Positions 1-64,000 are shown, counted from the first letter of the stretch. The stretch is 64,000 bases of DNA from Thermodesulfobacteriota bacterium (GCA_040754335.1 JBFMCV010000005.1:62001-126000), one strand, 5' to 3'. The notes: generated from the letters alone by a model not told the origin. Program-made: numbers and translations.

Positions 1-876
1 GTATGTGCATTGGAGGAAGTCGAGAAGCACAGCATCGGGCTTCCCGGCACTTTTCACCTCGTCATAAGGAAGGAGGAACTCCCCGAGGTCAGCGCTGTAG
101 AAAGCGCCTTTCGGCTTAACAGGGGCGTCCTTGAACCCTTCGGGGGCCGGGTAGGCGTATGAGTAGTAGACCGGATAGGGCACGGGGCCCCCGCCTGGCC
201 AGAAGCCGCAGCTGCTCACCTCGTGCGAGTACGCCTCGCGCGCGACGACGTCGGGGAGGTGAGGAACCCCTCCTGGGTGCGGCGGGGCGGTGCGGCCGGA
301 AAACCTGGTCACGGCCATGTCGAAGCTCCCCCAGAAGAAATGCACCGGGCTGCACTTGCCGATGAAGTGCGAGCGGAACTCCTTGAACATGCGGTCCGTC
401 TGGACGAGGATGCGCCAGAAGCGGTTTGCGTATTCGGGGTCGTACGATTTATGCGTGACATCCTTCTCAAACGGGATAGGGTCCTGTACCTCGTTCGGCA
501 GAGTGTGAATGCGAACATCGAGACCCAGGCCGTGGAGTGTGGACATAACCTCGCCGTAAAAATCTGATACAGTGCGCGGGCGGAGTTCGATAAAGCGGAC
601 GTCGCCGCCGCTCGTCATTATCACGAGCTTCTGGTCTATGAAGTCGAAATCGATCTGAAAAGTCCTCTCGCCGTACGGAATTGGCGATGTAGTCAGACCG
701 CGGCTTGTCACATAGAGCGTCACGTGCCATGAATGGTTGACCCACGGGGTCAGTGCGAACCTGACCTTGCCTACGATCTGAGTCCACATGTGGAGTGTGG
801 CATACGTGTCTTTCCATTCGTCGAGCGGCAAGCTCGGCCACGCCTCTCTGCGCTGCGTTCTACGTTCTGACGGCAT
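1..876 (-). CDS. DUF5996 family protein (3' end outside window)
   Basis: The minus-strand frame is open from an ATG at 876 to the first base of the window, giving 292 residues with no stop, so the C-terminus is missing. The start reads MPSERRTQREAWPSL-like and is followed by a Trp/His-rich stretch (HMWTQIVGKVRLAL, then WVNHSWHVTLYV), which I recognise as the DUF5996 family. Later landmarks are FFWGSFDMAVTRFSG and an E-x-YSHEVSSCGFWPG segment, also typical. The biochemical role of the family is not known. No signal peptide is visible, so the protein is probably cytosolic. It is the first gene of its transcript on this side; nothing divergent lies immediately upstream. Confidence 0.85.
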   Translation of the reverse strand, partial: MPSERRTQRREAWPSLPLDEWKDTYATLHMWTQIVGKVRFALTPWVNHSWHVTLYVTSRGLTTSPIPYGERTFQIDFDFIDQKLVIMTSGGDVRFIELRPRTVSDFYGEVMSTLHGLGLDVRIHTLPNEVQDPIPFEKDVTHKSYDPEYANRFWRILVQTDRMFKEFRSHFIGKCSPVHFFWGSFDMAVTRFSGRTAPPHPGGVPHLPDVVAREAYSHEVSSCGFWPGGGPVPYPVYYSYAYPAPEGFKDAPVKPKGAFYSADLGEFLLPYDEVKSAGKPDAVLLDFLQCTY

Positions 877-996
877 AACGCACCTCCGTCACTTGCATAT
901 GCGTATTTATATGCAGTATAGCACAATGATGGAACGTCAGGCGCGGTTACTCCGCGCTTCTTATACAGTCATCCCCATCCGGTCACGAAGCAAACC

Positions 997-1431
997 TTAC
1001 TCGCCGAGCTTCTTGACCGGGGCCTCGACCTTCACATCGCCGGCGTTCTCGAACTTGAGGTCGAGCCCGATCTTCGCTTTCCCGGTGACGGGTTCTTTCA
1101 AGTCCATGAGCATGATGTGAGTGCCGCCCGGCTTGAGCACGACGCTCTTCCCCGCCGGGATGACGAGCGCATCGACCATATTCATCCTCGCGACGCCCTG
1201 ATCGTCGACGACCGTCTCGTGGATCATAGTGCTCCCCGAAATGCTGCTCGTAACGCTCAAGAGCTTGTCGTCCGACGTCCCTTCATTCTTTATCGTCATG
1301 TAAGCCGCGGCCACGGGGGAAGAAGGCGGGACTTCGCCCACCCAGGCTCCTTCCACCACGACCTTGCTCTCGGCGAATGACAATCCAGTCAAAAGAAATA
1401 ACACAGCAACAGAAAACACGTACTTTCTCAT
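997..1431 (-). CDS. Copper chaperone PCuAC family protein
   Basis: 144 residues with an N-terminal signal peptide (MRKYVFSVAVLFLLTG, cleavage near FAES). The body matches the PCuA(C)/DUF461 fold: a His followed by a Met 12 residues later (HETVVDDQGVARM) and a distal HIMLM, which together form the family's H-M-H-M Cu(I) site. The family acts in the periplasm and delivers copper, for example to cytochrome oxidase CuA centres. I chose the ATG at 1431 because AAGGAG lies 7 bases upstream; an in-frame ATG at 1464 would add 11 residues without such a site. It is the last gene of a probable operon with the outer-membrane protein (1533-2402) and a small exported protein, supporting a metal-trafficking role. 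Confidence 0.88.
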   Translation of the reverse strand: MRKYVFSVAVLFLLTGLSFAESKVVVEGAWVGEVPPSSPVAAAYMTIKNEGTSDDKLLSVTSSISGSTMIHETVVDDQGVARMNMVDALVIPAGKSVVLKPGGTHIMLMDLKEPVTGKAKIGLDLKFENAGDVKVEAPVKKLGE

Positions 1432-1532
1432 TTCAATCTCCTTTGCAATATGATTTATTTTCAATCAATCCTTGAGGAAGCCGGGCCGCGACATCCCGGC
1501 CTGGCAAACTTATCAAGTCTAACATCATAACC

Positions 1533-2402
1533 TCACTTATACGGGAAGTGATAAAAGACCGAAGCTATCAGCCTGACCTCGAATTCCTCGTCGTGTGTGA
1601 CGGGGAAGCCCGCGCCGAAGCCTACGTGGAGCTCCTGGCTCTTGAACGGCTTGAACTTGACGCCGGGGTCGATGTTGAGGACGGACTCGCCTTCCTCCTC
1701 GCCGCTTAGCACCGTTTCGCCGTCGAACTCGAGCAGCACCTCGAGCCAGTCGGTCGCATGAACGAGCGTCGAGAGGTTGTAGCCGAGCTCGTTGCCCTCG
1801 TCCTGGCCGCCCTTCTGATTTACCGGGATGCCGAGATGAAGGAACGAGACTACTTCGAGTATCTTGTACTTCCAGCCGAATGACAGAAAGGGCTCGATCT
1901 CGAATATGTTGTCGCTGCCTATGCCCTTGTCATCGTCCCCGGTCGGAAGCCCGAACTCGAGCCCTCCGCCGAGGAGGACGCCGTATTCCTCTAAAATGAA
2001 CGTCGCTAGCTTGACTCCAATGTCTATCGTGTTGAAGTGGCTTACGTCCTTTCCTTCGTCGGGGTTGATGAAGGTGTAGGGTATATCGGCCTCGATGCTT
2101 ATGTTGCGAGTGAACGCATACTCGAGCTCGAGTCTTACGGTGCTTTCCTTATATTTAGACGGCCCTTCGCTCTCCTCGCCCAATTCTTCTTCCTCGACCT
2201 CGCCGTCGACGTTGAGGAAGAAGTAATCGAGCCTTATTTTCGTGTCGGGCGAAGGCGACTCCGTGATAAGGGGGTGTGAGAAATGGAGCCCGTTCGGGTT
2301 GCCGTGATCTTCGTGCGCGAATGCCTGTGATGTAACTGCCTGTGCGAGAAACATAACTAAAATAAAATTCCGGAATATACGTCCGTATTTCGTGTAAGAC
2401 AT
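1533..2402 (-). CDS. Outer-membrane beta-barrel protein, transporter/MetA-like
   Basis: 289 residues. A signal peptide (about 1-29, ending SQAFA) is followed by a short His-rich mature N-terminus (HEDHGNPNGLHFSHP), then alternating beta strands ending in an aromatic residue region (VFYHFPYK), the pattern of an outer-membrane barrel. Strand phrases such as GGGLEFGLPTGDDDKG and GVKFKPFKSQELHVGFGAGF resemble the 'putative MetA-pathway of phenol degradation/transporter' family. It sits 101 bases upstream of the PCuAC chaperone gene on the same strand; with that partner and the N-terminal histidines, a role in copper or other metal passage is plausible but inferred. Substrate is unknown. Confidence 0.7.
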   Translation of the reverse strand: MSYTKYGRIFRNFILVMFLAQAVTSQAFAHEDHGNPNGLHFSHPLITESPSPDTKIRLDYFFLNVDGEVEEEELGEESEGPSKYKESTVRLELEYAFTRNISIEADIPYTFINPDEGKDVSHFNTIDIGVKLATFILEEYGVLLGGGLEFGLPTGDDDKGIGSDNIFEIEPFLSFGWKYKILEVVSFLHLGIPVNQKGGQDEGNELGYNLSTLVHATDWLEVLLEFDGETVLSGEEEGESVLNIDPGVKFKPFKSQELHVGFGAGFPVTHDEEFEVRLIASVFYHFPYK

Positions 2403-2493
2403 GGGAATCCTCCTTTATTTATAAATCAGCGATTGCGGAAAGACGGAGTCTGCCCGCTGCTGGATTCTGGATATGTGATATGAAAATGTGAGG

Positions 2494-2901
2494 TTAAGAA
2501 ATAAATAAAGGAGGGGCGCGGTTGGTATTGCTTGAGATGATTAAATCGTACTTCACTTCATCTTCATAAAGACGTAGTAAATCTATGTCGGCGTTGTATG
2601 AAAATAGATTATGGCCGTTGAGACCGGGGAGTTGACTGCTGTAACTGGAATTGACGGTCTGGCCGAAGCTCACCACCGACTGATTTTCCGGGGCTTTGGT
2701 CCCGGTCGAAAGCGAGGCCGCTCCGAAGTCCTTTGCTATCACGACCGTGCTGGAGCAGGGAACGTTCATGAATTCAATGCTTCCGGATTCATCGCGGGAG
2801 ACGGAAAAGAGTATAAAAAATAGAGCAATGACCGGGATAATGGGGTACCTCAGGAGTGTGTTTCGAGTGTTGCCCGCCATGCTCACGGCATAAATTAACA
2901 T
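2494..2901 (-). CDS. Small exported protein of unknown function
   Basis: 135 residues (or 129 from an internal ATG at 2883). The N-terminus carries one hydrophobic segment (IIPVIALFFILF) flanked by basic residues, so it is either secreted or anchored once in the inner membrane. The rest is Ser/Asn/Asp-rich with a single Cys and no domain I recognise. It is the first gene of the apparent operon running to the outer-membrane protein and PCuAC genes (91-base gap to the next gene). Neither candidate start has a strong ribosome binding site, so the start is uncertain. I treat it as a real gene because of length, signal-like N-terminus and operon position. Confidence 0.5.
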   Translation of the reverse strand: MLIYAVSMAGNTRNTLLRYPIIPVIALFFILFSVSRDESGSIEFMNVPCSSTVVIAKDFGAASLSTGTKAPENQSVVSFGQTVNSSYSSQLPGLNGHNLFSYNADIDLLRLYEDEVKYDLIISSNTNRAPPLFIS

Positions 2902-2950
2902 GGTTTTGAATTAGTTGTAAAGGAGCTCAGTTCTGCGCAGCTTCAATACC

Positions 2951-2965
2951 TGAGAATCATTTCCC
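2951..2965. promoter_or_regulatory. Possible Fur-like operator half-site upstream of PCuAC operon
   Basis: The 15-mer TGAGAATCATTTCCC lies about 50 bases upstream of the small exported protein that leads the PCuAC operon. Its first eight bases, TGAGAATC, are identical to the left arm of the perfect palindrome in front of the fur-family gene at 52802-52809. The right arm is poorly conserved (4 of 7 positions against a 7-1-7 Fur consensus). It is therefore only a candidate. Confidence 0.25.
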
Positions 2966-3017
2966 GGGCATATGGTTTATAAATTATCGCGTGCTCGAAC
3001 AATCCGGACGCTCTGTT

Positions 3018-4253
3018 TCACTTGCCGTGTAAGGCGAGGTATGCAACATCCCCTACAGAGTCCGCAATCCCGAGACCGAGTTTGTCGGCTTCGAGTATCG
3101 CATTCAACAGAGTCTCCTCCGTGACGTTGAAGGGCTCGTTGTGTATGAAAGGCAATTCGACGGCGGCTTTGCATATCTTGCGAAGCGTTTCCACATCGCG
3201 CGCCGGGTCGAGCGATATTTGATCCAGGTGAAGAGGCAGACCCACCTCGGCGAAGAATGTCCCGACCTTGCGGGCTTCGTCCTCTTTTCCCTCAAGGACG
3301 AGGTGAGTCATGAGACCGATCGCGACCATCTCGCCGTGGAGGTAATTTTTATGTATGGAAGGGATAACGGTGAGGCCCTGAGCGACGCAGTGAGCCGCGG
3401 CGATGCCGCAGCTTTCGAACCCTATTCCGCTCATGAGCGTGTTCGCTTCGACGACGCGCTCGACGGATTCATTTACCTGTGAATCTTTCACAGCTTCGGC
3501 AGCTTTAGCACCGTGGCCGTAGAGCGTATCGGCGCACAGCTCGGCTATGGCGACAGAGGCGATAGTCGGGCGCGTCCCGAGGATCGCTTTCCCTCCGGGA
3601 TTCTGAAAACACGTCCGCGCTTCATACCACGTAGCCATGGCGTCGCCCATGCCGGACACGATGAAACGCACCGGGGCTTCCGCCGCGACTCTCGTGTCGA
3701 CTATAACGAGAGCAGGGTTGAGCGGGTAGAGCTCGACGCCCCGGAATTTACCGTCGGGAAAATATATAGCCGACAATCCCGCGCATGGTGCGTCCGTCGA
3801 AGCCGTCGTGGGACAGATGACAGCAGGCACGGACAGGCGGTAGGCAACCCCCCTCCCCGTATCGAGACACTTTCCGCCGCCGACAGCTACGACCGAATCG
3901 ACAGGAGTTTTCTCTTTCGTTAGGAGCTCGGTCACGCGCCCGATTTCCTCGTACGAGCTCTCCCCCTTAAAGGGGACAAGGGTGAGGGTAATGCCCGAGC
4001 GTTTGAGACTTTCGGCTATCGGTCCGCCGAACCTTCTGTTTCCTCCCTCGGAGATCAGCACCGCGGCGTGCCTGCTGTGGATTAGCCCGAGGTACAGGCC
4101 GAGATCGTTCAGAACCCCGTCTCCCTGTATGTACTTCTGCGGGGAATTGAGCACATTGGGAATGATTTTATTACTGCTTGCCTCGGCGGAGAAAACCTTT
4201 GCCGGTGTAAACGTCTCAGGCGCCGATTTAGTTAATTTCTTAACCCTTCCCAT
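3018..4253 (-). CDS. gldA: Glycerol dehydrogenase (iron-type ADH family)
   Basis: 411 residues, matching NAD-dependent glycerol dehydrogenase, which oxidises glycerol to dihydroxyacetone. The Rossmann part contains VVAVGGGKCLDTGRGVA and PTTASTDAPCAGLSAIYF, whose Asp is the first metal ligand; the metal-binding His residues are in GIAAAHCVAQGL and SIHKNYLHGEMVAIG. A Gly/Glu-rich dimerisation part follows. The length is about 40 residues above the usual 365-370 because of an N-terminal extension of roughly 35 residues before SPQKYIQGDG. The ATG at 4253 has GGGGGAG upstream. It is apparently monocistronic. Physiological substrate specificity within the family cannot be read from sequence alone. 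Confidence 0.9.
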   Translation of the reverse strand: MGRVKKLTKSAPETFTPAKVFSAEASSNKIIPNVLNSPQKYIQGDGVLNDLGLYLGLIHSRHAAVLISEGGNRRFGGPIAESLKRSGITLTLVPFKGESSYEEIGRVTELLTKEKTPVDSVVAVGGGKCLDTGRGVAYRLSVPAVICPTTASTDAPCAGLSAIYFPDGKFRGVELYPLNPALVIVDTRVAAEAPVRFIVSGMGDAMATWYEARTCFQNPGGKAILGTRPTIASVAIAELCADTLYGHGAKAAEAVKDSQVNESVERVVEANTLMSGIGFESCGIAAAHCVAQGLTVIPSIHKNYLHGEMVAIGLMTHLVLEGKEDEARKVGTFFAEVGLPLHLDQISLDPARDVETLRKICKAAVELPFIHNEPFNVTEETLLNAILEADKLGLGIADSVGDVAYLALHGK

Positions 4254-4448
4254 TTGTATTACTCCCCCACAAGTCGGATATATAAAACGTCATTGCAATA
4301 TATCATGAAAGAGCAAATTTATAAATTGCGAAGCTCGTGCATCTATCCATGGTGCTTAGAGTGTAAGTGATGCGAAAGTGCGTTGAAAGTCATAGCATGT
4401 GGAGGACAAGTTGTTGCTGCCGGGGATGAAGTCCAGATCCATTTGAAC

Positions 4449-4970
4449 TCATCGACTACTGCTGGTCTTCGGATGTTTATATGAGAGGTGTAGCAGAACG
4501 AAGCCGACGGCGGGGAGTATGATGTCTGTGGGCAGGACGAGGCCGACGTTTCCGGGTGAGAAGTTATGCGCGGCGATCATCTGATAGATATGGCCCCCTG
4601 CAGCGCCGAGAGAGAAAACTGCCGGCGGGATGTAAGTGGCGACACGGAAGGGCAGCCCCGCCCGGAACGCCATCACGCCGACTATCCCTATGCCGAGGCT
4701 TGCGAAACCGACTTCCAGCTGAAACGGACTGTTAGCCCATCCGATAAACTCCGCCGACATGTCTCCGAAGAATACGTGAAAGACGAAATTGACGAGGTTG
4801 TTTATACCTATCGCGAAAAGCATGTAATAAGAGAGAAACGCCTCGGCTACGACGTTCATGGAGCGGGGCTTCGGCTTGCCTGCGAGCGAGATCCATCCTG
4901 CGATAAGGCCGATGATCAGGAAGGTCAAAAAATAATTTCCGACGACGAGGGTGATGATGTCTTTGGCCAT
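4449..4970 (-). CDS. DUF6790-like multi-pass membrane protein
   Basis: 173 residues with about four to five hydrophobic segments: near residues 9-28, 44-66, 85-103, 113-132 and 145-162. The arrangement and phrases such as AEAFLSYYMLFAIGINNLVNFVFH and GWANSPFQLEVGFASLG match the DUF6790 family of inner-membrane proteins with unknown role. It stands alone: the flanking genes encode glycerol dehydrogenase and a methyltransferase and are separated by about 195 and 320 bases. No substrate or partner can be inferred. Confidence 0.65.
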   Translation of the reverse strand: MAKDIITLVVGNYFLTFLIIGLIAGWISLAGKPKPRSMNVVAEAFLSYYMLFAIGINNLVNFVFHVFFGDMSAEFIGWANSPFQLEVGFASLGIGIVGVMAFRAGLPFRVATYIPPAVFSLGAAGGHIYQMIAAHNFSPGNVGLVLPTDIILPAVGFVLLHLSYKHPKTSSSR

Positions 4971-5086
4971 ATCAATCTAAACGGACTGGCGTGTACGCGT
5001 TGATAAAATATAGTCCGGGTTTGGAATAAAAGAAAGGTGGGTTCTCGTATCCGGAGGGAAGAGGGAATTAAAAGGAAAAGGATGAG

Positions 5087-5270
5087 ACCCTGAAACGAGT
5101 TCAGGGTGACGGACTAAAAAATAGATTTCTCGCGTGCGCTCGAAATGACAGAAAAAGATGAGATGCTGAATATTTCGGTTTGATAAACGAATAAGCAGAA
5201 AACACTTGCATCATTGGATTCAGCCAATGGCGTCCGGTTCTTGCACTCGTTCAGAACCGTAGTTCAGCAT
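5087..5270. repeat. Cluster of REP-like palindromes ending in TGACRGA
   Basis: The intergenic stretch 4971-5294 holds no gene. Inside it are three hairpin modules, each ending in the same tail. The first is ACCCTGAA/TTCAGGGT (5087-5094 and 5100-5107) followed by GACGGA. The second is ATTTC/GAAAT around 5123-5146 followed by GACAGA. The third is ATGCTGAA/TTCAGCAT (5163-5170 and 5263-5270) followed by GACAGA; its arms enclose further small hairpins (ATTGG/CCAAT at 5213-5228 and CGGTTCT/AGAACCG at 5235-5259). This looks like a cluster of dispersed palindromic repeats, the third opened by inserted palindromes. Confidence 0.6.
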
Positions 5271-5294
5271 GACAGATTAAGGTTAGATTCCCGA

Positions 5295-5888
5295 TCAAGA
5301 TCTCAGGAACTCTAAGAGATGGTTGTTGGCGGGCATTTCGTGGTCTTTGACGAGCTTAAGCCCTATCCTCTCCGCAAGCGAGTTCACCCACTCGAAGTCG
5401 CGTATGGCGCTCTGGGGGTTCTGCTCACGGAGCCAGGCGTCAAATTTCCGGTTGCTCTCGCTCGTATATTTCCCCCCGTAATTAAAGGGCCCGTAGATAC
5501 ATAAGGTCCCTCCCTTCTTGAGAACGGGCTCCATACCGTCGAACATGCACTCGATCTTGGAGCGCGCCATTATGTGAAGAGTATTAGCCGTGTATATGGC
5601 TTCCGCTTCGCCGACGGGCCACATGGCGTCCGAGACGTTCAGAACGACCGGTTCTTTTATGTTGGGGAGCTTCGCTTCGTCGAACCAGAGCTTCATGCCC
5701 GGTATGTTCTCAGCTAAATCAGTGGGCTGCCAGACGAGGTGCGGGAGGTTGCGCGCGAAGTGGACGGCGTGCTGCCCCGTGCCGCTCCCGATCTCGAGAA
5801 CGAACGAAACATCCCTGAACGCTTCCTTTAAAACGCGGAGTATGGGCTCTTTATTGTTTTCGCACGATTGGCTGAACGGCTTTTCCAT
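5295..5888 (-). CDS. DUF938 SAM-dependent methyltransferase
   Basis: 197 residues. The start CENNKEPILRVLKEAF and the SAM-binding loop VLEIGSGTGQHAVHFA (about residues 35-50) are diagnostic of the DUF938 class I methyltransferase family; the aromatic/acidic stretch around PHLVWQPTDLAENIPG and the GPFNYGGKYTSESNRKFDAWL segment complete it. Length is normal for the family (about 200). The methyl acceptor is unknown. It lies 54 bases downstream of typA on the same strand and may be co-transcribed with it. Confidence 0.88.
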   Translation of the reverse strand: MEKPFSQSCENNKEPILRVLKEAFRDVSFVLEIGSGTGQHAVHFARNLPHLVWQPTDLAENIPGMKLWFDEAKLPNIKEPVVLNVSDAMWPVGEAEAIYTANTLHIMARSKIECMFDGMEPVLKKGGTLCIYGPFNYGGKYTSESNRKFDAWLREQNPQSAIRDFEWVNSLAERIGLKLVKDHEMPANNHLLEFLRS

Positions 5889-5941
5889 CTGGAATTATAG
5901 ATTCACGCGCAGAGAGAAGGATTCCGTTTCCGGCAGCGCTG

Positions 5942-7771
5942 TTACTGACTGTATTTCTTCTCGCGCTTGAGCTCGATCTCCCTCTTCGAGGCGGCGAGCT
6001 CGAACTTGCGGAGCCTCTGGCTCTGCGGGGTTATCTCGACGAGCTCGTCCTCGGCGATGAACTCTATAGCCTGATCGAGGGATAGAGGCCTCGGGGGTCT
6101 CAGAACGACGGTCGTCTCGGCGGTGGAGCTCCTCATGTTCGTGAGCTTCTTCTCCTTCGTTATATTGACGTTGAGGTCCCCGTTCCTGTTCCTCTCGCCG
6201 ACGATCATCCCTTCGAAAACGTCAGTCCCGACATCGACGAAAAGCTCGCCCCTGTCTGCCATCGAGAGGCACGCATAAGTCGTCACCTTCCCGCCTCTAT
6301 CCGAGACGAGCGCGCCCGTAGACCTCTGCGGTATGGGGCCGTACCACGGCTCATAACCTTCGAATAAGGTATTTATGACGCCCGAGCCCTTGGTGAGTAT
6401 CTGGAACTGGCTCCTGAATCCGATGAGTCCTCTCGACGGGATGAGGAACTCGATATCTACCCTCCCGTTCCCGTTGTTGCGGAGGTTTTCCATTCGCCCC
6501 TTCCTCGACGATATGGCCTCGGTTACGGCTCCGACGAACGCCTCGGGCACGTCGACGAAAATGCGCTCGACGGGCTCCGTGACCTTGCCGTTCTCCATCT
6601 TCGTCAAAACCCTGGGCTTCGAGACCATGAATTCGTACCCTTCGCGCCTCATCATTTCGATGAGAACCACCATCTGGAGCTCGCCGCGCCCGGATACTTC
6701 GAAGGCGTCCGCCCTTTCAGTCTCCTTTACTTCGATTGCGACGTTTCCGAGCTTCTCCCGGAGGAGCCTGTCCCTGAGATGGCGGGAGGTGAGGAATTTC
6801 CCCTCCTTTCCCGCGAAGGGGCCGTTGTTGACGTAGAAGATCATCGAGATCGTGGGCTCGTCCACCTTTATTCGCTCGAGCGGCACGGGGTTGTCAAGGC
6901 TCGATACCGTATCGCCGATCTTGACGTCCTCCTCCCCGGCGATTGACGCTATGTCGCCCGCTTCGACCCTCTCCATCTGGGTCTTCTGAAGCCCGGTGAA
7001 TGTATAGAGGACTGATATCTTTATAGGGGTGTTCGCGCCTCCTTCTCCGCAGAGCGTGTAACTCTTGTTCGATTCGAGAGAGCCGTTCATGAGCCTCCCT
7101 ATCGCTATCCTGCCTACGTAATTGTCGTAGTCGAGGTTCGTAACGAGAAACTGCGTGACAGAGCCGTCCCCGATCTCAGGGCCGGGGATCGCCGAGATTA
7201 TCGTATCGAAGAGCGGGATAAGGTTGGCGGAATCGTCCGAAAGACTCAATTTTGCGGAGCCGACCTTGGCGTTCGTGTAGATTATAGGGAATTCGATCTG
7301 CTCCTCGTTAGCGTCGAGCTCTATGAAGAGGTCGTACACTTCGTTGATTACCTCGGCGGGGCGTGCGTCGCTCCTGTCAATCTTGTTTATGACCAGTATT
7401 ATCGGGAGCTTCTTCTGGAGCGCCTTCTTTACGACGAAACGGGTCTGGGGGAGCGGACCCTCGCTCGCGTCGACGAGCAGGAGCGCGCCGTCCACCATGT
7501 TGAGGCTTCTCTCCACCTCGCCACCGAAGTCGGCGTGACCCGGGGTGTCCACTATATTTATCTTTATGCCTTTGTAGAAGATGGCGGTATTCTTGGCCAT
7601 GATCGTTATCCCGCGCTCCCGCTCGAGGTCCATAGAGTCCATGACCCTCTCCTCCACGACCTGGTTTTCGCGGAATACGCCGCTCTGCCTGAGCATGGCG
7701 TCGACGAGCGTGGTTTTCCCGTGGTCGACGTGCGCTATTATCGCGATATTTCTGATTTTTTCGTTTCTCAT
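5942..7771 (-). CDS. typA: Ribosome-associated GTPase TypA/BipA
   Basis: 609 residues, full length. The translational-GTPase motifs are present at the N-terminus: [15 protein letters not shown] (P-loop), RGITIMAKN (switch I region), [14 protein letters not shown] and [12 protein letters not shown]-like domains II, III and V follow, and the TypA-specific C-terminal domain contains [21 protein letters not shown]. TypA binds the 70S ribosome and assists 50S assembly and growth under cold or stress conditions. AAGGG precedes the ATG at 7771. The gene is the first of a likely two-gene transcript with the DUF938 methyltransferase. Confidence 0.97.
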
Positions 7772-8195
7772 GTTGATTTACCCTTTCTCCCCGGTATTCA
7801 GAAGCTAGTTATAAGAAAGTTGAGCTATTAAATATACACTACCATCCAAGGCATGCAGGGAAGCCCCCGAAAATCCGCCGTTTTTGGAAAAAACTGCCGA
7901 ATCTTAATTTATCGGGAATTCGATACGAACAGCCGCCAGCCTTCAAATAAATTTAATCATGCCGGGTGTTTTATTCAATACCGCGCCTCTGTCAGTCCTG
8001 TCCGCACGATTTTGTGCCCATTTTTAAAAATTAATGTGCTCTAATCCACCCGTGCCGGCGAATAAGTAGATGAGCGGGCTTTTGTCGTTGTGTTGACTGC
8101 ATGTTACGTTCGTCTCAAGTTTAGTATATAATTGTGTTATAATTCGTTCAAAATACTAAACAAATGTCGCTTTCTCAGTATAGTCAACACAACCT
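7772..8195. other. Intergenic region between typA and the ECF sigma gene
   Basis: This 424-base divergent spacer has no convincing coding frame; a 63-codon open frame at 7853-8044 lacks a ribosome binding site and recognisable content. Its notable content is the nested dyad at 8087-8193. TATAAT occurs at 8127-8132 and 8138-8143 inside the dyad, but neither has a good -35 box at standard spacing. No copy of the GATCC-N16-CGTATAA promoter found downstream is present here. Confidence 0.6.
8087..8193. repeat. Nested inverted repeats sharing one dyad axis, abutting the ECF sigma start codon
   Basis: Two perfect inverted repeats are nested. The outer arms are GTTGTGTTGACT (8087-8098) and AGTCAACACAAC (8182-8193), 12 bp. 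The inner arms are GTTTAGTAT (8119-8127) and ATACTAAAC (8153-8161), 9 bp. Both have their centre at position 8140, which falls inside a TATAAT (8138-8143). The right outer arm ends two bases before the ATG of the sigma gene and occupies the place where a ribosome binding site should be. It could be an operator, an RNA fold that controls translation, or the remnant of a small mobile element. Confidence 0.7.
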
Positions 8196-8813
8196 ATGAG
8201 GCCTCCAGCTCCGACTATCGCTTCTCATGCCGCAAAGGAACAGCATGAGCTCAGGGATTTGATTTCCCGGATTTCCGGGGGGGATGAGGATGCGATGAGG
8301 GCGTTTTATAAACTGACCGTTAAACTGGTGTACGGCATGGCTTACAGGGTGATATCGAACACCCATGAAGCCGAGGAAGTGGCGCTCGAGGTGTTTATGC
8401 AGGTCTGGAGGAACGCTTCTAATTACAACTCGGAGCTCAGCGAGCCTCTAACGTGGCTCCTCATGATAACGAAGAGGCGCGCGATAGACAGGAAGAGAAA
8501 TATTTCAAAAAAAATGCTTGCGGATGAAACATTAGATGAGAACCTGGCGAGCACGGAGGACAGCGCCGAGCTTATATATATTGCCGGACAGAAAAGAGAA
8601 ATTGTCCGGAACGCTCTTGACCAGCTCCCGCATAAGCAGCGGCGCGTCATCGAGCTGTCGTTTTATTACCAGATGAGCCACGGGGAGATCGCGGAGCACA
8701 TGGATATGCCGCTCGGATCGGTCAAGAGCACCATAAGGGTTGCAATGGTAAAGCTGAGGAATATAATAAAAAAGATCGAAAGGAAGTACGACCATGGCTC
8801 GAAAATACACTAA
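8196..8813 (+). CDS. ECF-type RNA polymerase sigma factor
   Basis: 205 residues. Region 2 covers about residues 25-95 (YGMAYRVISNTHEAEEVALE, then VFMQVWRN, WLLMITKRRAIDRKR) and region 4 about 140-195 (LPHKQRRVIELSFYYQMSHG, EIAEHMDMPLGSVKSTIR), the two-domain layout of extracytoplasmic-function sigma factors. The following gene overlaps by 20 bases and encodes an anti-sigma factor with a C-terminal cupin, as in RpoE-ChrR pairs. No Shine-Dalgarno sequence is visible before the ATG; the spot is taken by an arm of the dyad at 8087-8193. Predicted target promoters with the sequence GATCC-N16-CGTATAA lie at 9478, 9678 and 11087. Confidence 0.93.
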   Translation: MRPPAPTIASHAAKEQHELRDLISRISGGDEDAMRAFYKLTVKLVYGMAYRVISNTHEAEEVALEVFMQVWRNASNYNSELSEPLTWLLMITKRRAIDRKRNISKKMLADETLDENLASTEDSAELIYIAGQKREIVRNALDQLPHKQRRVIELSFYYQMSHGEIAEHMDMPLGSVKSTIRVAMVKLRNIIKKIERKYDHGSKIH

Positions 8814-9378
8814 GGACGAGATAAGGGAGCTCGCTGCTTCTTACGCCTTGGGGAACCTGAGCGATGCGGAAAAGAAGGAATTCGAGGAGCTGCTGCGCAA
8901 CAGGGACGGCTCTATAGAGAAAGAGCTCAAGACCTTCGAGGAAGTGGTCGAGCACCTCCTCTACGATGCAGGATCGATGGAAGGACCCAAAGGACTCGAA
9001 GAGCGTCTCTTTTCTCAAATCAGGAAGGAGAAACGGAAAAATAGTACGGATGAAGGGTTCTTATACGTACGCCAAAATGAAGGAGAGTGGGTCGAGATCA
9101 TGAAAGGCGTTATGATCAAGAACCTCTACCGGAACCCGGAGAAGAATTACGCGACCCTTCTCGTCAGGATGGAGCCGGGGGCTACCTTCCCCAACCATGT
9201 CCATACCGATACCGAAGAGTGCTATATAATCGAAGGCGACCTCAGGATGGGAGGTCAGGTTTTCGGGAAAGGCGATTATATACGCGCTGAAGCTCACAGT
9301 ACTCATGAACGCATATCTACAGAGAAGGGGTGCTTCCTGCTGATAGCGGCTTCCGAAGAAAACGAGCTGCTCGCGTAG
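8794..9378 (+). CDS. ChrR-like anti-sigma factor with C-terminal cupin domain
   Basis: 194 residues. Residues 1-75 form a helical anti-sigma-like domain (DEIRELAASYALGNLSDAEK). Residues 90-190 are a cupin with a complete-looking metal site (HVHTDTEE and a later His in HSTHERIS) and the GDYIRAEAHSTH turn. In the ChrR family the N-terminal domain sequesters the ECF sigma factor and the cupin senses the signal, such as singlet oxygen or organic peroxides. The HX3CX2C zinc motif of classic ZAS/ChrR domains is absent here, so sigma binding would have to be zinc-independent. The gene overlaps the sigma gene by 20 bases, which implies coupled, near-stoichiometric synthesis. Confidence 0.85.
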   Translation: MARKYTKDEIRELAASYALGNLSDAEKKEFEELLRNRDGSIEKELKTFEEVVEHLLYDAGSMEGPKGLEERLFSQIRKEKRKNSTDEGFLYVRQNEGEWVEIMKGVMIKNLYRNPEKNYATLLVRMEPGATFPNHVHTDTEECYIIEGDLRMGGQVFGKGDYIRAEAHSTHERISTEKGCFLLIAASEENELLA

Positions 9379-9477
9379 GGAATCACTTTTTATCCCGGAC
9401 GGCCTCGATTGATTACACGCATGCAGCGAGAAATATAACTTCCCTGATAAAATCTATTCCGCGAAGTCAGATTTAAA

Positions 9478-9506
9478 TGATCCGTGTACCTGACCGCACC
9501 GTATAA
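9478..9506 (+). promoter_or_regulatory. ECF sigma promoter P1 (TGATCC-N16-CGTATAA)
   Basis: TGATCC occupies 9478-9483 and CGTATAA 9500-9506, a 16-base spacer. Spacing and both boxes are the same as in the promoters at 9678 and 11087. TGATCC is also the known -35 element of RpoE-ChrR-type sigma factors, which fits the sigma/anti-sigma pair encoded just upstream. Confidence 0.7.
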
Positions 9507-9677
9507 CAAATTGGAGGGACAACCTCCCTTGCAATCCGCAAACACCAAATCCGCCGGCAGTAATGCTTTAGGCAGTTAGCGGCGCCGAATCACGCTCCGT
9601 ACCGTATCTATATTACATATTATCTATATATAATACATATCCATAGGCCGCGGCCGGAATAATTTCCAGATCCGAGA

Positions 9678-9705
9678 GATCCAAAAAAAATCCCCTCCCG
9701 TATAA
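9678..9705 (+). promoter_or_regulatory. ECF sigma promoter P2 of the fasciclin gene
   Basis: GATCC is at 9678-9682 and CGTATAA at 9699-9705, separated by 16 bases made of an A-tract followed by TCCCCTCC. It lies 35 bases before the fasciclin start codon. The spacer text (A-run, then T/C-run) closely resembles that of the DUF4331 promoter at 11087, so similarity extends beyond the two boxes. Confidence 0.8.
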
Positions 9706-9740
9706 ATATTCGAATTTAAAAATCTCAAGGAGGTGCTGAA

Positions 9741-10310
9741 ATGCACAAGGTTATAAAAAAGTATTTAATGCTGCCCGCAGCAGCGGTTGTTTTCTCGGTA
9801 GCAGGACTTTCGGCGTTCGCCGATACGACGGTAATGGTCGGCGGAGAGGCTATGTATCCGACAAAGGACATAGTAGATAACGCGGTCAATTCGACCGATC
9901 ACACGACGCTCGTGGCTGCGGTTAAGGCGGCGGGACTGGTCGAGACGCTCAAGGGGCCGGGCCCGTTCACTGTCTTCGCTCCGACGAACGACGCGTTCGA
10001 GAACCTTCCCGACGGAACGGTCGAGATGCTTCTTAAGCCCGAGAACAAGGACGCGCTGACGAAAGTGCTCACGTATCACGTGGTTCCCGGCCGCTGGACT
10101 TTCGATGCTCTCGTAGAAGAGATCAATAAAGGCAACGGGAAGGCCCAGCTCAAGACAGTAAGCGGTGGTACGCTGACCGTATGGATGAACGGCCCACACA
10201 ACATCCTTATAAAGGACGAGAAGGGCGACATCGCGGATATATCGACTTATGATGTAATTCAGTCAAACGGAGTTATCCAGGTAATAGATACCGTTCTACT
10301 GCCGAACTAA
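9741..10310 (+). CDS. Fasciclin domain-containing secreted protein
   Basis: 189 residues: a signal peptide (1-27, cleavage after SAFA) and a single fasciclin (FAS1) domain with both signature blocks, H1 (PFTVFAPTNDAF) and H2 (NGVIQVIDTVLLPN), and the YHVVPG motif between them. FAS1 domains mediate adhesion or bind small ligands; in bacteria they are periplasmic or extracellular. AAGGAGG stands 8 bases before the ATG. Promoter P2 lies 35 bases upstream and P1 about 235 bases upstream, placing it in the predicted ECF regulon. A strong hairpin follows at 10333-10363. Confidence 0.93.
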   Translation: MHKVIKKYLMLPAAAVVFSVAGLSAFADTTVMVGGEAMYPTKDIVDNAVNSTDHTTLVAAVKAAGLVETLKGPGPFTVFAPTNDAFENLPDGTVEMLLKPENKDALTKVLTYHVVPGRWTFDALVEEINKGNGKAQLKTVSGGTLTVWMNGPHNILIKDEKGDIADISTYDVIQSNGVIQVIDTVLLPN

Positions 10311-10332
10311 GCTGATTCCATCAACGATAAGC

Positions 10333-10363
10333 GGGGCGCTCCGACAAACAGGATGAGCGCCCC
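10333..10363 (+). terminator. Hairpin between fasciclin gene and msrB
   Basis: GGGGCGCTC (10333-10341) and GAGCGCCCC (10355-10363) form a perfect 9-bp GC-rich stem with a 13-base loop. The downstream bases are TCCGCATTTTGAG, so the T-tract is weak. It probably attenuates rather than fully stops transcription, letting some read-through into msrB, which has no obvious promoter of its own. Confidence 0.6.
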
Positions 10364-10390
10364 TCCGCATTTTGAGCGGGGAAAAATTAT

Positions 10391-10927
10391 ATGACCAATA
10401 AAACCTTAATCGCTTTAATTCTATTAGTAGTTATTTCAGCAGGTCTAATTCACTCAGGCTGGCGGAGATACGATTCCACCGGGACTGTCAACCTCCCGAA
10501 GGCCGCTTCAAATATAACAACCGGCGAAGCACTCCCCGAAGGAGCTCTTGGTCTCACCAAAGACGAATGGAAGAAAAAACTGACGCCGCAGCAATATTAC
10601 ATATTGTGGGAGAGGGGCACGGAGAAGGCTTTTTCCGGCGCGCTGCTGAACAACAAGAAAAAAGGGATCTATGTTACTGCAGGCTGCAAGCTGCCAGTTT
10701 TCAGCTCCGAGAATAAATACGATTCCGGGACCGGATGGCCGAGCTTCTGGAAGCCGGTCACGGAAGACGCCGTGATACTGAGACCCGACAACGACCTCGG
10801 GTTCGAGCGTATGGAAGTTTTAAGCAAGTGCGGCGAGCACCTGGGACACGTTTTCAACGACGGTCCTAAGCCCACGGGGCTCAGGTACTGCATCAACTCC
10901 GCAGCGCTCGAGTTCGTCGAGGAATGA
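10391..10927 (+). CDS. msrB: Peptide-methionine (R)-S-oxide reductase, exported
   Basis: 178 residues. An N-terminal hydrophobic segment (residues 5-22) acts as signal or anchor, so the enzyme works in the periplasm. The MsrB domain spans about 55-176 with [22 protein letters not shown] and the catalytic-Cys motif [11 protein letters not shown]. The two CxxC zinc pairs of the zinc-containing subtype are reduced to single cysteines (TAGCKLP and SKCGEH), so this is likely a zinc-free form. It reduces methionine-R-sulfoxide in oxidised proteins. Its position directly after an ECF-controlled fasciclin gene fits an oxidative envelope-stress response. Confidence 0.93.
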
Positions 10928-11086
10928 CCCTCCGCACAATACGGTAAGCAAGCCGTATTCGACACTCATCAGAGATTGCATCTACAAACATACTATTCTC
11001 ACTTTGGGAACCTGAACAGAAATAGCTTTGTGACCGAATAGAATTATCACGTCGGGAACACAAAACATCCTATTATTTTTCTTAGA

Positions 11087-11114
11087 GATCCAAAAATTTT
11101 TCCCTCCCGTATAA
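11087..11114 (+). promoter_or_regulatory. ECF sigma promoter P3 of the DUF4331 gene
   Basis: GATCC is at 11087-11091 and CGTATAA at 11108-11114 with a 16-base spacer (A5T4 followed by TCCCTCC). The flank AGAGATCC is shared with P2. The -10 element ends 33 bases before the ATG at 11148. Confidence 0.8.
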
Positions 11115-11147
11115 CGATACAGTAGAAAATTGAAGGAGGTATGCGTT

Positions 11148-12806
11148 ATGAAGATTCCAAGAATATTTATCGTTCGTGCTGCTTTTGTAGCAGCATTGAT
11201 TTTTTCTTGTATCTATTATTATCCGGTTGCAGAGGCGGCCAACCACAGGGAGGCACCCATCACGGCGATCGACGACGAAGCGGACATCACAGACGTTTTC
11301 GCTTTCGTCAGCTACGATCCCGACGAATCTGACGCCTCAGACAAGGTTACAATGATCGTTAACTACGACCCTTTTCTGGAGCCGGGAAACGGCCCTAATT
11401 ATTTTCCGTTCGACTCCGAGATTCTCTACGCGATCAGGGTCGATAACGATCAGGACGCTCTCGAGGACATAGTTTTCGAGTTCCGTTTCACGACCGAAAT
11501 AAGGCTTCCGAACGTGTTCACGGGTTTCGTGGGCGCCCTCGACGGGATCAATGCTCCAGACAATTCGCCGCCTGACCTGGACGGCAACCCGACAGCCGGG
11601 CAGCCAGTTATACCGCCTGCGATCACCGCTCTCGACGGACCCGGTTCGGAAGGATTGAGCCTGAGACAGTTCTACACCGTAACGATGGTAAAGGGCAATA
11701 GCCGGACGCAGCTTACGAACGCGACAGGGAGCCCGCTCTTCGCCGTACCCACGAACGTCGGTCCGAGGACCATGCCCGACTATCCTTCGCTTTTCGCGCA
11801 GGGGATATACGACCTCGGCAGCGGAATCAAGGTTTTCGCAGGCACCGTCGACGACCCGTTCTGGCTCGATCTCGGCGCCACGTTCGACTCGATAAACTTC
11901 AGGACCCAGGGCTTCGTCGTACAGGGAGTGCTCACCGATGAGCAGGACGCGGACGATTCAAAAAACTATGCCCCGGATGATTTCTCGGGTTATAACGTAA
12001 ATGCAATAGCGATCGAGGTGCCGATAGAGATGCTCACGAGCGACGGCGAAAAACACCCGGCCTCTGACCCGGAAGCGACGATCGGGATGTGGGGGACGAG
12101 CTCCAGGCCGAAGGAGAAAAAATACAGGGGCCCCGGAGAAGACCCGAAGCTGTCTAAAAAATTCACACAGATACAGAGAATGGGCAACCCGCTGATAAAC
12201 GAGCTCGTTATAGGTACCGGCTTCAAGGATAAATTCAGCATGGCTCAGCCCGAGAACGACGCCGAGTACTCCGATTTCTTCCTAGACCCGGTGCTCGCGA
12301 GAGTGCTCAACACCGTATATGAAGCCCTCTACGGCCCTGACGTTCTCCCAATACCGGATGTCCCGAGATTGGACCTGCTGCCTCTGGTACAATACACGGC
12401 TCCTATAGCACCGGAGGGTACTCCGACGGGGCCTATAGCGGATGTGCTGAGACTGAACACGGGCATCCCTCCCACGCCGCCCGATAAGCAGAGCAGGCTC
12501 GGATTCCTGACGCTCCTCGACGACGACCCGGCAAACGACGACCCTGCGGGTTTTCCGAACGGACGCCGCGTCGTTGACGATGTAAGCGATATCGCGGCCC
12601 GCGTCGTGGCCGGTGTGCTGGTTCCCGAGTTCAATACATTCCCGCACAACAGGATAGGGGACGGCGTTAACGTGAACGATAAGCAGCCGTACAACTCCTC
12701 GTTCCCGTATCTAAACCTCGCGCACAACGGACGCAACAGCCGTCACATCGATCCCGGCGAGAGGGGATGCAAGGGTACGGATACAGGCCGCTGTCCGGTG
12801 GATTAA
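11148..12806 (+). CDS. DUF4331 domain-containing secreted protein
   Basis: 552 residues. After a signal peptide (about 1-30, ending VAEA) the mature start ANHREAPITAIDDEADITDVFAF-type block is the hallmark of DUF4331. The domain continues through YDPFLEPGNGPNYFPFD and repeats of the same beta-rich type to the C-terminus, which ends in a Cys pair (GCKGTDTGRCPVD). The family is extracytoplasmic and of unknown biochemical function; it is often found near ECF sigma factors and TPR proteins, as here. I chose 11148 because GGAGG sits 7 bases upstream; a start at 11130 would have none. A strong terminator follows. Confidence 0.9.
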   Translation: MKIPRIFIVRAAFVAALIFSCIYYYPVAEAANHREAPITAIDDEADITDVFAFVSYDPDESDASDKVTMIVNYDPFLEPGNGPNYFPFDSEILYAIRVDNDQDALEDIVFEFRFTTEIRLPNVFTGFVGALDGINAPDNSPPDLDGNPTAGQPVIPPAITALDGPGSEGLSLRQFYTVTMVKGNSRTQLTNATGSPLFAVPTNVGPRTMPDYPSLFAQGIYDLGSGIKVFAGTVDDPFWLDLGATFDSINFRTQGFVVQGVLTDEQDADDSKNYAPDDFSGYNVNAIAIEVPIEMLTSDGEKHPASDPEATIGMWGTSSRPKEKKYRGPGEDPKLSKKFTQIQRMGNPLINELVIGTGFKDKFSMAQPENDAEYSDFFLDPVLARVLNTVYEALYGPDVLPIPDVPRLDLLPLVQYTAPIAPEGTPTGPIADVLRLNTGIPPTPPDKQSRLGFLTLLDDDPANDDPAGFPNGRRVVDDVSDIAARVVAGVLVPEFNTFPHNRIGDGVNVNDKQPYNSSFPYLNLAHNGRNSRHIDPGERGCKGTDTGRCPVD

Positions 12807-12824
12807 ACAGCGATACGATAATCC

Positions 12825-12864
12825 GGCTATGGGGAATGCTTGTATATTCCCCATAGCCTTTATT
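12825..12864 (+). terminator. Rho-independent terminator after the DUF4331 gene
   Basis: GGCTATGGGGAAT (12825-12837) pairs perfectly with ATTCCCCATAGCC (12846-12858), a 13-bp stem with an 8-base loop, followed by TTTATT. The TPR gene starts 48 bases later, so it would be expressed by read-through or from a promoter I cannot identify. Confidence 0.85.
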
Positions 12865-12911
12865 CCGGTAAAAATCCTCGTCTCCGAAAAATATCAGAAG
12901 GGGGAGAAACG

Positions 12912-14243
12912 ATGAGAACACTCGGCATGCTAGTTCCCGCACTATTTCTTGCAATCCTGTTCGCGGCCTTAACTACGCTGGCGCACGAAGACGGACATCA
13001 TCATGACGATGGAGACCATCAGAATGAAACCGGCAAGGAAACCGGGGAGAGCCCCGCAGACATTCTCATCGAGCTATATCGATCCAAGATAAAGGAAGAT
13101 CCGGGCGACTATTACAACTATACGAAGCTCGGAGCGAGCTACATACAAAAGGGGCGAGAAGCAGGCGGAATAAAGCCTTACCTTCAGGCCCGTGAAGCGC
13201 TTATGAAGTCTCTCGAGCTTTATCCTGACGGATACGCGGCATACATATATTTAGGTCAGGTGAGCTCTTATACACATGATTTTCGGAAAACGATCGAATA
13301 CGCCAAGAAAGCAATAGAGCTGAAACCGGAAAAAAGCGTCTCGTACGGCGTCCTCGGCGACGCTTATATGGAGCTCGGCATGTATGAAGAAGCGGCGAAG
13401 GCCTATGAAACAGCGTCTATAATATCGCCCGGCTTTTATTCATGGAGCCGCATCGCCCAGATGAAAGACCTCACGGGGGATACTGAGGTCGCTATAGAGA
13501 TAATGAAGGACGCGATCGATCTCGCCTTGAGAGATAACCTTCCCGGAGAAAACAGAGCCTGGGCAAACGTGATGCTCGGTTCTTTTTATCATAAGACTGG
13601 AGACCTCGAAAAAGCTGAAAAATCATACCAGGAAGCACTCCGATCATTCAAAGATCACTACCTCGCACTAGAGCATCTGGCCGAGGTACAAGCAGCCAGA
13701 GGGAGCTATCGGGAAGCGGCCCGTCTATACGAAAGGGCTCTGCAAATAAACCCGAAACCCCATTTTTATATCGAGCTCGGCAAGATATACGAGAAACTCG
13801 GAAGACCCGAAAAGTCCGAGAAACTATACAGGGAAGCGGAAGAGAGATATAAAGATTATGCCGAGAGCGGGATAAGGGGACACTCCAGGGAGCTCGTACT
13901 TTTTTATACCGACAGGAATATCAATTTGGATAAAGCCCTTGAACTGGCCCGACGGGACTCAGAGGGGACTGCGGACATATACGCCTGCGACACCCTTGCC
14001 TGGGCTTATTATAAAGCCGGGGACCTCGATAAGGCGATGGAGGCAATGAACAAGGCGCTAAGGCTCGGCACAAGGGATGCCCTACTCTATTATCATGCAG
14101 GCATGATTCACTACAAGATTGGTAACAGAGAAGAGGCCAAAAGGTATTTCGACCTCGTGCTAGAAACGAATCCGAATTTCGACAAGGACGCCGTAAGCGA
14201 AGTCAGATACGCGCTCCGCGAGCTTGACAAATCGAGCTCCTGA
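12912..14243 (+). CDS. Periplasmic TPR-repeat protein with His-rich N-terminus
   Basis: 443 residues. A signal peptide (1-22) is followed by a histidine/acid cluster (AHEDGHHHDDGDHQNE) that could bind metal. From about residue 50 to the end there are eight or more tetratricopeptide repeats (for example YAAYIYLGQVSSYTHDFRK, YGVLGDAYMELGMYEEAAK), a helical scaffold for protein-protein contacts. I chose 12912 because AGAAGGGGGAG precedes it; the frame is open further upstream but overlaps the terminator. DUF4331 and TPR genes often occur together, so the two may form a partner pair in the cell envelope; that is inference. Confidence 0.85.
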   Translation: MRTLGMLVPALFLAILFAALTTLAHEDGHHHDDGDHQNETGKETGESPADILIELYRSKIKEDPGDYYNYTKLGASYIQKGREAGGIKPYLQAREALMKSLELYPDGYAAYIYLGQVSSYTHDFRKTIEYAKKAIELKPEKSVSYGVLGDAYMELGMYEEAAKAYETASIISPGFYSWSRIAQMKDLTGDTEVAIEIMKDAIDLALRDNLPGENRAWANVMLGSFYHKTGDLEKAEKSYQEALRSFKDHYLALEHLAEVQAARGSYREAARLYERALQINPKPHFYIELGKIYEKLGRPEKSEKLYREAEERYKDYAESGIRGHSRELVLFYTDRNINLDKALELARRDSEGTADIYACDTLAWAYYKAGDLDKAMEAMNKALRLGTRDALLYYHAGMIHYKIGNREEAKRYFDLVLETNPNFDKDAVSEVRYALRELDKSSS

Positions 14244-14474
14244 CAAATCCGGTAACGCCCGAAGATTGCACGTAACACGAGAGATGATCGAGCCTTGAAC
14301 CACGGCATCAGCCGAAAAATCAGCCGGGACCTCCACGCCTCTGAGATCGCCGGTCATCGGTTTTGTGCAGATAAGAACCCGCTCTCGATACCATAGCAAC
14401 CGGACAAAAGTCGTAAGGAATTATATAACTAAAGTCCAATTGCAATATCGTTAAGTCCCTGATAGTTTTATTAA

Positions 14475-14891
14475 GTGGACAACGGACATTCCAACGGGAA
14501 AGTAATAAAACTGGGCCAGCTGACGGAAAGCCCGGAGACCTCGGTCAATGTGTTGAGACGCTCGACTAGGATACCTTATTATAAGAAGATAAAGTACGGA
14601 CTGCTTAACGGCAAAAGAAGCGACAGGGACGAGAACCTCATGTTCAGCGGGTCTACGTTTAACATCTCCGAGCACGGGATCGGGATGGAAGGCACTAAAG
14701 GGTTCCCTCCCAATTTCAAAATAGAGGCGAGCCTGTTCACAGGGGAAAAAACGATCAGGTTCGAAGGCACGATCAAATGGCTCTATCACTCGAATTCCGA
14801 GAAGTGGTACATGGGGATCGAGATTTCGAGCCGAAGGGATGATTTACACGAGATCTATTCCATACTGTCCGAGACAAGCTTCGGATTGTAG
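14475..14891 (+). CDS. PilZ domain protein (putative c-di-GMP binder)
   Basis: 138 residues from a GTG start. The PilZ signature is present: RRSTR (RxxxR motif, about residues 28-32) and NISEHGIGM, corresponding to (D/N)xSxxG. The first position of the second motif is Asn, which still occurs in binding members. The beta-barrel continues with FEGTIKWLYHSNSEKWYMGIE. PilZ proteins bind cyclic di-GMP and relay it to motility, adhesion or exopolysaccharide systems. It is an isolated gene, 231 bases after the TPR gene, with the dynamin gene convergent; the intervening stretch shows nothing of note. Confidence 0.85.
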   Translation: MDNGHSNGKVIKLGQLTESPETSVNVLRRSTRIPYYKKIKYGLLNGKRSDRDENLMFSGSTFNISEHGIGMEGTKGFPPNFKIEASLFTGEKTIRFEGTIKWLYHSNSEKWYMGIEISSRRDDLHEIYSILSETSFGL

Positions 14892-14924
14892 CTTCTATAG
14901 TCCGACCGCAGGCGTTCCAGCTTT

Positions 14925-16631
14925 TTACACCGCTCTCTCCCTCAATTCACCGAATCTGGACTTGAGCTCACTCACCCTGACCCTGGATTCGGATAATTTT
15001 TGCTTCTCCATCTTGTAGAAATTCCTGAGAGGCGAGAGTGAGTCGTTCACCTGGATTTTAATCCCGCTCAAATCTCTCTCGAGCTGCGAGCTCACACCCG
15101 AGACCATCTCTTCGATGAGCGCGTCCACCTTACAGCTGAACTCCTTCATGGCGTCCCTCCTCTTCTTCGGAAGTATAGCGAAAGCCGTAGCCATCACCGC
15201 GACAGTCGCCAGAATGCCGGTGATATCGACGAGGAGAGACGAAAAAGCCGAGACGACTGCGGCTCCGACCGCGAGCGATCCTACCTGAACGCCCAGCACG
15301 GAAGCCACGGCGCCTCTCGCCGAGTCGACGAGATTGCCTCCGAGTGCGGCCGGGTCTATCGCCCTCCGCTTCGTTTCGAGCTCGCTCCTCACGGTATCAA
15401 CGAGCCTCGTCCTGTCGTAAATAAAACCCGTCGTGACATTCGAGCTATCGGCCTTCATCGACTTGTTATAGAACTCGATCGTGCTGTCGAGGAGCGTCCG
15501 GGCCGACTTTTCCGTCCACATCACCATCGCGTCCAGGTCCTTTTCGAGCTCGGACACGGTCTGGCGTGAGACCCGGTACTCGAACTCCTTCGCAATCTTC
15601 TGTTTGCTCATCAGCTTGAAGATGTTGGCGAACCTTATCAGCTCGTCTATATACTCTATTCCCCTGGTCTTGAATTCGAGGAGCCTGCTCCTTATCCTCT
15701 CCGTGAATTGAGCCGAGTTCTCCATTATCTCGTCCTTCATTGCGTCGAGCTTCCTCTCGAACTCCCCGAGCCTCAGCATATCTTCGGATATCCTGTCTAT
15801 ATGTCCGTCGAGCGCCTTTTCCGTTTCCGCGCACAGACTGACGGCGAATTCCGACGCCGCCCTTATCTTCATCCTGATACGTTCTTCCTCACTAAGTGTA
15901 TCGAATATATATTGCTCGAGCTCATTGAAACCGCTTCGTGCATATAACGCTTCGTCCGACGCGGCCTTCCCCTCCCGTGCGAGCTTGGCGGAAACGGGTA
16001 TAAGGTGCGGCTTTATGCCGAACGAGCGCTCGAGCTCGTCCCGGGTGTGCTTTATCAAGGTCCCGAGCTCTTCTGCGTCAGCAGCGATATCGATTTTATT
16101 AAGGAGGAAAACGATATTCTTGAGCCAGCTCTCTTTAATGAACTTGATGAGCTTCGCCTCGCTTCCGGTGACAGCGCGCTCCGCCCCTATGGTAAAAAAC
16201 ACTATGTCGGCCTTGGGTATGTATTCCTGAGTGAGCCGCTCGTGCTGCGAAATGGTGACGTTCGTGCCCGGCGTGTCCACTATAAAAAGCCCCTTCAGCC
16301 TTTCCTGGGGAACCGAAATGACCCGGCACCCGTTTTCTACGCTTTCCTCCATACGGTCGCCATATTTCATGACCGTTATCTCGTCGGTCGTGGGAGTAAT
16401 GCCTTTGGGGAGTATGTCCTCCCCAAGCAGTGCGTTTATCACCGATGATTTGCCCGTGCTGAATTCGCCTATAAAGACCAGGGAGAACAGGTTGTCGAGG
16501 CTTTCAGCCGCAGATCTGAGCCTAGCTTCAAGTTCGGCGTCAGAAAGCTCTTTTATCTCGGCCAGGAGCGACTGCAGGAGGAGCTTCTCTTCGAGTATAA
16601 TTTTCGTGTACTTTTCGTCCAGTATCCGCAT
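14925..16631 (-). CDS. Bacterial dynamin-like GTPase
   Basis: 568 residues. The GTPase domain has GEFSTGKS (P-loop, 55-62), DTPG (119-122) and NKID (178-181), the arrangement of dynamin-family proteins. Long helical stretches follow, and a hydrophobic paddle-like segment (about 440-485, rich in VAVMATAFAIL-type residues) could insert into membrane. Such proteins remodel or repair bacterial membranes. I chose the ATG at 16631. The frame is open for 105 more codons, but that part overlaps the divergent DUF255 gene and lacks family similarity. It converges with the PilZ gene. Confidence 0.85.
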   Translation of the reverse strand: MRILDEKYTKIILEEKLLLQSLLAEIKELSDAELEARLRSAAESLDNLFSLVFIGEFSTGKSSVINALLGEDILPKGITPTTDEITVMKYGDRMEESVENGCRVISVPQERLKGLFIVDTPGTNVTISQHERLTQEYIPKADIVFFTIGAERAVTGSEAKLIKFIKESWLKNIVFLLNKIDIAADAEELGTLIKHTRDELERSFGIKPHLIPVSAKLAREGKAASDEALYARSGFNELEQYIFDTLSEEERIRMKIRAASEFAVSLCAETEKALDGHIDRISEDMLRLGEFERKLDAMKDEIMENSAQFTERIRSRLLEFKTRGIEYIDELIRFANIFKLMSKQKIAKEFEYRVSRQTVSELEKDLDAMVMWTEKSARTLLDSTIEFYNKSMKADSSNVTTGFIYDRTRLVDTVRSELETKRRAIDPAALGGNLVDSARGAVASVLGVQVGSLAVGAAVVSAFSSLLVDITGILATVAVMATAFAILPKKRRDAMKEFSCKVDALIEEMVSGVSSQLERDLSGIKIQVNDSLSPLRNFYKMEKQKLSESRVRVSELKSRFGELRERAV

Positions 16632-16797
16632 ACTTTGAGGAGTACATGAATTATAACCAAGAAAGTCGATTATGAATATTTTGGGGACCTGATATGCATC
16701 TCCCCGCCCGTTTGACACGTACAATCTTATTATCTTGTAATAGGCCGTGCGGGCCGTAAACTGACGACATAGGGCAGCCCGCAGGAAAATTGAGAAA

Positions 16798-19017
16798 TTG
16801 GACACAAAAAACCAAAGAAGCCGGACCTTACTGTTTATAACTGGTATTGTATATGTATCGGCAGTGTTATTTATGTTAAGTACATGCGGGAGCCCGGGAG
16901 CAGAGCCGACCGGCGACAAAAATATGCCTGACCGGAACAGACTCAAGAACGAAAAGAGCCCTTATTTGCTCCAGCACGCGGACAACCCGGTGGACTGGTA
17001 CCCGTGGGGGGAAGAAGCATTTGAAAGAGCGGCCAGGGAGGACAAACCGATTCTCCTGTCGATCGGGTACTCGACCTGTCACTGGTGCCACGTGATGGAG
17101 CACGAATCTTTCGAGGACCCGGAAGTAGCCCGGCTCATGAACGAGACTTTCGTTTCGATCAAGGTCGACCGCGAAGAAAGGCCCGATATAGACAACATAT
17201 ATATGACCGTTTGCCAGCTCCTGTCGAAAGGCGGGTGCGGGTGGCCTCTCAATATAATCATGACGCCTGACAAGAAGCCCTTCTTTGCAGGTACATACAT
17301 TCCGAAAGAAACGCGTTTCGGCCGCATAGGAATGGTCGAGCTCGTACCGAGGATCAAAGAGGTATGGAAAAACCAGAGGGACGAGGTGCTTAAGTCCGCC
17401 GACAGCATCACCGCGGCCGTTAAGAAGGCCACGGACATAACGCGGGAGCCGGGCGGAAGAGACCTCTCGCAGGCCACGATGACTCTAGGGTACAACCAGC
17501 TCTTGGGCAGGTTCGACGAGACGAACGGCGGGTTCGGGACGGCGCCGAAATTCCCGACCCCGCATAACCTCCTTTTTCTCCTGAGATACTGGAAGAGGAC
17601 GGGAGACGAGCAGGCGCTACGCATGGTGGAGGCAACCCTCGGCGGCATGCGGAAGGGCGGCGTATACGACCACGTGGGGTTCGGATTCCACCGGTACTCG
17701 ACAGACCCCAGGTGGTTCCTGCCGCACTTCGAAAAAATGCTTTACGACCAGGCGGCGCTGGCCCTAGTTTTTACGGAAGCCTATCAGGCAACAGGGAAAA
17801 AGGAGTATGAAGACACCGCACGCAAGATTTTCACGTACGTCTTGAGGGACATGACTTCGCCCGAAGGGGGGTTCTACTCGGCCGAGGACGCGGACAGCGA
17901 AGGCGAAGAGGGAAAGTTCTATGTCTGGACCCAGGATGAAATTATAGAAGTACTAGGAAAGGATGACGCGGAGCTCTTTATCAAAACTTATAACATCGAG
18001 AAGACCGGCAACTTCAGGGAAGAGGCGTCGGGCGAGAAAACGGGCTCGAACATACTGTATCTCAAAATGTCGCTCCCGGAACTCGCGCGGTCTTACGGCA
18101 TGAGCGCAGAAGAGTTCGGGGACAGGATCGAGAAATCGAGGGAAAAGCTTTTCGACGTCAGGGAGAGGAGAGTGCACCCGCATAAGGACGACAAGGTTCT
18201 CACCGACTGGAACGGGCTCATGATAGCCGCTCTTTCGAGGGGCGCGGGTGTTTTCGATGATACGCTCTACAGCGATTCAGCCAAGCGCGCTGCAGACTTC
18301 GTCCTCGATAAATTGAGGGATAGTAAAGGACGGCTCCTCCACCGCTGGAGAGACGGGGAAGCGGGTATAAGCGGGAGCATTGACGACTATTCGTTTTTTA
18401 TATGGGGCCTCCTCGAATTATACGAGAGCACCTTCGACATCGAGTATTTAAAAGCGGCGCTTGCGCTTCAGAACGAAATGAACGAGCTCTTCTGGGACAA
18501 TAAGAACGGCGGGTTCTATTTCACGTCTCACGACGCAGAAGAGCTTATATCGAGGCAGAAAGAGGTCTACGACGGGGCTATACCGTCGGGCAATTCGGTG
18601 GCGATGCTCAACCTCCTCAGGATAGGGAGGATAACGGGCGATTCCTCTTACGACGAGATGGCGGCAAAGCTTGCTAAAGCGTTCTCGCAGAGCGTGGAGC
18701 AGGCGCCTATGGCCTATACGCAGCTCCTTTCGAGCCTCGATTTCGCGATAGGACCGTCATATGAAGTGGTGGTCGCAGGCGATCCCGCTTCGCCCGATAC
18801 TAAAGATATGCTGTCCGCGCTCAGAAAAAAATACGTGCCCAACAAGGTGATGCTGTTTAAAGGGAACGAAGATTCTGACGGCATCGCTGCTATCGCCGAA
18901 TTCACGAAAGGACAGTCCGCGATAGACGGAAAGGCGACAGCCTACGTCTGTATCGATCAAGTATGCAACCTGCCTACCACGGATTTGAACAAGGCGCTCG
19001 AGCTACTCTCGAAGTAA
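16798..19017 (+). CDS. DUF255 thioredoxin-like lipoprotein (YyaL/SSP411 family)
   Basis: 739 residues from a TTG start. The N-terminus is a lipoprotein signal with lipobox around LSTC (Cys30). The DUF255 thioredoxin-like domain (about 45-205) contains [18 protein letters not shown] and the CHWCHVM redox motif. The rest is an alpha/alpha-toroid resembling six-hairpin glycosidases ([28 protein letters not shown]). The family is common but its reaction is not established; a thiol-redox or sugar-related role is proposed. A start at the ATG at 16924 would give a cytosolic protein that begins just before the family-conserved region. The lipoprotein form is supported by the plausible signal and Cys, but this start is less certain. 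Confidence 0.88.
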
Positions 19018-19227
19018 TTTGCAGAGTTGTTGATTTTCCGGATTTACGGGTATAAATATTATTCGAAGGACCAGTCGGTTTTTTCGATCGGACGTACCGA
19101 ATACATTTTGCGTTCCTGGTGAATAAACGATCGCAGGCGCGGGTAGTATTTTCTAATTCACGCTTACACCATTGAAAAGAGTCTGTGTTATAGTATTAGC
19201 TTAGTTCAATATAGTGAGGTAAAAGTG

Positions 19228-19404
19228 ATGGAGCAAAAGAAAACAGGGAAAAGAGGCAAGAGAAAAATTAAAGACCTCGTCGACATGCTTGAAGACCCGG
19301 AAAATTCGGGCTATATAGGAGGAGACTACGAGGATATGATGGATCTTCTGGAACAGGAATTAGCCGAATCGGAAGAAGACGAAGATCAGGAAGAAAAGGA
19401 ATGA
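19228..19404 (+). CDS. Small acidic protein of unknown function (58 aa)
   Basis: An ATG at 19228 with GAGGT upstream opens a 58-codon frame. The product begins with a basic stretch ([13 protein letters not shown]), has a central Gly/Asp segment ([14 protein letters not shown]) and ends in a very acidic tail ([12 protein letters not shown]). The charge polarity and good ribosome binding site suggest a real gene. Its stop codon lies 19 bases inside the 3' end of mnmG on the other strand. I do not recognise the family. Confidence 0.6.
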
Positions 19405-21299
19405 TAGCCTCTGTCCCTTTCAAATTCACCCTTTTTCAAATAAACCATAAGCACGGAAATAGCGGCGGGCGTGATGCCGGATATCCTGCTTGCCTGTCCT
19501 AAGGACCCGGGACGAACATTCGAGAGTTTTTGAACTATCTCCTTTGACAACCCAGGGATTCCCTCGTAAGAAAAGTCCAAGGGGATTGACATGTTTTCGA
19601 GCTTCCTGAATTTATCGATCTGCTCGACCTGCATCTTGATATACCCTTCGTACTTGACTTCCATCTCTATCTGCGCGATGTAATCCTCGCCCGGTTGAGC
19701 CCCGTTCAGGGCGCCCCCCAACAATTCGAGAGTCCTGTAAGATATCTCGGGTCTCCTCAGTATCTCCTTCAGAGACTGCGGTTTCTTGAGAGGCGAGGAG
19801 CCCAAACCCGACAATATCTCGTTGACTCCCGCGCTCGGCATTATCTTGCTGTACTCGAGCCTTTGAAGTTCATCAGTGATTGTCTTCTTTTTATGATAGA
19901 GCTTTTCGAACGCTTCTTCGCCGAGGAGTCCGATCCTGTAACCGATTTCACCGAGCCTGATGTCGGCATTGTCCTCTCTCAATACGAGACGGTACTCGGC
20001 CCTCGAGGTGAACATCCTGTAAGGCTCATCCACACCCTTGGTCACGAGATCGTCTATGAGTATTCCTATATACGCCTGGGAGCGGTCGAGTATGAGAGGG
20101 TCCCGCCCCTTTACCCGGAGCGCGGCGTTTATGCCGGCCATGAGCCCCTGGCTCGCCGCCTCCTCGTATCCCGTGGTCCCGTTTATCTGCCCCGCAAAGT
20201 AGAGGTTGTCGACGAGCTTCGTCTCCAGCGTCGGTTTCAGCTGCACGGGATCGACGAAGTCGTACTCGACGGCATAGCCCGGCCTCATGATCTCCACGCC
20301 GGAAAGGCCGTCTATAGTCCTTACAAGCTCGTACTGAACTTCGAGGGGGAGGCTCGTCGAGATGCCGTTCGGATATATTTCGTAAGTGTGAGTCCCCTCG
20401 GGTTCGAGAAAAATCTGGTGCCTCTCCTTGTCGCGGAACTTGACGACCTTGTCTTCTATGGAGGGACAGTACCTGGGACCGATGCCCTTTATATCGCCCG
20501 AATACAAGGGCGACTTGTGGAGGTTGCTCATTATCACCCTGTGGGTGTTCTCGTTCGTGTATGTGATGTAGCAGGGAAGCTGCTCCCTCTCGACGGGACC
20601 GCTCGAGAAGGAAAACGGCCTGGGGTTCTCGTCCCCGGGCTGGGGCTCGAGGATTTCCCAATCTATGGTCCTTCCGTCGAGTCTGGGCGGAGTCCCCGTC
20701 TTGAGCCTGCCCACCCTGAACCCGAGGCTCCCGAATGAATCCGATATGCCTATCGCAGCGGCCTCTCCGGCGCGTCCCGAGGGTATCTTCGTCCCCCCTA
20801 TGTGTATGAGACCGTTCGGGAACGTACCGGGCGTTACGACTACGGCATCGGAGAAGAAATGCTCGCCGAGCGTGGTCTTTACGCCGGCCACCCTGCCGTT
20901 CGCAACGAGAAAGCCTTCGGCCATCCTCTGCTTTATGTCGATGTTTTTTTCGGCTTCGAGCGTGCGTTTCATATACGCCCTGTACGCCTGCCTGTCGGCC
21001 TGTATCCTCGTCGCCTGAACGGCGGCCCCTTTCCTGGTATTGAGCCTCCTCCACTGAATCGCGGCATGGTCGGCGGCTTTCCCCATTTCGCCCCCGAGAG
21101 CGTCTATCTCCTTCACGAGGTGGCCCTTGCCGACGCCCCCGATCGACGGGTTGCACGACATGAGGCCTATGGTATCGATATTCGCAGTGAGCACGAGCGT
21201 GCGGCACCCCATTCTCGACGAGGCGAGCGCGGCTTCGCATCCCGCGTGCCCCGCGCCTATTACGATCACATCGTAATTAACAGGATAATTTATGCTCAA
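19386..21299 (-). CDS. mnmG: tRNA uridine-5-carboxymethylaminomethyl modification enzyme MnmG
   Basis: 637 residues, full length, from a TTG start at 21299 with GGGAG upstream. The FAD-binding [17 protein letters not shown] motif is at residues 15-31, and the family blocks [18 protein letters not shown] and [11 protein letters not shown] are present. MnmG works with MnmE to install cmnm5 on U34 of several tRNAs, stabilising wobble decoding. mnmE is not in the window. The C-terminal tRNA-binding region is complete ([20 protein letters not shown]). The 3' end overlaps the small acidic protein gene by 19 bases in convergent orientation. Confidence 0.97.
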
Positions 21300-21392
21300 T
21301 ATCCGGCTCCCTGTTCAAATTCACAAAGAAGTGTAAATAGGCAAACACCGGCCGTCAATTTCGGTCCCGCTCACTGGAATATAAAGGCATAG

Positions 21393-21758
21393 ATGGTAAA
21401 ATGGTCTCCCATCCCCAGAAGGAGTCATGCCCGGTTGTCGAGGACAATAGAGATATTCGAAAGAGTGGAAAGAAAGCTCAGGGAAAAGCCGGGCGATTAT
21501 ACGGAAATCGGCGCGGTTTACAAATTCGTTATCGAAGGCCCCGAAGGGGGTACGTGGATAATCGACCTGAGAAAAGAAACCCTCGGGGTGAGGGCGGCGG
21601 ATGAAGATGCGGAATGCACCGTGCAGATACTGGACGAGCATTTCGTCGATCTCTTCACCGGAAAGCTGCCGCCCGAAAGCGCGCTTCTCTCGGGCAAGAT
21701 CAAGCTCGCGGGAAACGTGCTGCTGGCTATCAGGTTTGCAGAATTGCTGAAGAGGTGA
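21393..21758 (+). CDS. SCP2 sterol-binding domain protein
   Basis: 121 residues forming a single SCP2 domain: an N-terminal helix (TIEIFERVERKLREKPGDY), a beta-sheet (YKFVIEGPEGGTWIIDLR, then GVRAADEDAECTVQILD) and the terminal amphipathic part ending in FTGKLPPESALLSGKIKLAG. SCP2 domains bind lipids or acyl-CoA in a hydrophobic tunnel. It is encoded divergently from mnmG with about 90 bases between them, and converges with the sulfotransferase gene. Confidence 0.88.
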   Translation: MVKWSPIPRRSHARLSRTIEIFERVERKLREKPGDYTEIGAVYKFVIEGPEGGTWIIDLRKETLGVRAADEDAECTVQILDEHFVDLFTGKLPPESALLSGKIKLAGNVLLAIRFAELLKR

Positions 21759-21859
21759 ACAGAGCCGCCGCCCGACCCTGGCGAAATGAATGAGGCCGCG
21801 TTGCAGGCTTGAAAAAGCGCCTCCTGATATTACGCGCGGATCACCGGACGGCAGCCGGC

Positions 21860-22735
21860 TCAATATCCGTAATCTTCAAGCCGCGCGGCTATTTCAAGTG
21901 AATAGGCCTTGAGCTCGGGGTCCTTAAGAAAAGCAAAGCCGCGCGATCTGTTGACCTCGGCCGCCGCTTTCTCGATATCTCCAGGGACCGTCTCCAGTCC
22001 GCAGAATTCGGTCAGAGATGCCAATACCTCCGAAGGATTGTCGAGGAAGTATTCGTATTTTATTTCTATCGCCCGACCTCCAAGCTCTGCCACGCGCTCC
22101 CGCGCTTCCTTCATGTATTCCTCCCACAGCACGAAGCCTTCGTCGAGCGAAGCTCCCCTCAAATCCACGAACACGCGCCTCCCTCCTATGAATTTCCGCA
22201 CGAGGTAGAGCAGGTATACGGGTTTCAGCAAACCCCGCTTGTTCCCGTCCCTCAGCCTCGAAAGTCCTCTCTCCCTCCTCGTCCTCAGGCTGTTTATGAT
22301 ATCGAGCGGGTGGCGGAAAATATGTATTACCTTCGCTTCCGGAAATATATCAAGCCAGAATGAGAGGGTGAACGTATTTCGGGGGTCCTTCCATCCCCAG
22401 GGGATATCGAGATTGGCGGGTGTCTTGTACCGGAGATATTTGCCGAGCCCGAGAAACGACGCGGCGCGCGGCGTCTTCATCGAGAATCTAATGAATTCGC
22501 CGTAGAGAACCCTGGCTTCGCTATCCCCGAGGAGGTATTTGATCGTGCCCGGGTTTTCGAGTCCCCCGCTGCACTGAGTAAGCAGCCAGTCGTTCAAATC
22601 GCGGAAGAACACCGCCTCGTGGTTGTCGGTAAGACTTCTGCCGACGAAGAGACCGAGGTCATCCAGCATCCGCGTAAGCATGCTCGTGCCGGAACGGCTC
22701 ATTCCGATTATGATTACGGGAGGACGGGCGCTCAT
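21860..22735 (-). CDS. Sulfotransferase family protein
   Basis: 291 residues. The PAPS 5'-phosphosulfate-binding loop is IIIGMSRSGTSMLTRML (about residues 8-24), and the 3'-phosphate region is HIFRHPLDIINSLRTRR (about 135-151). These are the conserved elements of PAPS-dependent sulfotransferases. The enzyme would transfer sulfate from PAPS to a carbohydrate or other small acceptor; the acceptor cannot be told. No signal peptide or membrane segment is visible. It stands alone between the SCP2 and sigma factor genes. Confidence 0.85.
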   Translation of the reverse strand: MSARPPVIIIGMSRSGTSMLTRMLDDLGLFVGRSLTDNHEAVFFRDLNDWLLTQCSGGLENPGTIKYLLGDSEARVLYGEFIRFSMKTPRAASFLGLGKYLRYKTPANLDIPWGWKDPRNTFTLSFWLDIFPEAKVIHIFRHPLDIINSLRTRRERGLSRLRDGNKRGLLKPVYLLYLVRKFIGGRRVFVDLRGASLDEGFVLWEEYMKEARERVAELGGRAIEIKYEYFLDNPSEVLASLTEFCGLETVPGDIEKAAAEVNRSRGFAFLKDPELKAYSLEIAARLEDYGY

Positions 22736-22873
22736 TTCAATCTGAAATTATACTACATGTGGGGGAATAACAATGCCCGCTGCAGGGAACATCGCCGGTA
22801 AAGGATTTGAAGACGGAGCCCGGCGCTGTCCATTAATCTGCAAGGGTTGTGCATACGGGACTGAATGCGCAGC

Positions 22874-24076
22874 TTAACGGGCCAGGAAGCTTCTCAGAAT
22901 CTCGCCCATCTCCGAGGTGGCGAGCTTTTCGAGAGCCCTCTTCTCAATTTGCCTGATCCTCTCGCGAGTGAGATCGAACCTTCTTCCGATCTCGTCGAGC
23001 GTGTAAGTGGAGTCCTGGTCGATCCCGAACCTGAGCCTGATTATCTCTTCCTCCCTCGAAGTGAGTATGTTGAGCGCGTCCCTGATCTCGTGGGTCAGGG
23101 CCGTGTTGGCCATGACGGAATCAGGAGCGGGGGAGTTATCGTCCGATATGAAATCGAGCAGCGTAGTCTTCTCGCCGTCGAGTATAGGCGTATCGAGGCG
23201 CGCGGCGTCGTTCGTCGACTCGAGTATCCTCTTCACTCCCTCGACGGATATGCCCGCGACCTCGGCCACTTCGTCAGGGAGCGGCTTCCTTCCGAGCTCC
23301 TTATGGAGCATGGAGCTTATCCTGTAGACCTTGCTCGCCTGCTCGAGAACGTATACGGGGACCCTTATGGTTCTCGTCTGATCGAGAAGAGCCCTCGAGA
23401 TCGCCTGGTGAATCCACCAGGACGCATAGGTGGAGAATTTATAGCCTTTAGTATGGTCGAATCTTTCGACAGCCCTCATCAAACCGACGTTGCCTTCCTG
23501 TATGAGGTCGGTAAGCGGGAGACCGCGTCCCATGTATCTCTTCGATATGCTTACGACGAGCCTGAGGTTCGCCTTGACAAACCTCTCTTTTAGCTCGCTC
23601 GCTCGCTCCGAATATACTTTCACGAACGCCATGAGGCTATCGATTCTCTTCGTAAGCTCTTTATTGGAAATTGCAGTGCCCGCGTTCTTTTTCTTTCCCG
23701 AAGCGCTTTCTATTTTCTTTGAGAGTTTCTGAATATGGGAGGTCAGCTCCCTCGACTTGGATTCGCACTTCTTGATTTGCGCTGAGACCTCAATTTCCTC
23801 TTTCGCGGTAAGAAGCGATTCGACCGCCATGTCCTTGAAATATACGTAGAGGAGCCTGAACTGCTCGTCAGGGGTCCATTCCTCCTCCTGGTCTTCGGAA
23901 GCGGCGTTGTCCTCGAGCTCGAACCCGAAGTCGGACTCCTCGCCCTCGATCATAACGTCGTCCCTGAAGCCCAGGGAAGAATAAGATTCCTCGTCCTGCT
24001 CGTTATAGTTTTCCATATTTTCCATTTCCGGAGCCACACGTTCCACGTCTCTGAATTTCGCAGATTTCATTCTCAC
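22874..24076 (-). CDS. Sigma-70 family RNA polymerase sigma factor (RpoD/RpoS-like)
   Basis: 400 residues. Residues 1-75 are acidic and low-complexity, without region 1.1. Region 1.2 begins near FRLLYVYFKDMAVESLLTAK, region 2 holds ANLRLVVSISKRYMGRGLPL and FSTYASWWIHQAISRAL, region 3 ELGRKPLPDEVAEVAGIS, and region 4 YTLDEIGRRFDLTRERIRQI. At 400 residues without region 1.1 it is more like a group 2 (RpoS-type) or compact primary factor than a long RpoD. Between regions 1.2 and 2 there is a Lys/Ser-rich insertion (about 105-150). A consensus promoter lies about 75 bases upstream at 24148-24176. Which class it belongs to is not resolved. Confidence 0.9.
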   Translation of the reverse strand: MRMKSAKFRDVERVAPEMENMENYNEQDEESYSSLGFRDDVMIEGEESDFGFELEDNAASEDQEEEWTPDEQFRLLYVYFKDMAVESLLTAKEEIEVSAQIKKCESKSRELTSHIQKLSKKIESASGKKKNAGTAISNKELTKRIDSLMAFVKVYSERASELKERFVKANLRLVVSISKRYMGRGLPLTDLIQEGNVGLMRAVERFDHTKGYKFSTYASWWIHQAISRALLDQTRTIRVPVYVLEQASKVYRISSMLHKELGRKPLPDEVAEVAGISVEGVKRILESTNDAARLDTPILDGEKTTLLDFISDDNSPAPDSVMANTALTHEIRDALNILTSREEEIIRLRFGIDQDSTYTLDEIGRRFDLTRERIRQIEKRALEKLATSEMGEILRSFLAR

Positions 24077-24147
24077 ACCTTTGCCAGACCCTTCTATGTA
24101 TTTTTAATTGTAATGCTTTTTAAAGCTGACAGTGCCCTAACTATATT

Positions 24148-24176
24148 AATATACGGTTTTGACGAATTCTTGTCAA
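24148..24176 (-). promoter_or_regulatory. Sigma-70 promoter of the sigma factor gene
   Basis: On the minus strand TTGACA (24176-24171) and TATATT (24153-24148) are separated by 17 bases, close to the sigma-70 consensus. The start codon is about 72 bases downstream of the -10 box. Confidence 0.7.
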
Positions 24177-24319
24177 GCAAATTCTTCGCAAATGCAAAAT
24201 TCCGGTATCTGCATATATTATTCAATAATTCCAAGCTCTAACAATAGGGAGATAGCGTGAGTATACGCAGAAGCTAACAGAATATCAAGTCAGGCGTGAA
24301 TCCGCAGTCCATAACCCAG

Positions 24320-25114
24320 CTATTCATCTTTTCCCCAGGATTCATTAAATACCGTCTTTGTGCCAAGCTGTTCGACATAAGCATCCTTTCCAACACTCCT
24401 CTTGAAAGCCGCCGATTGACTCCAGGCCTGCTCGATGCTGCCGTATTTACCTATTTTGACCAGGTTCCACGTCTCGCCCCTGGAATTCTCCACCTGAACC
24501 GTGTATGCGCTGAACCCCTTGCTCCGGTAATCGCTTGCAGCTTTCTCGGCTTGAGCCTTGTCGGCGAACGCCCCTACCTGGAGCGTGTATCCCCTTTTGG
24601 GCGTTCTCTCGGACTGCTTCTGATCGATTTTTGCCGGGTCCTGAACTGTCGCTTCCGGCTGGGCGAGTGCCGTTTCTTTCGTGGTCCCCGCCTCCCCGGA
24701 AATCTGCACAGGGTCGATCGAGGTGAGGCCCGCGCCGGTTAACCCTTCTTTATTATTAACATTAATTGACAAGACAGGCTGAGCCGCTATCATCTCTTCC
24801 GAGATCTTGTTTTCATCGGGAGGGAAAGAAGTTTCGTCGCTCGGTGAGCTTATAACCCCGGGAGGAATCTCGTCCCTGTCGATCATCGGCTCGGTAGCGG
24901 TTTCATATTTTGCCGTTGTCTTTGCGGACTGGCTTTCCTTTTTTACCTGTGAGGGCTCAGTGTCGCCTGTATAAAAATCGTCTACCTTCGTGCCTACATA
25001 CACGCCCACAAGGAATACCACTAGGAAAGTAAGGAAGGACCAGAAACCCCCTCCCGGGCCTCGTCTCCTCCGGCCCGAGTTGGCAATCATAAGTTTAGGC
25101 TTAAGCTCTCTCAT
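24320..25114 (-). CDS. SPOR domain-containing membrane protein
   Basis: 264 residues. A short basic N-terminus precedes one transmembrane helix (about 24-44, FLTFLVVFLVGVYVG), then a Ser/Thr/Glu-rich linker to about 180, then a SPOR domain (YTLQVGAFADKAQAEKAASD and LVKIGKYGS). SPOR domains bind denuded glycan strands of peptidoglycan, usually at the division septum. The topology is N-in with the SPOR domain in the periplasm, as for FtsN/DamX-like proteins. tRNA-Leu lies 20 bases upstream on the same strand and may share a transcript. Confidence 0.87.
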   Translation of the reverse strand: MRELKPKLMIANSGRRRRGPGGGFWSFLTFLVVFLVGVYVGTKVDDFYTGDTEPSQVKKESQSAKTTAKYETATEPMIDRDEIPPGVISSPSDETSFPPDENKISEEMIAAQPVLSINVNNKEGLTGAGLTSIDPVQISGEAGTTKETALAQPEATVQDPAKIDQKQSERTPKRGYTLQVGAFADKAQAEKAASDYRSKGFSAYTVQVENSRGETWNLVKIGKYGSIEQAWSQSAAFKRSVGKDAYVEQLGTKTVFNESWGKDE

Positions 25115-25134
25115 GACTAATTATATTCAGTCCA

Positions 25135-25219
25135 TGCCGAAGGGGGGATTTGAACCCCCACGAGCTTGCACCCACTGGATCCTGAATCCAGCGCGTCTAC
25201 CAAGTTCCGCCACTTCGGC
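25135..25219 (-). tRNA. tRNA-Leu (anticodon CAG)
   Basis: The minus strand folds into a class II tRNA: acceptor arms GCCGAAG/CTTCGGC with discriminator A, an anticodon stem CTGGA/TCCAG with loop TTCAGGA giving anticodon CAG, a long variable arm (GTGGGTGCAAGCTCGTG region) and a T arm with GGTTCAAATCC. The long variable arm and the anticodon agree on leucine. The 3' CCA is not encoded. Confidence 0.95.
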
Positions 25220-25396
25220 GATTTGAAAATTGAATGACCCTGAACCCTTGAACATTAATCTTATCACATATAATCTTGCGACGCTAGGGGTTCTTAGATA
25301 AAAAATACCCGCACCCTCCCTTTATCATTGCTTTTTTCGGCATACCGGAGGCTAACCGGAATTTGCGCGACCCGTAGAGGAAAGCGAGATCAAGGC

Positions 25397-25831
25397 TCAG
25401 AGGTCTCCCCAGGAAACTATCCTTTCCGGTATGATTTTTATGACCGGGAGTCCCGCCTCCTCTATACCCATTTTTTTGTATTGAGGGTATTTGCGAGCGA
25501 GAATTTTGAGGGATTTCCGGTACTCTTCGCCGTCCTCCAGAATTTGGGCGAACCCGTATATCAAAACGTAATAAAGCCTGCTCCAGTCCTCGTAATAACC
25601 GTCTATAACGAGGGAAACACCGGGGTTTGACAGTATGTTCATGACTCGTTTCAGCGCCCCAGGCAAAACATTCTTCTTTTTCTTGTCGACAGGGGTGAAT
25701 ATATATCGTCCGTCGTATGCGAAACAGATGGGCACCACCTGCGGCCTCCCGGAGACGTCCGCTGTCGCCATCCTAGCGACCCTCCCTGTGAGCAATATAT
25801 CCCTTTCTTTATCGTTCGGTATCGCGATCAA
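25397..25831 (-). CDS. PPOX-class (pyridoxamine 5'-phosphate oxidase-like) F420/FMN-binding protein
   Basis: 144 residues with a split beta-barrel: RVARMATADVSGRPQVVPIC, then FAYDGRYIFTPVDKKKK and LSNPGVSLVIDGYYEDW. It resembles the TIGR03668 (Rv0121-like) PPOX subfamily. Members bind FMN or F420 and reduce or bind small cofactors; the exact substrate is unknown, and F420 use in this organism is not shown. The gene is single and divergent from prs, with about 110 bases between the starts. Confidence 0.8.
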   Translation of the reverse strand: MIAIPNDKERDILLTGRVARMATADVSGRPQVVPICFAYDGRYIFTPVDKKKKNVLPGALKRVMNILSNPGVSLVIDGYYEDWSRLYYVLIYGFAQILEDGEEYRKSLKILARKYPQYKKMGIEEAGLPVIKIIPERIVSWGDL

Positions 25832-25860
25832 ACCTGCGCGTCCGGGCCCGAAATCTAAAC

Positions 25861-25888
25861 TTGAATTATCGAATATCTATTTTATAAT
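25861..25888 (+). promoter_or_regulatory. Sigma-70 promoter of the prs operon
   Basis: TTGAAT (25861-25866) and TATAAT (25883-25888) are separated by 16 bases, 53 bases before the prs start codon. It would drive prs and probably rplY and pth. Confidence 0.6.
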
Positions 25889-25940
25889 ACCTTGTTTTTT
25901 GGTTCGGACATCGAGCTTTATCTATTTCATGTGAGATCAA

Positions 25941-26882
25941 ATGGACAACGCAAAGATTTTTTGCGGGACTTCTAACGTCCCTCTGGCAAAGGCTGTTTGC
26001 AAGTACCTCGACGTCCCCCTCGGCAAGGCCGAGGTCAGGCGTTTCAGCGACGGTGAGGTGTTCGTCGAAATATCTGAAAGCGTGCGCGGCTCCCACGTAT
26101 TCGTCATACAGTCCACATGCCCCCCTACGAACGAGCATATCATGGAGCTGCTGATAATCACGGACGCGCTTAAAAGAGCCTCCGCGAGAGCGATCACTGC
26201 GGTCATACCTTATTACGGCTATGCGAGACAGGACCGGAAGGTCCAGCCCAGAGCCCCGATTTCCGCAAAGCTCGTCGCGGACCTCATTACAACCGCCGGC
26301 ATAAGCAGGGTTGTCACGGTGGACCTGCACGCCGGGCAGATACAGGGGTTTTTCAACATACCGGTCGATCATATTTATGCAGCGCCCGTTTTCATAGGTT
26401 ATATAAAGGAGAAATTCAGAGGCGAGGAAATGGTTATCGTTTCGCCGGACGCGGGAGGAATGGAGAGGGCGAGGTCTTACGCGAAAATCCTCGACTCCGG
26501 ACTCGCTATGACGGACAAGAGGCGGCCGAATCCGAACGAAGCCGAGATCATGAATGTAATAGGGGACGTCGAGGGGAAAGCCGTGCTCCTTGTCGACGAC
26601 CTGGTGGACACGGCCGGCACCGCGATACAGGCGGGGAAGGCCCTCTTGAGGGAAGGGGCGAAAAGTGTGGCCCTCTGCAGCACACACGGAGTGCTCTCCG
26701 GCAAGGCGATAGAAAGAATAAAGGACGCCGACCTGGAGGAAGTTATAATTACCGATACGATCGCCCCGTCCGAGGAAGCAGCTGCCTGTGACAAAATCAA
26801 GGTAATAAGCATTTCCAACCTTCTCGGAGAGGCGATAAAAAGAATTGCAACAGGCGAGTCGATCAGCAGCCTGTTTAATTAA
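25941..26882 (+). CDS. prs: Ribose-phosphate pyrophosphokinase
   Basis: 313 residues, the usual length. It makes PRPP from ribose-5-phosphate and ATP, feeding nucleotide, His, Trp and NAD synthesis. Visible blocks are the catalytic flexible-loop region YYGYARQDRKVQPRAPISAK, the divalent-cation site VTVDLHAGQIQGFF and the PRPP-binding loop AVLLVDDLVDTAGT. It is followed 21 bases later by rplY, a common prs-rplY-pth order in bacteria. Confidence 0.97.
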   Translation: MDNAKIFCGTSNVPLAKAVCKYLDVPLGKAEVRRFSDGEVFVEISESVRGSHVFVIQSTCPPTNEHIMELLIITDALKRASARAITAVIPYYGYARQDRKVQPRAPISAKLVADLITTAGISRVVTVDLHAGQIQGFFNIPVDHIYAAPVFIGYIKEKFRGEEMVIVSPDAGGMERARSYAKILDSGLAMTDKRRPNPNEAEIMNVIGDVEGKAVLLVDDLVDTAGTAIQAGKALLREGAKSVALCSTHGVLSGKAIERIKDADLEEVIITDTIAPSEEAAACDKIKVISISNLLGEAIKRIATGESISSLFN

Positions 26883-26903
26883 AAAATAGAAGGAGCTCGA
26901 GCA

Positions 26904-27557
26904 ATGGCGCAGAATACTTTGGAAGTATCTATCAGGACAAGGCCCGGAAAAAGCGGGGCGAAGGAAGTCAGGAAACAGGGGAACATACCCGCGGTGCTTT
27001 ACGGAAAGGGCACGGAGCCGGTACTGCTATCGGTTAACCCCGGGGTGCTGAAGCAGGCCCTTTCGACGGAAGCCGGCGAGAACACTCTTCTCGAAATCAC
27101 ATATAAAGACGATTCGAAGGAAGTGAAGAAGCTCTCGCTGCTGCGCGATATCCAATACGATTTCCTGACGAGCAAGCCCATTCATTTCGATTTTCAGGCC
27201 CTGGACATCAATAAAAAGATCACAGTTAACGTCCCTGTAAAAATAGTGGGCAAAGCGAAAGGGATCAAGGAAGGGGGAATACTGGAAGAGATACTGCGCG
27301 AGATACCGGTCGAATGCCTTCCGAAAGATATCCCGAATTCGTTCGAAATCGATGTGACCGACCTCGACATAGGCCATTCGATTCACGTGAGCGCGCTCAA
27401 AGTTTCCGAGGACTTCCAGATATTGAAGGACGACGAAGAGACCATAGTGACGATACTGGCGCCGAAGATGGAAGTAGAGGCACCGGCTCCGGTCGCAGAG
27501 GGAGCTGAGGAAAAAGCGGCTGAAGGAGCGGAGAAACCCGAAGGCGGCGAAGAGTAA
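26904..27557 (+). CDS. rplY: 50S ribosomal protein L25 (general stress Ctc type)
   Basis: 217 residues. Residues 1-95 are the L25 5S rRNA-binding domain (EVRKQGNIPAVLYGKGTEPV), residues 100-185 the TL5/Ctc C-terminal beta domain (HFDFQALDINKKITVNVPVK), and an acidic Ala/Glu tail ends the protein. Length fits the long Ctc form rather than the short E. coli form. AAGGAG precedes the ATG. The pth start is only 10 bases downstream. Confidence 0.95.
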   Translation: MAQNTLEVSIRTRPGKSGAKEVRKQGNIPAVLYGKGTEPVLLSVNPGVLKQALSTEAGENTLLEITYKDDSKEVKKLSLLRDIQYDFLTSKPIHFDFQALDINKKITVNVPVKIVGKAKGIKEGGILEEILREIPVECLPKDIPNSFEIDVTDLDIGHSIHVSALKVSEDFQILKDDEETIVTILAPKMEVEAPAPVAEGAEEKAAEGAEKPEGGEE

Positions 27558-27566
27558 TTAAGGGAC

Positions 27567-28151
27567 ATGATATTGGTGGTCGGCCTCGGAAATCCCGGAA
27601 GTGAATACGCTTCCACCAAGCACAACCTCGGCTATCTGACCGTAGATGAAATAGGCAAAAGGGCTGGGGTCGATCTAAAAAAGAAGAAGTTCAAGGGCGT
27701 ATACGGGGAAGGGGCTCTAAACAACGATAAGCTGATTCTGCTAAAACCGGAGACATATATGAACCGGAGCGGAGAATCGGTCTCAAGCGCGGCAAGTTTC
27801 TACAACATCCCGGCAGAAAACATCATCATCGTACACGACGAGCTAGACCTCCCGGCCGGCACGGTAAGGATCAAGGCCGGAGGGGGCAGCGCCGGACACA
27901 AAGGCATTACGTCGGTCATGAACGAGCTGGGCAGCGGGGATTTCGTCAGAGTCAGGATAGGAATAGGTAAACCAAAACGGAAATCCGGCACTGTTTCACA
28001 CGTGTTGTCAAAATTTAACAAGGCAGAAAGCGAAGTCGCACGTGAATCCGTCTTAAGGGCTGCCGATGCGGTCTTTGAAATCATTCAGGAAGGGCTCCAA
28101 AAAGCGATGAATAAATTCAACGTCAGGCAGGAAAGCGAAGAGAGCGCCTGA
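27567..28151 (+). CDS. pth: Peptidyl-tRNA hydrolase
   Basis: 194 residues, normal for the family. It recycles peptidyl-tRNAs that drop off ribosomes. The catalytic His is in [16 protein letters not shown]; other conserved parts are [35 protein letters not shown] and [20 protein letters not shown]. It lies 10 bases after rplY and 38 bases before hppA, so translation is likely from one transcript. Confidence 0.97.
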
Positions 28152-28188
28152 CAACGAAACCAAGACTAAATTAAAGGAGACACGATCA

Positions 28189-30231
28189 ATGGGAGAATTC
28201 ATAGCAGCCGTGTTCGGCATCATACTAGGGCTCTTGGTATTGATATACGCCTTTTTAGTGTACCGCGAGATAAAGTCTCTTCCCGACGGGAGCGACAAGA
28301 TGAAGGAGATCGCTGCCGCTATTTCCGAAGGGGCGATGGTATTCCTGAGCCGGGAGTACCGGATAATCGGGATTTTCGTAATCATAGTGTTCATACTCCT
28401 CGGCATATTCATCGACTGGAGCACTGCCGTAGCATACGTAGGAGGCGCGGTCTGCTCGCTGACAGCCGGGTTTTTCGGAATGAAGGCGGCGACGAAAGCA
28501 AACGTAAGGACGGCACATGCCGCTTCGACCGAAGGACAAGGGAAAGCGCTCACGGTAGCTTTCAAGGGCGGGAACGTAATGGGGCTTTCCGTCGCAGGCA
28601 TAGGACTCCTCGGTCTTTCCATAGCGTTCACCCTCGGGATAGGGCTCCCGTCGAACCCCGGAGACGCACTGGGCCTGGCTCTTTTTGCGGAGAGGTTCGG
28701 ATCGATAATCGGCGGCTTCGCCATGGGAGCGAGCTCGGTCGCTCTCTTCGCCAGGATAGGCGGAGGCATATACACGAAGGGAGCCGACGTCGGCGCGGAC
28801 CTGGTGGGTAAAGTCGAAGCCGGAATCCCGGAAGACGACCCGAGGAACCCCGCTACTATCGCAGACAACGTAGGAGACAACGTAGGTGACGTGGCCGGCA
28901 TGGGCGCGGACCTCTTCGAGTCCTACGTCGGCGCGGTAGTCGCGACGATAGTTATCGCGGCCAGCAACGGAAAGAACGAAATAGCCCTTATGGCCATACC
29001 GATCATCCTTATCGCCATAGGGAGCTTCTCGTCTATAATCGGGGCCAAGAGCGTTGAGTGGATGAAGGACCTCGAGCCACAGCTTGTCCTGAGACGGGCG
29101 ACATTCTACACAGGGGGTATTTACCTCGCGGCTTCGTTAATAGTACTGCTTATGGTAGGCCTGATCGACGGCATAGGCGGCTATATAATATGGATCTGGC
29201 TCTCGGCGGTCCTCGGTCTCCTGGCCGGTATCGCGATCGGGCTGCTTACGGAATACTACACGTCGGGATCCCCCGTCAGAAAAATCGCCGAGGCCTCGCA
29301 GACAGGGGTCGCGACCAATATCATTCAGGGATTATCGGTCGGCATGATAAGCACGACGCTGCCGGTGATCGCTATCGCCATAGCGATCGCCCTTTCATAC
29401 TCGTTCGCGGGACTATACGGCATCGGTATAGCGTCCGTCAGCATGCTGGCGACGATCGGTATCACGATGTCCGTGGACGCGTACGGACCTGTGGCCGACA
29501 ACGCGGGCGGTATAACGGAAATGTCGGGGCTCGGCCATGAGGTAAGAAAAATTACTGACAAGCTCGACTCGCTCGGAAACACGACGGCCGCTATAGGAAA
29601 GGGGTTCGCTATCGGCTCGGCGGCCCTGGCCGCGCTGGCGCTCTTCGCGGCGTTTACGAAAGCGGTCGGACTCCAGTCGATAGACCTCACGAACAGCCAC
29701 GTGGTCACCGGAATGATACTGGGCGGTACGGTCCCCTTCCTCCTCGCAGCTCTCACAATGGGCGCGGTCGGGAGGACGGCTCAGAAGATGGTCGAAGAGG
29801 TGAGGAGACAGTTCCGGGATATAACGGGGCTGCTGTCAGGGGATGCCAGAGCCGACTACGCCTCATGCGTGGGGATCAGCACCGACGCCGCGCTCAGGGA
29901 AATGATCGTTCCCGGTGTAATCGCCGTTATCGCACCGATATTCATAGGGCTCATCCTAGGGGCCGAGGGGCTTGGCGGGTTCCTGGCCGGGTCCATAGTC
30001 ACGGGAGTGGTGCTCGCGCTCATGATGGCCAATTCCGGAGGCGCCTGGGACAACGCGAAGAAATACATCGAGGAAGGCAACCTGGGAGGAAAGGGCTCCG
30101 AAGCCCACAAGGCGGCGGTCGTCGGGGACACGGTCGGCGACCCGTTCAAGGATACTTCGGGTCCCGCAATGAACATACTCATAAAGCTCATGTCGATAGT
30201 GTCGGTCGTTATAGCTCCGCTTCTTATTTAA
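28189..30231 (+). CDS. hppA: Membrane-bound, K+-dependent ion-pumping pyrophosphatase
   Basis: 680 residues with about 15-16 transmembrane segments. The PPi/Mg site motif DNVGDNVGD is at 227-235, preceded by [18 protein letters not shown], and a second acidic motif lies in [15 protein letters not shown]. The segment [10 protein letters not shown] (463-472) has Ala and Gly at the positions where K+-independent enzymes carry Lys and Thr, so this is the K+-dependent type. It couples PPi hydrolysis to H+ or Na+ export; which ion cannot be read with confidence. AAAGGAG precedes the ATG. Confidence 0.96.
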
Positions 30232-30342
30232 TGCGGGGAACAGGGACTTATGCATAATTTGCAAACGATATCAGGCGGTTGGCAAAACAATTCACAAATC
30301 GAATATTGCAGGTAAAATATAACGTTTCAAAAATAGCTGTCG

Positions 30343-30369
30343 CCCGGGGACGGCGCTGCGGTCCCGGGG
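30343..30369 (+). ncRNA. Candidate S6:S18 autoregulatory leader hairpin
   Basis: A very GC-rich imperfect hairpin, CCCGGGGAC with loop GGCGCTGCG and GTCCCGGGG, lies about 30 bases before the rpsF start in a 168-base leader. Many bacteria regulate rpsF-rpsR through an S6:S18-binding leader that mimics 16S rRNA and contains a conserved CCG bulge. The position and GC-rich stem fit, but I cannot confirm the consensus by eye. Confidence 0.35.
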
Positions 30370-30399
30370 CCGCATAGACCGAGACAGGAGGTATCATAC

Positions 30400-30789
30400 A
30401 TGGCAGTAAAGCCAAAGTATTACGAGACCCTTTATGTCGTGAGACCCGACATAAAGGAAGAAGAGCTGGCGAAGATCCAGCAGAAGCTCAACGAGGCCCT
30501 CTCGGCTCACGAAGCGGAAGTCATCAAGTCTGACAAGTGGGCGCAGAGGGAGCTCGCATACGAGATAAAGGATTACGGAAGGGGCGTGTATTACATTATT
30601 GTTTTCAGTGCGCTTCCGGGAGCAGTTGCGGAGCTTGAAAGACATCTCCGGTTCTATAACACGGACGTGCTCAGGTTCATCACCGTGGCGATAAGCGAAA
30701 ACGCCGCCAAGAGGGAGAAAGCCGCCGCCGAAAGCAAAAGCCAAAACGAGCCTGCCGAAGCCCCTGCCCAGGCAGAAGGAGAGAACTGA
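30400..30789 (+). CDS. rpsF: 30S ribosomal protein S6
   Basis: 129 residues: the S6 fold from [18 protein letters not shown] to about 95 with [17 protein letters not shown], then an Ala/Glu-rich tail. S6 dimerises with S18 on the 16S rRNA platform. AGGAGG precedes the ATG. The stop overlaps the rpsR start (TGATG), indicating coupled translation. No ssb gene lies between rpsF and rpsR, unlike many bacteria. Confidence 0.97.
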
Positions 30790-31025
30790 TGGAATCACCG
30801 CGCGATAAAAAATATTTTGCCAAAAAGAAGGTCTGCAGGTTCTGCGCCGAGTCGATCGAGATGGATTATAAAAACGTCGACCTCCTTTCGAGATACATAT
30901 CGGACAGGAAGAAGATCGTTCCAAGAAGGAATTCGGGTCTCTGCGCCGGGTGTCAGAGAGAGCTCGCAACGGCAATTAAAAGGGCCCGCTTCATGGCCTT
31001 ATTGCCGTATACGGTCCTCCATTAA
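30789..31025 (+). CDS. rpsR: 30S ribosomal protein S18 (zinc-ribbon type)
   Basis: 78 residues. Core blocks [21 protein letters not shown] and [13 protein letters not shown] identify S18. It retains two CxxC pairs (CRFC and CAGC), the cysteine-containing, presumably zinc-binding form. It overlaps rpsF by one base and precedes rplI by 79 bases, the common rpsF-rpsR-rplI order. Confidence 0.96.
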
Positions 31026-31104
31026 CAGTTTTAAAGTGACACTTGTTATATATAGATAGATGCCGCCCCAGACCGGGCGGGACGTTTCGGAGGTTCACAC
31101 GACC

Positions 31105-31554
31105 ATGAAAGTGATTTTTATTTCCGATGTTGAGTCATTAGGCAGGCAGGGCGAGATAAAGGACGTCAAGGACGGCCTTGCGAGGAATTTCCTTCTTCCC
31201 AGAAAGCTCGCCATAACGGCTACCCCGGGCAATATCAAGATCTGGGAGCAGAAGAGCGTTGCCATAAGGAAAAAGGAAGACAAGGTTAAAGGGGAAGCGG
31301 AGAAATTCGCGTCCAGGCTGAACGGTATTGCAATCAAGATTCCCGTCAAGGTCGGCGAGGAAGAAAAAATATTCGGCTCTGTGACTTCCCAGGGCATCTC
31401 GGACGCGCTCGGCGAGCTCGGATACGAAGTCTCAAAAAAGCAGATTGATCTCGAAAGCCCGATAAAGACGCTCGGGACCCACGAAGTGACCGTAAAGCTC
31501 CATCACGACGTAAGCGCCGTCATCAAGGTGGAAGTAGTTGAAGAGGCCCAATAG
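31105..31554 (+). CDS. rplI: 50S ribosomal protein L9
   Basis: 149 residues. The N-terminal rRNA-binding domain reads [20 protein letters not shown] and [13 protein letters not shown]; a long connecting helix leads to a C-terminal domain with [13 protein letters not shown] and [20 protein letters not shown] chose the ATG at 31105, preceded by GGAGG, over an in-frame ATG at 31060 because L9 proteins begin with MKVI. The product has the normal length. Confidence 0.96.
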
Positions 31555-31635
31555 GTCCCGTGCCTGAAGGCGTACGGCGACAGCGCAGGAAGCCCGTGGT
31601 CATGCGGCGTCCGGCCGGCTGCGAGACATCCGATA

Positions 31636-32385
31636 TTACTGTTGTTTCAATAAGTCCTGGTAGGTTATCTTCTCATATCCGGCGGGCGGCTGAAATTCGC
31701 TCGGCGGTATATCCTGTTTCTTCACGGTAATGATCTCTTCAACAAAGACCTTGTCCCCCTCGGGTGAGTGGTAAAGGGTCTTCATCGGGTAACCGTCCTC
31801 GTAGATCTCCTGAAATATCTTATACTCGTTGTCTGATATCGAGGCGGAGCCGCCAACATTCTGACTGATCCTTTTTACCTCGTTCATCAGCTTCGACATC
31901 TTCTGCATATCGAGCTCTTCGCTGAACCCGGAATCGCTTGTGATCCAGAACTCCGACTGCAGCTTGCCGTTGTCATAGATCTCGTACTTCTTTGAGTTAT
32001 ATCCGGCTATGGTTGCCGTTTCGTCCGTCTTTTTGAGCGTAATGTTCCTGCTGCTCGTCGCTACGTCTTTATTCTCCGCAATTACGGACTCTATATACTT
32101 CAGATACTCGTCCCTGTTGAGAATTATATAGAGTTTCTTCTCGTCGTTCACAAACATTATGTCCCCTGAATTCAGGTCGAATATCACCGCGGGTGAAAAG
32201 GGACCTCCGTTCTCGACCTGCTTGAATTTATCGTCTTGTATGTAAATCGTAACCTTCTGTTTGTTGCTCGTACCCTGCTGATAGCCGACCTGCTCCATTA
32301 TGAGACCCGGGTAAGCGGCCTTCTCGAAACCCGCAAAAGCGAATAGGACCGCCAGCACAAAAAACACATTAAAACGCGCTTGCAT
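31636..32385 (-). CDS. DUF4412-like exported protein
   Basis: 249 residues with an N-terminal signal (about 1-20). The mature part has the LolA/LppX-like beta layout seen in DUF4412 proteins: KVTIYIQDDKFKQVENGG, FDLNSGDIMFVNDEKKLYII, ATIAGYNSKKYEIYDNGKLQ, EFWITSDSGFSEELD. The family is periplasmic and of unknown ligand. GGAGG precedes the ATG and a TTGACA-N16-TATCAT promoter lies at 32436-32463. It converges with rplI. Confidence 0.75.
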   Translation of the reverse strand: MQARFNVFFVLAVLFAFAGFEKAAYPGLIMEQVGYQQGTSNKQKVTIYIQDDKFKQVENGGPFSPAVIFDLNSGDIMFVNDEKKLYIILNRDEYLKYIESVIAENKDVATSSRNITLKKTDETATIAGYNSKKYEIYDNGKLQSEFWITSDSGFSEELDMQKMSKLMNEVKRISQNVGGSASISDNEYKIFQEIYEDGYPMKTLYHSPEGDKVFVEEIITVKKQDIPPSEFQPPAGYEKITYQDLLKQQ

Positions 32386-32435
32386 TCAGATTACCTCCGG
32401 TGAAATTCTAAATATATCGAGCCCCTACCTGCAAA

Positions 32436-32463
32436 ATGATAAGATAACCGAAGATTCTGTCAA
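32436..32463 (-). promoter_or_regulatory. Sigma-70 promoter of the DUF4412 gene
   Basis: Reading the minus strand, TTGACA (32463-32458) and TATCAT (32441-32436) are 16 bases apart, about 50 bases upstream of the ATG at 32385. Confidence 0.55.
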
Positions 32464-32524
32464 TAGCCACAGAACCCCTCCGCCGGGTGCGTTTCCCCGG
32501 GCGGATTGTGTATAATAAATCTTA

Positions 32525-32552
32525 TTGACGCTCACCGATTCTGTGATAGAGT
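32525..32552 (+). promoter_or_regulatory. Possible promoter of the thi4 gene
   Basis: TTGACG (32525-32530) and TAGAGT (32547-32552) are 16 bases apart, 46 bases before the ATG. The match to consensus is moderate. No thiamin-pyrophosphate riboswitch (CTGAGA and ACCTGATC blocks) is visible in the leader. Confidence 0.4.
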
Positions 32553-32598
32553 AAACGGGTCTGAAGAGCCGCTGAAATATTAGGGAGGTATCAATTTT

Positions 32599-33414
32599 AT
32601 GGCTGAATTTAAAACCAAATTCGCGCCCGTCGGCGAAAAAGAGGTCACGAGGGCAATCGTCGAAGGGTTCGCGAACGAGTTCAACGAATACATATCGAGC
32701 GACGTGATAGTCGTGGGTGCGGGTCCGAGCGGTCTGGTTGCGGCCAAGGACATAGCGAAACAGAAATATAAAGTACTTCTCGTCGAGAGGATGAACTACC
32801 TGGGCGGCGGGTTCTGGATAGGCGGCTACCTGATGAACAAAGTGACAGTCAGGGAGCCGGGGAACAAGGTGCTCGACGAGATAGAAGTACCCTACGAAGA
32901 GGTCGAGAAGGGGCTCTATGTCGCGGACGGCCCTTATGCGTGCTCGAAGCTCATCGCAATGACGTGCGAAGCGGGAGCAAAAATACGGAACATGACCATG
33001 TTCGACGACCTGGTTTACAGGGAGAACGGCAGGGTGGCCGGAATCGTCATCAACTGGACACCGATCGCCAACATGCCCAAGGAAATCACATGCCTCGACC
33101 CTATAGCGATCGAATCGAAGCTCGTGATTGACGCGACCGGACACGACGCTTACTGCGTATCGAGGCTCGCCCAGCAGGGGCTCTTCAAGAAGCTGCCGGG
33201 CCACGGTTCAATGTGGGTGGAAAAGTCGGAGGACGCCCTTGTCGAGTATACAGGGGAAGTGCATCCGGGGCTCATCGCGTGCGGCATGTCGGTGAACTCG
33301 GTATTCGGCCTTCCGAGAATGGGGCCCACGTTCGGCGGTATGCTCCTTTCGGGAAAGAAAGCGGCTCAGGTCGCGATCGACATACTCGAGAGGCAGGAAC
33401 AGGCAAGAGCTTAA
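32599..33414 (+). CDS. thi4: Thi4-family ADP-thiazole synthase with Cys at the sulfur-donor position
   Basis: 271 residues, matching the Thi4 family that makes adenosine-diphosphate thiazole, the thiazole precursor of thiamin, from NAD and glycine. The dinucleotide-binding motif is VIVVGAGPSGLVAAKDIAK (36-54), with MNYLGGGFWIGGYL and VIDATGHDAYCVSRL downstream. The block EITCLDPIAIESK places Cys165 where yeast Thi4 has its sulfur-donating Cys205; methanogen enzymes that use free sulfide have His here. This suggests a single-turnover (suicide) enzyme, though sequence alone does not prove it. GGGAGG precedes the ATG. It is monocistronic with a strong terminator at 33432. Confidence 0.9.
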   Translation: MAEFKTKFAPVGEKEVTRAIVEGFANEFNEYISSDVIVVGAGPSGLVAAKDIAKQKYKVLLVERMNYLGGGFWIGGYLMNKVTVREPGNKVLDEIEVPYEEVEKGLYVADGPYACSKLIAMTCEAGAKIRNMTMFDDLVYRENGRVAGIVINWTPIANMPKEITCLDPIAIESKLVIDATGHDAYCVSRLAQQGLFKKLPGHGSMWVEKSEDALVEYTGEVHPGLIACGMSVNSVFGLPRMGPTFGGMLLSGKKAAQVAIDILERQEQARA

Positions 33415-33431
33415 CCTAAATAATAATTACG

Positions 33432-33457
33432 GGGGAAGACGGCGTCTTCCCCTTTCG
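33432..33457. terminator. Bidirectional-looking terminator after thi4
   Basis: GGGGAAGAC (33432-33440) and GTCTTCCCC (33444-33452) form a 9-bp stem with a 3-base loop, followed by TTTCG. The convergent gene on the other strand ends at 33458, so the hairpin may serve both transcripts. Confidence 0.75.
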
Positions 33458-34252
33458 TTATTCCTCCCGGATTTTTTCCGTAAACGCGCGTAAGCATTTT
33501 TCGCAGACATCCCCTTCATACTGAGCCTTGAGAACCTCTTCCTGCCAGTGCGAGTTGTATAGACAGCACCCGGCGTCCCCGCAGAATTCATTCCCGGTCA
33601 GCTCGTAATACACGGCCTGAAGCGCGTAAGAGCCGATTATGCGCGAGGTCTTGGGGTCGTCGTACTCGACGTATCTTCCCCTATACATTCTATCGAGCTC
33701 CGACGTATCCCTGCCGCTCCGGATCAGGCCGCCCTTTATAAAATAGTACTCCCTCGGCCTTGCCGGCGCCTCGACCAAACCCGAAGTCGATATGAGAGCG
33801 GGGCTTCCGGCAAGCAGCACCCTCGCATGGTACCGCCTGCCGTCGTACGTCCCGAAGAGGCGTCCGGTGAAGATCATGTGCATATGGCCATACCAGGTCT
33901 CCCCCGGGGTTTTATGCCCAAAGGCTCCGCGCAGTATCCTCTGCATCCAGAGCCCGTCATAGAACATTCCCCTCACGCTCTCGATCCCGGACATCTTTCT
34001 TAGCTCTGAGTCAGCTGCGACGGCGTCATCCGCGTGAAGCACATCCAGAGGCTCTTCGACGTCCGTGATCCTGGAACGGGCCAGGAGGCAGGCGGTCTTG
34101 TATGCAGGACCTTTATTCCCGAGATATTCGAACAGATCGCCCCTGTTCTCGGACGAAATTCCGAACCCCTCGAGGCGCCCGGTTATAACATCAGTATCAA
34201 GCGATTGGGAAGGATGGTCGGTATATATAAATACGGTCAGACGTCGGCCCAT
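33458..34252 (-). CDS. DUF6775-like putative metallopeptidase
   Basis: 264 residues without signal peptide. A Cys-rich C-terminus (EFCGDAGCCLYNSHWQEEVL, then CEKCLRAF) and a central block (WYGHMHMIFTGRLFGTYDGR, HARVLLAGSPALISTSGLVE) resemble DUF6775, a family called putative metallopeptidase and known mostly from archaea. The C-terminal CxxC and CC/H cluster could hold a metal. The family call is from memory of the pattern and should be treated as moderate. The gene runs toward the thi4 terminator and lies downstream of RidA and DegP with a 35-base gap, possibly one operon. Confidence 0.55.
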   Translation of the reverse strand: MGRRLTVFIYTDHPSQSLDTDVITGRLEGFGISSENRGDLFEYLGNKGPAYKTACLLARSRITDVEEPLDVLHADDAVAADSELRKMSGIESVRGMFYDGLWMQRILRGAFGHKTPGETWYGHMHMIFTGRLFGTYDGRRYHARVLLAGSPALISTSGLVEAPARPREYYFIKGGLIRSGRDTSELDRMYRGRYVEYDDPKTSRIIGSYALQAVYYELTGNEFCGDAGCCLYNSHWQEEVLKAQYEGDVCEKCLRAFTEKIREE

Positions 34253-34287
34253 AAGGAATATAACTTAAAAGGGAACGGTCATTTTCA

Positions 34288-34761
34288 TCAAGTGTCCCGG
34301 AGTGCGATCTCGGCTATGAGCTCGACCTCCACAGGGGCGTTCATGGGGAGCTCGGCCACCCCAACAGCGGCGCGCGCGTGACGCCCGTCCTCTCCGAATA
34401 CCTGAAAGAAGAGGTCGGATGCTCCGTTTACCACGTTCGCCTGGCTGTGAAAGCCGGGAGCGCTCGCGACGTAGCCCGTCACCTTCACAATCTTTTTAAC
34501 CCTGCCTAGAGCGCCCAGCTCTTTGCTCATTACGGCGAGCGCATTGACCGCGGAGGCCCTAGCCGCCTGCATACCTTCTTCGAGAGAGACGTCCGAGCCG
34601 ACTTTCCCCTGAAACAAAAGCCTTCCTTCCGATAATGGAAGCTGACCCGAAACGAAAATCAGGTTTCCGGTTATCGAAGCGGGCTTGTAAGACCCGAGGG
34701 GCGGAGCGGTATCGGGTAATTTAATGCCGAGCTCGCCCAGCCTCTCTTCAACCTTTCCCAT
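34288..34761 (-). CDS. RidA family protein
   Basis: 157 residues of the longer RidA/YjgF subfamily. Diagnostic segments are GNLIFVSGQLPLSEGRLLFQ, QAARASAVNALAVMSKELG and RAAVGVAELPMNAPVEVEL. RidA proteins hydrolyse reactive enamine/imine intermediates of amino-acid metabolism; longer paralogs can have other, less certain roles. The start overlaps the 3' end of the degP-like gene by 14 bases, so the two are translationally coupled. Confidence 0.9.
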   Translation of the reverse strand: MGKVEERLGELGIKLPDTAPPLGSYKPASITGNLIFVSGQLPLSEGRLLFQGKVGSDVSLEEGMQAARASAVNALAVMSKELGALGRVKKIVKVTGYVASAPGFHSQANVVNGASDLFFQVFGEDGRHARAAVGVAELPMNAPVEVELIAEIALRDT

Positions 34762-36178
34762 CTTCCCCTTCGAACTTAAGAGCGACGTAGATCGTGTTCG
34801 CGCCCCGCTGAACCAGGAAGAGCACGTTCTGTCCTTCGGTTATCGAGTCCATGGATTTTTTATAGTTGTCGAGGTTCGAGATTTTATTCTTGTTTATTTC
34901 GAGTATGACGTCGCCAGGTTCGAGTCCGGAGTTGGCGGCGGTGCTTCCGGGCGCGACGTTCGTAATAATCACGCCCTCGGATATACTGGTCTCGAACATA
35001 TTCTGTACCTGCGGGTTAATCTCCTGCACTATTAGTCCGAGGCCCTCTTCGACCGCTTTACCCGTCAACTTTCTCGAGCTCTGAGCGACCTCATCCGGAA
35101 GCTCCCCGAGTTTTATGTTAAGGGTCTTGGGCTCGCCGTTCCTGAGCACCTTGAGCTGAGTCCTGGTCCCGGGGGCGTAAGACGCGACTGACTTGGGCAG
35201 CGAGGGCATGTCATCTATAGGCTTTCCGTTGAATTCAACGATTATATCGCCCCTCTGAACCCCTGCTTCCTCGGCCGGACCCCCGGGAGTGACGTCGGCT
35301 ACGAGCGCGCCGTGCTGGTCCTCGAGGTTAATGCTCTCCGCTATTTCGGGCGTTATCTGCTGGACGTATACGCCTATCCATCCGCGGACGACCTTCCCGC
35401 TGTCGCGGAGCTGAGCTACTACGTTCTTGGCCATGTTGATGGGTATCGCGAAGCCGATGCCCTGCCCCCCGGCTATAATGGCGGTATTTACGCCTATTAT
35501 TTCACCCTTGAAGTTGAAAAGCGGGCCGCCGCTGTTGCCCGGGTTGATCGCCGCGTCCGTTTGAATGAAGTCGTCGTACGAGCCGAGACCGAGGGACCTG
35601 CCCTTGGCGCTTATTATCCCGGCCGTTACCGTGTGCCCGAGCCCGAAGGGGTTGCCTATGGCAAGGACCCAGTCGCCAATCTCAAGCCCGTCCGAGTTCC
35701 CGAACCTGACTGCGGGCAGTCTCCTCTTGGGCTCTATCTTAAGCAGCGCGAGATCGGTTTTCGGATCGGTGCCGATGACGTCGGCGTGATAGATCTCCCC
35801 GTTCTCGAGAATGACTTTTATATCGGTAGCCCTTTCGACTACGTGGTTGTTCGTGATAATGTAACCGTCTTCGCTGAATATGAAGCCCGAGCCGAGCCCC
35901 CTTCCCTTGAATTCCCTTTCGGGCATTTCGCCGAAGTATTTATCGAAGAAGTCGTTGAAAGGATCTCCTTCCCTGCCCTCGAACGGGGATTCGTAAGAGA
36001 AGTTCCTTCCCTTGGATACGCTCGTCGTGCTTATGTTTACGACCGACGGGCTAAGCTGCTTAACGAGAGGGGCGAGTGAGTTATAACCATTTTGCTGGGC
36101 CTGCGCAGCCTGAAAAAACGCCGTAAAGACGACCGATAAGATAATGGAAAATATCGATAATCTTGCCAACCTTGCCAT
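34748..36178 (-). CDS. DegP/HtrA-type periplasmic serine protease
   Basis: 476 residues with a signal peptide (about 1-28, ending AAQAQ). The trypsin-like domain holds the catalytic His in ITNNHVVERAT, Asp in DPKTDLALLKI and Ser in NPGNSGGPLFN. Two PDZ domains follow (GWIGVYVQQITPEIAESI and the region ending VALKFEGEDGK). Do/DegQ-type proteases degrade or refold damaged envelope proteins. I chose the ATG at 36178, which has GGAGG upstream, over an ATG at 36238 that would bury the signal. The downstream RidA gene overlaps by 14 bases. Confidence 0.94.
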   Translation of the reverse strand: MARLARLSIFSIILSVVFTAFFQAAQAQQNGYNSLAPLVKQLSPSVVNISTTSVSKGRNFSYESPFEGREGDPFNDFFDKYFGEMPEREFKGRGLGSGFIFSEDGYIITNNHVVERATDIKVILENGEIYHADVIGTDPKTDLALLKIEPKRRLPAVRFGNSDGLEIGDWVLAIGNPFGLGHTVTAGIISAKGRSLGLGSYDDFIQTDAAINPGNSGGPLFNFKGEIIGVNTAIIAGGQGIGFAIPINMAKNVVAQLRDSGKVVRGWIGVYVQQITPEIAESINLEDQHGALVADVTPGGPAEEAGVQRGDIIVEFNGKPIDDMPSLPKSVASYAPGTRTQLKVLRNGEPKTLNIKLGELPDEVAQSSRKLTGKAVEEGLGLIVQEINPQVQNMFETSISEGVIITNVAPGSTAANSGLEPGDVILEINKNKISNLDNYKKSMDSITEGQNVLFLVQRGANTIYVALKFEGEDGKG

Positions 36179-36390
36179 GTACCCTGCTACCTCCGAATCT
36201 AGCGATTGATTCCTGATTTGTGTCAAAGAGACTTTCAAGCCCGTACCCCCCGGATATATAAATTATAAGTTGTTATTGTGCGCGTTGTATTAAATCAAAC
36301 TAAATTATAACCGAAGATTCCGTTTAATGCAGTGAAAATTACGGGGGTCAATACCAGATAAATCGAACGGGGGAGGACAGTTAAGAGAAT

Positions 36391-37527
36391 TTATATTGGT
36401 TCTTTCAGCATAGTGTCCCAATACTTCACATGGAGCTTGTTCGAGTAAAAGCGCATGACGAAGTTTCTGAGATACGAGAGAATCCGGCTGTCTGCAAACG
36501 CAACCTTACCCATCATTCTCGACTGGTCCTGTATCTTGACGACGCGCGGGCGCCTTCTCGCCTCGTAACTCTCGAGCGCGTGTTCGATATATCTGGAGTC
36601 CGCTCTCGAAAGCTCGTCAGCCAGAACTGCTGCGGATTCGATCGCCATGGATACGCCGCCCCCGGCTGTCGGAAGCACGGCATGCGCGGAATCCCCGGAG
36701 AGGACGACCCTTCCCTTATACCATTTGTTCATCCTGAGGTCGTTGTAATCGTCGCAGTATATCTGGGACTCATCGTCGAGCTCGGCAAGTATCTCGGGTA
36801 CTATCCCGCCGAAATCCCTGAAGTGCTCTTCAATCCTGCTAACCCTGCCCTCGGCGGGTTCGGGGACGCCTTCGGGACTTCTAATGCTGGTAAAAACGGA
36901 GAGACGGCCTTTCGTAGGCCAGACGCCCAGAAATTTGCCGGTCCCCCAGTACTCGGCGATGTGAGCCTTTTTAAGAAGGCTCGACTTGACCCAGAAGCTC
37001 CAGCCCTTCATGCCGCTGTAAGTGAGAGGCACGTGTCCGAACACCATGCTGCGGGTCTTCGAGCGTACGCCGTCACACCCGACTACGAGATCGAACAGTT
37101 CCTCCCGTCCGTCGCTGAACGTGACGAAAACCTCATCAGGGGTCTGGCGGATCTTCTCGACAGTCGTATTCATGCGAATCGAGCCGGGATCGACTGCCTC
37201 TCTCAGGACGTTGATGAGCTCGGGTCTGTATATGCTTATCATGGGACCGTACTTTTCGGTTACGGTCTCGACGGAATAGGAACGGAGCATCTCTCCTTTT
37301 TCGTTCCAAACGTTATATGTGGAAAACGGCAGCCCCGCGTCAAGGAGCTTCCGGTAAAGACCGAGCCCTTTCAGTACGCGGCTGCCCGACGGCCACAGCA
37401 CGATGATATATCCGACGCTTCCGTATTCCGGGGCCCGCTCCACGATGACTGGCCTGAACCCCCTTTGCTGGAGGAGTCCCGCAAGGGTCAATCCGGATAT
37501 ACCGCCCCCTATGATGAGTATGCGCAT
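36391..37527 (-). CDS. FAD-dependent monooxygenase (PHBH/UbiH-like)
   Basis: About 378 residues. Group A flavin monooxygenase motifs are in order: MRILIIGGGISGLTLAGLLQ (FAD GxGxxG), LVVGCDGVRSKTR (DG motif) and VVLSGDSAHAVLPTAGGGVS (GD motif). The enzyme hydroxylates or epoxidises an aromatic or polycyclic substrate using NAD(P)H; the substrate is unknown. In-frame ATGs at 37590 and 37581 would add about 20 residues before the flavin motif, and no start has a strong ribosome binding site, so the N-terminus is uncertain. The gene is apparently single. Confidence 0.88.
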   Translation of the reverse strand: MRILIIGGGISGLTLAGLLQQRGFRPVIVERAPEYGSVGYIIVLWPSGSRVLKGLGLYRKLLDAGLPFSTYNVWNEKGEMLRSYSVETVTEKYGPMISIYRPELINVLREAVDPGSIRMNTTVEKIRQTPDEVFVTFSDGREELFDLVVGCDGVRSKTRSMVFGHVPLTYSGMKGWSFWVKSSLLKKAHIAEYWGTGKFLGVWPTKGRLSVFTSIRSPEGVPEPAEGRVSRIEEHFRDFGGIVPEILAELDDESQIYCDDYNDLRMNKWYKGRVVLSGDSAHAVLPTAGGGVSMAIESAAVLADELSRADSRYIEHALESYEARRRPRVVKIQDQSRMMGKVAFADSRILSYLRNFVMRFYSNKLHVKYWDTMLKEPI

Positions 37528-37740
37528 CTCGGGCCCGTAACGTACAGGCAGATTATATTTTCCCGTGCCAGCTTTCTTCATTTTCAGCACCAGATATTAT
37601 CCGCGACAACATGAAAAAATATATCAACAATCAAGAAATAGCAAAACCCTTTACGGAATCTTAGTATACCAGATGGAAGTAAAGTCGAGCCATTAAAATA
37701 ACGGGTTATTTATCGAGGCGGATATTTGCTTTGACCGGCG

Positions 37741-38187
37741 TCAATACTGAGGAGCTTCCTTCCCCGTCTCAACGCAGATCTCGAGCTCAAGCCCGTCCGG
37801 ATCGAGGAAGTGGTAAGCTCTGGTCTTGCCGTCCTGACCGACCTTTTCTTCAATGATACGCACCCCTCTTTCCCTGAGGAGCGAGCCAGCTTTTTCCGCG
37901 TCATCTACGTAAAACGCGATGTGATTGACAGCCTCGATGCGGCTGCCTGAATCCCCGGCCCTGTCCTTATTCTCCGTTAAAGCGAGGACGGCTTTCTTGT
38001 CCGTACCGATGAATGATTTTTTTTGTCCGCCTTGAGCACGTCCGTCCTTGATGAGCTTCATGCCCAGGACGGCGGTATAAAATTCCACCGACCGGTCCAT
38101 ATCGCTCACGACTATGGCGATATGGTCGAGTCCTCTTACGAGCGTCCTGCCGCGGGTTATATTACGCAGCCAGTTCATCTCACGCAT
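37741..38187 (-). CDS. VOC family protein (glyoxalase/dioxygenase fold)
   Basis: 148 residues with two beta-alpha-beta-beta-beta modules: GLDHIAIVVSDMDRSVEFYT and AVNHIAFYVDDAEKAGSLLR, ending in HFLDPDGLELEICVE. The His/Glu pattern (H..., H..., E at the end) fits a single divalent metal site. It resembles the glyoxalase/extradiol/fosfomycin-resistance superfamily, and the substrate cannot be assigned. It lies 18 bases downstream of the OmpA-domain gene on the same strand and may be co-transcribed. Confidence 0.82.
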   Translation of the reverse strand: MREMNWLRNITRGRTLVRGLDHIAIVVSDMDRSVEFYTAVLGMKLIKDGRAQGGQKKSFIGTDKKAVLALTENKDRAGDSGSRIEAVNHIAFYVDDAEKAGSLLRERGVRIIEEKVGQDGKTRAYHFLDPDGLELEICVETGKEAPQY

Positions 38188-38205
38188 ACCCTCCGGCTTA
38201 TAATC

Positions 38206-39435
38206 TCAGCCGATCCTTACCTTCTTTATTAATACCCAGCCCACGACCGCAACGACTATTACAATAAAGAAGACCATAATCCAGTAGCTTCTCGAAAGTG
38301 TAAAAATAAAATCAGGCTTCACATCTATGACCCTCTGGAAGAGGAGATATTCATTCACCATTTCGTTGTATTCGGCGTCCTCCGCCATAACCTCGACGGA
38401 CAGAAGGAGAGACTTGTAGCCGCTCGTCATAGGAGTTACTTTCCACCTCCATTTGGGTGTCGAATTCTCGGTTACGAGCTTCGTTATTCCTGTATCCTCC
38501 ACAGGAAACACCTCCTCGACGCCTCCCGTTTCGGTCACAGGGCGTATGTCGAACCCGGGCCCGTTAAGACTGAGCCCGACGTTCTGCCCTAGCCTGACCT
38601 TATCGAACCCCTCTCCGCTCATGCCGTTAAGACTGTCGGAGATCCCCTTCAAAAACGAATACGAAAGATCGACCTCGACGTCGTATGACTCCCCTATATT
38701 CATTTCAGCGGGGGCATCGAACACCACCCGCCCCGGCGCAAGCTTCCTCATGAAATCACCTATAGCCTTTTCCAGATCAGGCGGGGGCGAAGACAGCTCG
38801 GTTATCGCAGGTACCGGAGGCTCCGCGGCAGGCTCGGGCTGAGGTGTATCTTCGATTGCAACCTCCTCCTCAATCTCTTCTTCGGGGGGCGGGATCGCCG
38901 GTGCGGGTGCAGCCGGCTTCTCGGCTACGCTCGCAGCCGGGGTCTCGGAAGACAGCGTCTTTCGTGCGGGACCGGATTCGACCGTAACCCGCACCCTCCT
39001 GTTCCTCTTGAGGGACTCCTCGTCTATGCCGCTGTCGAACTTGTCGGTCTTCCCGTTGCCGCGCGTCTTTATCCTTGAGGGCTCTATACCGCGGCCGATG
39101 TAAAACTCCCTGACAGCCTCCGCCCTCAGCCTCGACAGGTTGAGGTTATATTGCTCCTCGCCCGTGATGTCCGAATACCCGTCGATGACGATCACCAGGC
39201 CGGGGTCGTTCTTGAGCGCTTTAACATAGTCGTCGAGACCCGCCTCGTCCCCGGGCCCTACCCCGTGCTCGTTCAGGTTAAAGAAGACATCCACCGTGCT
39301 CCCCGAATCCTGCGCGGAGGCCTCCGGGATAAGCCGACTCGGCTCTATCATCAGGACAGCGAGGGACGAGACCACGAGAATGGAAATGAGAGCGCGGCAT
39401 CCCCTCCCGGCATGCAAATAAAATATAATACCCAT
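38206..39435 (-). CDS. OmpA-domain protein with C-terminal beta domain and membrane anchor
   Basis: 409 residues in an unusual order. A signal/anchor segment (about 14-30) leads to an OmpA-C-like peptidoglycan-binding domain (about 47-155: VIVIDGYSDITGEEQYNLNL, LKRNRRVRVTV). A Pro/Glu/Ala linker (about 160-225) follows, then a beta-rich domain (235-370) with the motif WRWKVTPMTSGYKSLLLSVE, and a C-terminal transmembrane helix (about 384-404) with a short basic tail. In typical OmpA lipoproteins the OmpA domain is C-terminal; here it is N-terminal and the protein ends in the inner membrane. The function of the beta domain is unknown to me. A consensus promoter is at 39491-39520. Confidence 0.75.
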   Translation of the reverse strand: MGIIFYLHAGRGCRALISILVVSSLAVLMIEPSRLIPEASAQDSGSTVDVFFNLNEHGVGPGDEAGLDDYVKALKNDPGLVIVIDGYSDITGEEQYNLNLSRLRAEAVREFYIGRGIEPSRIKTRGNGKTDKFDSGIDEESLKRNRRVRVTVESGPARKTLSSETPAASVAEKPAAPAPAIPPPEEEIEEEVAIEDTPQPEPAAEPPVPAITELSSPPPDLEKAIGDFMRKLAPGRVVFDAPAEMNIGESYDVEVDLSYSFLKGISDSLNGMSGEGFDKVRLGQNVGLSLNGPGFDIRPVTETGGVEEVFPVEDTGITKLVTENSTPKWRWKVTPMTSGYKSLLLSVEVMAEDAEYNEMVNEYLLFQRVIDVKPDFIFTLSRSYWIMVFFIVIVVAVVGWVLIKKVRIG

Positions 39436-39752
39436 CCTCCGCCTCGGCTGGAACAGCTATGGAATAGGAACAGCTGCGTTGATATTTACCATTATCTCAC
39501 TTTATCCGATCCGTTGTCAATAAGTCAGGCGGGCGCGCCCCGATTTACGGCCGAGAAGGCGGACCCGGCCGGTATTAAACGCTTTCCCCGTTCCTGCGCG
39601 CCCCTCTTCACTAGCCGCTCCGGACAAAATGGAGACCCATATTAGCCCGCTGGATAACGGTCTTCGAGAAACCGGGCGGCTTCATTTGGCCGAGGTGTTA
39701 TACTAATTTCAAGCACGGCCCGGAAACGGGATACGCGATATAACGAAGCGGT
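39436..39752. other. Divergent intergenic region
   Basis: The 317 bases hold the minus-strand promoter of the OmpA gene (39491-39520) and a short direct repeat GGAACAGCT (near 39449 and 39467). I see no coding frame or RNA gene and no clear promoter for the rightward gene. Confidence 0.5.
39491..39520 (-). promoter_or_regulatory. Sigma-70 promoter of the OmpA-domain gene
   Basis: On the minus strand TTGACA (39520-39515) and GATAAT (39496-39491) are 18 bases apart, 55 bases upstream of the ATG at 39435. Confidence 0.65.
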
Positions 39753-40916
39753 ATGACCGAGATGACCAAAGGCTACCGATTGGCCGTACACGAGTCCATA
39801 GAGTGTATCGACAGGGACCTCTATAACGAGGTCATAGACGGTGAAAACCCGTTCCTCGAATACGAGTTCCTTGAAGCGATGGAGAAATCGGGATGCGTCG
39901 GCCCGCGCACCGCATGGAACCCGAGACACATCGTTCTATACGACGCCGAAAGGATAATAGGAGCGGTCACCGGCTACATCAAAGTCGACTCGTACGGCGA
40001 GTACATTTTCGACTGGGAATGGGCGAGGGCGTTCGAGAATGCGAGACTCCGATACTACCCGAAGATGGTAGTCGCGATCCCGTTCACTCCGGCGACCGGA
40101 ACGCGCATCTCCGTTCATCCCGAATACCCGTTCGAAGAATGCGCCGGGATCATGGTCGACCGCCTTAAGGAGCTCTCCGCCGAGGAGAGGTGTTCTTCAA
40201 TACATTTTCTCTTTCTCACAGGCGAGGAGTGCGCTTTCCTCGAAAATATGGGGTTCCTCACGAGGATCACGCACCAGTACCACTGGAAGAACAGAGGCTA
40301 TAATTCCTTCGAGGATTTTCTTTCGGACATACGCTCCGGCAGGAAAAAACAAATAAGGAAAGAGAGGAAATCGCTCGAGGACGAAGGGCTCGATATCCAG
40401 GTCATCGAGAAGGACGCTATAAACAGGGAGCATATGGATGCGATCTGGGAATTCTATACGGACACGCATTCGAGGAAATGGGGGAGCGCATATCTGAACA
40501 GGGAATTCTTCGACCTCATGTTCGAAAATTTCAGGGAACGCCTCGTGCTCGTCATGGCGAACGACGGTAAAAGGTGGGTAGGCGGGACCTTTAACATCGT
40601 AAAAAACAACAGGCTCTTCGGGCGTTACTGGGGGACTATTCACAACTACAGGAATCTCCATTTCGAGTGTTGTTTCTACAGATTAATAGATTATTCTATA
40701 AGAAACGGAATCGATATTTTTGAAGCCGGAGCGCAGGGAGAGCATAAATTTTTAAGGGGATTCGCCGCGGTGCCGACTTACAGCTCGCATCTCATCATGC
40801 ATGAGGGGGCGAGCGGCGCTATAGACAAGTATCTGAAGAGGGAAAGGGCGTACACGGAGAACCTCATCGCGCACTACAACATGCAGTCGCCCCTCAAGTA
40901 CCTGCACGGCGAGTAG
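39753..40916 (+). CDS. DUF482/FemAB-like GNAT-fold protein (peptidogalycan biosynthesis family)
   Basis: 387 residues. Blocks NPFLEYEFLEAMEKSGCVGP, HFLFLTGEECAFLENMGFL, QYHWKNRGYNSFEDFLSDI and the C-terminal EAGAQGEHKFLRGF are diagnostic of the DUF482 (PF04339) family, a double-GNAT fold related to FemAB aminoacyltransferases. Such proteins are annotated 'peptidogalycan biosynthesis' but the substrate is unknown. No signal peptide is visible. The ribosome binding site is weak; a start at an ATG 9 bases later is equally possible. The gene stands alone before clpS. Confidence 0.9.
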   Translation: MTEMTKGYRLAVHESIECIDRDLYNEVIDGENPFLEYEFLEAMEKSGCVGPRTAWNPRHIVLYDAERIIGAVTGYIKVDSYGEYIFDWEWARAFENARLRYYPKMVVAIPFTPATGTRISVHPEYPFEECAGIMVDRLKELSAEERCSSIHFLFLTGEECAFLENMGFLTRITHQYHWKNRGYNSFEDFLSDIRSGRKKQIRKERKSLEDEGLDIQVIEKDAINREHMDAIWEFYTDTHSRKWGSAYLNREFFDLMFENFRERLVLVMANDGKRWVGGTFNIVKNNRLFGRYWGTIHNYRNLHFECCFYRLIDYSIRNGIDIFEAGAQGEHKFLRGFAAVPTYSSHLIMHEGASGAIDKYLKRERAYTENLIAHYNMQSPLKYLHGE

Positions 40917-41003
40917 ACAGAAAATTATTAAGGCTATAATTTATTCGGTAGTACCGCATGAGCTAAAAATCGGAGGCCTAGGCGAGAAACATGCGGGGAG
41001 CTT

Positions 41004-41041
41004 CGGTCGTAAAAATTGAGAAGGCCCCGGTCGTAAAAATT
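41004..41041 (+). repeat. Two 14-base direct repeats upstream of clpS
   Basis: CGGTCGTAAAAATT occurs at 41004-41017 and again at 41028-41041, a period of 24 bases, ending 38 bases before the clpS start. The spacing is a little over two helical turns, so a protein could bind both on nearly the same face of DNA. Confidence 0.6.
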
Positions 41042-41079
41042 AGTTACAATAAGCAATACATCGTCCGAGGCGGGAAGTC

Positions 41080-41417
41080 ATGGAAGACGGAAAAATAAAA
41101 TCCTGGGATTGGGAAGGAGAGCTCCTCACGGAAGAGAGGGCCAAGCTCAAGAGGCCCGACATGTACAGGATAGTACTCCTCAACGACGACTACACTCCGA
41201 GGGAATTCGTAGTCTGGGTTTTGATGAGAGTCTTCTACAAGAGCCAGGACGAATCGACGAGAATAATGCTAGAGGCGCATACCTCGGGACAGAGCATGGT
41301 CGGCGTATACACTTACGACGTGGCGACCACGAAGATCATACAGGTGGACAAGCTGGCCAAGCAGTACGAACACCCTTTGAAGTGCATACTTGAGGTGGAA
41401 ACGGGCGGTGAAGAAGA

Positions 41418-41421
<4 letters not shown>
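41080..41421 (+). CDS. clpS: ATP-dependent Clp protease adaptor ClpS
   Basis: 113 residues. The ClpS core is clear: MYRIVLLNDDYTPREFVVWV, the helix with HTSGQSMVGVYTYDVATTKI, and KLAKQYEHPLKCILE. ClpS binds N-degron substrates and delivers them to ClpA. The Asp-Asp of LNDDYTP forms part of the pocket for N-terminal residues. Its stop overlaps the clpA start (ATGA). Confidence 0.96.
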
Positions 41422-43658
<2,237 letters not shown>

Positions 43659-43750
43659 GAAAGTAACTAACTTTATTCAATTTCAGGCTTATAATTATAA
43701 AAGAATCTGAAGCAGTAGATCATCCCAAATAAAACTAGGAGAATAAATAC

Positions 43751-44119
43751 ATGTCCTTCCCGCGCTCACTTCTCAGGAAAAGCAAATCACTTACAGTCAT
43801 TCTATTCCTGTTCTGTTTCTCATTATTAAGCGCGCCCTCATTCTCCGCCGAGATCCCGACCGTGATCGCCCAGGGCGGCAGTAAATCCAGCGGGAACGTG
43901 CTCCTTAAAGCCGTCCTCGGCGGGAGCGACTTGAAGGGCATGACGAAAGAGCAGATTATCGCTTCTTACGGAGACCCGTGGCAGAAGGATACGACGGGCG
44001 AGAAGGGCAGGTATGATGAAAAATGGATATACAGCTGCGAGACGGATAAGGGGCTCACATACGACTGCGTATTCCTGTACTTTATGGCCGACCGCGTGGT
44101 CGACGTCGAAAATTTCTAA
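43751..44119 (+). CDS. Exported protein of unknown function, possible BamE-like fold
   Basis: 122 residues: a signal peptide (1-33, ending SFSAE) and a mature part of about 90 residues. MTKEQIIASYGDPWQKDTTG followed by EKWIYSC and a terminal FLYFMADRVVDVENF resembles the helix-helix-beta pattern of SmpA/OmlA (BamE) domains. It has two Cys that may form a disulfide. I do not recognise a specific family. It is followed 16 bases later by a zinc-ribbon protein gene and may form an operon with it. Confidence 0.6.
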   Translation: MSFPRSLLRKSKSLTVILFLFCFSLLSAPSFSAEIPTVIAQGGSKSSGNVLLKAVLGGSDLKGMTKEQIIASYGDPWQKDTTGEKGRYDEKWIYSCETDKGLTYDCVFLYFMADRVVDVENF

Positions 44120-44134
44120 AATCCCGGAGATAAC

Positions 44135-44683
44135 ATGAGAAAGTGTCCTAAATGCGGTAAAGAGCTTCAAACGAAGGCCTTGGGGCCTATAGACGTCGAT
44201 GAATGCGAGTCTTGTAAGGGCGTCTGGCTCGACGCGGAGGAGCTGGGCAAGGCCGAGGAAGCGGCCGACCCCAACATCAACTGGCTCGATTTCGAGATAT
44301 GGAAGCATCCGGAGAAATTCAAATCGAGGGAGACTGACCTCAAGTGCCCCTCATGCGCCGCCAACACCGTAGGAATCGAGTACGGGCACACGGGAGTCGA
44401 GATAAACTATTGCCCCGAATGCAGGGGGATATGGCTTGAGAAGGACGAGCTGCCCAAGATAATAGAGTCGCTCGAGAACGAGATATCCGAAAAGACTTTT
44501 TCCGACTACCTGCATGAAAGCATACGGGAAGCAAAAGAGGTCGTGACCGGGCACGAGTCCCTCATGTCCGAGTGGAAAGACCTATCCTCGATTTTGAGAT
44601 TGATGCAGTACAGGCTCCTCGTCGAGAAACCGAAGCTGATCGATACGCTCACCGACCTCAATACGCTTAACCCGTTTAAGTAA
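44135..44683 (+). CDS. Double zf-TFIIB zinc-ribbon protein
   Basis: 182 residues with two zf-TFIIB-type zinc ribbons. The first has CPKCGKEL and CESCKGVWLDAEEL (about residues 4-40); the second CPSCAANT and CPECRGIWLEKDELP (about 70-110). The rest is helical and charged. Such proteins are widespread and of unknown role; the ribbons likely bind zinc. It is cytosolic, with no signal peptide. Gap of 16 bases from the preceding exported-protein gene. Confidence 0.85.
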   Translation: MRKCPKCGKELQTKALGPIDVDECESCKGVWLDAEELGKAEEAADPNINWLDFEIWKHPEKFKSRETDLKCPSCAANTVGIEYGHTGVEINYCPECRGIWLEKDELPKIIESLENEISEKTFSDYLHESIREAKEVVTGHESLMSEWKDLSSILRLMQYRLLVEKPKLIDTLTDLNTLNPFK

Positions 44684-44735
44684 GCGGGCAAACGCTTGAT
44701 AGAATCCGTTACTATGATTTGATAAAATGGTGTGA

Positions 44736-45749
44736 ATGAAGATAGCGGTATTCAGCACGAAATCATACGACCGCGAATTTCTGAAAGCCGCCAACGCCCG
44801 GTTCGGTCACGAACTGGTTTTCTTCGAGCCGCACCTGATGTATGAGACCTGCTCATTGGCCTCCGGATTCGGCGGGGTCTGCGTTTTCGTAAACGATACT
44901 TTGAATGCCGATGTCCTTAAGTCCCTGAGAGAACACGGAACGAGACTGGTCGCTCTCCGCTGTGCGGGTTTCAATAACGTCGATCTGTTCGCGGCTGCCG
45001 AATCAGGTATAACTGTGGTCAGGGTCCCGTCGTACTCGCCCGAGGCCGTAGCAGAGCACACGGTAGCGCTGATCCTGTCGCTCAACCGGAAGGTGCACCG
45101 TGCCTACGCCAGGGTCAGGGAAGGGAACTTTTCACTCGAAGGGCTCCTCGGCTTCAACCTGCATGATAAAACATTCGGCATCATCGGCACGGGCAAGATA
45201 GGGTTTGCATTGGCGAAAATACTGAAGGGGTTCGGATGCACAGTTCTGGCATACGATCCATATCCCAACCCCGAATGTGAAGCGATCGGGGTCGGTTACA
45301 CAGATCCCTCGGGACTCTATGAAGAGTCGGACATCATAAGCCTGCATTGCCCGCTAAACCCTGAAACGCATCACCTGATTGACTCAAAAGCGCTGGCGAA
45401 GATGAAGAAAGGGGTCATGCTCATAAATACGAGCCGGGGGGCGGTAATCGACACTAAAGCGGTAATAGATGCATTAAAATCCGGCAAGATCGGGTACCTG
45501 GGACTCGATGTCTACGAGGAGGAAGGAGACCTGTTCTTTGAGGACTTATCCAACGAGGTCATACAGGACGACGTGTTCGCCCGCCTCCTCACCTTCCCCA
45601 ACGTGCTGATAACCGGGCATCAGGCGTTCTTTACGCGGGAGGCTCTCCGGGCAATCGCCGAGACGACGCTTTCCAATATTTCCGATTTCGAAAAAGGGGA
45701 GCGCTGTGTAAACCAAATCACTGCCGAAAGCTGCTGCGTAATCCCCTAA
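44736..45749 (+). CDS. D-2-hydroxyacid dehydrogenase (LdhA-like)
   Basis: 337 residues. The NAD-binding motif is [17 protein letters not shown] (about 149-165). Catalytic features of the D-isomer-specific family are [50 protein letters not shown] (with Arg) and the late His in [11 protein letters not shown]. The sequence is closest to fermentative D-lactate dehydrogenase, which reduces pyruvate to D-lactate. Substrate is inferred from family only. It appears monocistronic. Confidence 0.9.
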
Positions 45750-45812
45750 CCCAAGAAGGAAGCGGCTTCGGATCACGCACACATTCTACGCTGGTGAAAG
45801 CGGCAAAAACCA

Positions 45813-46283
45813 CTAGAGGAGCCCGTCCAGAATGAGCGATATCCTGTCCGTGTCGACTTCCCCGCTCTTGTCGTATACGGCCTCGCCGTCGGAATCTATG
45901 ACGGTTACGTGGGGGATGTAATTTCTGTAGAATCTCCCTCTCAGCGCTTCCTGCTCCTTCGATAACTTCGTATCGAGGTCGACTATTATGAAATCGACTT
46001 TCCCCATGTATTTCTCGTAGAGCTCGACCGTGCGCTTGGCCTGGCGCTTGGAGTTATAGCACTCGCGGTGATAAAAGATGACATAGGCGGGGGTCCCTTT
46101 CCTGAGAGAGCCGTCGGAGAGGCCGTCTCCCGTAATCAACGGGCCGTCGTTGGAGTCGCTCGTGTAGTCTAGCGAAGGGTTCAACTTCAAATCGGTCGCC
46201 GCGAGTGAGACTCCGGCTGGTCCGGCAAGCGTGAAGACCGTGAGTGCCATGATTAGGAACAACCCGATTTTCGTGGTAATCAT
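45813..46283 (-). CDS. Exported thioredoxin-fold protein lacking a CxxC site
   Basis: 156 residues: a signal peptide (1-28, ending VSLAA) and a thioredoxin-like domain with AYVIFYHRECYNSKRQAK, VDFIIVDLDTKLSKEQE and YIPHVTVIDSDGEAVY. Where thioredoxins have CxxC it has CYNS, a single Cys, so classic dithiol chemistry is not possible; the Cys could be used in a monothiol reaction, or the fold may bind a ligand. Located in the periplasm. The gene is isolated. Confidence 0.7.
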   Translation of the reverse strand: MITTKIGLFLIMALTVFTLAGPAGVSLAATDLKLNPSLDYTSDSNDGPLITGDGLSDGSLRKGTPAYVIFYHRECYNSKRQAKRTVELYEKYMGKVDFIIVDLDTKLSKEQEALRGRFYRNYIPHVTVIDSDGEAVYDKSGEVDTDRISLILDGLL

Positions 46284-46483
46284 AATGAGTAACCCCCTGA
46301 TATAGAATGAGCCTTGTGGTAATATACGGTGTCAGAGCTCCAACGGATTCATTATAAGACGGAGAAACGAGCAGAAAAACTAAATATATCGTTCATAATA
46401 AAGTAAAATTACCCGTCGTTACATTTTTCCCGGGGTTCAGCCGTCTCCGGAATATTCATGCTCTTTCAGAAGGCAGAGACACC

Positions 46484-47107
46484 ATGAACGAATCAAAGAC
46501 ACGGATAGCGTCCAACATAAAGGACAAGGACCTGATCAACGTCAGGAGGCAGGAGCTCGTGAACGCCGCCGTCGAGCTGTTCGTTAAAAAAGGGTTCCAC
46601 AAGACCACTGTACGGGAGATAGCGAAAGAGTTCGGCATGAGCATGGGGGCGCTCTACGATTATATCAGGACGAAGGAGGACATCCTGTTCCTCGTCTGCG
46701 ACCACATACACAAGAGCGTGAGCGACAAGCTCCAGAGCTCGCTCGTCGGCAAGAAGGACGCAAGGGAGAACCTGAAAAACGCGATCAGGGACTACTTTAC
46801 GATCATAGACGAGATACAGGACTATTCGCTCCTCCTGTATCAGGAAACGAAATCGCTCAACCGCACGGACAGGAACTACATACTCTCGGCTGAAAAAGAG
46901 CTGGTCGCTATCTTCGAGGACATTATCTCAAGCGGCATAAGTGAAAAGGTATTCAAAATAGACAGGAACACCGCAAGGATAGTCGCCGAAAATATAATGG
47001 TGCAGGGGCAGATGTGGGCGTTCAGGCGCTGGTCTATCCAGAAGGACTACACACTCAAAAACTACATCAGAATCCAGACGGATCTCATTCTAAAGTCGAT
47101 CTCATAA
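46484..47107 (+). CDS. TetR/AcrR family transcriptional regulator
   Basis: 207 residues. The N-terminal helix-turn-helix is KGFHKTTVREIAKEFGMSMG and GALYDYIRTKEDILFLVCDH (about 38-75); the C-terminal part is helical with the ligand domain expected for this family. It stands just upstream of an acyl-CoA dehydrogenase gene whose promoter carries a palindrome typical for TetR-family fatty-acid regulators (FadR/LiuR/PsrA type). The likely ligand is an acyl-CoA, which is inference from neighbour and operator. No operator is seen in front of its own start. Confidence 0.9.
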   Translation: MNESKTRIASNIKDKDLINVRRQELVNAAVELFVKKGFHKTTVREIAKEFGMSMGALYDYIRTKEDILFLVCDHIHKSVSDKLQSSLVGKKDARENLKNAIRDYFTIIDEIQDYSLLLYQETKSLNRTDRNYILSAEKELVAIFEDIISSGISEKVFKIDRNTARIVAENIMVQGQMWAFRRWSIQKDYTLKNYIRIQTDLILKSIS

Positions 47108-47112
47108 AGCCC

Positions 47113-47141
47113 TTGACACGGACACTGAATGTTTCTATAAT
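47113..47141 (+). promoter_or_regulatory. Consensus sigma-70 promoter of the acyl-CoA dehydrogenase gene
   Basis: TTGACA (47113-47118) and TATAAT (47136-47141) are both perfect with a 17-base spacer. The TetR-type palindrome begins 6-11 bases downstream, over the expected start point. Confidence 0.85.
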
Positions 47142-47146
47142 TTAAA

Positions 47147-47165
47147 GCGAGCGAGCGCTCGGTAG
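47147..47165. promoter_or_regulatory. TetR-type operator
   Basis: The core CGAGCGCTCG (47152-47161) is a perfect palindrome within GAGCGAGCGCTCGGT. It lies directly at the predicted transcription start of the acyl-CoA dehydrogenase gene, so a bound repressor would block initiation. The adjacent TetR gene is the natural candidate. Confidence 0.65.
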
Positions 47166-47193
47166 GGAATGAAACAAGGGGAGGTACGATAGG

Positions 47194-48345
47194 ATGTCGA
47201 TCGTCAAGCTTACGGAAGAACAGGACCTGATACAAAAGACGGCAAAGGAATTTTCGGCCAACAAGATCAGGCCCGTTGCGGCAATGCTAGACAGGGAGGG
47301 CAGGTTCCCTAAGGAGCTGATAGACAAGCTCGGCGAGCTGGGCTTCCTGGGGATCATGGTGCCCGAGGAATATGGCGGGAGCGGGTTCGACTGCCTCACG
47401 TACGTCATAGCGCTCGAGGAAATAGCCGTATCCTGCGCCTCGACCGCGATCATCATGTCCGTCAACAACTCCCTCGTCTGCGACCCTATACTTGCTTTCG
47501 GCTCGGAGGACCAGAAGCGCTCCTACCTGCCCGACCTCGCGTGCGGTAAGAAGCTCGGCTGCTTCGCGCTGAGCGAACCCGAAGCGGGCTCGGACCCCGC
47601 AAGCATGAGGACGTCCGCGGCGAAGAAGGGGAAGTACTATGTCATAAACGGAACGAAATCCTGGATAACGAACGGGGCGGAAGCGGACGTAATGATTCTG
47701 TTAGCCGCTACGGACCCTTCGGAGAAACACCACGGCATATCCGCTTTCATCGTCGACATGGATACGCCCGGGGTGAAGATCGGGAAGCTCGAGCACAAGC
47801 TCGGTATAAAGGCGTCAAGCACCGCGCAGATATTTTTCGAAGACTGCAAGGTGCCCGATACGGCCCTCCTCGGCGAAGAAGGCGAGGGTTTCAGGATCGC
47901 GATGGCGACACTCGACGGCGGGCGGATAGGTGTGGCGGCGCAGGCCGTGGGTATAGCCAGGGCGGCATTGGAAGAGTCGGTCAGGTATGCGAAGGAGAGG
48001 AAGGCATTCGGCAAGGCGATATCGAACTTCCAGGGGCTCCAGTTCATGATAGCCGATATGGCTACGAGGATCGAGGCTTCGAGGCTCCTTACCTGGCAGT
48101 CGGCGGTCATGAAGGACAGAAAGGAGAATTATTCAAAAAAATCGGCGATGGCGAAGCTTTTTTCCTCCGAGACTGCAATGTGGGTGACAACTAAGGCAAT
48201 ACAGATACACGGCGGGTACGGGTACACAGTGGATTATCCGGTCGAGAGGTTTTTCAGGGACGCGAAGATAACGGAGATATACGAAGGGACTTCGGAGATA
48301 CAGAGGAACGTGATCGCTAGAGAAACGATTAAAGAAATCCAATAA
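47194..48345 (+). CDS. Acyl-CoA dehydrogenase
   Basis: 383 residues, the normal length. FAD/substrate motifs are CFALSEPEAGSDPASMRTSA and YVINGTKSWITNGAEADVMI; the catalytic Glu lies in ITEIYEGTSEIQRNVIARE near the C-terminus, as in short-chain (butyryl-type) enzymes. It catalyses alpha-beta dehydrogenation of acyl-CoAs, passing electrons to ETF. The gene has its own consensus promoter and a TetR operator, so it is probably induced by an acyl-CoA signal. Chain-length preference is not determined. Confidence 0.95.
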   Translation: MSIVKLTEEQDLIQKTAKEFSANKIRPVAAMLDREGRFPKELIDKLGELGFLGIMVPEEYGGSGFDCLTYVIALEEIAVSCASTAIIMSVNNSLVCDPILAFGSEDQKRSYLPDLACGKKLGCFALSEPEAGSDPASMRTSAAKKGKYYVINGTKSWITNGAEADVMILLAATDPSEKHHGISAFIVDMDTPGVKIGKLEHKLGIKASSTAQIFFEDCKVPDTALLGEEGEGFRIAMATLDGGRIGVAAQAVGIARAALEESVRYAKERKAFGKAISNFQGLQFMIADMATRIEASRLLTWQSAVMKDRKENYSKKSAMAKLFSSETAMWVTTKAIQIHGGYGYTVDYPVERFFRDAKITEIYEGTSEIQRNVIARETIKEIQ

Positions 48346-48348
48346 AAA

Positions 48349-48375
48349 GAAGCCCTTCTGAAATCAAAGGGCCTC
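48349..48375 (+). terminator. Hairpin after the acyl-CoA dehydrogenase gene
   Basis: GCCCTT (48352-48357) pairs with AAGGGC (48367-48372), extended by GA/TC outside one mismatch. The bases after it are CTTCTCC, so it is a weak terminator. Confidence 0.45.
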
Positions 48376-48512
48376 TTCTCCATGAAGGAGGATGGTATAG
48401 GATGTGCGGGGTTAACTGTTTATTTTGATGCCGGACGGAGTGAAATGGATTCGGGCAATATTCCCGTTTCCCATCGCCAAACCTGCCGCCGGTGCCTTCT
48501 GATAACTAATTT

Positions 48513-49025
48513 CTACTTCTTCGTGACCGACTGCGCCCAGCCGCGGAAGACCTTCACTATCACATTGTCGCCTACCTTTATTCCCTTTAACAGGTCGTTC
48601 GGCGTCGAGATGTTGAAGATTGTATTGTCCGACATCCTTACGCTGATCAGGCTGTCGTAAGCGCCTTCCTGAATATATACGATTTCGCCGGGGACCCACT
48701 GCACGCCGCTTTCCTTTTTCTCGGGCCTTGGTGTCGCCGGGACTTTGTCCTCGGCGATGTTTATTATTTGCGCCCATCCATCGACGATCTGCACGGTTAC
48801 GACATCCCCGATCCGAATCCCGGCCAGCAGAGTTGGCTTCGATGTAATACTCATCAGCTCGCCCCCTGGTAGTCTCAGGCTGAGGAGCCCCGTATCCTGG
48901 TTTACGACAACCGACACCACTTCCCCCGTCACCCACTGAGGTGAGCCGTTCGAATGCGCGGGCGCTACATTCATCGAAGCGAGCAACAGCAATACGATCA
49001 ATGAGCCAGAAATTCTTTTCGTCAT
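48513..49025 (-). CDS. Exported protein with two tandem copies of a 57-residue module
   Basis: 170 residues: a signal peptide (1-25) and two homologous modules, residues 30-86 and 109-165, each 57 residues long. Shared landmarks are QWV-x-GE at the start, the L-x-S-x-R strand, L-x-GI-x-x-GD near the middle and GWAQ at the end. A Pro/Lys/Glu linker (92-108) separates them. The module looks like a small beta-barrel (OB- or SH3-like). I do not recognise the family. It is periplasmic and stands alone. Confidence 0.7.
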   Translation of the reverse strand: MTKRISGSLIVLLLLASMNVAPAHSNGSPQWVTGEVVSVVVNQDTGLLSLRLPGGELMSITSKPTLLAGIRIGDVVTVQIVDGWAQIINIAEDKVPATPRPEKKESGVQWVPGEIVYIQEGAYDSLISVRMSDNTIFNISTPNDLLKGIKVGDNVIVKVFRGWAQSVTKK

Positions 49026-49247
49026 TGAGAAACCTCCGTGAACAACCGATTCAATTTCCCGGATTTATCATCCGGTCCTCGTAAATAAAGTGTAATTTTG
49101 ATACCCTGTTTATACAACCGCATTTATCGAGCCTCAGCACGGGCATCCGTTCTTGCTAACAATTGTTATCTTATTTATATTCAGTGTAATGAACGGATAT
49201 ATTTTTCATGAACAGTCAGAAGAGCCGACGCCGGGAGTGCAAACCCG

Positions 49248-49613
49248 ATGCCTATACTGATCGAAAAGCCGACTATCATCGAAGCCGCGGGGAATAAGCC
49301 GAAAAAGATCGAGGAATTCGCGGGAAGGGTTAATTCCGGCCATACGGAAGTCAGCATCGCGCGAATGACGTCGCCCGAAGGCTGGAAGGAGCCAGGGCAG
49401 CGACCCGAGTTTCAGGAAGTGACCGTCGTTCTGGAAGGGACACTCATAGTAGAGCACGAAGGGGGCGTTCTCGAAGTAAATGCGGGACAGGCGGTCATCG
49501 CCGACCCCGGCGAATGGGTGAGGTACAGCACACCCCGGCCAGGCGGTGCCAGGTACATAGCAGTATGCATACCCGCCTTCTCGCCCGGAACGGTCAACCG
49601 CGACAGGGAGTAA
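49248..49613 (+). CDS. Cupin domain-containing protein
   Basis: 121 residues with a single beta-barrel cupin: a strand around TEVSIARMTSPEGWKEPGQR, then FQEVTVVLEGTLIVEHEGGV and AGQAVIADPGEWVRYSTPR. The usual cupin motif 1 His residues are largely missing (the stretch has PGQRPEFQEV), so metal binding is uncertain. Possible role in small-molecule binding. It precedes the tag gene by about 20 bases and is probably in one operon with tag and the GNAT gene. Confidence 0.78.
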   Translation: MPILIEKPTIIEAAGNKPKKIEEFAGRVNSGHTEVSIARMTSPEGWKEPGQRPEFQEVTVVLEGTLIVEHEGGVLEVNAGQAVIADPGEWVRYSTPRPGGARYIAVCIPAFSPGTVNRDRE

Positions 49614-49630
49614 GAAAGAGGAGACAGAAA

Positions 49631-50212
49631 ATGATGAACAGGTGCGGATGGTGCATAACAGACCCGCTTATGATCGAATATCACGATAACGAGTGGGGCG
49701 TGCCGGTGCATGATGACCGCAAGCACTTCGAATTTATAGTGCTCGACGGCGCCCAGGCGGGCCTCAGCTGGCAGACGGTGCTCAGAAAAAGAGAAGCCTA
49801 CCGCGAAGCGTTCGACAACTTCGATTTCGTGAAGGTAGCGCGCTACAAGGATAAAAAAATTGCTGAGCTTCTCCAGAACCCCGGCATAATCAGGAACAAG
49901 CTGAAAGTAAACTCCGCGGTACAGAATGCGAGGGCGCTCCTCGACGTGAGGGAAGAGTTCGGGACTTTCGATGAATTCATATGGCAGTTCGTGGATGGAA
50001 AAACAATACATAACACCTGGAAGTCCCTGAAAGAGATCCCCGCGAGGACGTCCGAGTCTGACGCCATGAGCAAGGATATGAAAAAGAGAGGGTTCAATTT
50101 CGTAGGCTCCACCATATGCTACGCATATATGCAGGCGGCAGGTTTGGTAAACGACCACACGACCGAATGTTTCAGGCATAAGGAGCTCAAGCGTAACTCC
50201 CGGAATAAATAG
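49631..50212 (+). CDS. tag: DNA-3-methyladenine glycosylase I
   Basis: About 193 residues. The start RCGWCITDPLMIEYHDNEWG, the base-pocket block LDGAQAGLSWQTVL and the C-terminal NDHTTECF give the zinc-binding Cys/His/His/Cys set and helix-hairpin-helix of Tag. It removes 3-methyladenine from alkylated DNA. The ATG is doubled (49631 and 49634) after GAGGAG. The pocket acid that is Glu38 in E. coli is Asp here, a conservative change also seen in other members. The following GNAT gene starts on the last base of its stop. Confidence 0.92.
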   Translation: MMNRCGWCITDPLMIEYHDNEWGVPVHDDRKHFEFIVLDGAQAGLSWQTVLRKREAYREAFDNFDFVKVARYKDKKIAELLQNPGIIRNKLKVNSAVQNARALLDVREEFGTFDEFIWQFVDGKTIHNTWKSLKEIPARTSESDAMSKDMKKRGFNFVGSTICYAYMQAAGLVNDHTTECFRHKELKRNSRNK

Positions 50213-50808
50213 TGACTGAAAATTTTTTGGACAAAGTTACGTTCCGCCCGGCGGCAAAGAGCGAGTGCATGACTATCGCGCGTCTCTACAGCATCTCCTC
50301 AGACGGGCTATCGGACTATATATGGACGACGCTCGCCCGGCCGGGAGAGGACATTCTCGATGTGGGCGAAAGGCGGTATTCGAACGAAGAATTACCGTTC
50401 AGCTACAAGAACTGCGTCGTGGCGGAGCTGGAAGGCGAGGTCATTGGCATGCTCGTCGCGTTCCCGATGTATCTGCCCGACGGCCCTAACGCGTCGAACG
50501 AGCCCGACCCGGTCTTAGTACCCTATGCAAAGCTCGAGAGAGACAACTGCTACTACATCATGGGGGTCGCTGTTCTCCATGAATACAGAGGGAGGGGGAT
50601 AGGGGCGAGGTTTCTGGAGCTTGCCGCTGAAAAGGCACTCGGGCACGGCCTCCCTCAGATAAGTCTCATAGTGTTCGAGCAGAACGAAGGGGCGAAAAGG
50701 CTCTACGAGCGTCACGGGTTTTATGAAGTAATGCGGGAAGAGGTAGTCCCTCACGAGCTCATTCACTACACGGGATACGCGCTTCTTATGGTCAAGGACA
50801 TCGGGTAA
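50212..50808 (+). CDS. GNAT family N-acetyltransferase
   Basis: 198 residues from a GTG that overlaps the tag stop codon (TAGTG). The acetyl-CoA-binding motif is YYIMGVAVLHEYRGRGIGAR (about 105-125) followed by LEL; the C-terminal half has LPQISLIVFEQNEGAKRLYE and RHGFYEVM. The acceptor substrate is unknown. Translational coupling to tag suggests the same transcript. Confidence 0.9.
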   Translation: MTENFLDKVTFRPAAKSECMTIARLYSISSDGLSDYIWTTLARPGEDILDVGERRYSNEELPFSYKNCVVAELEGEVIGMLVAFPMYLPDGPNASNEPDPVLVPYAKLERDNCYYIMGVAVLHEYRGRGIGARFLELAAEKALGHGLPQISLIVFEQNEGAKRLYERHGFYEVMREEVVPHELIHYTGYALLMVKDIG

Positions 50809-50842
50809 ACGATACGGCCGTCAGCACCCGGACGAGAAGAGC

Positions 50843-52441
50843 TTAAACATGCTCGCGCGTCTCTTTGGCCTTCATTATGAAAGGCTCCGGGCCCTTCTTC
50901 CTTTCCTTGAAATACGAAAGTAATACCTCGGCTTCATGGAACGGCAGAGTCACGAACGAGAATTTATCGTGGATCCTTATGTCGTTTATCTTGTCGCTGT
51001 TGATGCTGCACTTGTTCCGTATGAAATCCACGAGCTTCTTGGGAGTGAGCCTGTGCTGCCTGCCCCTCGTAACGAATAGGCGGGTTTTGCCCTTCATGTC
51101 CACGACCGCGTCCCCGATCTCGGTGTAGTTCTTCTCGTCGAGCTCGTCCTTGAATGTGTGATGGAGGAGGGACGCTATAATATCCACAGGGTTCTTGCCA
51201 TCGAGGAGCTCCTTCGAGAGCTCGTAATACTCAACGCCCGGAGGGGTGCTGAAAATATTTTCGAGCTCCGACTTCACCCTCTTCTTCCTCGTCTCTATCA
51301 CGTCCTTAACGCGGGGGAGCTTCGCCTTGCGGATATCCGTCTTCGTTTCCCTGCTTATGAACTTGAGCTTCCTGTACTCTTCGGGGGTGATGAACGTTAT
51401 GGCGTTACCTTCCTTGCCGGCGCGCCCGGTACGTCCAACCCTGTGCACGTATGATTTGGAGTCCTGAGGGAGGGCGTAATTTATCACATGCGTGAGGTTC
51501 TGGACGTCTATGCCCCTCGCCGCAACGTCCGTGGCAACTAGGATATTGAGCTGCCGGTTCTTGAACTTGTTGAGCGTCCTCTCCCTCTGGTTCTGCGACA
51601 TATCGCCGTGGAGCGCGTCAGCGTCGTAGCCCCGCTTCATCAGCTTTCCCGCAACCTTGTCCGCGTCCACCTTGGTCCTGCAAAAGACGAGGCCGTAAAA
51701 TTCTTCTTCTATGTCGATAATCCTGCATAAGGCCTCGAACTTGTCCGCGTTCGCGACCTCGAAATATATCTGGTCGGTCTGGCTGACGGTGAGCTGCTCC
51801 TGTTCGACCTTGAGGGTCTCGTAGGTGCGCATGTAGCTTTTGGCGATCTGAATGACCTCGTGAGGCATGGTAGCGGAAAAGAGCATCGTGCGCTTGTTGG
51901 GCCCGGTGTAGCCGATTATCTCGCGCACGTCGTCTATAAACCCCATATCGAGCATCTCGTCCGCCTCGTCGAGGATAAGGTATGAGATACTGTCGAGCCT
52001 GAGCGTCCCTTGCCGGAGATGGTCGAGTATCCTGCCCGGCGTCCCGACGACGACGTCGACGCCTTTTCTGAGGCTCCTCAGCTGGAAGCTCATCGACTGC
52101 CCGCCGTAAACGGGGATGATGCTTAGCTCCTTCCAGCCCTTTAAGGAATTTATCTCCTCCGCGACCTGTATGGCGAGCTCGCGCGTGGGCGTGAGCACAA
52201 GAGCCTGGACCGTCCTCGACTTCTCAGGAAGTAGCTCGACGAGCGGGATACCGAACGCAGCCGTCTTGCCCGTACCTGTCTGTGCCTGGGCGACTATGTC
52301 GTCGTCCCCCTCCATTACGACCGGAATGACTAGCTCCTGTATCTTGGTCGGTACCTCGTACCCCTTTTGCGTGAGGACGCCGAGCGTCCTTTCGGATAAA
52401 CCGAAACTTTCAAATGTTTTCATGCGATAATCCGCTTCCAT
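50843..52441 (-). CDS. DEAD/DEAH box RNA helicase (CsdA/DbpA-like)
   Basis: 532 residues. Motifs in order: Q motif (GYEVPTKIQELVIP), AQTGTGKTAAFGIPL (I), LTPTRELA (Ia), ILDEADEMLDMGF (II), LFSATMP (III), and TDVAARGIDVQNLTHVINY with HRVGRTGRAGKEG in the second RecA domain. After residue 370 comes a Lys-rich linker and a DbpA-type RNA-binding domain (TRLFVTRGRQHRLTPKKLVD). It acts in ribosome assembly or mRNA decay, often at low temperature. AGGAGA precedes the ATG at 52441. No neighbours on the same strand. Confidence 0.94.
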   Translation of the reverse strand: MEADYRMKTFESFGLSERTLGVLTQKGYEVPTKIQELVIPVVMEGDDDIVAQAQTGTGKTAAFGIPLVELLPEKSRTVQALVLTPTRELAIQVAEEINSLKGWKELSIIPVYGGQSMSFQLRSLRKGVDVVVGTPGRILDHLRQGTLRLDSISYLILDEADEMLDMGFIDDVREIIGYTGPNKRTMLFSATMPHEVIQIAKSYMRTYETLKVEQEQLTVSQTDQIYFEVANADKFEALCRIIDIEEEFYGLVFCRTKVDADKVAGKLMKRGYDADALHGDMSQNQRERTLNKFKNRQLNILVATDVAARGIDVQNLTHVINYALPQDSKSYVHRVGRTGRAGKEGNAITFITPEEYRKLKFISRETKTDIRKAKLPRVKDVIETRKKRVKSELENIFSTPPGVEYYELSKELLDGKNPVDIIASLLHHTFKDELDEKNYTEIGDAVVDMKGKTRLFVTRGRQHRLTPKKLVDFIRNKCSINSDKINDIRIHDKFSFVTLPFHEAEVLLSYFKERKKGPEPFIMKAKETREHV

Positions 52442-52772
52442 GCTGCATTTCTCCTGTTGTGGAAAATGACCGAATCAAGCATCAAGAATTGTTTTTTAGG
52501 AATTGTTGATTAATTGACTAGATATTTTCTCGTGTTAATAGATGCGTTTATTATACCCTAGAATTATAAGTTCCACTAATGGGGGGGATTTTGCTTATAA
52601 TCATGATCCGAATTACCCCAGCCGGGAACTTAATTGTTAATCCTTCTTGATCATAAAAGACTGCCCAAGCTTTCATTCCTTACCGAATAATATGTCTTTA
52701 TAACAATAACTTAATACCTTTTATGCAAGAGTCCAGTACTGGAACATCCGCATTATAGCAAAGGTGTATTAA

Positions 52773-52801
52773 TTGACAGTTTATCTCTAAGCCAATATAA
52801 T
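52773..52801 (+). promoter_or_regulatory. Consensus sigma-70 promoter of the metal-island operon
   Basis: TTGACA (52773-52778) and TATAAT (52796-52801) are perfect matches with a 17-base spacer, 45 bases before the fur-family start. The operator palindrome begins inside the -10 box. Confidence 0.85.
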
Positions 52802-52819
52802 TGAGAATCTTTCTCAATT
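52799..52819. promoter_or_regulatory. Fur-family operator
   Basis: AATTGAGAA (52799-52807), TCT, TTCTCAATT (52811-52819) is a perfect 9-3-9 palindrome. Read as 7-1-7 it is TGAGAAT-C-TTTCTCA, the general layout of Fur/Zur/PerR sites. It overlaps the -10 box and the start point, so binding would repress the gene itself and the downstream cluster. Confidence 0.75.
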
Positions 52820-52846
52820 GCGATAAACTCAGTCGATGGAGAAACA

Positions 52847-53290
52847 ATGAAAACGAAATCGGAAGGGGCCGAGAATCCTGATGATCTGAAGGCGATTTTT
52901 CACGCGAAGAGGCTCAAATGCACGCCCCAGAGGCTGGCCGTGCTCAAAGTGCTCAGGGAAAGCGGGGCCTATTTGTCCATAAACACGCTCGACAAAAGGG
53001 TGAAGGAGCTCCTTCCCGGCACGGGGCTCGCGACCGTGTACAGGGCGTTAGAGACTCTCGAAGACCTCAACCTCGTAGTCAAGGTGCATCTCGAAGACGG
53101 GTGCCACAGCTACGCCGTCGCGCCAGAGGGGCACAGGCACCCGGTAGTCTGCACGGAGTGCAGCAAGGTCATCGAATTCGCCGAGTGCCCGCTAGATACG
53201 CTCTCCGAGAAGCTGTCTAAGGACACAGGGGTACACATTGACAACCATTTCCTTCAGCTCTTCGGGAAATGCAGGGAATGTCAGGCCTGA
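52847..53290 (+). CDS. Fur family transcriptional regulator (probable metal-uptake repressor, Zur- or Fur-like)
   Basis: 147 residues. The winged helix (about 20-85) has CTPQRLAVLKVLRESGAYLS and GTGLATVYRALETLEDLNLV. Two CxxC pairs form the structural zinc site: Cys102/105 and Cys142/145. Candidate sensor ligands are His96 and His98 (GHRHPVVC), Glu, and His130 and His134 (GVHIDNHF). The neighbours are two metal-transport systems, so it likely represses them when the metal is replete; zinc is the best guess, iron or cobalt/nickel is possible. Its operator overlaps its promoter, so it should regulate itself. Confidence 0.92.
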   Translation: MKTKSEGAENPDDLKAIFHAKRLKCTPQRLAVLKVLRESGAYLSINTLDKRVKELLPGTGLATVYRALETLEDLNLVVKVHLEDGCHSYAVAPEGHRHPVVCTECSKVIEFAECPLDTLSEKLSKDTGVHIDNHFLQLFGKCRECQA

Positions 53291-53306
53291 GAAAAGGAAT
53301 AACCAT

Positions 53307-54017
53307 ATGTCTCACATGCACATACCCGACGGGGTCCTCCCCGTCTGGATAGTAACAGCGGGCTGGATAGCGACCGCGATCATACTCTCGTTCTCTATAA
53401 GGAGGGTGGGCGGCATAGACCTCAAGCGCAAGATACCGCTCATCGGCATTATATCGGCGCTCATGATAGTCGGTATGACGCTTGAGATCGTACCGATCGC
53501 ATACCATATCAACCTGACCGTGCTCGCGGGCATCGTGCTCGGTCCCGCGCTCGCTTTCATCGCAGTTTTCATCGTCGATCTGCTCATTTCCATGTTCGGG
53601 CACGGCGGCGTGACAGTAGTGGGATTAAACACGATAATCATAGGGGCTGAAGCGGTGCTGGGTTACTATTTATTTCAATTGTTCAGGGAGGTTATGAGGA
53701 ATAAATCCATTTTCTGGGAATCCACGCTGGCAGCCCTCCTGAGCCTTTTCCTGAGCACTTCGATAATGCTCGGTGTAGTGTACGCGTCCCACGTGAGCCC
53801 GGAGAAGATAGAGGATATAAAACACCTTGTTTCGGGAACGGGCGGCGGGACTGGCGAAATGCAGACACGGGAGGACGGGATTAATTTTCCCAGGTTCGCG
53901 AAGGCGGTCTTCATACTCTGCCCGCTCGGATGGATCCTCGAATCGGTCATAACGGGTCTCGTCGTCAAATATGTATTCCGGGTCAGGCCCGACCTGATCC
54001 TGCCTCAGCAGGCATAG
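53307..54017 (+). CDS. CbiM-type ECF transporter substrate-binding membrane protein
   Basis: 236 residues with about six to seven membrane segments. The N-terminus is MSHMHIPDGVLPVW; CbiM/NikM proteins usually start MHI-P-DG and coordinate the metal with the N-terminal amine, His2 and a later His. Here three extra residues (MSH) precede that motif and add another His. A second conserved His is in DLLISMFGHGGVTVVGLN. I chose 53307 from spacing to AAAAGGAA; an ATG at 53316 would restore the classic N-terminus. It would bind the metal for the CbiQ/CbiO module that follows. No CbiN or CbiL gene is adjacent. Confidence 0.88.
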   Translation: MSHMHIPDGVLPVWIVTAGWIATAIILSFSIRRVGGIDLKRKIPLIGIISALMIVGMTLEIVPIAYHINLTVLAGIVLGPALAFIAVFIVDLLISMFGHGGVTVVGLNTIIIGAEAVLGYYLFQLFREVMRNKSIFWESTLAALLSLFLSTSIMLGVVYASHVSPEKIEDIKHLVSGTGGGTGEMQTREDGINFPRFAKAVFILCPLGWILESVITGLVVKYVFRVRPDLILPQQA

Positions 54018-54026
54018 GGGTTTACA

Positions 54027-54851
54027 ATGGACGTTTCTGCAATCGATTATTATGCAAACCACGGTACGAGCTTCCTCCACGGGGCCCGCGCTGTGTCAAA
54101 AATACTATTCGCCTCGCTCGTTATCGCGTCGGTAGTAATATCAGGGAGCTTCTATCTCCTGCTCGCGGTCTATTTATCTCTTTTAGCGCTGGTGTTTTGG
54201 ACCAGGCTCCCCGTATTAAAGATTGTCACGATCGCCGCATACCCCGCGATTTTCGCTGTCATTTTCGCAGCCGCAAGCTGGAACGGTAGCTTCGTAAGCG
54301 CGGGGGTTATAGTGCTCAAGGCGCTCTGCGCCGCGCTCGCTATGGTCATACTTATAGTCACTACGCCGTATCCCGACGTCTTCTCATCGATCGGGCCGGT
54401 TCTGCCGAGGATCGTCACTGAAGGGCTATTCCTGACGTACAGGTCACTCTTCATACTGCTCGAGCTTACGGACAACCTCATCAAGGGACTCAGGGTAAGG
54501 GGGGGGCTCACTCACGGAAAGTACATCAAAAACGTCGTAAACTTCTCGTCCGGTATAGGGCTGCTCCTCGTGAGGGGGCTCGACCTCTCGGAAAAGTTCT
54601 ACGGGGTGCTTAACATCAGAGGATACGGCGGAAGGATATCGGGCGGAGGGAGGCGCGACAAAACGGGCGTCAACGATTTTACGGCGCTCGCCATCGGCGC
54701 ATTGATATTCGGAGCTGCGATTCTGACGGCAAGGGACGGGGGGCTCCCGACATACGACGTATATATACTCGCACTTTCCGTCAGCGTGCTCATCGTTTCA
54801 GCGGCGTACGCCCTTTTTCAGAAAACCGGGGGAAAAGCTTGGAAGAGATAG
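54027..54851 (+). CDS. ECF transporter transmembrane protein CbiQ
   Basis: 274 residues with several hydrophobic segments, the transmembrane T-component. Diagnostic parts are IDYYANHGTSFLHGARAVSK at the start, and the Ala-Arg-Gly coupling motifs: ELTDNLIKGLRVRGGL and FYGVLNIRGYGGRI, which contact the ATPase. It follows CbiM by 10 bases and overlaps CbiO by 13 bases. Confidence 0.92.
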   Translation: MDVSAIDYYANHGTSFLHGARAVSKILFASLVIASVVISGSFYLLLAVYLSLLALVFWTRLPVLKIVTIAAYPAIFAVIFAAASWNGSFVSAGVIVLKALCAALAMVILIVTTPYPDVFSSIGPVLPRIVTEGLFLTYRSLFILLELTDNLIKGLRVRGGLTHGKYIKNVVNFSSGIGLLLVRGLDLSEKFYGVLNIRGYGGRISGGGRRDKTGVNDFTALAIGALIFGAAILTARDGGLPTYDVYILALSVSVLIVSAAYALFQKTGGKAWKR

Positions 54852-55696
54852 TAAAGGTAAGGAATCTGGGGTTCAGATACCCCGACGGGACGGCGCTCAA
54901 ATTCGACGGGCGCGACTTCTCGGTCGGCAGAGGCGAGCGCGTCGTCATGCTCGGCCCCAACGGGAGCGGGAAATCAACGCTGCTGTCGCTCCTCCTCGGG
55001 CTCCTTAAGCCCTCCGAGGGCGAGATAGAGGTGCTGGGAGTAAACCCTTCGAAGGAGTACGAGAAAATAAGGGAAAGGATAGGGGCGCTGCTTCAGAACG
55101 TAGACCTTCAGATAATAGCGCCAAGGGTGTGGGACGACGTATCATTCTCGCCCAGGAACTACGGATACAAGGAAGAAGAGACGGCTGAGCTCGTGGACGA
55201 TATACTGAAAAAGCTCGAGATCGAGCATTTAAAAGATAAAGTCCCGCATTACCTTAGCGGCGGCGAGAAAACGAAGGTGGGTCTCGCCGGGGCGCTCGTT
55301 ACAAAGCCCGAGCTACTTATACTGGACGAGCCCTTCGAGCACATCGACCCCGCCTGCAGGACCGAGCTTATCAAGCTGCTAAACCGAGTGAACCAGGAAA
55401 ACGGCACCGCAATAATCCTGTCAACCCACAATATGAATACGGTCCCGCTCATCGCGGATACGGTATACTTAATCGCTGAAGGGGGCAGTATCGCGGGGAA
55501 AGGGACGCCCAAAGAGATATTCTCCCAGGTCGAGACCCTCTCCAGATGCCATATCGAGCCCCCGGTGCTGGGAGAGCTGTTCTCGGCGCTCAGGAAGCAA
55601 GGCGTCGAGATGGACGTCTCGCTCACAGTCGATGAAGCTGCTTGTACTATAGCGAACGCAATGGTATTATCGAACAACAAGACAGGCTTGGGATAA
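54839..55696 (+). CDS. ECF transporter ATP-binding protein CbiO
   Basis: 285 residues from a TTG start inside the cbiQ 3' end (13-base overlap). Motifs: GPNGSGKSTLLSLLLGL (Walker A), LLQNVDLQI (Q loop region), LSGGEKTKVGLAGAL (signature) and LLILDEPFEHIDPA (Walker B), then a His in STHNMNT. It energises CbiM-CbiQ import. The stop overlaps the next start (TAATG), continuing the tight operon. Confidence 0.93.
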   Translation: MEEIVKVRNLGFRYPDGTALKFDGRDFSVGRGERVVMLGPNGSGKSTLLSLLLGLLKPSEGEIEVLGVNPSKEYEKIRERIGALLQNVDLQIIAPRVWDDVSFSPRNYGYKEEETAELVDDILKKLEIEHLKDKVPHYLSGGEKTKVGLAGALVTKPELLILDEPFEHIDPACRTELIKLLNRVNQENGTAIILSTHNMNTVPLIADTVYLIAEGGSIAGKGTPKEIFSQVETLSRCHIEPPVLGELFSALRKQGVEMDVSLTVDEAACTIANAMVLSNNKTGLG

Positions 55697-56025
55697 TGGG
55701 CGCTCAAACTGAAAGAAGGAGAAGGCTGTCGGGGACATTCGCCGCAATATTCGCGGCGTTATTCGTCCTTGCCCTGAGTGTCCACAACCATAACTTTAAT
55801 TTCGATCACGGCAAACGGGTATCGCACACAAGCGAATATTCCGGCCACTCGACTGAAACCTGTCCTGCATGCCGCCTCCAGGGACACATAAGGCTCGCTC
55901 ATAGAGACGCCTCATCAGTCCGTATAGACCCCGGCGTCCCTATCGTCTTTTTAACCGAAGAAAGTTTAATCCCTATATCGTTCTTAAAACTAAGTAAACC
56001 GACCCGCTCGCCTCCCGCGGTCTGA
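55696..56025 (+). CDS. Small His/Cys-rich membrane-anchored protein
   Basis: 109 residues. One hydrophobic segment (about 13-29) leads to a likely periplasmic part with histidines at 30, 32, 38, 44, 51, 64 and 69 and a CPAC motif (Cys56-Cys59). The clustering suggests metal binding. Its start overlaps the cbiO stop by one base, so it is translated with the ECF transporter, in the place where CbiN or a similar small subunit is often encoded. It has no obvious CbiN sequence. I do not recognise a named family; it resembles short CPxC proteins near metal-uptake genes (DUF2946-like). Confidence 0.7.
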   Translation: MGAQTERRRRLSGTFAAIFAALFVLALSVHNHNFNFDHGKRVSHTSEYSGHSTETCPACRLQGHIRLAHRDASSVRIDPGVPIVFLTEESLIPISFLKLSKPTRSPPAV

Positions 56026-56032
56026 GCCGATA

Positions 56033-56181
56033 ACCGTCATTCCGGCTTAGGGAGCCGATCCAAACACATTCGAATTTTACATAGTCCGCGCGGTTAGCTC
56101 CGTTAATGACCGCGGGATAAACAATGCGCACCGGAACCGAGCCTTCCCCGCACCATTTTACATCCCCTCCGGAATGACGGT
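56033..56181. repeat. Inverted repeat ACCGTCATTCCGG ... CCGGAATGACGGT
   Basis: Perfect 13-base arms lie at 56033-56045 and 56169-56181 with 123 bases between; the stem extends by CGAT/ATCG across a one-base bulge. The GTCATTCCGG end sequence is like that of common dispersed bacterial palindromic repeats (REP/MITE type). The whole noncoding gap between the small His/Cys gene and the barrel gene is this element. Confidence 0.6.
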
Positions 56182-56223
56182 ATCGAACCCGCTTCGATCC
56201 CATTACATTTTCGGAGGTGAGAT

Positions 56224-57624
56224 ATGGATTTCACAAGAATTATTTTGATACTGGCGATTTTTCTTGCTTCCTCTCCGTTTTTTCAGAGCGATGCCCTCGG
56301 GCAGGAGAGCGACGACGTTAAAAAAGAGCTGCGAGAGCTCAGACAGATGATGGAGAAAATGCAGCAGAGAATCACAGAGCTCGAAGAAAAGAACAAAGCC
56401 CTCGAGCAGCAGGCGAAAGAGAGAGAGGAGGAGGAAGAAATCAAGGAAGAGATAGTGGTGAAAGAAGAAACTGTCGTAACCCCTTCAGCGCCGCAGCCTC
56501 AAGAACCTCAGAGCTTTTTAGGAAAGGTAGCCCAGGCCATTAACCCGGAAATAAGCGTTGTAGGTATTTTTGCGGCCGCTTATTATTCACTGAACGACCC
56601 CGTTGTCTTTGCCGAGATCGATCCCCAGAACACGGGAGTCAACGTGCAGGAAATCGAGATAGGCTTTCAAGCTGTCGTCGATCCTTATTTCAGGTTCGAC
56701 AGCTTCTTCCCGATTACGAACGAAGGGATCGAGATTGAAGAATCGTACGGCACGACTCTTTTCAGTCTCCCTTTGAACTCACAATTCAGAGTCGGTACGA
56801 TGAGGGCGAAATTCGGGAGAATAAACCAGATACACAGACACAACCAGAACTTCGTGACGCTGCCCATAGTAGCCGCTGAATTCTTAGGCGAGCACCTGAA
56901 CCCGACGAGCATCGAGGCTAATTTCCTCGTCCCGGTGCCATGGTACATGGAGCTGAGCGCCTCGGGCGGGAGCCCCGACGTGGAGACACAGACGTTTCAG
57001 AGGAGCCCTGACGCGAACAACATAGGGAACCTCCTCTACATATTCCACATGGCCAACTTCTTCGAAGTGAGCGATTCGCTCGGCGTCAACCTCGGGGCTT
57101 CATTCGCTACGGGCAGCAACGCTTCGGGGCCCGACGAGAGATCGAACCTCTACGGCGCCGACCTCTTCGCGAAATACCGTCCCCTGAGAGACAACCCTTA
57201 CCAGGAATTCTCGGTCCAGTCGGAGTTCATGTGGAGACAGGCCGAAACGCCCGAGGAAGAGCTCGAGGACTACGGCTTTTACGCCGAGGCGATATACAGG
57301 TTCGCCAAGAGGTGGAACACGGGTGTAAGGTTCGATCTAACAGATACTAATACTCCCGTGACGGAAGAGGACGAGGGCGGGGAAGTGATCGAGCAAGCGG
57401 GGATTTCGCAAGTCGCAAGGCAGGAGGAAGAAGAGGAAGAAGGGATGCTGGGACTGCTCGGGAGGGCGTACCGTATTTCTCCGATGCTGACCTTCAGCCC
57501 GAGCGAGTTCTCGAGGATAAAGCTCGAATACGATTATCTCAACCAGAACTATGGGCCCGACCAGCACGCCGTCTTTCTACAGTTTCTCTACGCGATCGGG
57601 GCTCATGGGGCGCACCCATATTAA
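56224..57624 (+). CDS. Outer-membrane beta-barrel protein with N-terminal coiled coil, in metal-uptake operon
   Basis: 466 residues: a signal peptide (1-25), an acidic coiled coil (about 28-80: LRQMMEKMQQRITELEEKNK and a Glu/Lys run), a Pro linker, then a porin-like barrel of about 360 residues ending in aromatic HAVFLQFLYAIGAHGAHPY. His pairs occur in INQIHRHNQNF and at the C-terminus. The coiled coil is typical of trimeric porins that project into the periplasm. It lies between the ECF transporter and the ZnuA-like gene, so it probably carries the metal across the outer membrane. GGAGG precedes the ATG. No TonB box or plug domain is visible. Confidence 0.8.
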   Translation: MDFTRIILILAIFLASSPFFQSDALGQESDDVKKELRELRQMMEKMQQRITELEEKNKALEQQAKEREEEEEIKEEIVVKEETVVTPSAPQPQEPQSFLGKVAQAINPEISVVGIFAAAYYSLNDPVVFAEIDPQNTGVNVQEIEIGFQAVVDPYFRFDSFFPITNEGIEIEESYGTTLFSLPLNSQFRVGTMRAKFGRINQIHRHNQNFVTLPIVAAEFLGEHLNPTSIEANFLVPVPWYMELSASGGSPDVETQTFQRSPDANNIGNLLYIFHMANFFEVSDSLGVNLGASFATGSNASGPDERSNLYGADLFAKYRPLRDNPYQEFSVQSEFMWRQAETPEEELEDYGFYAEAIYRFAKRWNTGVRFDLTDTNTPVTEEDEGGEVIEQAGISQVARQEEEEEEGMLGLLGRAYRISPMLTFSPSEFSRIKLEYDYLNQNYGPDQHAVFLQFLYAIGAHGAHPY

Positions 57625-57648
57625 TGAATTGACAGAGGAGGTCAAAAC

Positions 57649-58632
57649 ATGAAACGGCATACGATACTAAGAAGATTGATCATATGTGTGGCCCTCGCCG
57701 TCGTCTCCGCATTCTTCATGTGCGGAGAAGCCGGGGCGAAGGTGAATATTGTCACCTCCGTCCCCGATTTCGCGGCGATCGCGAGAGAGATCGGGGGAGA
57801 CAAGGTCGATGTGGTGAGCCTGGGGAAGGGTTATCAGGACCCGCACTTCGTCGACGCGAAGCCCGTATACGTGACTAAGCTCAACAGGGCCGACATCCTC
57901 ATCTACAACGGGCTCGACCTCGAATCGGGCTGGCTGCCGATCCTGGTAACAGGCGCGAGGAATTCGAAGATCTCGACGTTGAATTCAGAGGGGAACGTCG
58001 ACGCGTCTACGTTTATAGCCAATGTCCTCGAAGTGCCGACAGGGCCTATAGACAGGTCGATGGGAGACGTACACCCGAGAGGGAACCCGCATTATCTGCT
58101 CGACCCGAGGAACGGCATCCCAGTAGCAAAGGGGATCGCGGCGAAACTTTCGGAAGTCGATCCGGAGAACGCTTCATACTACGATGAGAATTACGAGAAA
58201 TTCGCCAAACTCCTCGAATCGAAGATAAAGGAGTGGGACGAAGAGCTCGCTCCTTATAAGGGGACCGAGATCGTTTCATATCACAAAAATCTCGAATACC
58301 TCTCGGAGTGGGCAGGACTTAAGGAGGTGGGATTCATAGAGCCCAAGCCCGGGATACCGCCGACACCTTCCCACGTCGCGGAGCTGATAAAAAAGATGAA
58401 ATCCATGGACGTGAAGCTCGTCATAGCGTCTAACTACTACCCGCAAAAAACACCTTCGATAATTGCGGAGCAGACGGGCGCCGCGTTTCTTTCCATTCCC
58501 ACGCAGGTTGAAGGAGAGGACGGCATCAACACGTATTTCGATCTCTTCGACGCGATCGTGGGCGAGATCACGGGAGCGCTCAGTGAGAAAAAGGGAGCGG
58601 CGGATCACTCGTATTCAGGCACGGAGGGATAA
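57649..58632 (+). CDS. Metal ABC transporter substrate-binding protein (ZnuA/TroA-like)
   Basis: 327 residues with a signal peptide (1-27). The cluster A-1 binding fold shows likely metal ligands in DPHFVDAKP, NPHYLLDPRNG and ISYHKNLEYL-like segments, followed by GLKEVGFIEPKPGIPPTPSH. It lacks the long His/Asp-rich loop of classical ZnuA, so either zinc or manganese could be bound. It follows the barrel gene by 25 bases. A hairpin (58647-58695) separates it from the ATPase gene, which could let the binding protein be made in excess. Confidence 0.9.
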   Translation: MKRHTILRRLIICVALAVVSAFFMCGEAGAKVNIVTSVPDFAAIAREIGGDKVDVVSLGKGYQDPHFVDAKPVYVTKLNRADILIYNGLDLESGWLPILVTGARNSKISTLNSEGNVDASTFIANVLEVPTGPIDRSMGDVHPRGNPHYLLDPRNGIPVAKGIAAKLSEVDPENASYYDENYEKFAKLLESKIKEWDEELAPYKGTEIVSYHKNLEYLSEWAGLKEVGFIEPKPGIPPTPSHVAELIKKMKSMDVKLVIASNYYPQKTPSIIAEQTGAAFLSIPTQVEGEDGINTYFDLFDAIVGEITGALSEKKGAADHSYSGTEG

Positions 58633-58646
58633 CTCGAGTCGTTCAT

Positions 58647-58695
58647 GCGCAGTCCACTGTGATGCATATCCTTACCGAAACCAGGCGGACTGCGC
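58647..58695 (+). terminator. Attenuator-like hairpin between the binding-protein and ATPase genes
   Basis: GCGCAGTCC (58647-58655) pairs perfectly with GGACTGCGC (58687-58695), a 9-bp stem with a 31-base loop, followed by GTTGATTATT. It lies in the only gap above 90 bases in the transporter part of the island. It may lower transcription of the downstream genes or stabilise the upstream mRNA end. Confidence 0.5.
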
Positions 58696-58728
58696 GTTGA
58701 TTATTCAAGCTTAGCTATAGGAAATAAA

Positions 58729-59466
58729 ATGCGGAATTTGATAGAGCTCGAAGACGCGACGATCGGTTACGAGAACAAGGGAATACTCGGTCCGATAAAT
58801 CTCGCGATAGAAAAGGGCCGGTTCTGGGGAATACTCGGGCCTAACGGCAGCGGGAAATCCACGCTTCTCAGGACAGTCCTCGGCCTCCTGCCGCCGGTCT
58901 CGGGACACGTCAAAACCGCGGACGGCACGGTCTTCGGATACGTGCCTCAGAGCGAGAAGTTCGACCCTATATTCCCCGTATCCGTGGATGAGATGGTGTC
59001 TATGGGGAGATACGTAAGGGTACGGGCGGGAAAAAAGCTTACGTCATCCGACCTCGGCCACGTAACAAGGGCGCTCGAAAAAACAGGGGCTCTCCATCTG
59101 AGAGACCGCACGTTCAGGTCACTATCGGGGGGAGAGAAGCAGAGGGCACTCCTCGCGCGCGCCATTGCCGGCGAGCCCGACGTGCTCGTACTCGACGAGC
59201 CCACTGCGTCAGTGGATATGAAGGGGGAGGCGCAGATAATGGAGCTCGTAGGGAGTATAAGATCGGATGACGGACTAACGGTGCTCATGGTAAGCCATTT
59301 CCTGAACACGGTCGGCAAATATGCCGACAGGATCATGCTGATAGACAAGGACAGCGGATACTTCGAGGCCGGCGATAAAGCTGAAATCCTGACTGACGAT
59401 AACTTAAATAAATTTTTCGGTATAAATGCAGGCGTACGGCGGATCGAGGATTTGAGAGAAATCTAG
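58729..59466 (+). CDS. Metal ABC transporter ATP-binding protein (ZnuC-like)
   Basis: 245 residues. GPNGSGKSTLLRTVLGL (Walker A), LSGGEKQRALLARAIA (signature), VLVLDEPTASVDMKG (Walker B) and a switch His in MVSHFLNTV. It pairs with the permease 20 bases downstream. It energises uptake of the metal bound by the 57649-58632 protein. Confidence 0.93.
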   Translation: MRNLIELEDATIGYENKGILGPINLAIEKGRFWGILGPNGSGKSTLLRTVLGLLPPVSGHVKTADGTVFGYVPQSEKFDPIFPVSVDEMVSMGRYVRVRAGKKLTSSDLGHVTRALEKTGALHLRDRTFRSLSGGEKQRALLARAIAGEPDVLVLDEPTASVDMKGEAQIMELVGSIRSDDGLTVLMVSHFLNTVGKYADRIMLIDKDSGYFEAGDKAEILTDDNLNKFFGINAGVRRIEDLREI

Positions 59467-59485
59467 ACGGACGGGGAAAACACAC

Positions 59486-60340
59486 GTGAGCGCGATATTA
59501 ACGGAATTTATAAACAGCTATTTCCTCTGGCGCGACCCGATGATAGTGGGCGCGGTGTCGGGGGCGGTGTGCGGATTTGTGGGCGTATACGTCGTGCTCA
59601 GGAGAATAATATTCGTAAGCGCCGCGCTCACTCAAATATCGAGCTTCGGCGTGGCCCTGTCATTCTATCTGGAAGGGCTGAGCATGGGCGCCGCCTCGTC
59701 CCTTGTACATCCTTTCTTACTCTCGATCGTGTTCACTTCCCTGGCAGCCGTCTTCTTCGCGGCTAAGAGGGATTTTTCACGTATAAGCCAGGAAGGCGTG
59801 ATCGGGTTCGGGTTTTTAATCGCTTCGGGGGCGGTAATAATCCTGGGAGACAGGATAACCAAAGGCGCTCACGACATCGCGGATATACTGTTCGGCAGCG
59901 CAGTCGTGGTAGACCCGAGGGACGTCTACGTTATTCCTGCTGTCGCTTTGGCTGCTATCGTTATACACATCGTTTACTTTAAAGACTTCGTATTCGTTTC
60001 CTTCGACGAAGAAACGGCGCGGTTATTCAAATACCCCGTGAGGGCGCTGAACACGGCTTTACTCATCACTATCGCGGCCGTGGCCGCCGTCACGACAAGG
60101 GCCCTGGGGGCGCTCCCCGTCTTTGCCTTCCTCGCGCTCCCGCCGCTAACTTCCCTATATCTGACGGAAAGGCTCAGGCTCGTTTTCATATTTTCGGTAA
60201 TTATAGGCGCTCTATCGGCGACGCTCGGATATTTCTTTTCATTCGTATTATCTATCCCGACAGGGGCGTCGATGACGGTATGCGCATCGGTATTTTTCAT
60301 CCTCGGGCTCCTGTGGCGCGAGGTAAAGGTCAGGACCTGA
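59486..60340 (+). CDS. Metal ABC transporter permease (ZnuB-like)
   Basis: 284 residues from a GTG start, with about eight or nine transmembrane segments. It matches the ABC-3 family: GAVSGAVCGFVGVYVVLRRI near the N-terminus and TRALGALPVFAFLALPPLTS near the middle of the C-terminal half. It forms the membrane channel of the metal importer with the ATPase encoded upstream. No stop hairpin is seen before the next gene, 22 bases later. Confidence 0.93.
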   Translation: MSAILTEFINSYFLWRDPMIVGAVSGAVCGFVGVYVVLRRIIFVSAALTQISSFGVALSFYLEGLSMGAASSLVHPFLLSIVFTSLAAVFFAAKRDFSRISQEGVIGFGFLIASGAVIILGDRITKGAHDIADILFGSAVVVDPRDVYVIPAVALAAIVIHIVYFKDFVFVSFDEETARLFKYPVRALNTALLITIAAVAAVTTRALGALPVFAFLALPPLTSLYLTERLRLVFIFSVIIGALSATLGYFFSFVLSIPTGASMTVCASVFFILGLLWREVKVRT

Positions 60341-60362
60341 AAATGCAAAACAGCGAACGAAT

Positions 60363-60869
60363 ATGAGAAACCATGACGCAATCAAAATAACTATCTTTTT
60401 CTACGCACTGTTTTTAATCCCGTCATGCAGCAAGTACGAGAAGGTCGAGGACGACCTGGATTTCCTCAAATACGAGTATTTCACATGCGACGTCGTGAGG
60501 GTCGCTGACGGAGAGAGCTTCTTTTGCCAGCCGCCCGATATGGAGATAGAAAAAATCAGGCTCATAGGGATAAGCGTCCCGGACGAGCGCGAAATCGAGG
60601 CGATGAAGTACTGCGAATCAATACTGAGGAGAGGAACGCTCGTAAAAATAGAGCCCGGGAAAGAATCGAATAGGGGATCAGGCGATATTCCGGCTTACGT
60701 ATTCGTACCCGGAGGGAAGATGCTCAACGTGCTCCTCCTGGAGAAGGGATACGCGGAGCCCGTACTGAACGAGGTAAATGAAAAGTACAGGCACCTGTTC
60801 GTCGCGGCCGAGAAAAAAGAAAAGACCGAAGAGACCGAAAACGAAGATAAGCCGCCCTGGCTCAAATAA
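60363..60869 (+). CDS. SNase (thermonuclease)-like lipoprotein, probably degenerate
   Basis: 168 residues. A lipoprotein signal ends at the Cys of IPSCSK. The nuclease-like fold shows CDVVRVADGESFFC, IEKIRLIGISVPDER and LNVLLLEKGYAEPVL. In active SNases a GR motif before AYVY supplies the second catalytic Arg; here it is GDIPAYVF, so that Arg is missing. The C-terminus is Lys/Glu-rich. It may be a binding domain rather than a nuclease. It follows the ABC permease by 22 bases and so belongs to the same transcript. Confidence 0.8.
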   Translation: MRNHDAIKITIFFYALFLIPSCSKYEKVEDDLDFLKYEYFTCDVVRVADGESFFCQPPDMEIEKIRLIGISVPDEREIEAMKYCESILRRGTLVKIEPGKESNRGSGDIPAYVFVPGGKMLNVLLLEKGYAEPVLNEVNEKYRHLFVAAEKKEKTEETENEDKPPWLK

Positions 60870-61037
60870 TAATACCAATGCCTATAATGTAAATTTACGG
60901 TGTTTGCAGGAGCTCCAATTGCTGGAGTCTCGTAAGAATATTCTTAATGCCCCTAATCGCGCCTGATTGAAACAAATATCAGTAATTATCCTTGTTGATA
61001 CAGGTTACGATATGTAATCTATTCAAGGGGCGCTCAA

Positions 61038-61556
61038 TTGACGGACAGGAAAAAAATAAAGTGGAACAGGGTGCTGACCAGAACCTTCGTTGTCTTCAGT
61101 ATTATGTTCGTGCCCGCGCTCGGCATACATTACAGGCCGAAACCCGACTTCGATTATTCCACGGTCAATGCTTTTGAGACCGAAAACGGCGCCATAAAAG
61201 CCGACTTCGACTTCCTCGGAGGCTTCGACTACGAAAGGGACGAGAGAATCCCGGAGAAAGTAAAGGAGCTTAACAGTAAGACTGTGAGTGTTACAGGGTT
61301 CATGCTCCCGATCGATTTCGACTCGGACGTGGTCAAGAGCTTCATGCTGCTGAACAACCAGATGGGTTGCTGCTTCGGGGTGATGCCGAGGGTAAACGAA
61401 TTCGTGTACGTGGATATGCCCGAAGGGATAAGTACGAAATACATGACGGACATTCCGCTCAGGGTTACTGGCAGGCTCGAAGTTGTGAAAGGGAACCTAG
61501 TGGGCGGAATATACTCGATGACCGCCGACAAGGTCGAAGCCGTTAATAACTATTGA
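61038..61556 (+). CDS. DUF3299 domain-containing protein
   Basis: 172 residues from a TTG with AAGGGG upstream. A hydrophobic N-terminal segment (about 8-24) suggests export. The family block is SVTGFMLPIDFDSDVVKSFM, LNNQMGCCFGVMPRVNEFV and a later LRVTGRLEVV. DUF3299 proteins lie in zinc-responsive operons in some proteobacteria (for example beside DUF2796-type zinc proteins in pseudomonads). That fits its position just after the metal island, although about 170 bases separate it. The biochemical function is unknown. Its 3' end overlaps the convergent Trm112 gene. Confidence 0.85.
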   Translation: MTDRKKIKWNRVLTRTFVVFSIMFVPALGIHYRPKPDFDYSTVNAFETENGAIKADFDFLGGFDYERDERIPEKVKELNSKTVSVTGFMLPIDFDSDVVKSFMLLNNQMGCCFGVMPRVNEFVYVDMPEGISTKYMTDIPLRVTGRLEVVKGNLVGGIYSMTADKVEAVNNY

Positions 61557-61809
61557 CCGCTTCGAGGGATATGGACTCGTCAATCAGGAGTATGGGGATG
61601 TCGTCCCTTATCGGATACAGGTATTTACGGTCTTCTTTCCGAATAAGCCCGCCGTCGATCTTCTCGGATACCTTCTGTTTCGACCTGTTCATAAGCACTC
61701 CCTTCTCGATGAGAGCGTTAATCTTTTCGATCAGCTCGGGCTCCGCGAGTACAAGGTCCTGCTTTGTTTCGGGACACGCGATTATATCGAGCAATTCTTT
61801 ATCCAGCAT
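61543..61809 (-). CDS. Trm112 family protein
   Basis: 88 residues. The start LLDIIACPETKQDL and the end YLYPIRDDIPILLIDESI are those of bacterial Trm112-like (YcaR) proteins, with an insert of about 25 residues in the middle. Only one Cys remains, so the zinc site of the eukaryotic/archaeal form is absent, which is common in bacteria. Related proteins activate methyltransferases; the partner here is unknown. Overlaps the DUF3299 gene by 14 bases, convergent. Confidence 0.85.
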   Translation of the reverse strand: MLDKELLDIIACPETKQDLVLAEPELIEKINALIEKGVLMNRSKQKVSEKIDGGLIRKEDRKYLYPIRDDIPILLIDESISLEAVNSY

Positions 61810-61908
61810 GATTCACACAATTCGGCTAAATAAAATTTTTAGTTGTATGAGTCCTCGCATCAATTAGAATACATATACGGAGATTAAATGCAAAAGGAGC
61901 ATCGTTAC

Positions 61909-62715
61909 ATGAGAAAAATTTCCCTGCTTATGTTTTTCTTTGCATCTATCCTGATCGGCTCGACGGCCGCAACAGTTGCAGCAGCCGGGACATCAGAAAA
62001 TGAAGTTAAAATCGAGCCCGTCCCTAACTCTCCCGCAATCCCCGGCGCGAAAGCAAGATTCTCGTCCATTAAGGACGGCGACCTGCTCGAAAACCCCGAC
62101 GTCTCGGTCGTAGTCGATGTGGAGAACTTCGAGCTCGGGGTACAGACGAATACAGTGCGGGCAATGGAAATCATGAACTCCCCGCAGGGGCAGCATGCCC
62201 ACATCATACTGGACAACGACCCGTATCTGGCGGATTACGAATCGGGGAAACCATTTGAAATAGGCGTGCTCGAGGAAGGCCCGCATACGCTCGTCGTTTT
62301 TCCGAGCCGATCCTATCACGAGAGCGTAAAATCCCCCGAGGCCGCGGACATAGTCAACTTCTACGTCGGGAAGAAGGAAGGGGAGTTCATGCTCGACAAG
62401 TCAAAGCCGGCGATCATCTTCAGCAGGCCCAAGGGTAAATACGAGGGACCGGACGCCGATAAGGTCATGCTCGATTTTTATCTGTACAACGTCGAGCTCG
62501 GCCCTGACGGGTACAAGGCGAAATACACCATCAGGAAAAAGGATCCGTCGGGAGAAGTCACGTCGATAATTCTTACAGAATGGGCTCCTGCCTATGTGTC
62601 CGGCCTCACCACCGGAGACTACGCCGTAAAGCTTGAGCTCCTGGACAAGGACGGGAACGCCGTACCGGGCGCGTTCAACAGCACGGAGCGGGAGATAAGC
62701 GTCTTCAGGAAATGA
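61909..62715 (+). CDS. Exported protein of unknown function
   Basis: 268 residues. A signal peptide (1-25, ending TVAAA) precedes a mature beta-rich part. Notable is a His-containing stretch QGQHAHIILDNDPYLADYES and the later THSIVVF-like block GPHTLVVFPSRSYHESVKSP, resembling Ig-like or DUF4399-type small domains. I do not recognise a family with certainty. I chose 61909, with AAGGAG 11 bases upstream, over the ATG at 61888. A leaderless reading does not change the domain. Confidence 0.65.
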   Translation: MRKISLLMFFFASILIGSTAATVAAAGTSENEVKIEPVPNSPAIPGAKARFSSIKDGDLLENPDVSVVVDVENFELGVQTNTVRAMEIMNSPQGQHAHIILDNDPYLADYESGKPFEIGVLEEGPHTLVVFPSRSYHESVKSPEAADIVNFYVGKKEGEFMLDKSKPAIIFSRPKGKYEGPDADKVMLDFYLYNVELGPDGYKAKYTIRKKDPSGEVTSIILTEWAPAYVSGLTTGDYAVKLELLDKDGNAVPGAFNSTEREISVFRK

Positions 62716-62908
62716 GCCGGCTAGATTAGATATGCAAGCCGGATTCATAGGGAAAAAGGCGATTTGTTACGTAACGTCTTTCAATCATTAACATTATCAA
62801 AATCCGATAACGATCCGGCACGACTCATACAAGACCGCCATGGGTTTACAAAATTAAATGTTGTGGAATAATTAATGTTCTTCTGAAAGATAACAAGAGG
62901 TGATACCG

Positions 62909-63148
62909 ATGTCTCAGAAATGCGCAATAACCGGAAAAAGCCCGCTTGTCGGGAATAACGTCTCGCACGCCAACAACAAGGTGAAACGCCGCCAGAACCC
63001 GAACCTCCAGTGGAAGCACATCTTCGTGCCCGAGTTCGGCCGGAACGTCAGGATCAGGGTTTCGACGCGTGCCCTCAGGACAATCAGCAAGAAGGGAATC
63101 TCCGCATTCCTCAAGGACAACGGGCTCACCCTGAAGGACCTCGTTTAG
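62909..63148 (+). CDS. rpmB: 50S ribosomal protein L28
   Basis: 79 residues. CAITGKSPLVGNNVSHANNK and RRQNPNLQWKHIFVPEFGR identify L28, with STRALRTISKKG at the C-terminal region. Only the first Cys of the zinc-ribbon form is present, so this is the Cys-poor form as in E. coli. GAGGTG precedes the ATG at 62909; an in-frame ATG at 62900 is less likely. It is not next to rpmG, so appears single. Confidence 0.95.
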   Translation: MSQKCAITGKSPLVGNNVSHANNKVKRRQNPNLQWKHIFVPEFGRNVRIRVSTRALRTISKKGISAFLKDNGLTLKDLV

Positions 63149-63201
63149 AACCTTCCAAAACGATACTGGAATTCAAGCCGAATCTGATTATATTAAATCC
63201 C

Positions 63202-63621
63202 ATGCGGGTTTATTCGAAAATCGGAACGGAACAATATATCCTCAAAGCTATCGCGAAGGCGGGGAAACTGCTTAACGACAGGAAAGCCGTCGTAAATCTC
63301 GCAGGCTCCGCAACCGCGAAAATTGAATCCGGCAGCCGCAGGATTGCTTCCATAAAGAGCGACTTGGTTACACTGACCGAGCTACTCAAGGCCTGGATAA
63401 ACGGCGAGTACAGGGAGATACCCTGGTCGACGCTTCTACTGGGAACGGGAGCCGTCATTTACTTCGTAAACCCGCTCGACGCTATACCCGACATATTGCC
63501 GGCAACGGGGCTTTTGGACGACGCGAGCGTGATAGGGTTCGTGCTGGCGTCGGCGAAGAACGACATTGAGAAGTTCAGGAAATATAAGACCGGCGCGGCG
63601 CTCTCCGGCGCTTCCGATTAA
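63202..63621 (+). CDS. DUF1232 (YkvA) family membrane protein
   Basis: 139 residues. The DUF1232 core is PWSTLLLGTGAVIYFVNPLD followed by AIPDILPATGLLDDASVIGF, with two hydrophobic segments (about 75-95 and 100-120). The family is small and inner-membrane associated, of unknown role. I chose the ATG at 63202, since the frame is open further upstream only by overlapping rpmB in another frame. It lies 53 bases after rpmB and converges with acs. Confidence 0.85.
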   Translation: MRVYSKIGTEQYILKAIAKAGKLLNDRKAVVNLAGSATAKIESGSRRIASIKSDLVTLTELLKAWINGEYREIPWSTLLLGTGAVIYFVNPLDAIPDILPATGLLDDASVIGFVLASAKNDIEKFRKYKTGAALSGASD

Positions 63622-63659
63622 TTCACGCAAGACAAGCGGACGGCGATTCCTCTGTCCCT

Positions 63660-64000
63660 CTAACCTTCCAGGTGCTCGAACTGCTCCTTGAGGTTGTGGA
63701 CTACATTCGGGTCGGCGAGTGTCGTAGTATCGCCGAGGACGGCCCCTTCGGCGATGTTCTTGAGGAGACGCCTCATTATCTTTCCGCTCCTCGTCTTCGG
63801 AAGCTCGGCTGTAAATATTATCTCGTCCGGCTTCGCAATCGCCCCTATCTTCTTGGCGACGTGGTTTCTCAATTCTTCAGTAATGCCGTCATGATGCCTC
63901 GCGCTCTTCTTTAGCGTCGTGAATGCGACTATGGCCTGCCCCTTGAGCTCGTCGTGCCTGCCGATGACGGCGGCCTCGGCGACCGAGTGATGGTCGACGA
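63660..64000 (-). CDS. acs: Acetyl-CoA synthetase, C-terminal part (5' end outside window)
   Basis: 113 residues of the C-terminus are present. [20 protein letters not shown] and [20 protein letters not shown] are diagnostic; the Lys in SGKIMRR is the catalytic residue that is acetylated in bacterial Acs (inhibited by Pat, reactivated by CobB). The C-terminal domain closes over the active site. It forms acetyl-CoA from acetate and ATP. The N-terminal 80% of the gene lies beyond the right edge. Confidence 0.92.

Follow-up and report, generated by a model that had tools for sequence, protein, structure and literature searches.

Annotations everywhere treat ECF metal importers as cobalt/nickel transporters, and the locus analyzed here raises the question of whether this holds for a CbiMQO-type transporter whose genes lie between those of a Fur-family regulator and a ZnuABC-like importer. 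The window (the whole stretch of DNA that was analyzed, 64,000 nucleotides in length) comes from a soil and sediment bacterium of the lineage Candidatus Dadabacteria. A sequence-only reading of the window had suggested that the two importers may serve the same metal, probably zinc. As argued below, we consider it reasonably probable that this Dadabacteria locus serves the response to zinc starvation under a Zur-type regulator and that its ECF transporter carries zinc into the cell.

Layout and predicted control of the operon

Ten genes on a single strand occupy positions 52847-60869, and a DUF3299 gene follows them (Table 1). The sequence-only reading had described nine tightly spaced genes on one strand; the strand and the extent stand, but the count is ten. 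Intergenic gaps range from -13 to 24 bases with three exceptions, namely those between the small-protein and barrel genes (198 bases), between the binding-protein and ATPase genes (96 bases) and between the lipoprotein and DUF3299 genes (168 bases). CbiO starts at a TTG codon and overlaps CbiQ by 13 bases, and the start of the small-protein gene overlaps the CbiO stop. For CbiM, a start at an upstream TTG was replaced by the one at 53307. The G+C content of each gene is near the window's 53 percent, and thus the operon bears no mark of recent import.

Table 1. Features of the operon and its upstream region (positions within the window)
Feature	Position	Strand	Remarks
Sigma-70 promoter TTGACA-17-TATAAT	52773..52801	+	12/12 matches
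Operator AATTGAGAATCTTTCTCAATT	52799..52819	+	21-bp near-perfect palindrome overlapping the -10 box
Fur-family regulator, Zur-like	52847..53290	+	Four structural Cys; GHxH, NHF; extra Cys in DGC, AEC
CbiM-type ECF substrate-binding subunit	53307..54017	+	N-terminus MSHMHIPDG
CbiQ, ECF T component	54027..54851	+	PF02361
CbiO, ECF ATPase	54839..55696	+	Walker A/B and signature motif intact
Small protein, 109 residues	55696..56025	+	One hydrophobic N-terminal segment; HxH, CxxC, C-terminal R[SA]PP; no family
Coiled-coil N-terminus and probable outer-membrane beta barrel, 466 residues	56224..57624	+	
ZnuA-like metal-binding protein	57649..58632	+	PF01297; His66, His142, His148, His212 invariant
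ABC ATPase, AztA/ZnuC-like	58729..59466	+	
ABC-3 family metal permease, ZnuB-like	59486..60340	+	PF00950
SNase-like lipoprotein	60363..60869	+	SNase active-site residues look degenerate
DUF3299 (ZrgE-type) protein	61038..61556	+	Sole part of a Zrg-like module at the window locus

The gap before the barrel gene also holds a 13-bp inverted repeat, ACCGTCATTCCGG/CCGGAATGACGGT, whose arms are 123 bases apart (56033-56181). Its 10-base core occurs three times in the window and three times in 160 kb of loci from the same genome, which partly overlap the window, and its reversed control does not occur in these sequences.

The 15-mer TGAGAATCTTTCTCA (52802-52816) lies inside the 21-bp near-palindrome that covers the -10 box. 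When this 15-mer was used as a search pattern with three mismatches it yielded genome-wide noise (4 sites found against 2.2 expected, not significant), and it was replaced by a 21-mer derived from orthologous promoters. With at most three mismatches allowed across the 61 genomes searched, the conserved 21-mer has one site in the 3.26 Mb of its own genome. With a weight matrix the operator scored 37.4; the runner-up in the window reached 9.1, and shuffled windows gave at most 7.7. The element precedes the orthologous regulator in the relatives whose promoter is readable, many of which have the exact palindrome AATTGAGAAANTTTCTCAATT. All sites with two or fewer mismatches (families f1, f4 and f7, and genus g15 of family f6) are located ahead of this regulator, and near-identical sites occur once per genome in four Candidatus Dadabacteria families. 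The Fur-type operator that the sequence-only reading had placed at the head of the operon is therefore a single conserved site kept in relatives, and the regulon prediction proposed there as a check returned it only before the regulator gene. A unique, conserved operator over the -10 box indicates that the operon is most likely repressor-controlled and autoregulated. Elsewhere in the window, at 3478-3492, there is another palindrome, TGTGAATCTTTCACA, that is two mismatches away from the operator core.

Two observations count against the zinc-operon reading: the operator is predicted to control just a single locus, and it was not linked to any zinc-free ribosomal paralogues. Moreover, the operator is unlike the Zur boxes given in PMC545781 and matches none of the consensuses listed there.

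The regulator and the ZnuABC-like importer

The regulator contains a FUR domain (PF01475, 97.5 bits). In an alignment of its orthologues with E. coli Fur, Zur and three paralogues, C102, C105, C142 and C145 are invariant and account for the four structural cysteines. By alignment to E. coli Fur, residues H96, H98, D117 and H134 form a site of the D-site type (His, His, acidic, His); the three histidines are conserved in the orthologues, and L066 has Gly in place of the acidic residue. The regulator lacks the cysteine-containing hinge M-site at the position that it has in ScZur; a nearby cysteine in DGC and another in AEC are conserved, the former being lost in L081. A Zur without an M-site is known in Synechococcus, and our naming of Zur-family sites follows the same study (PMC11077047). 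The regulator is predicted to be of the Zur type and to repress with zinc.

Alternatively, the regulator could be a sensor of iron (Fur) or manganese (Mur-like), in which case the operon would import one of these metals. In sequence searches the regulator comes out closest to Fur/PerR proteins, the operator core TGAGAATCTTTCTCA resembles a Fur box, and systems of the ABC-3/ZnuA type can carry manganese or iron. The genome, however, encodes three other Fur paralogues, one with the iron-Fur HHHH motif and one adjoining a Dps-like gene, as well as a second binding-protein/ABC system (L089, G000:C2:141000-160900) consisting of a DtxR-type regulator with a FeoA domain, a binding protein, an ATPase and two ABC-3 permeases, which probably covers manganese or iron. 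The binding protein of the operon also argues against a role in manganese or iron import. Histidine patterns are characteristic of zinc-binding proteins of this type, and Glu/Asp patterns of manganese-binding ones (the PsaA/ZnuA rule). Here, His66, His148 and His212 are invariant and suggest a three-His site, not His2-Glu-Asp; His212 aligns to Glu205 of the manganese-type PsaA, and Asp280 of PsaA aligns to a variable residue. The residue pattern thus appears to be of the zinc rather than the manganese type. As the ZIP, MerC and DUF3299 neighbors described below likewise point to zinc, we regard an iron or manganese operon as improbable.

Together with the ATPase and the permease, the binding protein makes up a full ZnuABC set. 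The arrangement resembles ZnuABC/AztABC systems under Zur in having these three components and a Fur-family regulator at the head, but differs from them in that an ECF importer, a small CxxC protein and a barrel are encoded in the same operon. For the coiled-coil outer-membrane barrel of the sequence-only reading, matches to the BBP2 and OMP_b-brl profiles give weak support, and the AlphaFold model is poor (mean pLDDT 36). For the small protein, no convincing Pfam match was obtained with any of 18 orthologues; its HxH, CxxC and R[SA]PP motifs are conserved.

Locus variants in relatives and the metal they point to

Twelve genomes, from families f1 and f4, keep the series from CbiM to the binding protein without interruption, and where the contig is long enough the series goes on through the ATPase and permease genes. 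Conservation of the order in relatives, which the sequence-only reading had named as a test, is accordingly found for the regulator, CbiMQO, small-protein, barrel and binding-protein genes. Other relatives have shorter or split versions. The barrel/ABC block is missing from three loci that hold the regulator and CbiMQO (L162, L163 and L113), and two others (L167 and L170) consist of the regulator-CbiMQO unit alone. In the f4 genomes G018, G026 and G034, the block of small protein, barrel and ABC genes is located elsewhere, and no operator is present there. This separation of the regulator-CbiMQO half from the barrel-ABC half in several f4 genomes counts against the zinc-operon reading.

The strongest clue to zinc is provided by genome G021, in which a ZIP transporter gene (PF02535) occupies the slot of CbiMQO. 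There, the same operator is followed by the regulator, ZIP, small-protein, barrel, binding-protein, ATPase and permease genes, and the locus continues with a second ABC pair and DUF3299. A regulator-ZIP unit behind the same operator is also present in G025. Furthermore, MerC occurs in a relative (L084); in G029 it lies between the ATPase and permease genes, CbiMQO being absent. The second clue is a Zrg-like module with DUF3299, whose gene in Vibrio is zrgE of the zrg operon, which is Zur-regulated and induced by zinc starvation (PMC9817125). In L067, from the same genus, and in the more distant L083, genes for an ABC ATPase, an FtsX/MacB permease and DUF3299 are located downstream, and L067 additionally encodes a His-rich periplasmic protein. 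Homologues of this block on a Phaeobacter plasmid are arranged as Fur regulator, DUF2796, ATPase, permease and DUF3299 genes, and the block is the counterpart of the zrg operon. As in the ZrgABCDE system of Vibrio (DUF2796-ABC-DUF3299), DUF3299 adjoins the operon, and in L067 and L083 it is accompanied by an ATPase and a permease; unlike in Vibrio, the window keeps DUF3299 only, and no DUF2796 protein was recognized in the window, L067 or L083. Compared with the fuller module of L067, the Zrg-like module looks partly deleted in the genome of the window. The replacement of CbiMQO by ZIP, together with the MerC and Zrg-like/DUF3299 neighbors, points to zinc.

It might be argued that CbiMQO imports nickel or cobalt for ordinary use of these metals and merely shares the operon. 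Such a role would be expected from the name of the family and from what CbiMNQO usually does, and B12 riboswitches are present in the genomes. Such riboswitches also fit B12 use or salvage, and none of the consumers searched for (urease, NiFe hydrogenase and CbiJ) occurs in any CbiM-bearing relative. Two genomes do contain CbiJ, and both of them are without CbiM. Each CbiM-bearing genome has one CbiM. The lack of these nickel and cobalt consumers is a third clue, suggesting zinc by elimination, and we consider an ordinary nickel or cobalt role very improbable. A zinc substrate shared by both importers, as the sequence-only reading had proposed, gains independent support from the ZIP swap, the Zrg-like module and MerC, and further from the missing consumers and the binding-site residues.

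The CbiM subunit and the substrate of the ECF transporter

All three ECF components are present (CbiM, PF01891; CbiQ; CbiO, ABC_tran), and models of ECF ATPases match. Homologous to and adjacent like those of CbiMNQO and NikMNQO, they differ from these systems in several respects. Firstly, the operon encodes no CbiN, NikKL or other N or K/L accessory subunit. Secondly, in all Dadabacteria members CbiM starts with MSH[MIL]H followed by IPDG or VPDG; related CbiM proteins start with MHIH or MSHxH, and 34 others start with MH or VH. The first two residues of NikM and CbiM, Met1-His2, bind metal (PMC6828968), and the MSH[MIL]H start implies that this site is not at the N-terminus of the Dadabacteria CbiM. 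Thirdly, the GGT[ST]xH loop of the nickel/cobalt members is absent, and FGHGG is present where most others have FxDGG, a feature that alone is not diagnostic because several other CbiM proteins have HGG. Fourthly, the genomes lack the nickel and cobalt consumers that were searched for. Finally, in a tree of 51 CbiM proteins the Dadabacteria members, together with four others that have an HxH start, are separated from all nickel/cobalt-type members by a branch supported at 100/100, long-branch caution applying to L219, L221 and L231/L233. The phylogeny suggested in the sequence-only reading thus sets apart the clade that holds the Dadabacteria members. At the loci of the four CbiM proteins of the clade from outside the Dadabacteria, no zinc neighbors were seen, which counts against the zinc reading. 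Taken together, these sequence features suggest that the N-terminal metal site of CbiM has been re-tooled from nickel/cobalt towards zinc. We would give even chances to the more general proposition that a CbiM-type ECF subfamily (N-terminal HxHIPDG, GHGG, no CbiN), which arose from the nickel/cobalt line and can swap with ZIP within a Zur operon, imports zinc.

The main and serious rival is that the operon is indeed a Zur-type zinc-starvation operon, but that its ECF half imports cobalt, which would replace zinc in zinc proteins during a shortage. In Pseudomonas aeruginosa, cobalt uptake is reported to be controlled by Zur and cobalt to replace zinc, and action of cobalt through Zur has been reported in Pseudomonas (PMC13083405). 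Members of the CbiM family are cobalt/nickel importers (PMC2667541), and the histidine equivalent to NikM His67 is kept in the Dadabacteria CbiM. On the other hand, the Met1-His2 site and the GGT[ST]xH loop of the nickel/cobalt members are missing, and a zinc transporter, ZIP, takes the place of CbiMQO in a relative. The P. aeruginosa case is similar in that a non-zinc metal is imported under a zinc-starvation regulator (PMC13083405), but there uptake proceeds via pyochelin and not via an ECF transporter. We therefore consider cobalt import rather unlikely, and roles in iron, manganese or plain nickel/cobalt supply less likely still.

According to the preferred reading, in which the ECF transporter imports zinc, the zinc-loaded Zur-type repressor would bind the palindrome over the -10 box and silence its own very strong promoter, and the operon would open when zinc falls. 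The outer-membrane barrel would then admit the metal, and the ZnuA-like protein would capture it in the periplasm. Entry across the inner membrane could follow two energized routes: the ZnuBC-like ABC importer, and the CbiMQO-type ECF importer with its altered N-terminal metal site.

ABC importers, outer-membrane proteins and Zrg modules have all been described in zinc operons before. In the literature searchable outside subscription papers, we found no CbiMQO-type ECF importer with an altered metal site inside a zinc operon and no description of a zinc ECF transporter, and a review of Zur regulons makes no mention of ECF. If the subfamily carries zinc, the cobalt/nickel annotation is wrong for a recognizable sequence class, one more type of energized importer joins those known for zinc acquisition, and the N-terminal metal site becomes a direct way to study how ECF transporters select their metal. 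Zinc regulation would also be placed in a phylum that has seen scarcely any experiments.

Some minor observations concern other members of these families. Four CbiM proteins of other lineages (L219, L221, L222 and L223) have an HxHIPDG or HxHLPDG start and are accompanied by CbiQO; those of L222 and L223 have His-rich loops and no accessory subunit. The SNase-like lipoprotein is a conserved member of the operon; it appears to have substitutions at the usual nuclease active-site residues and so may not be a nuclease. At L085 (G031) and in other genomes of genus g10 of family f6, a relative of the binding protein (about 39% identity) is encoded beside a distant barrel gene, and neither the regulator nor CbiMQO accompanies them.
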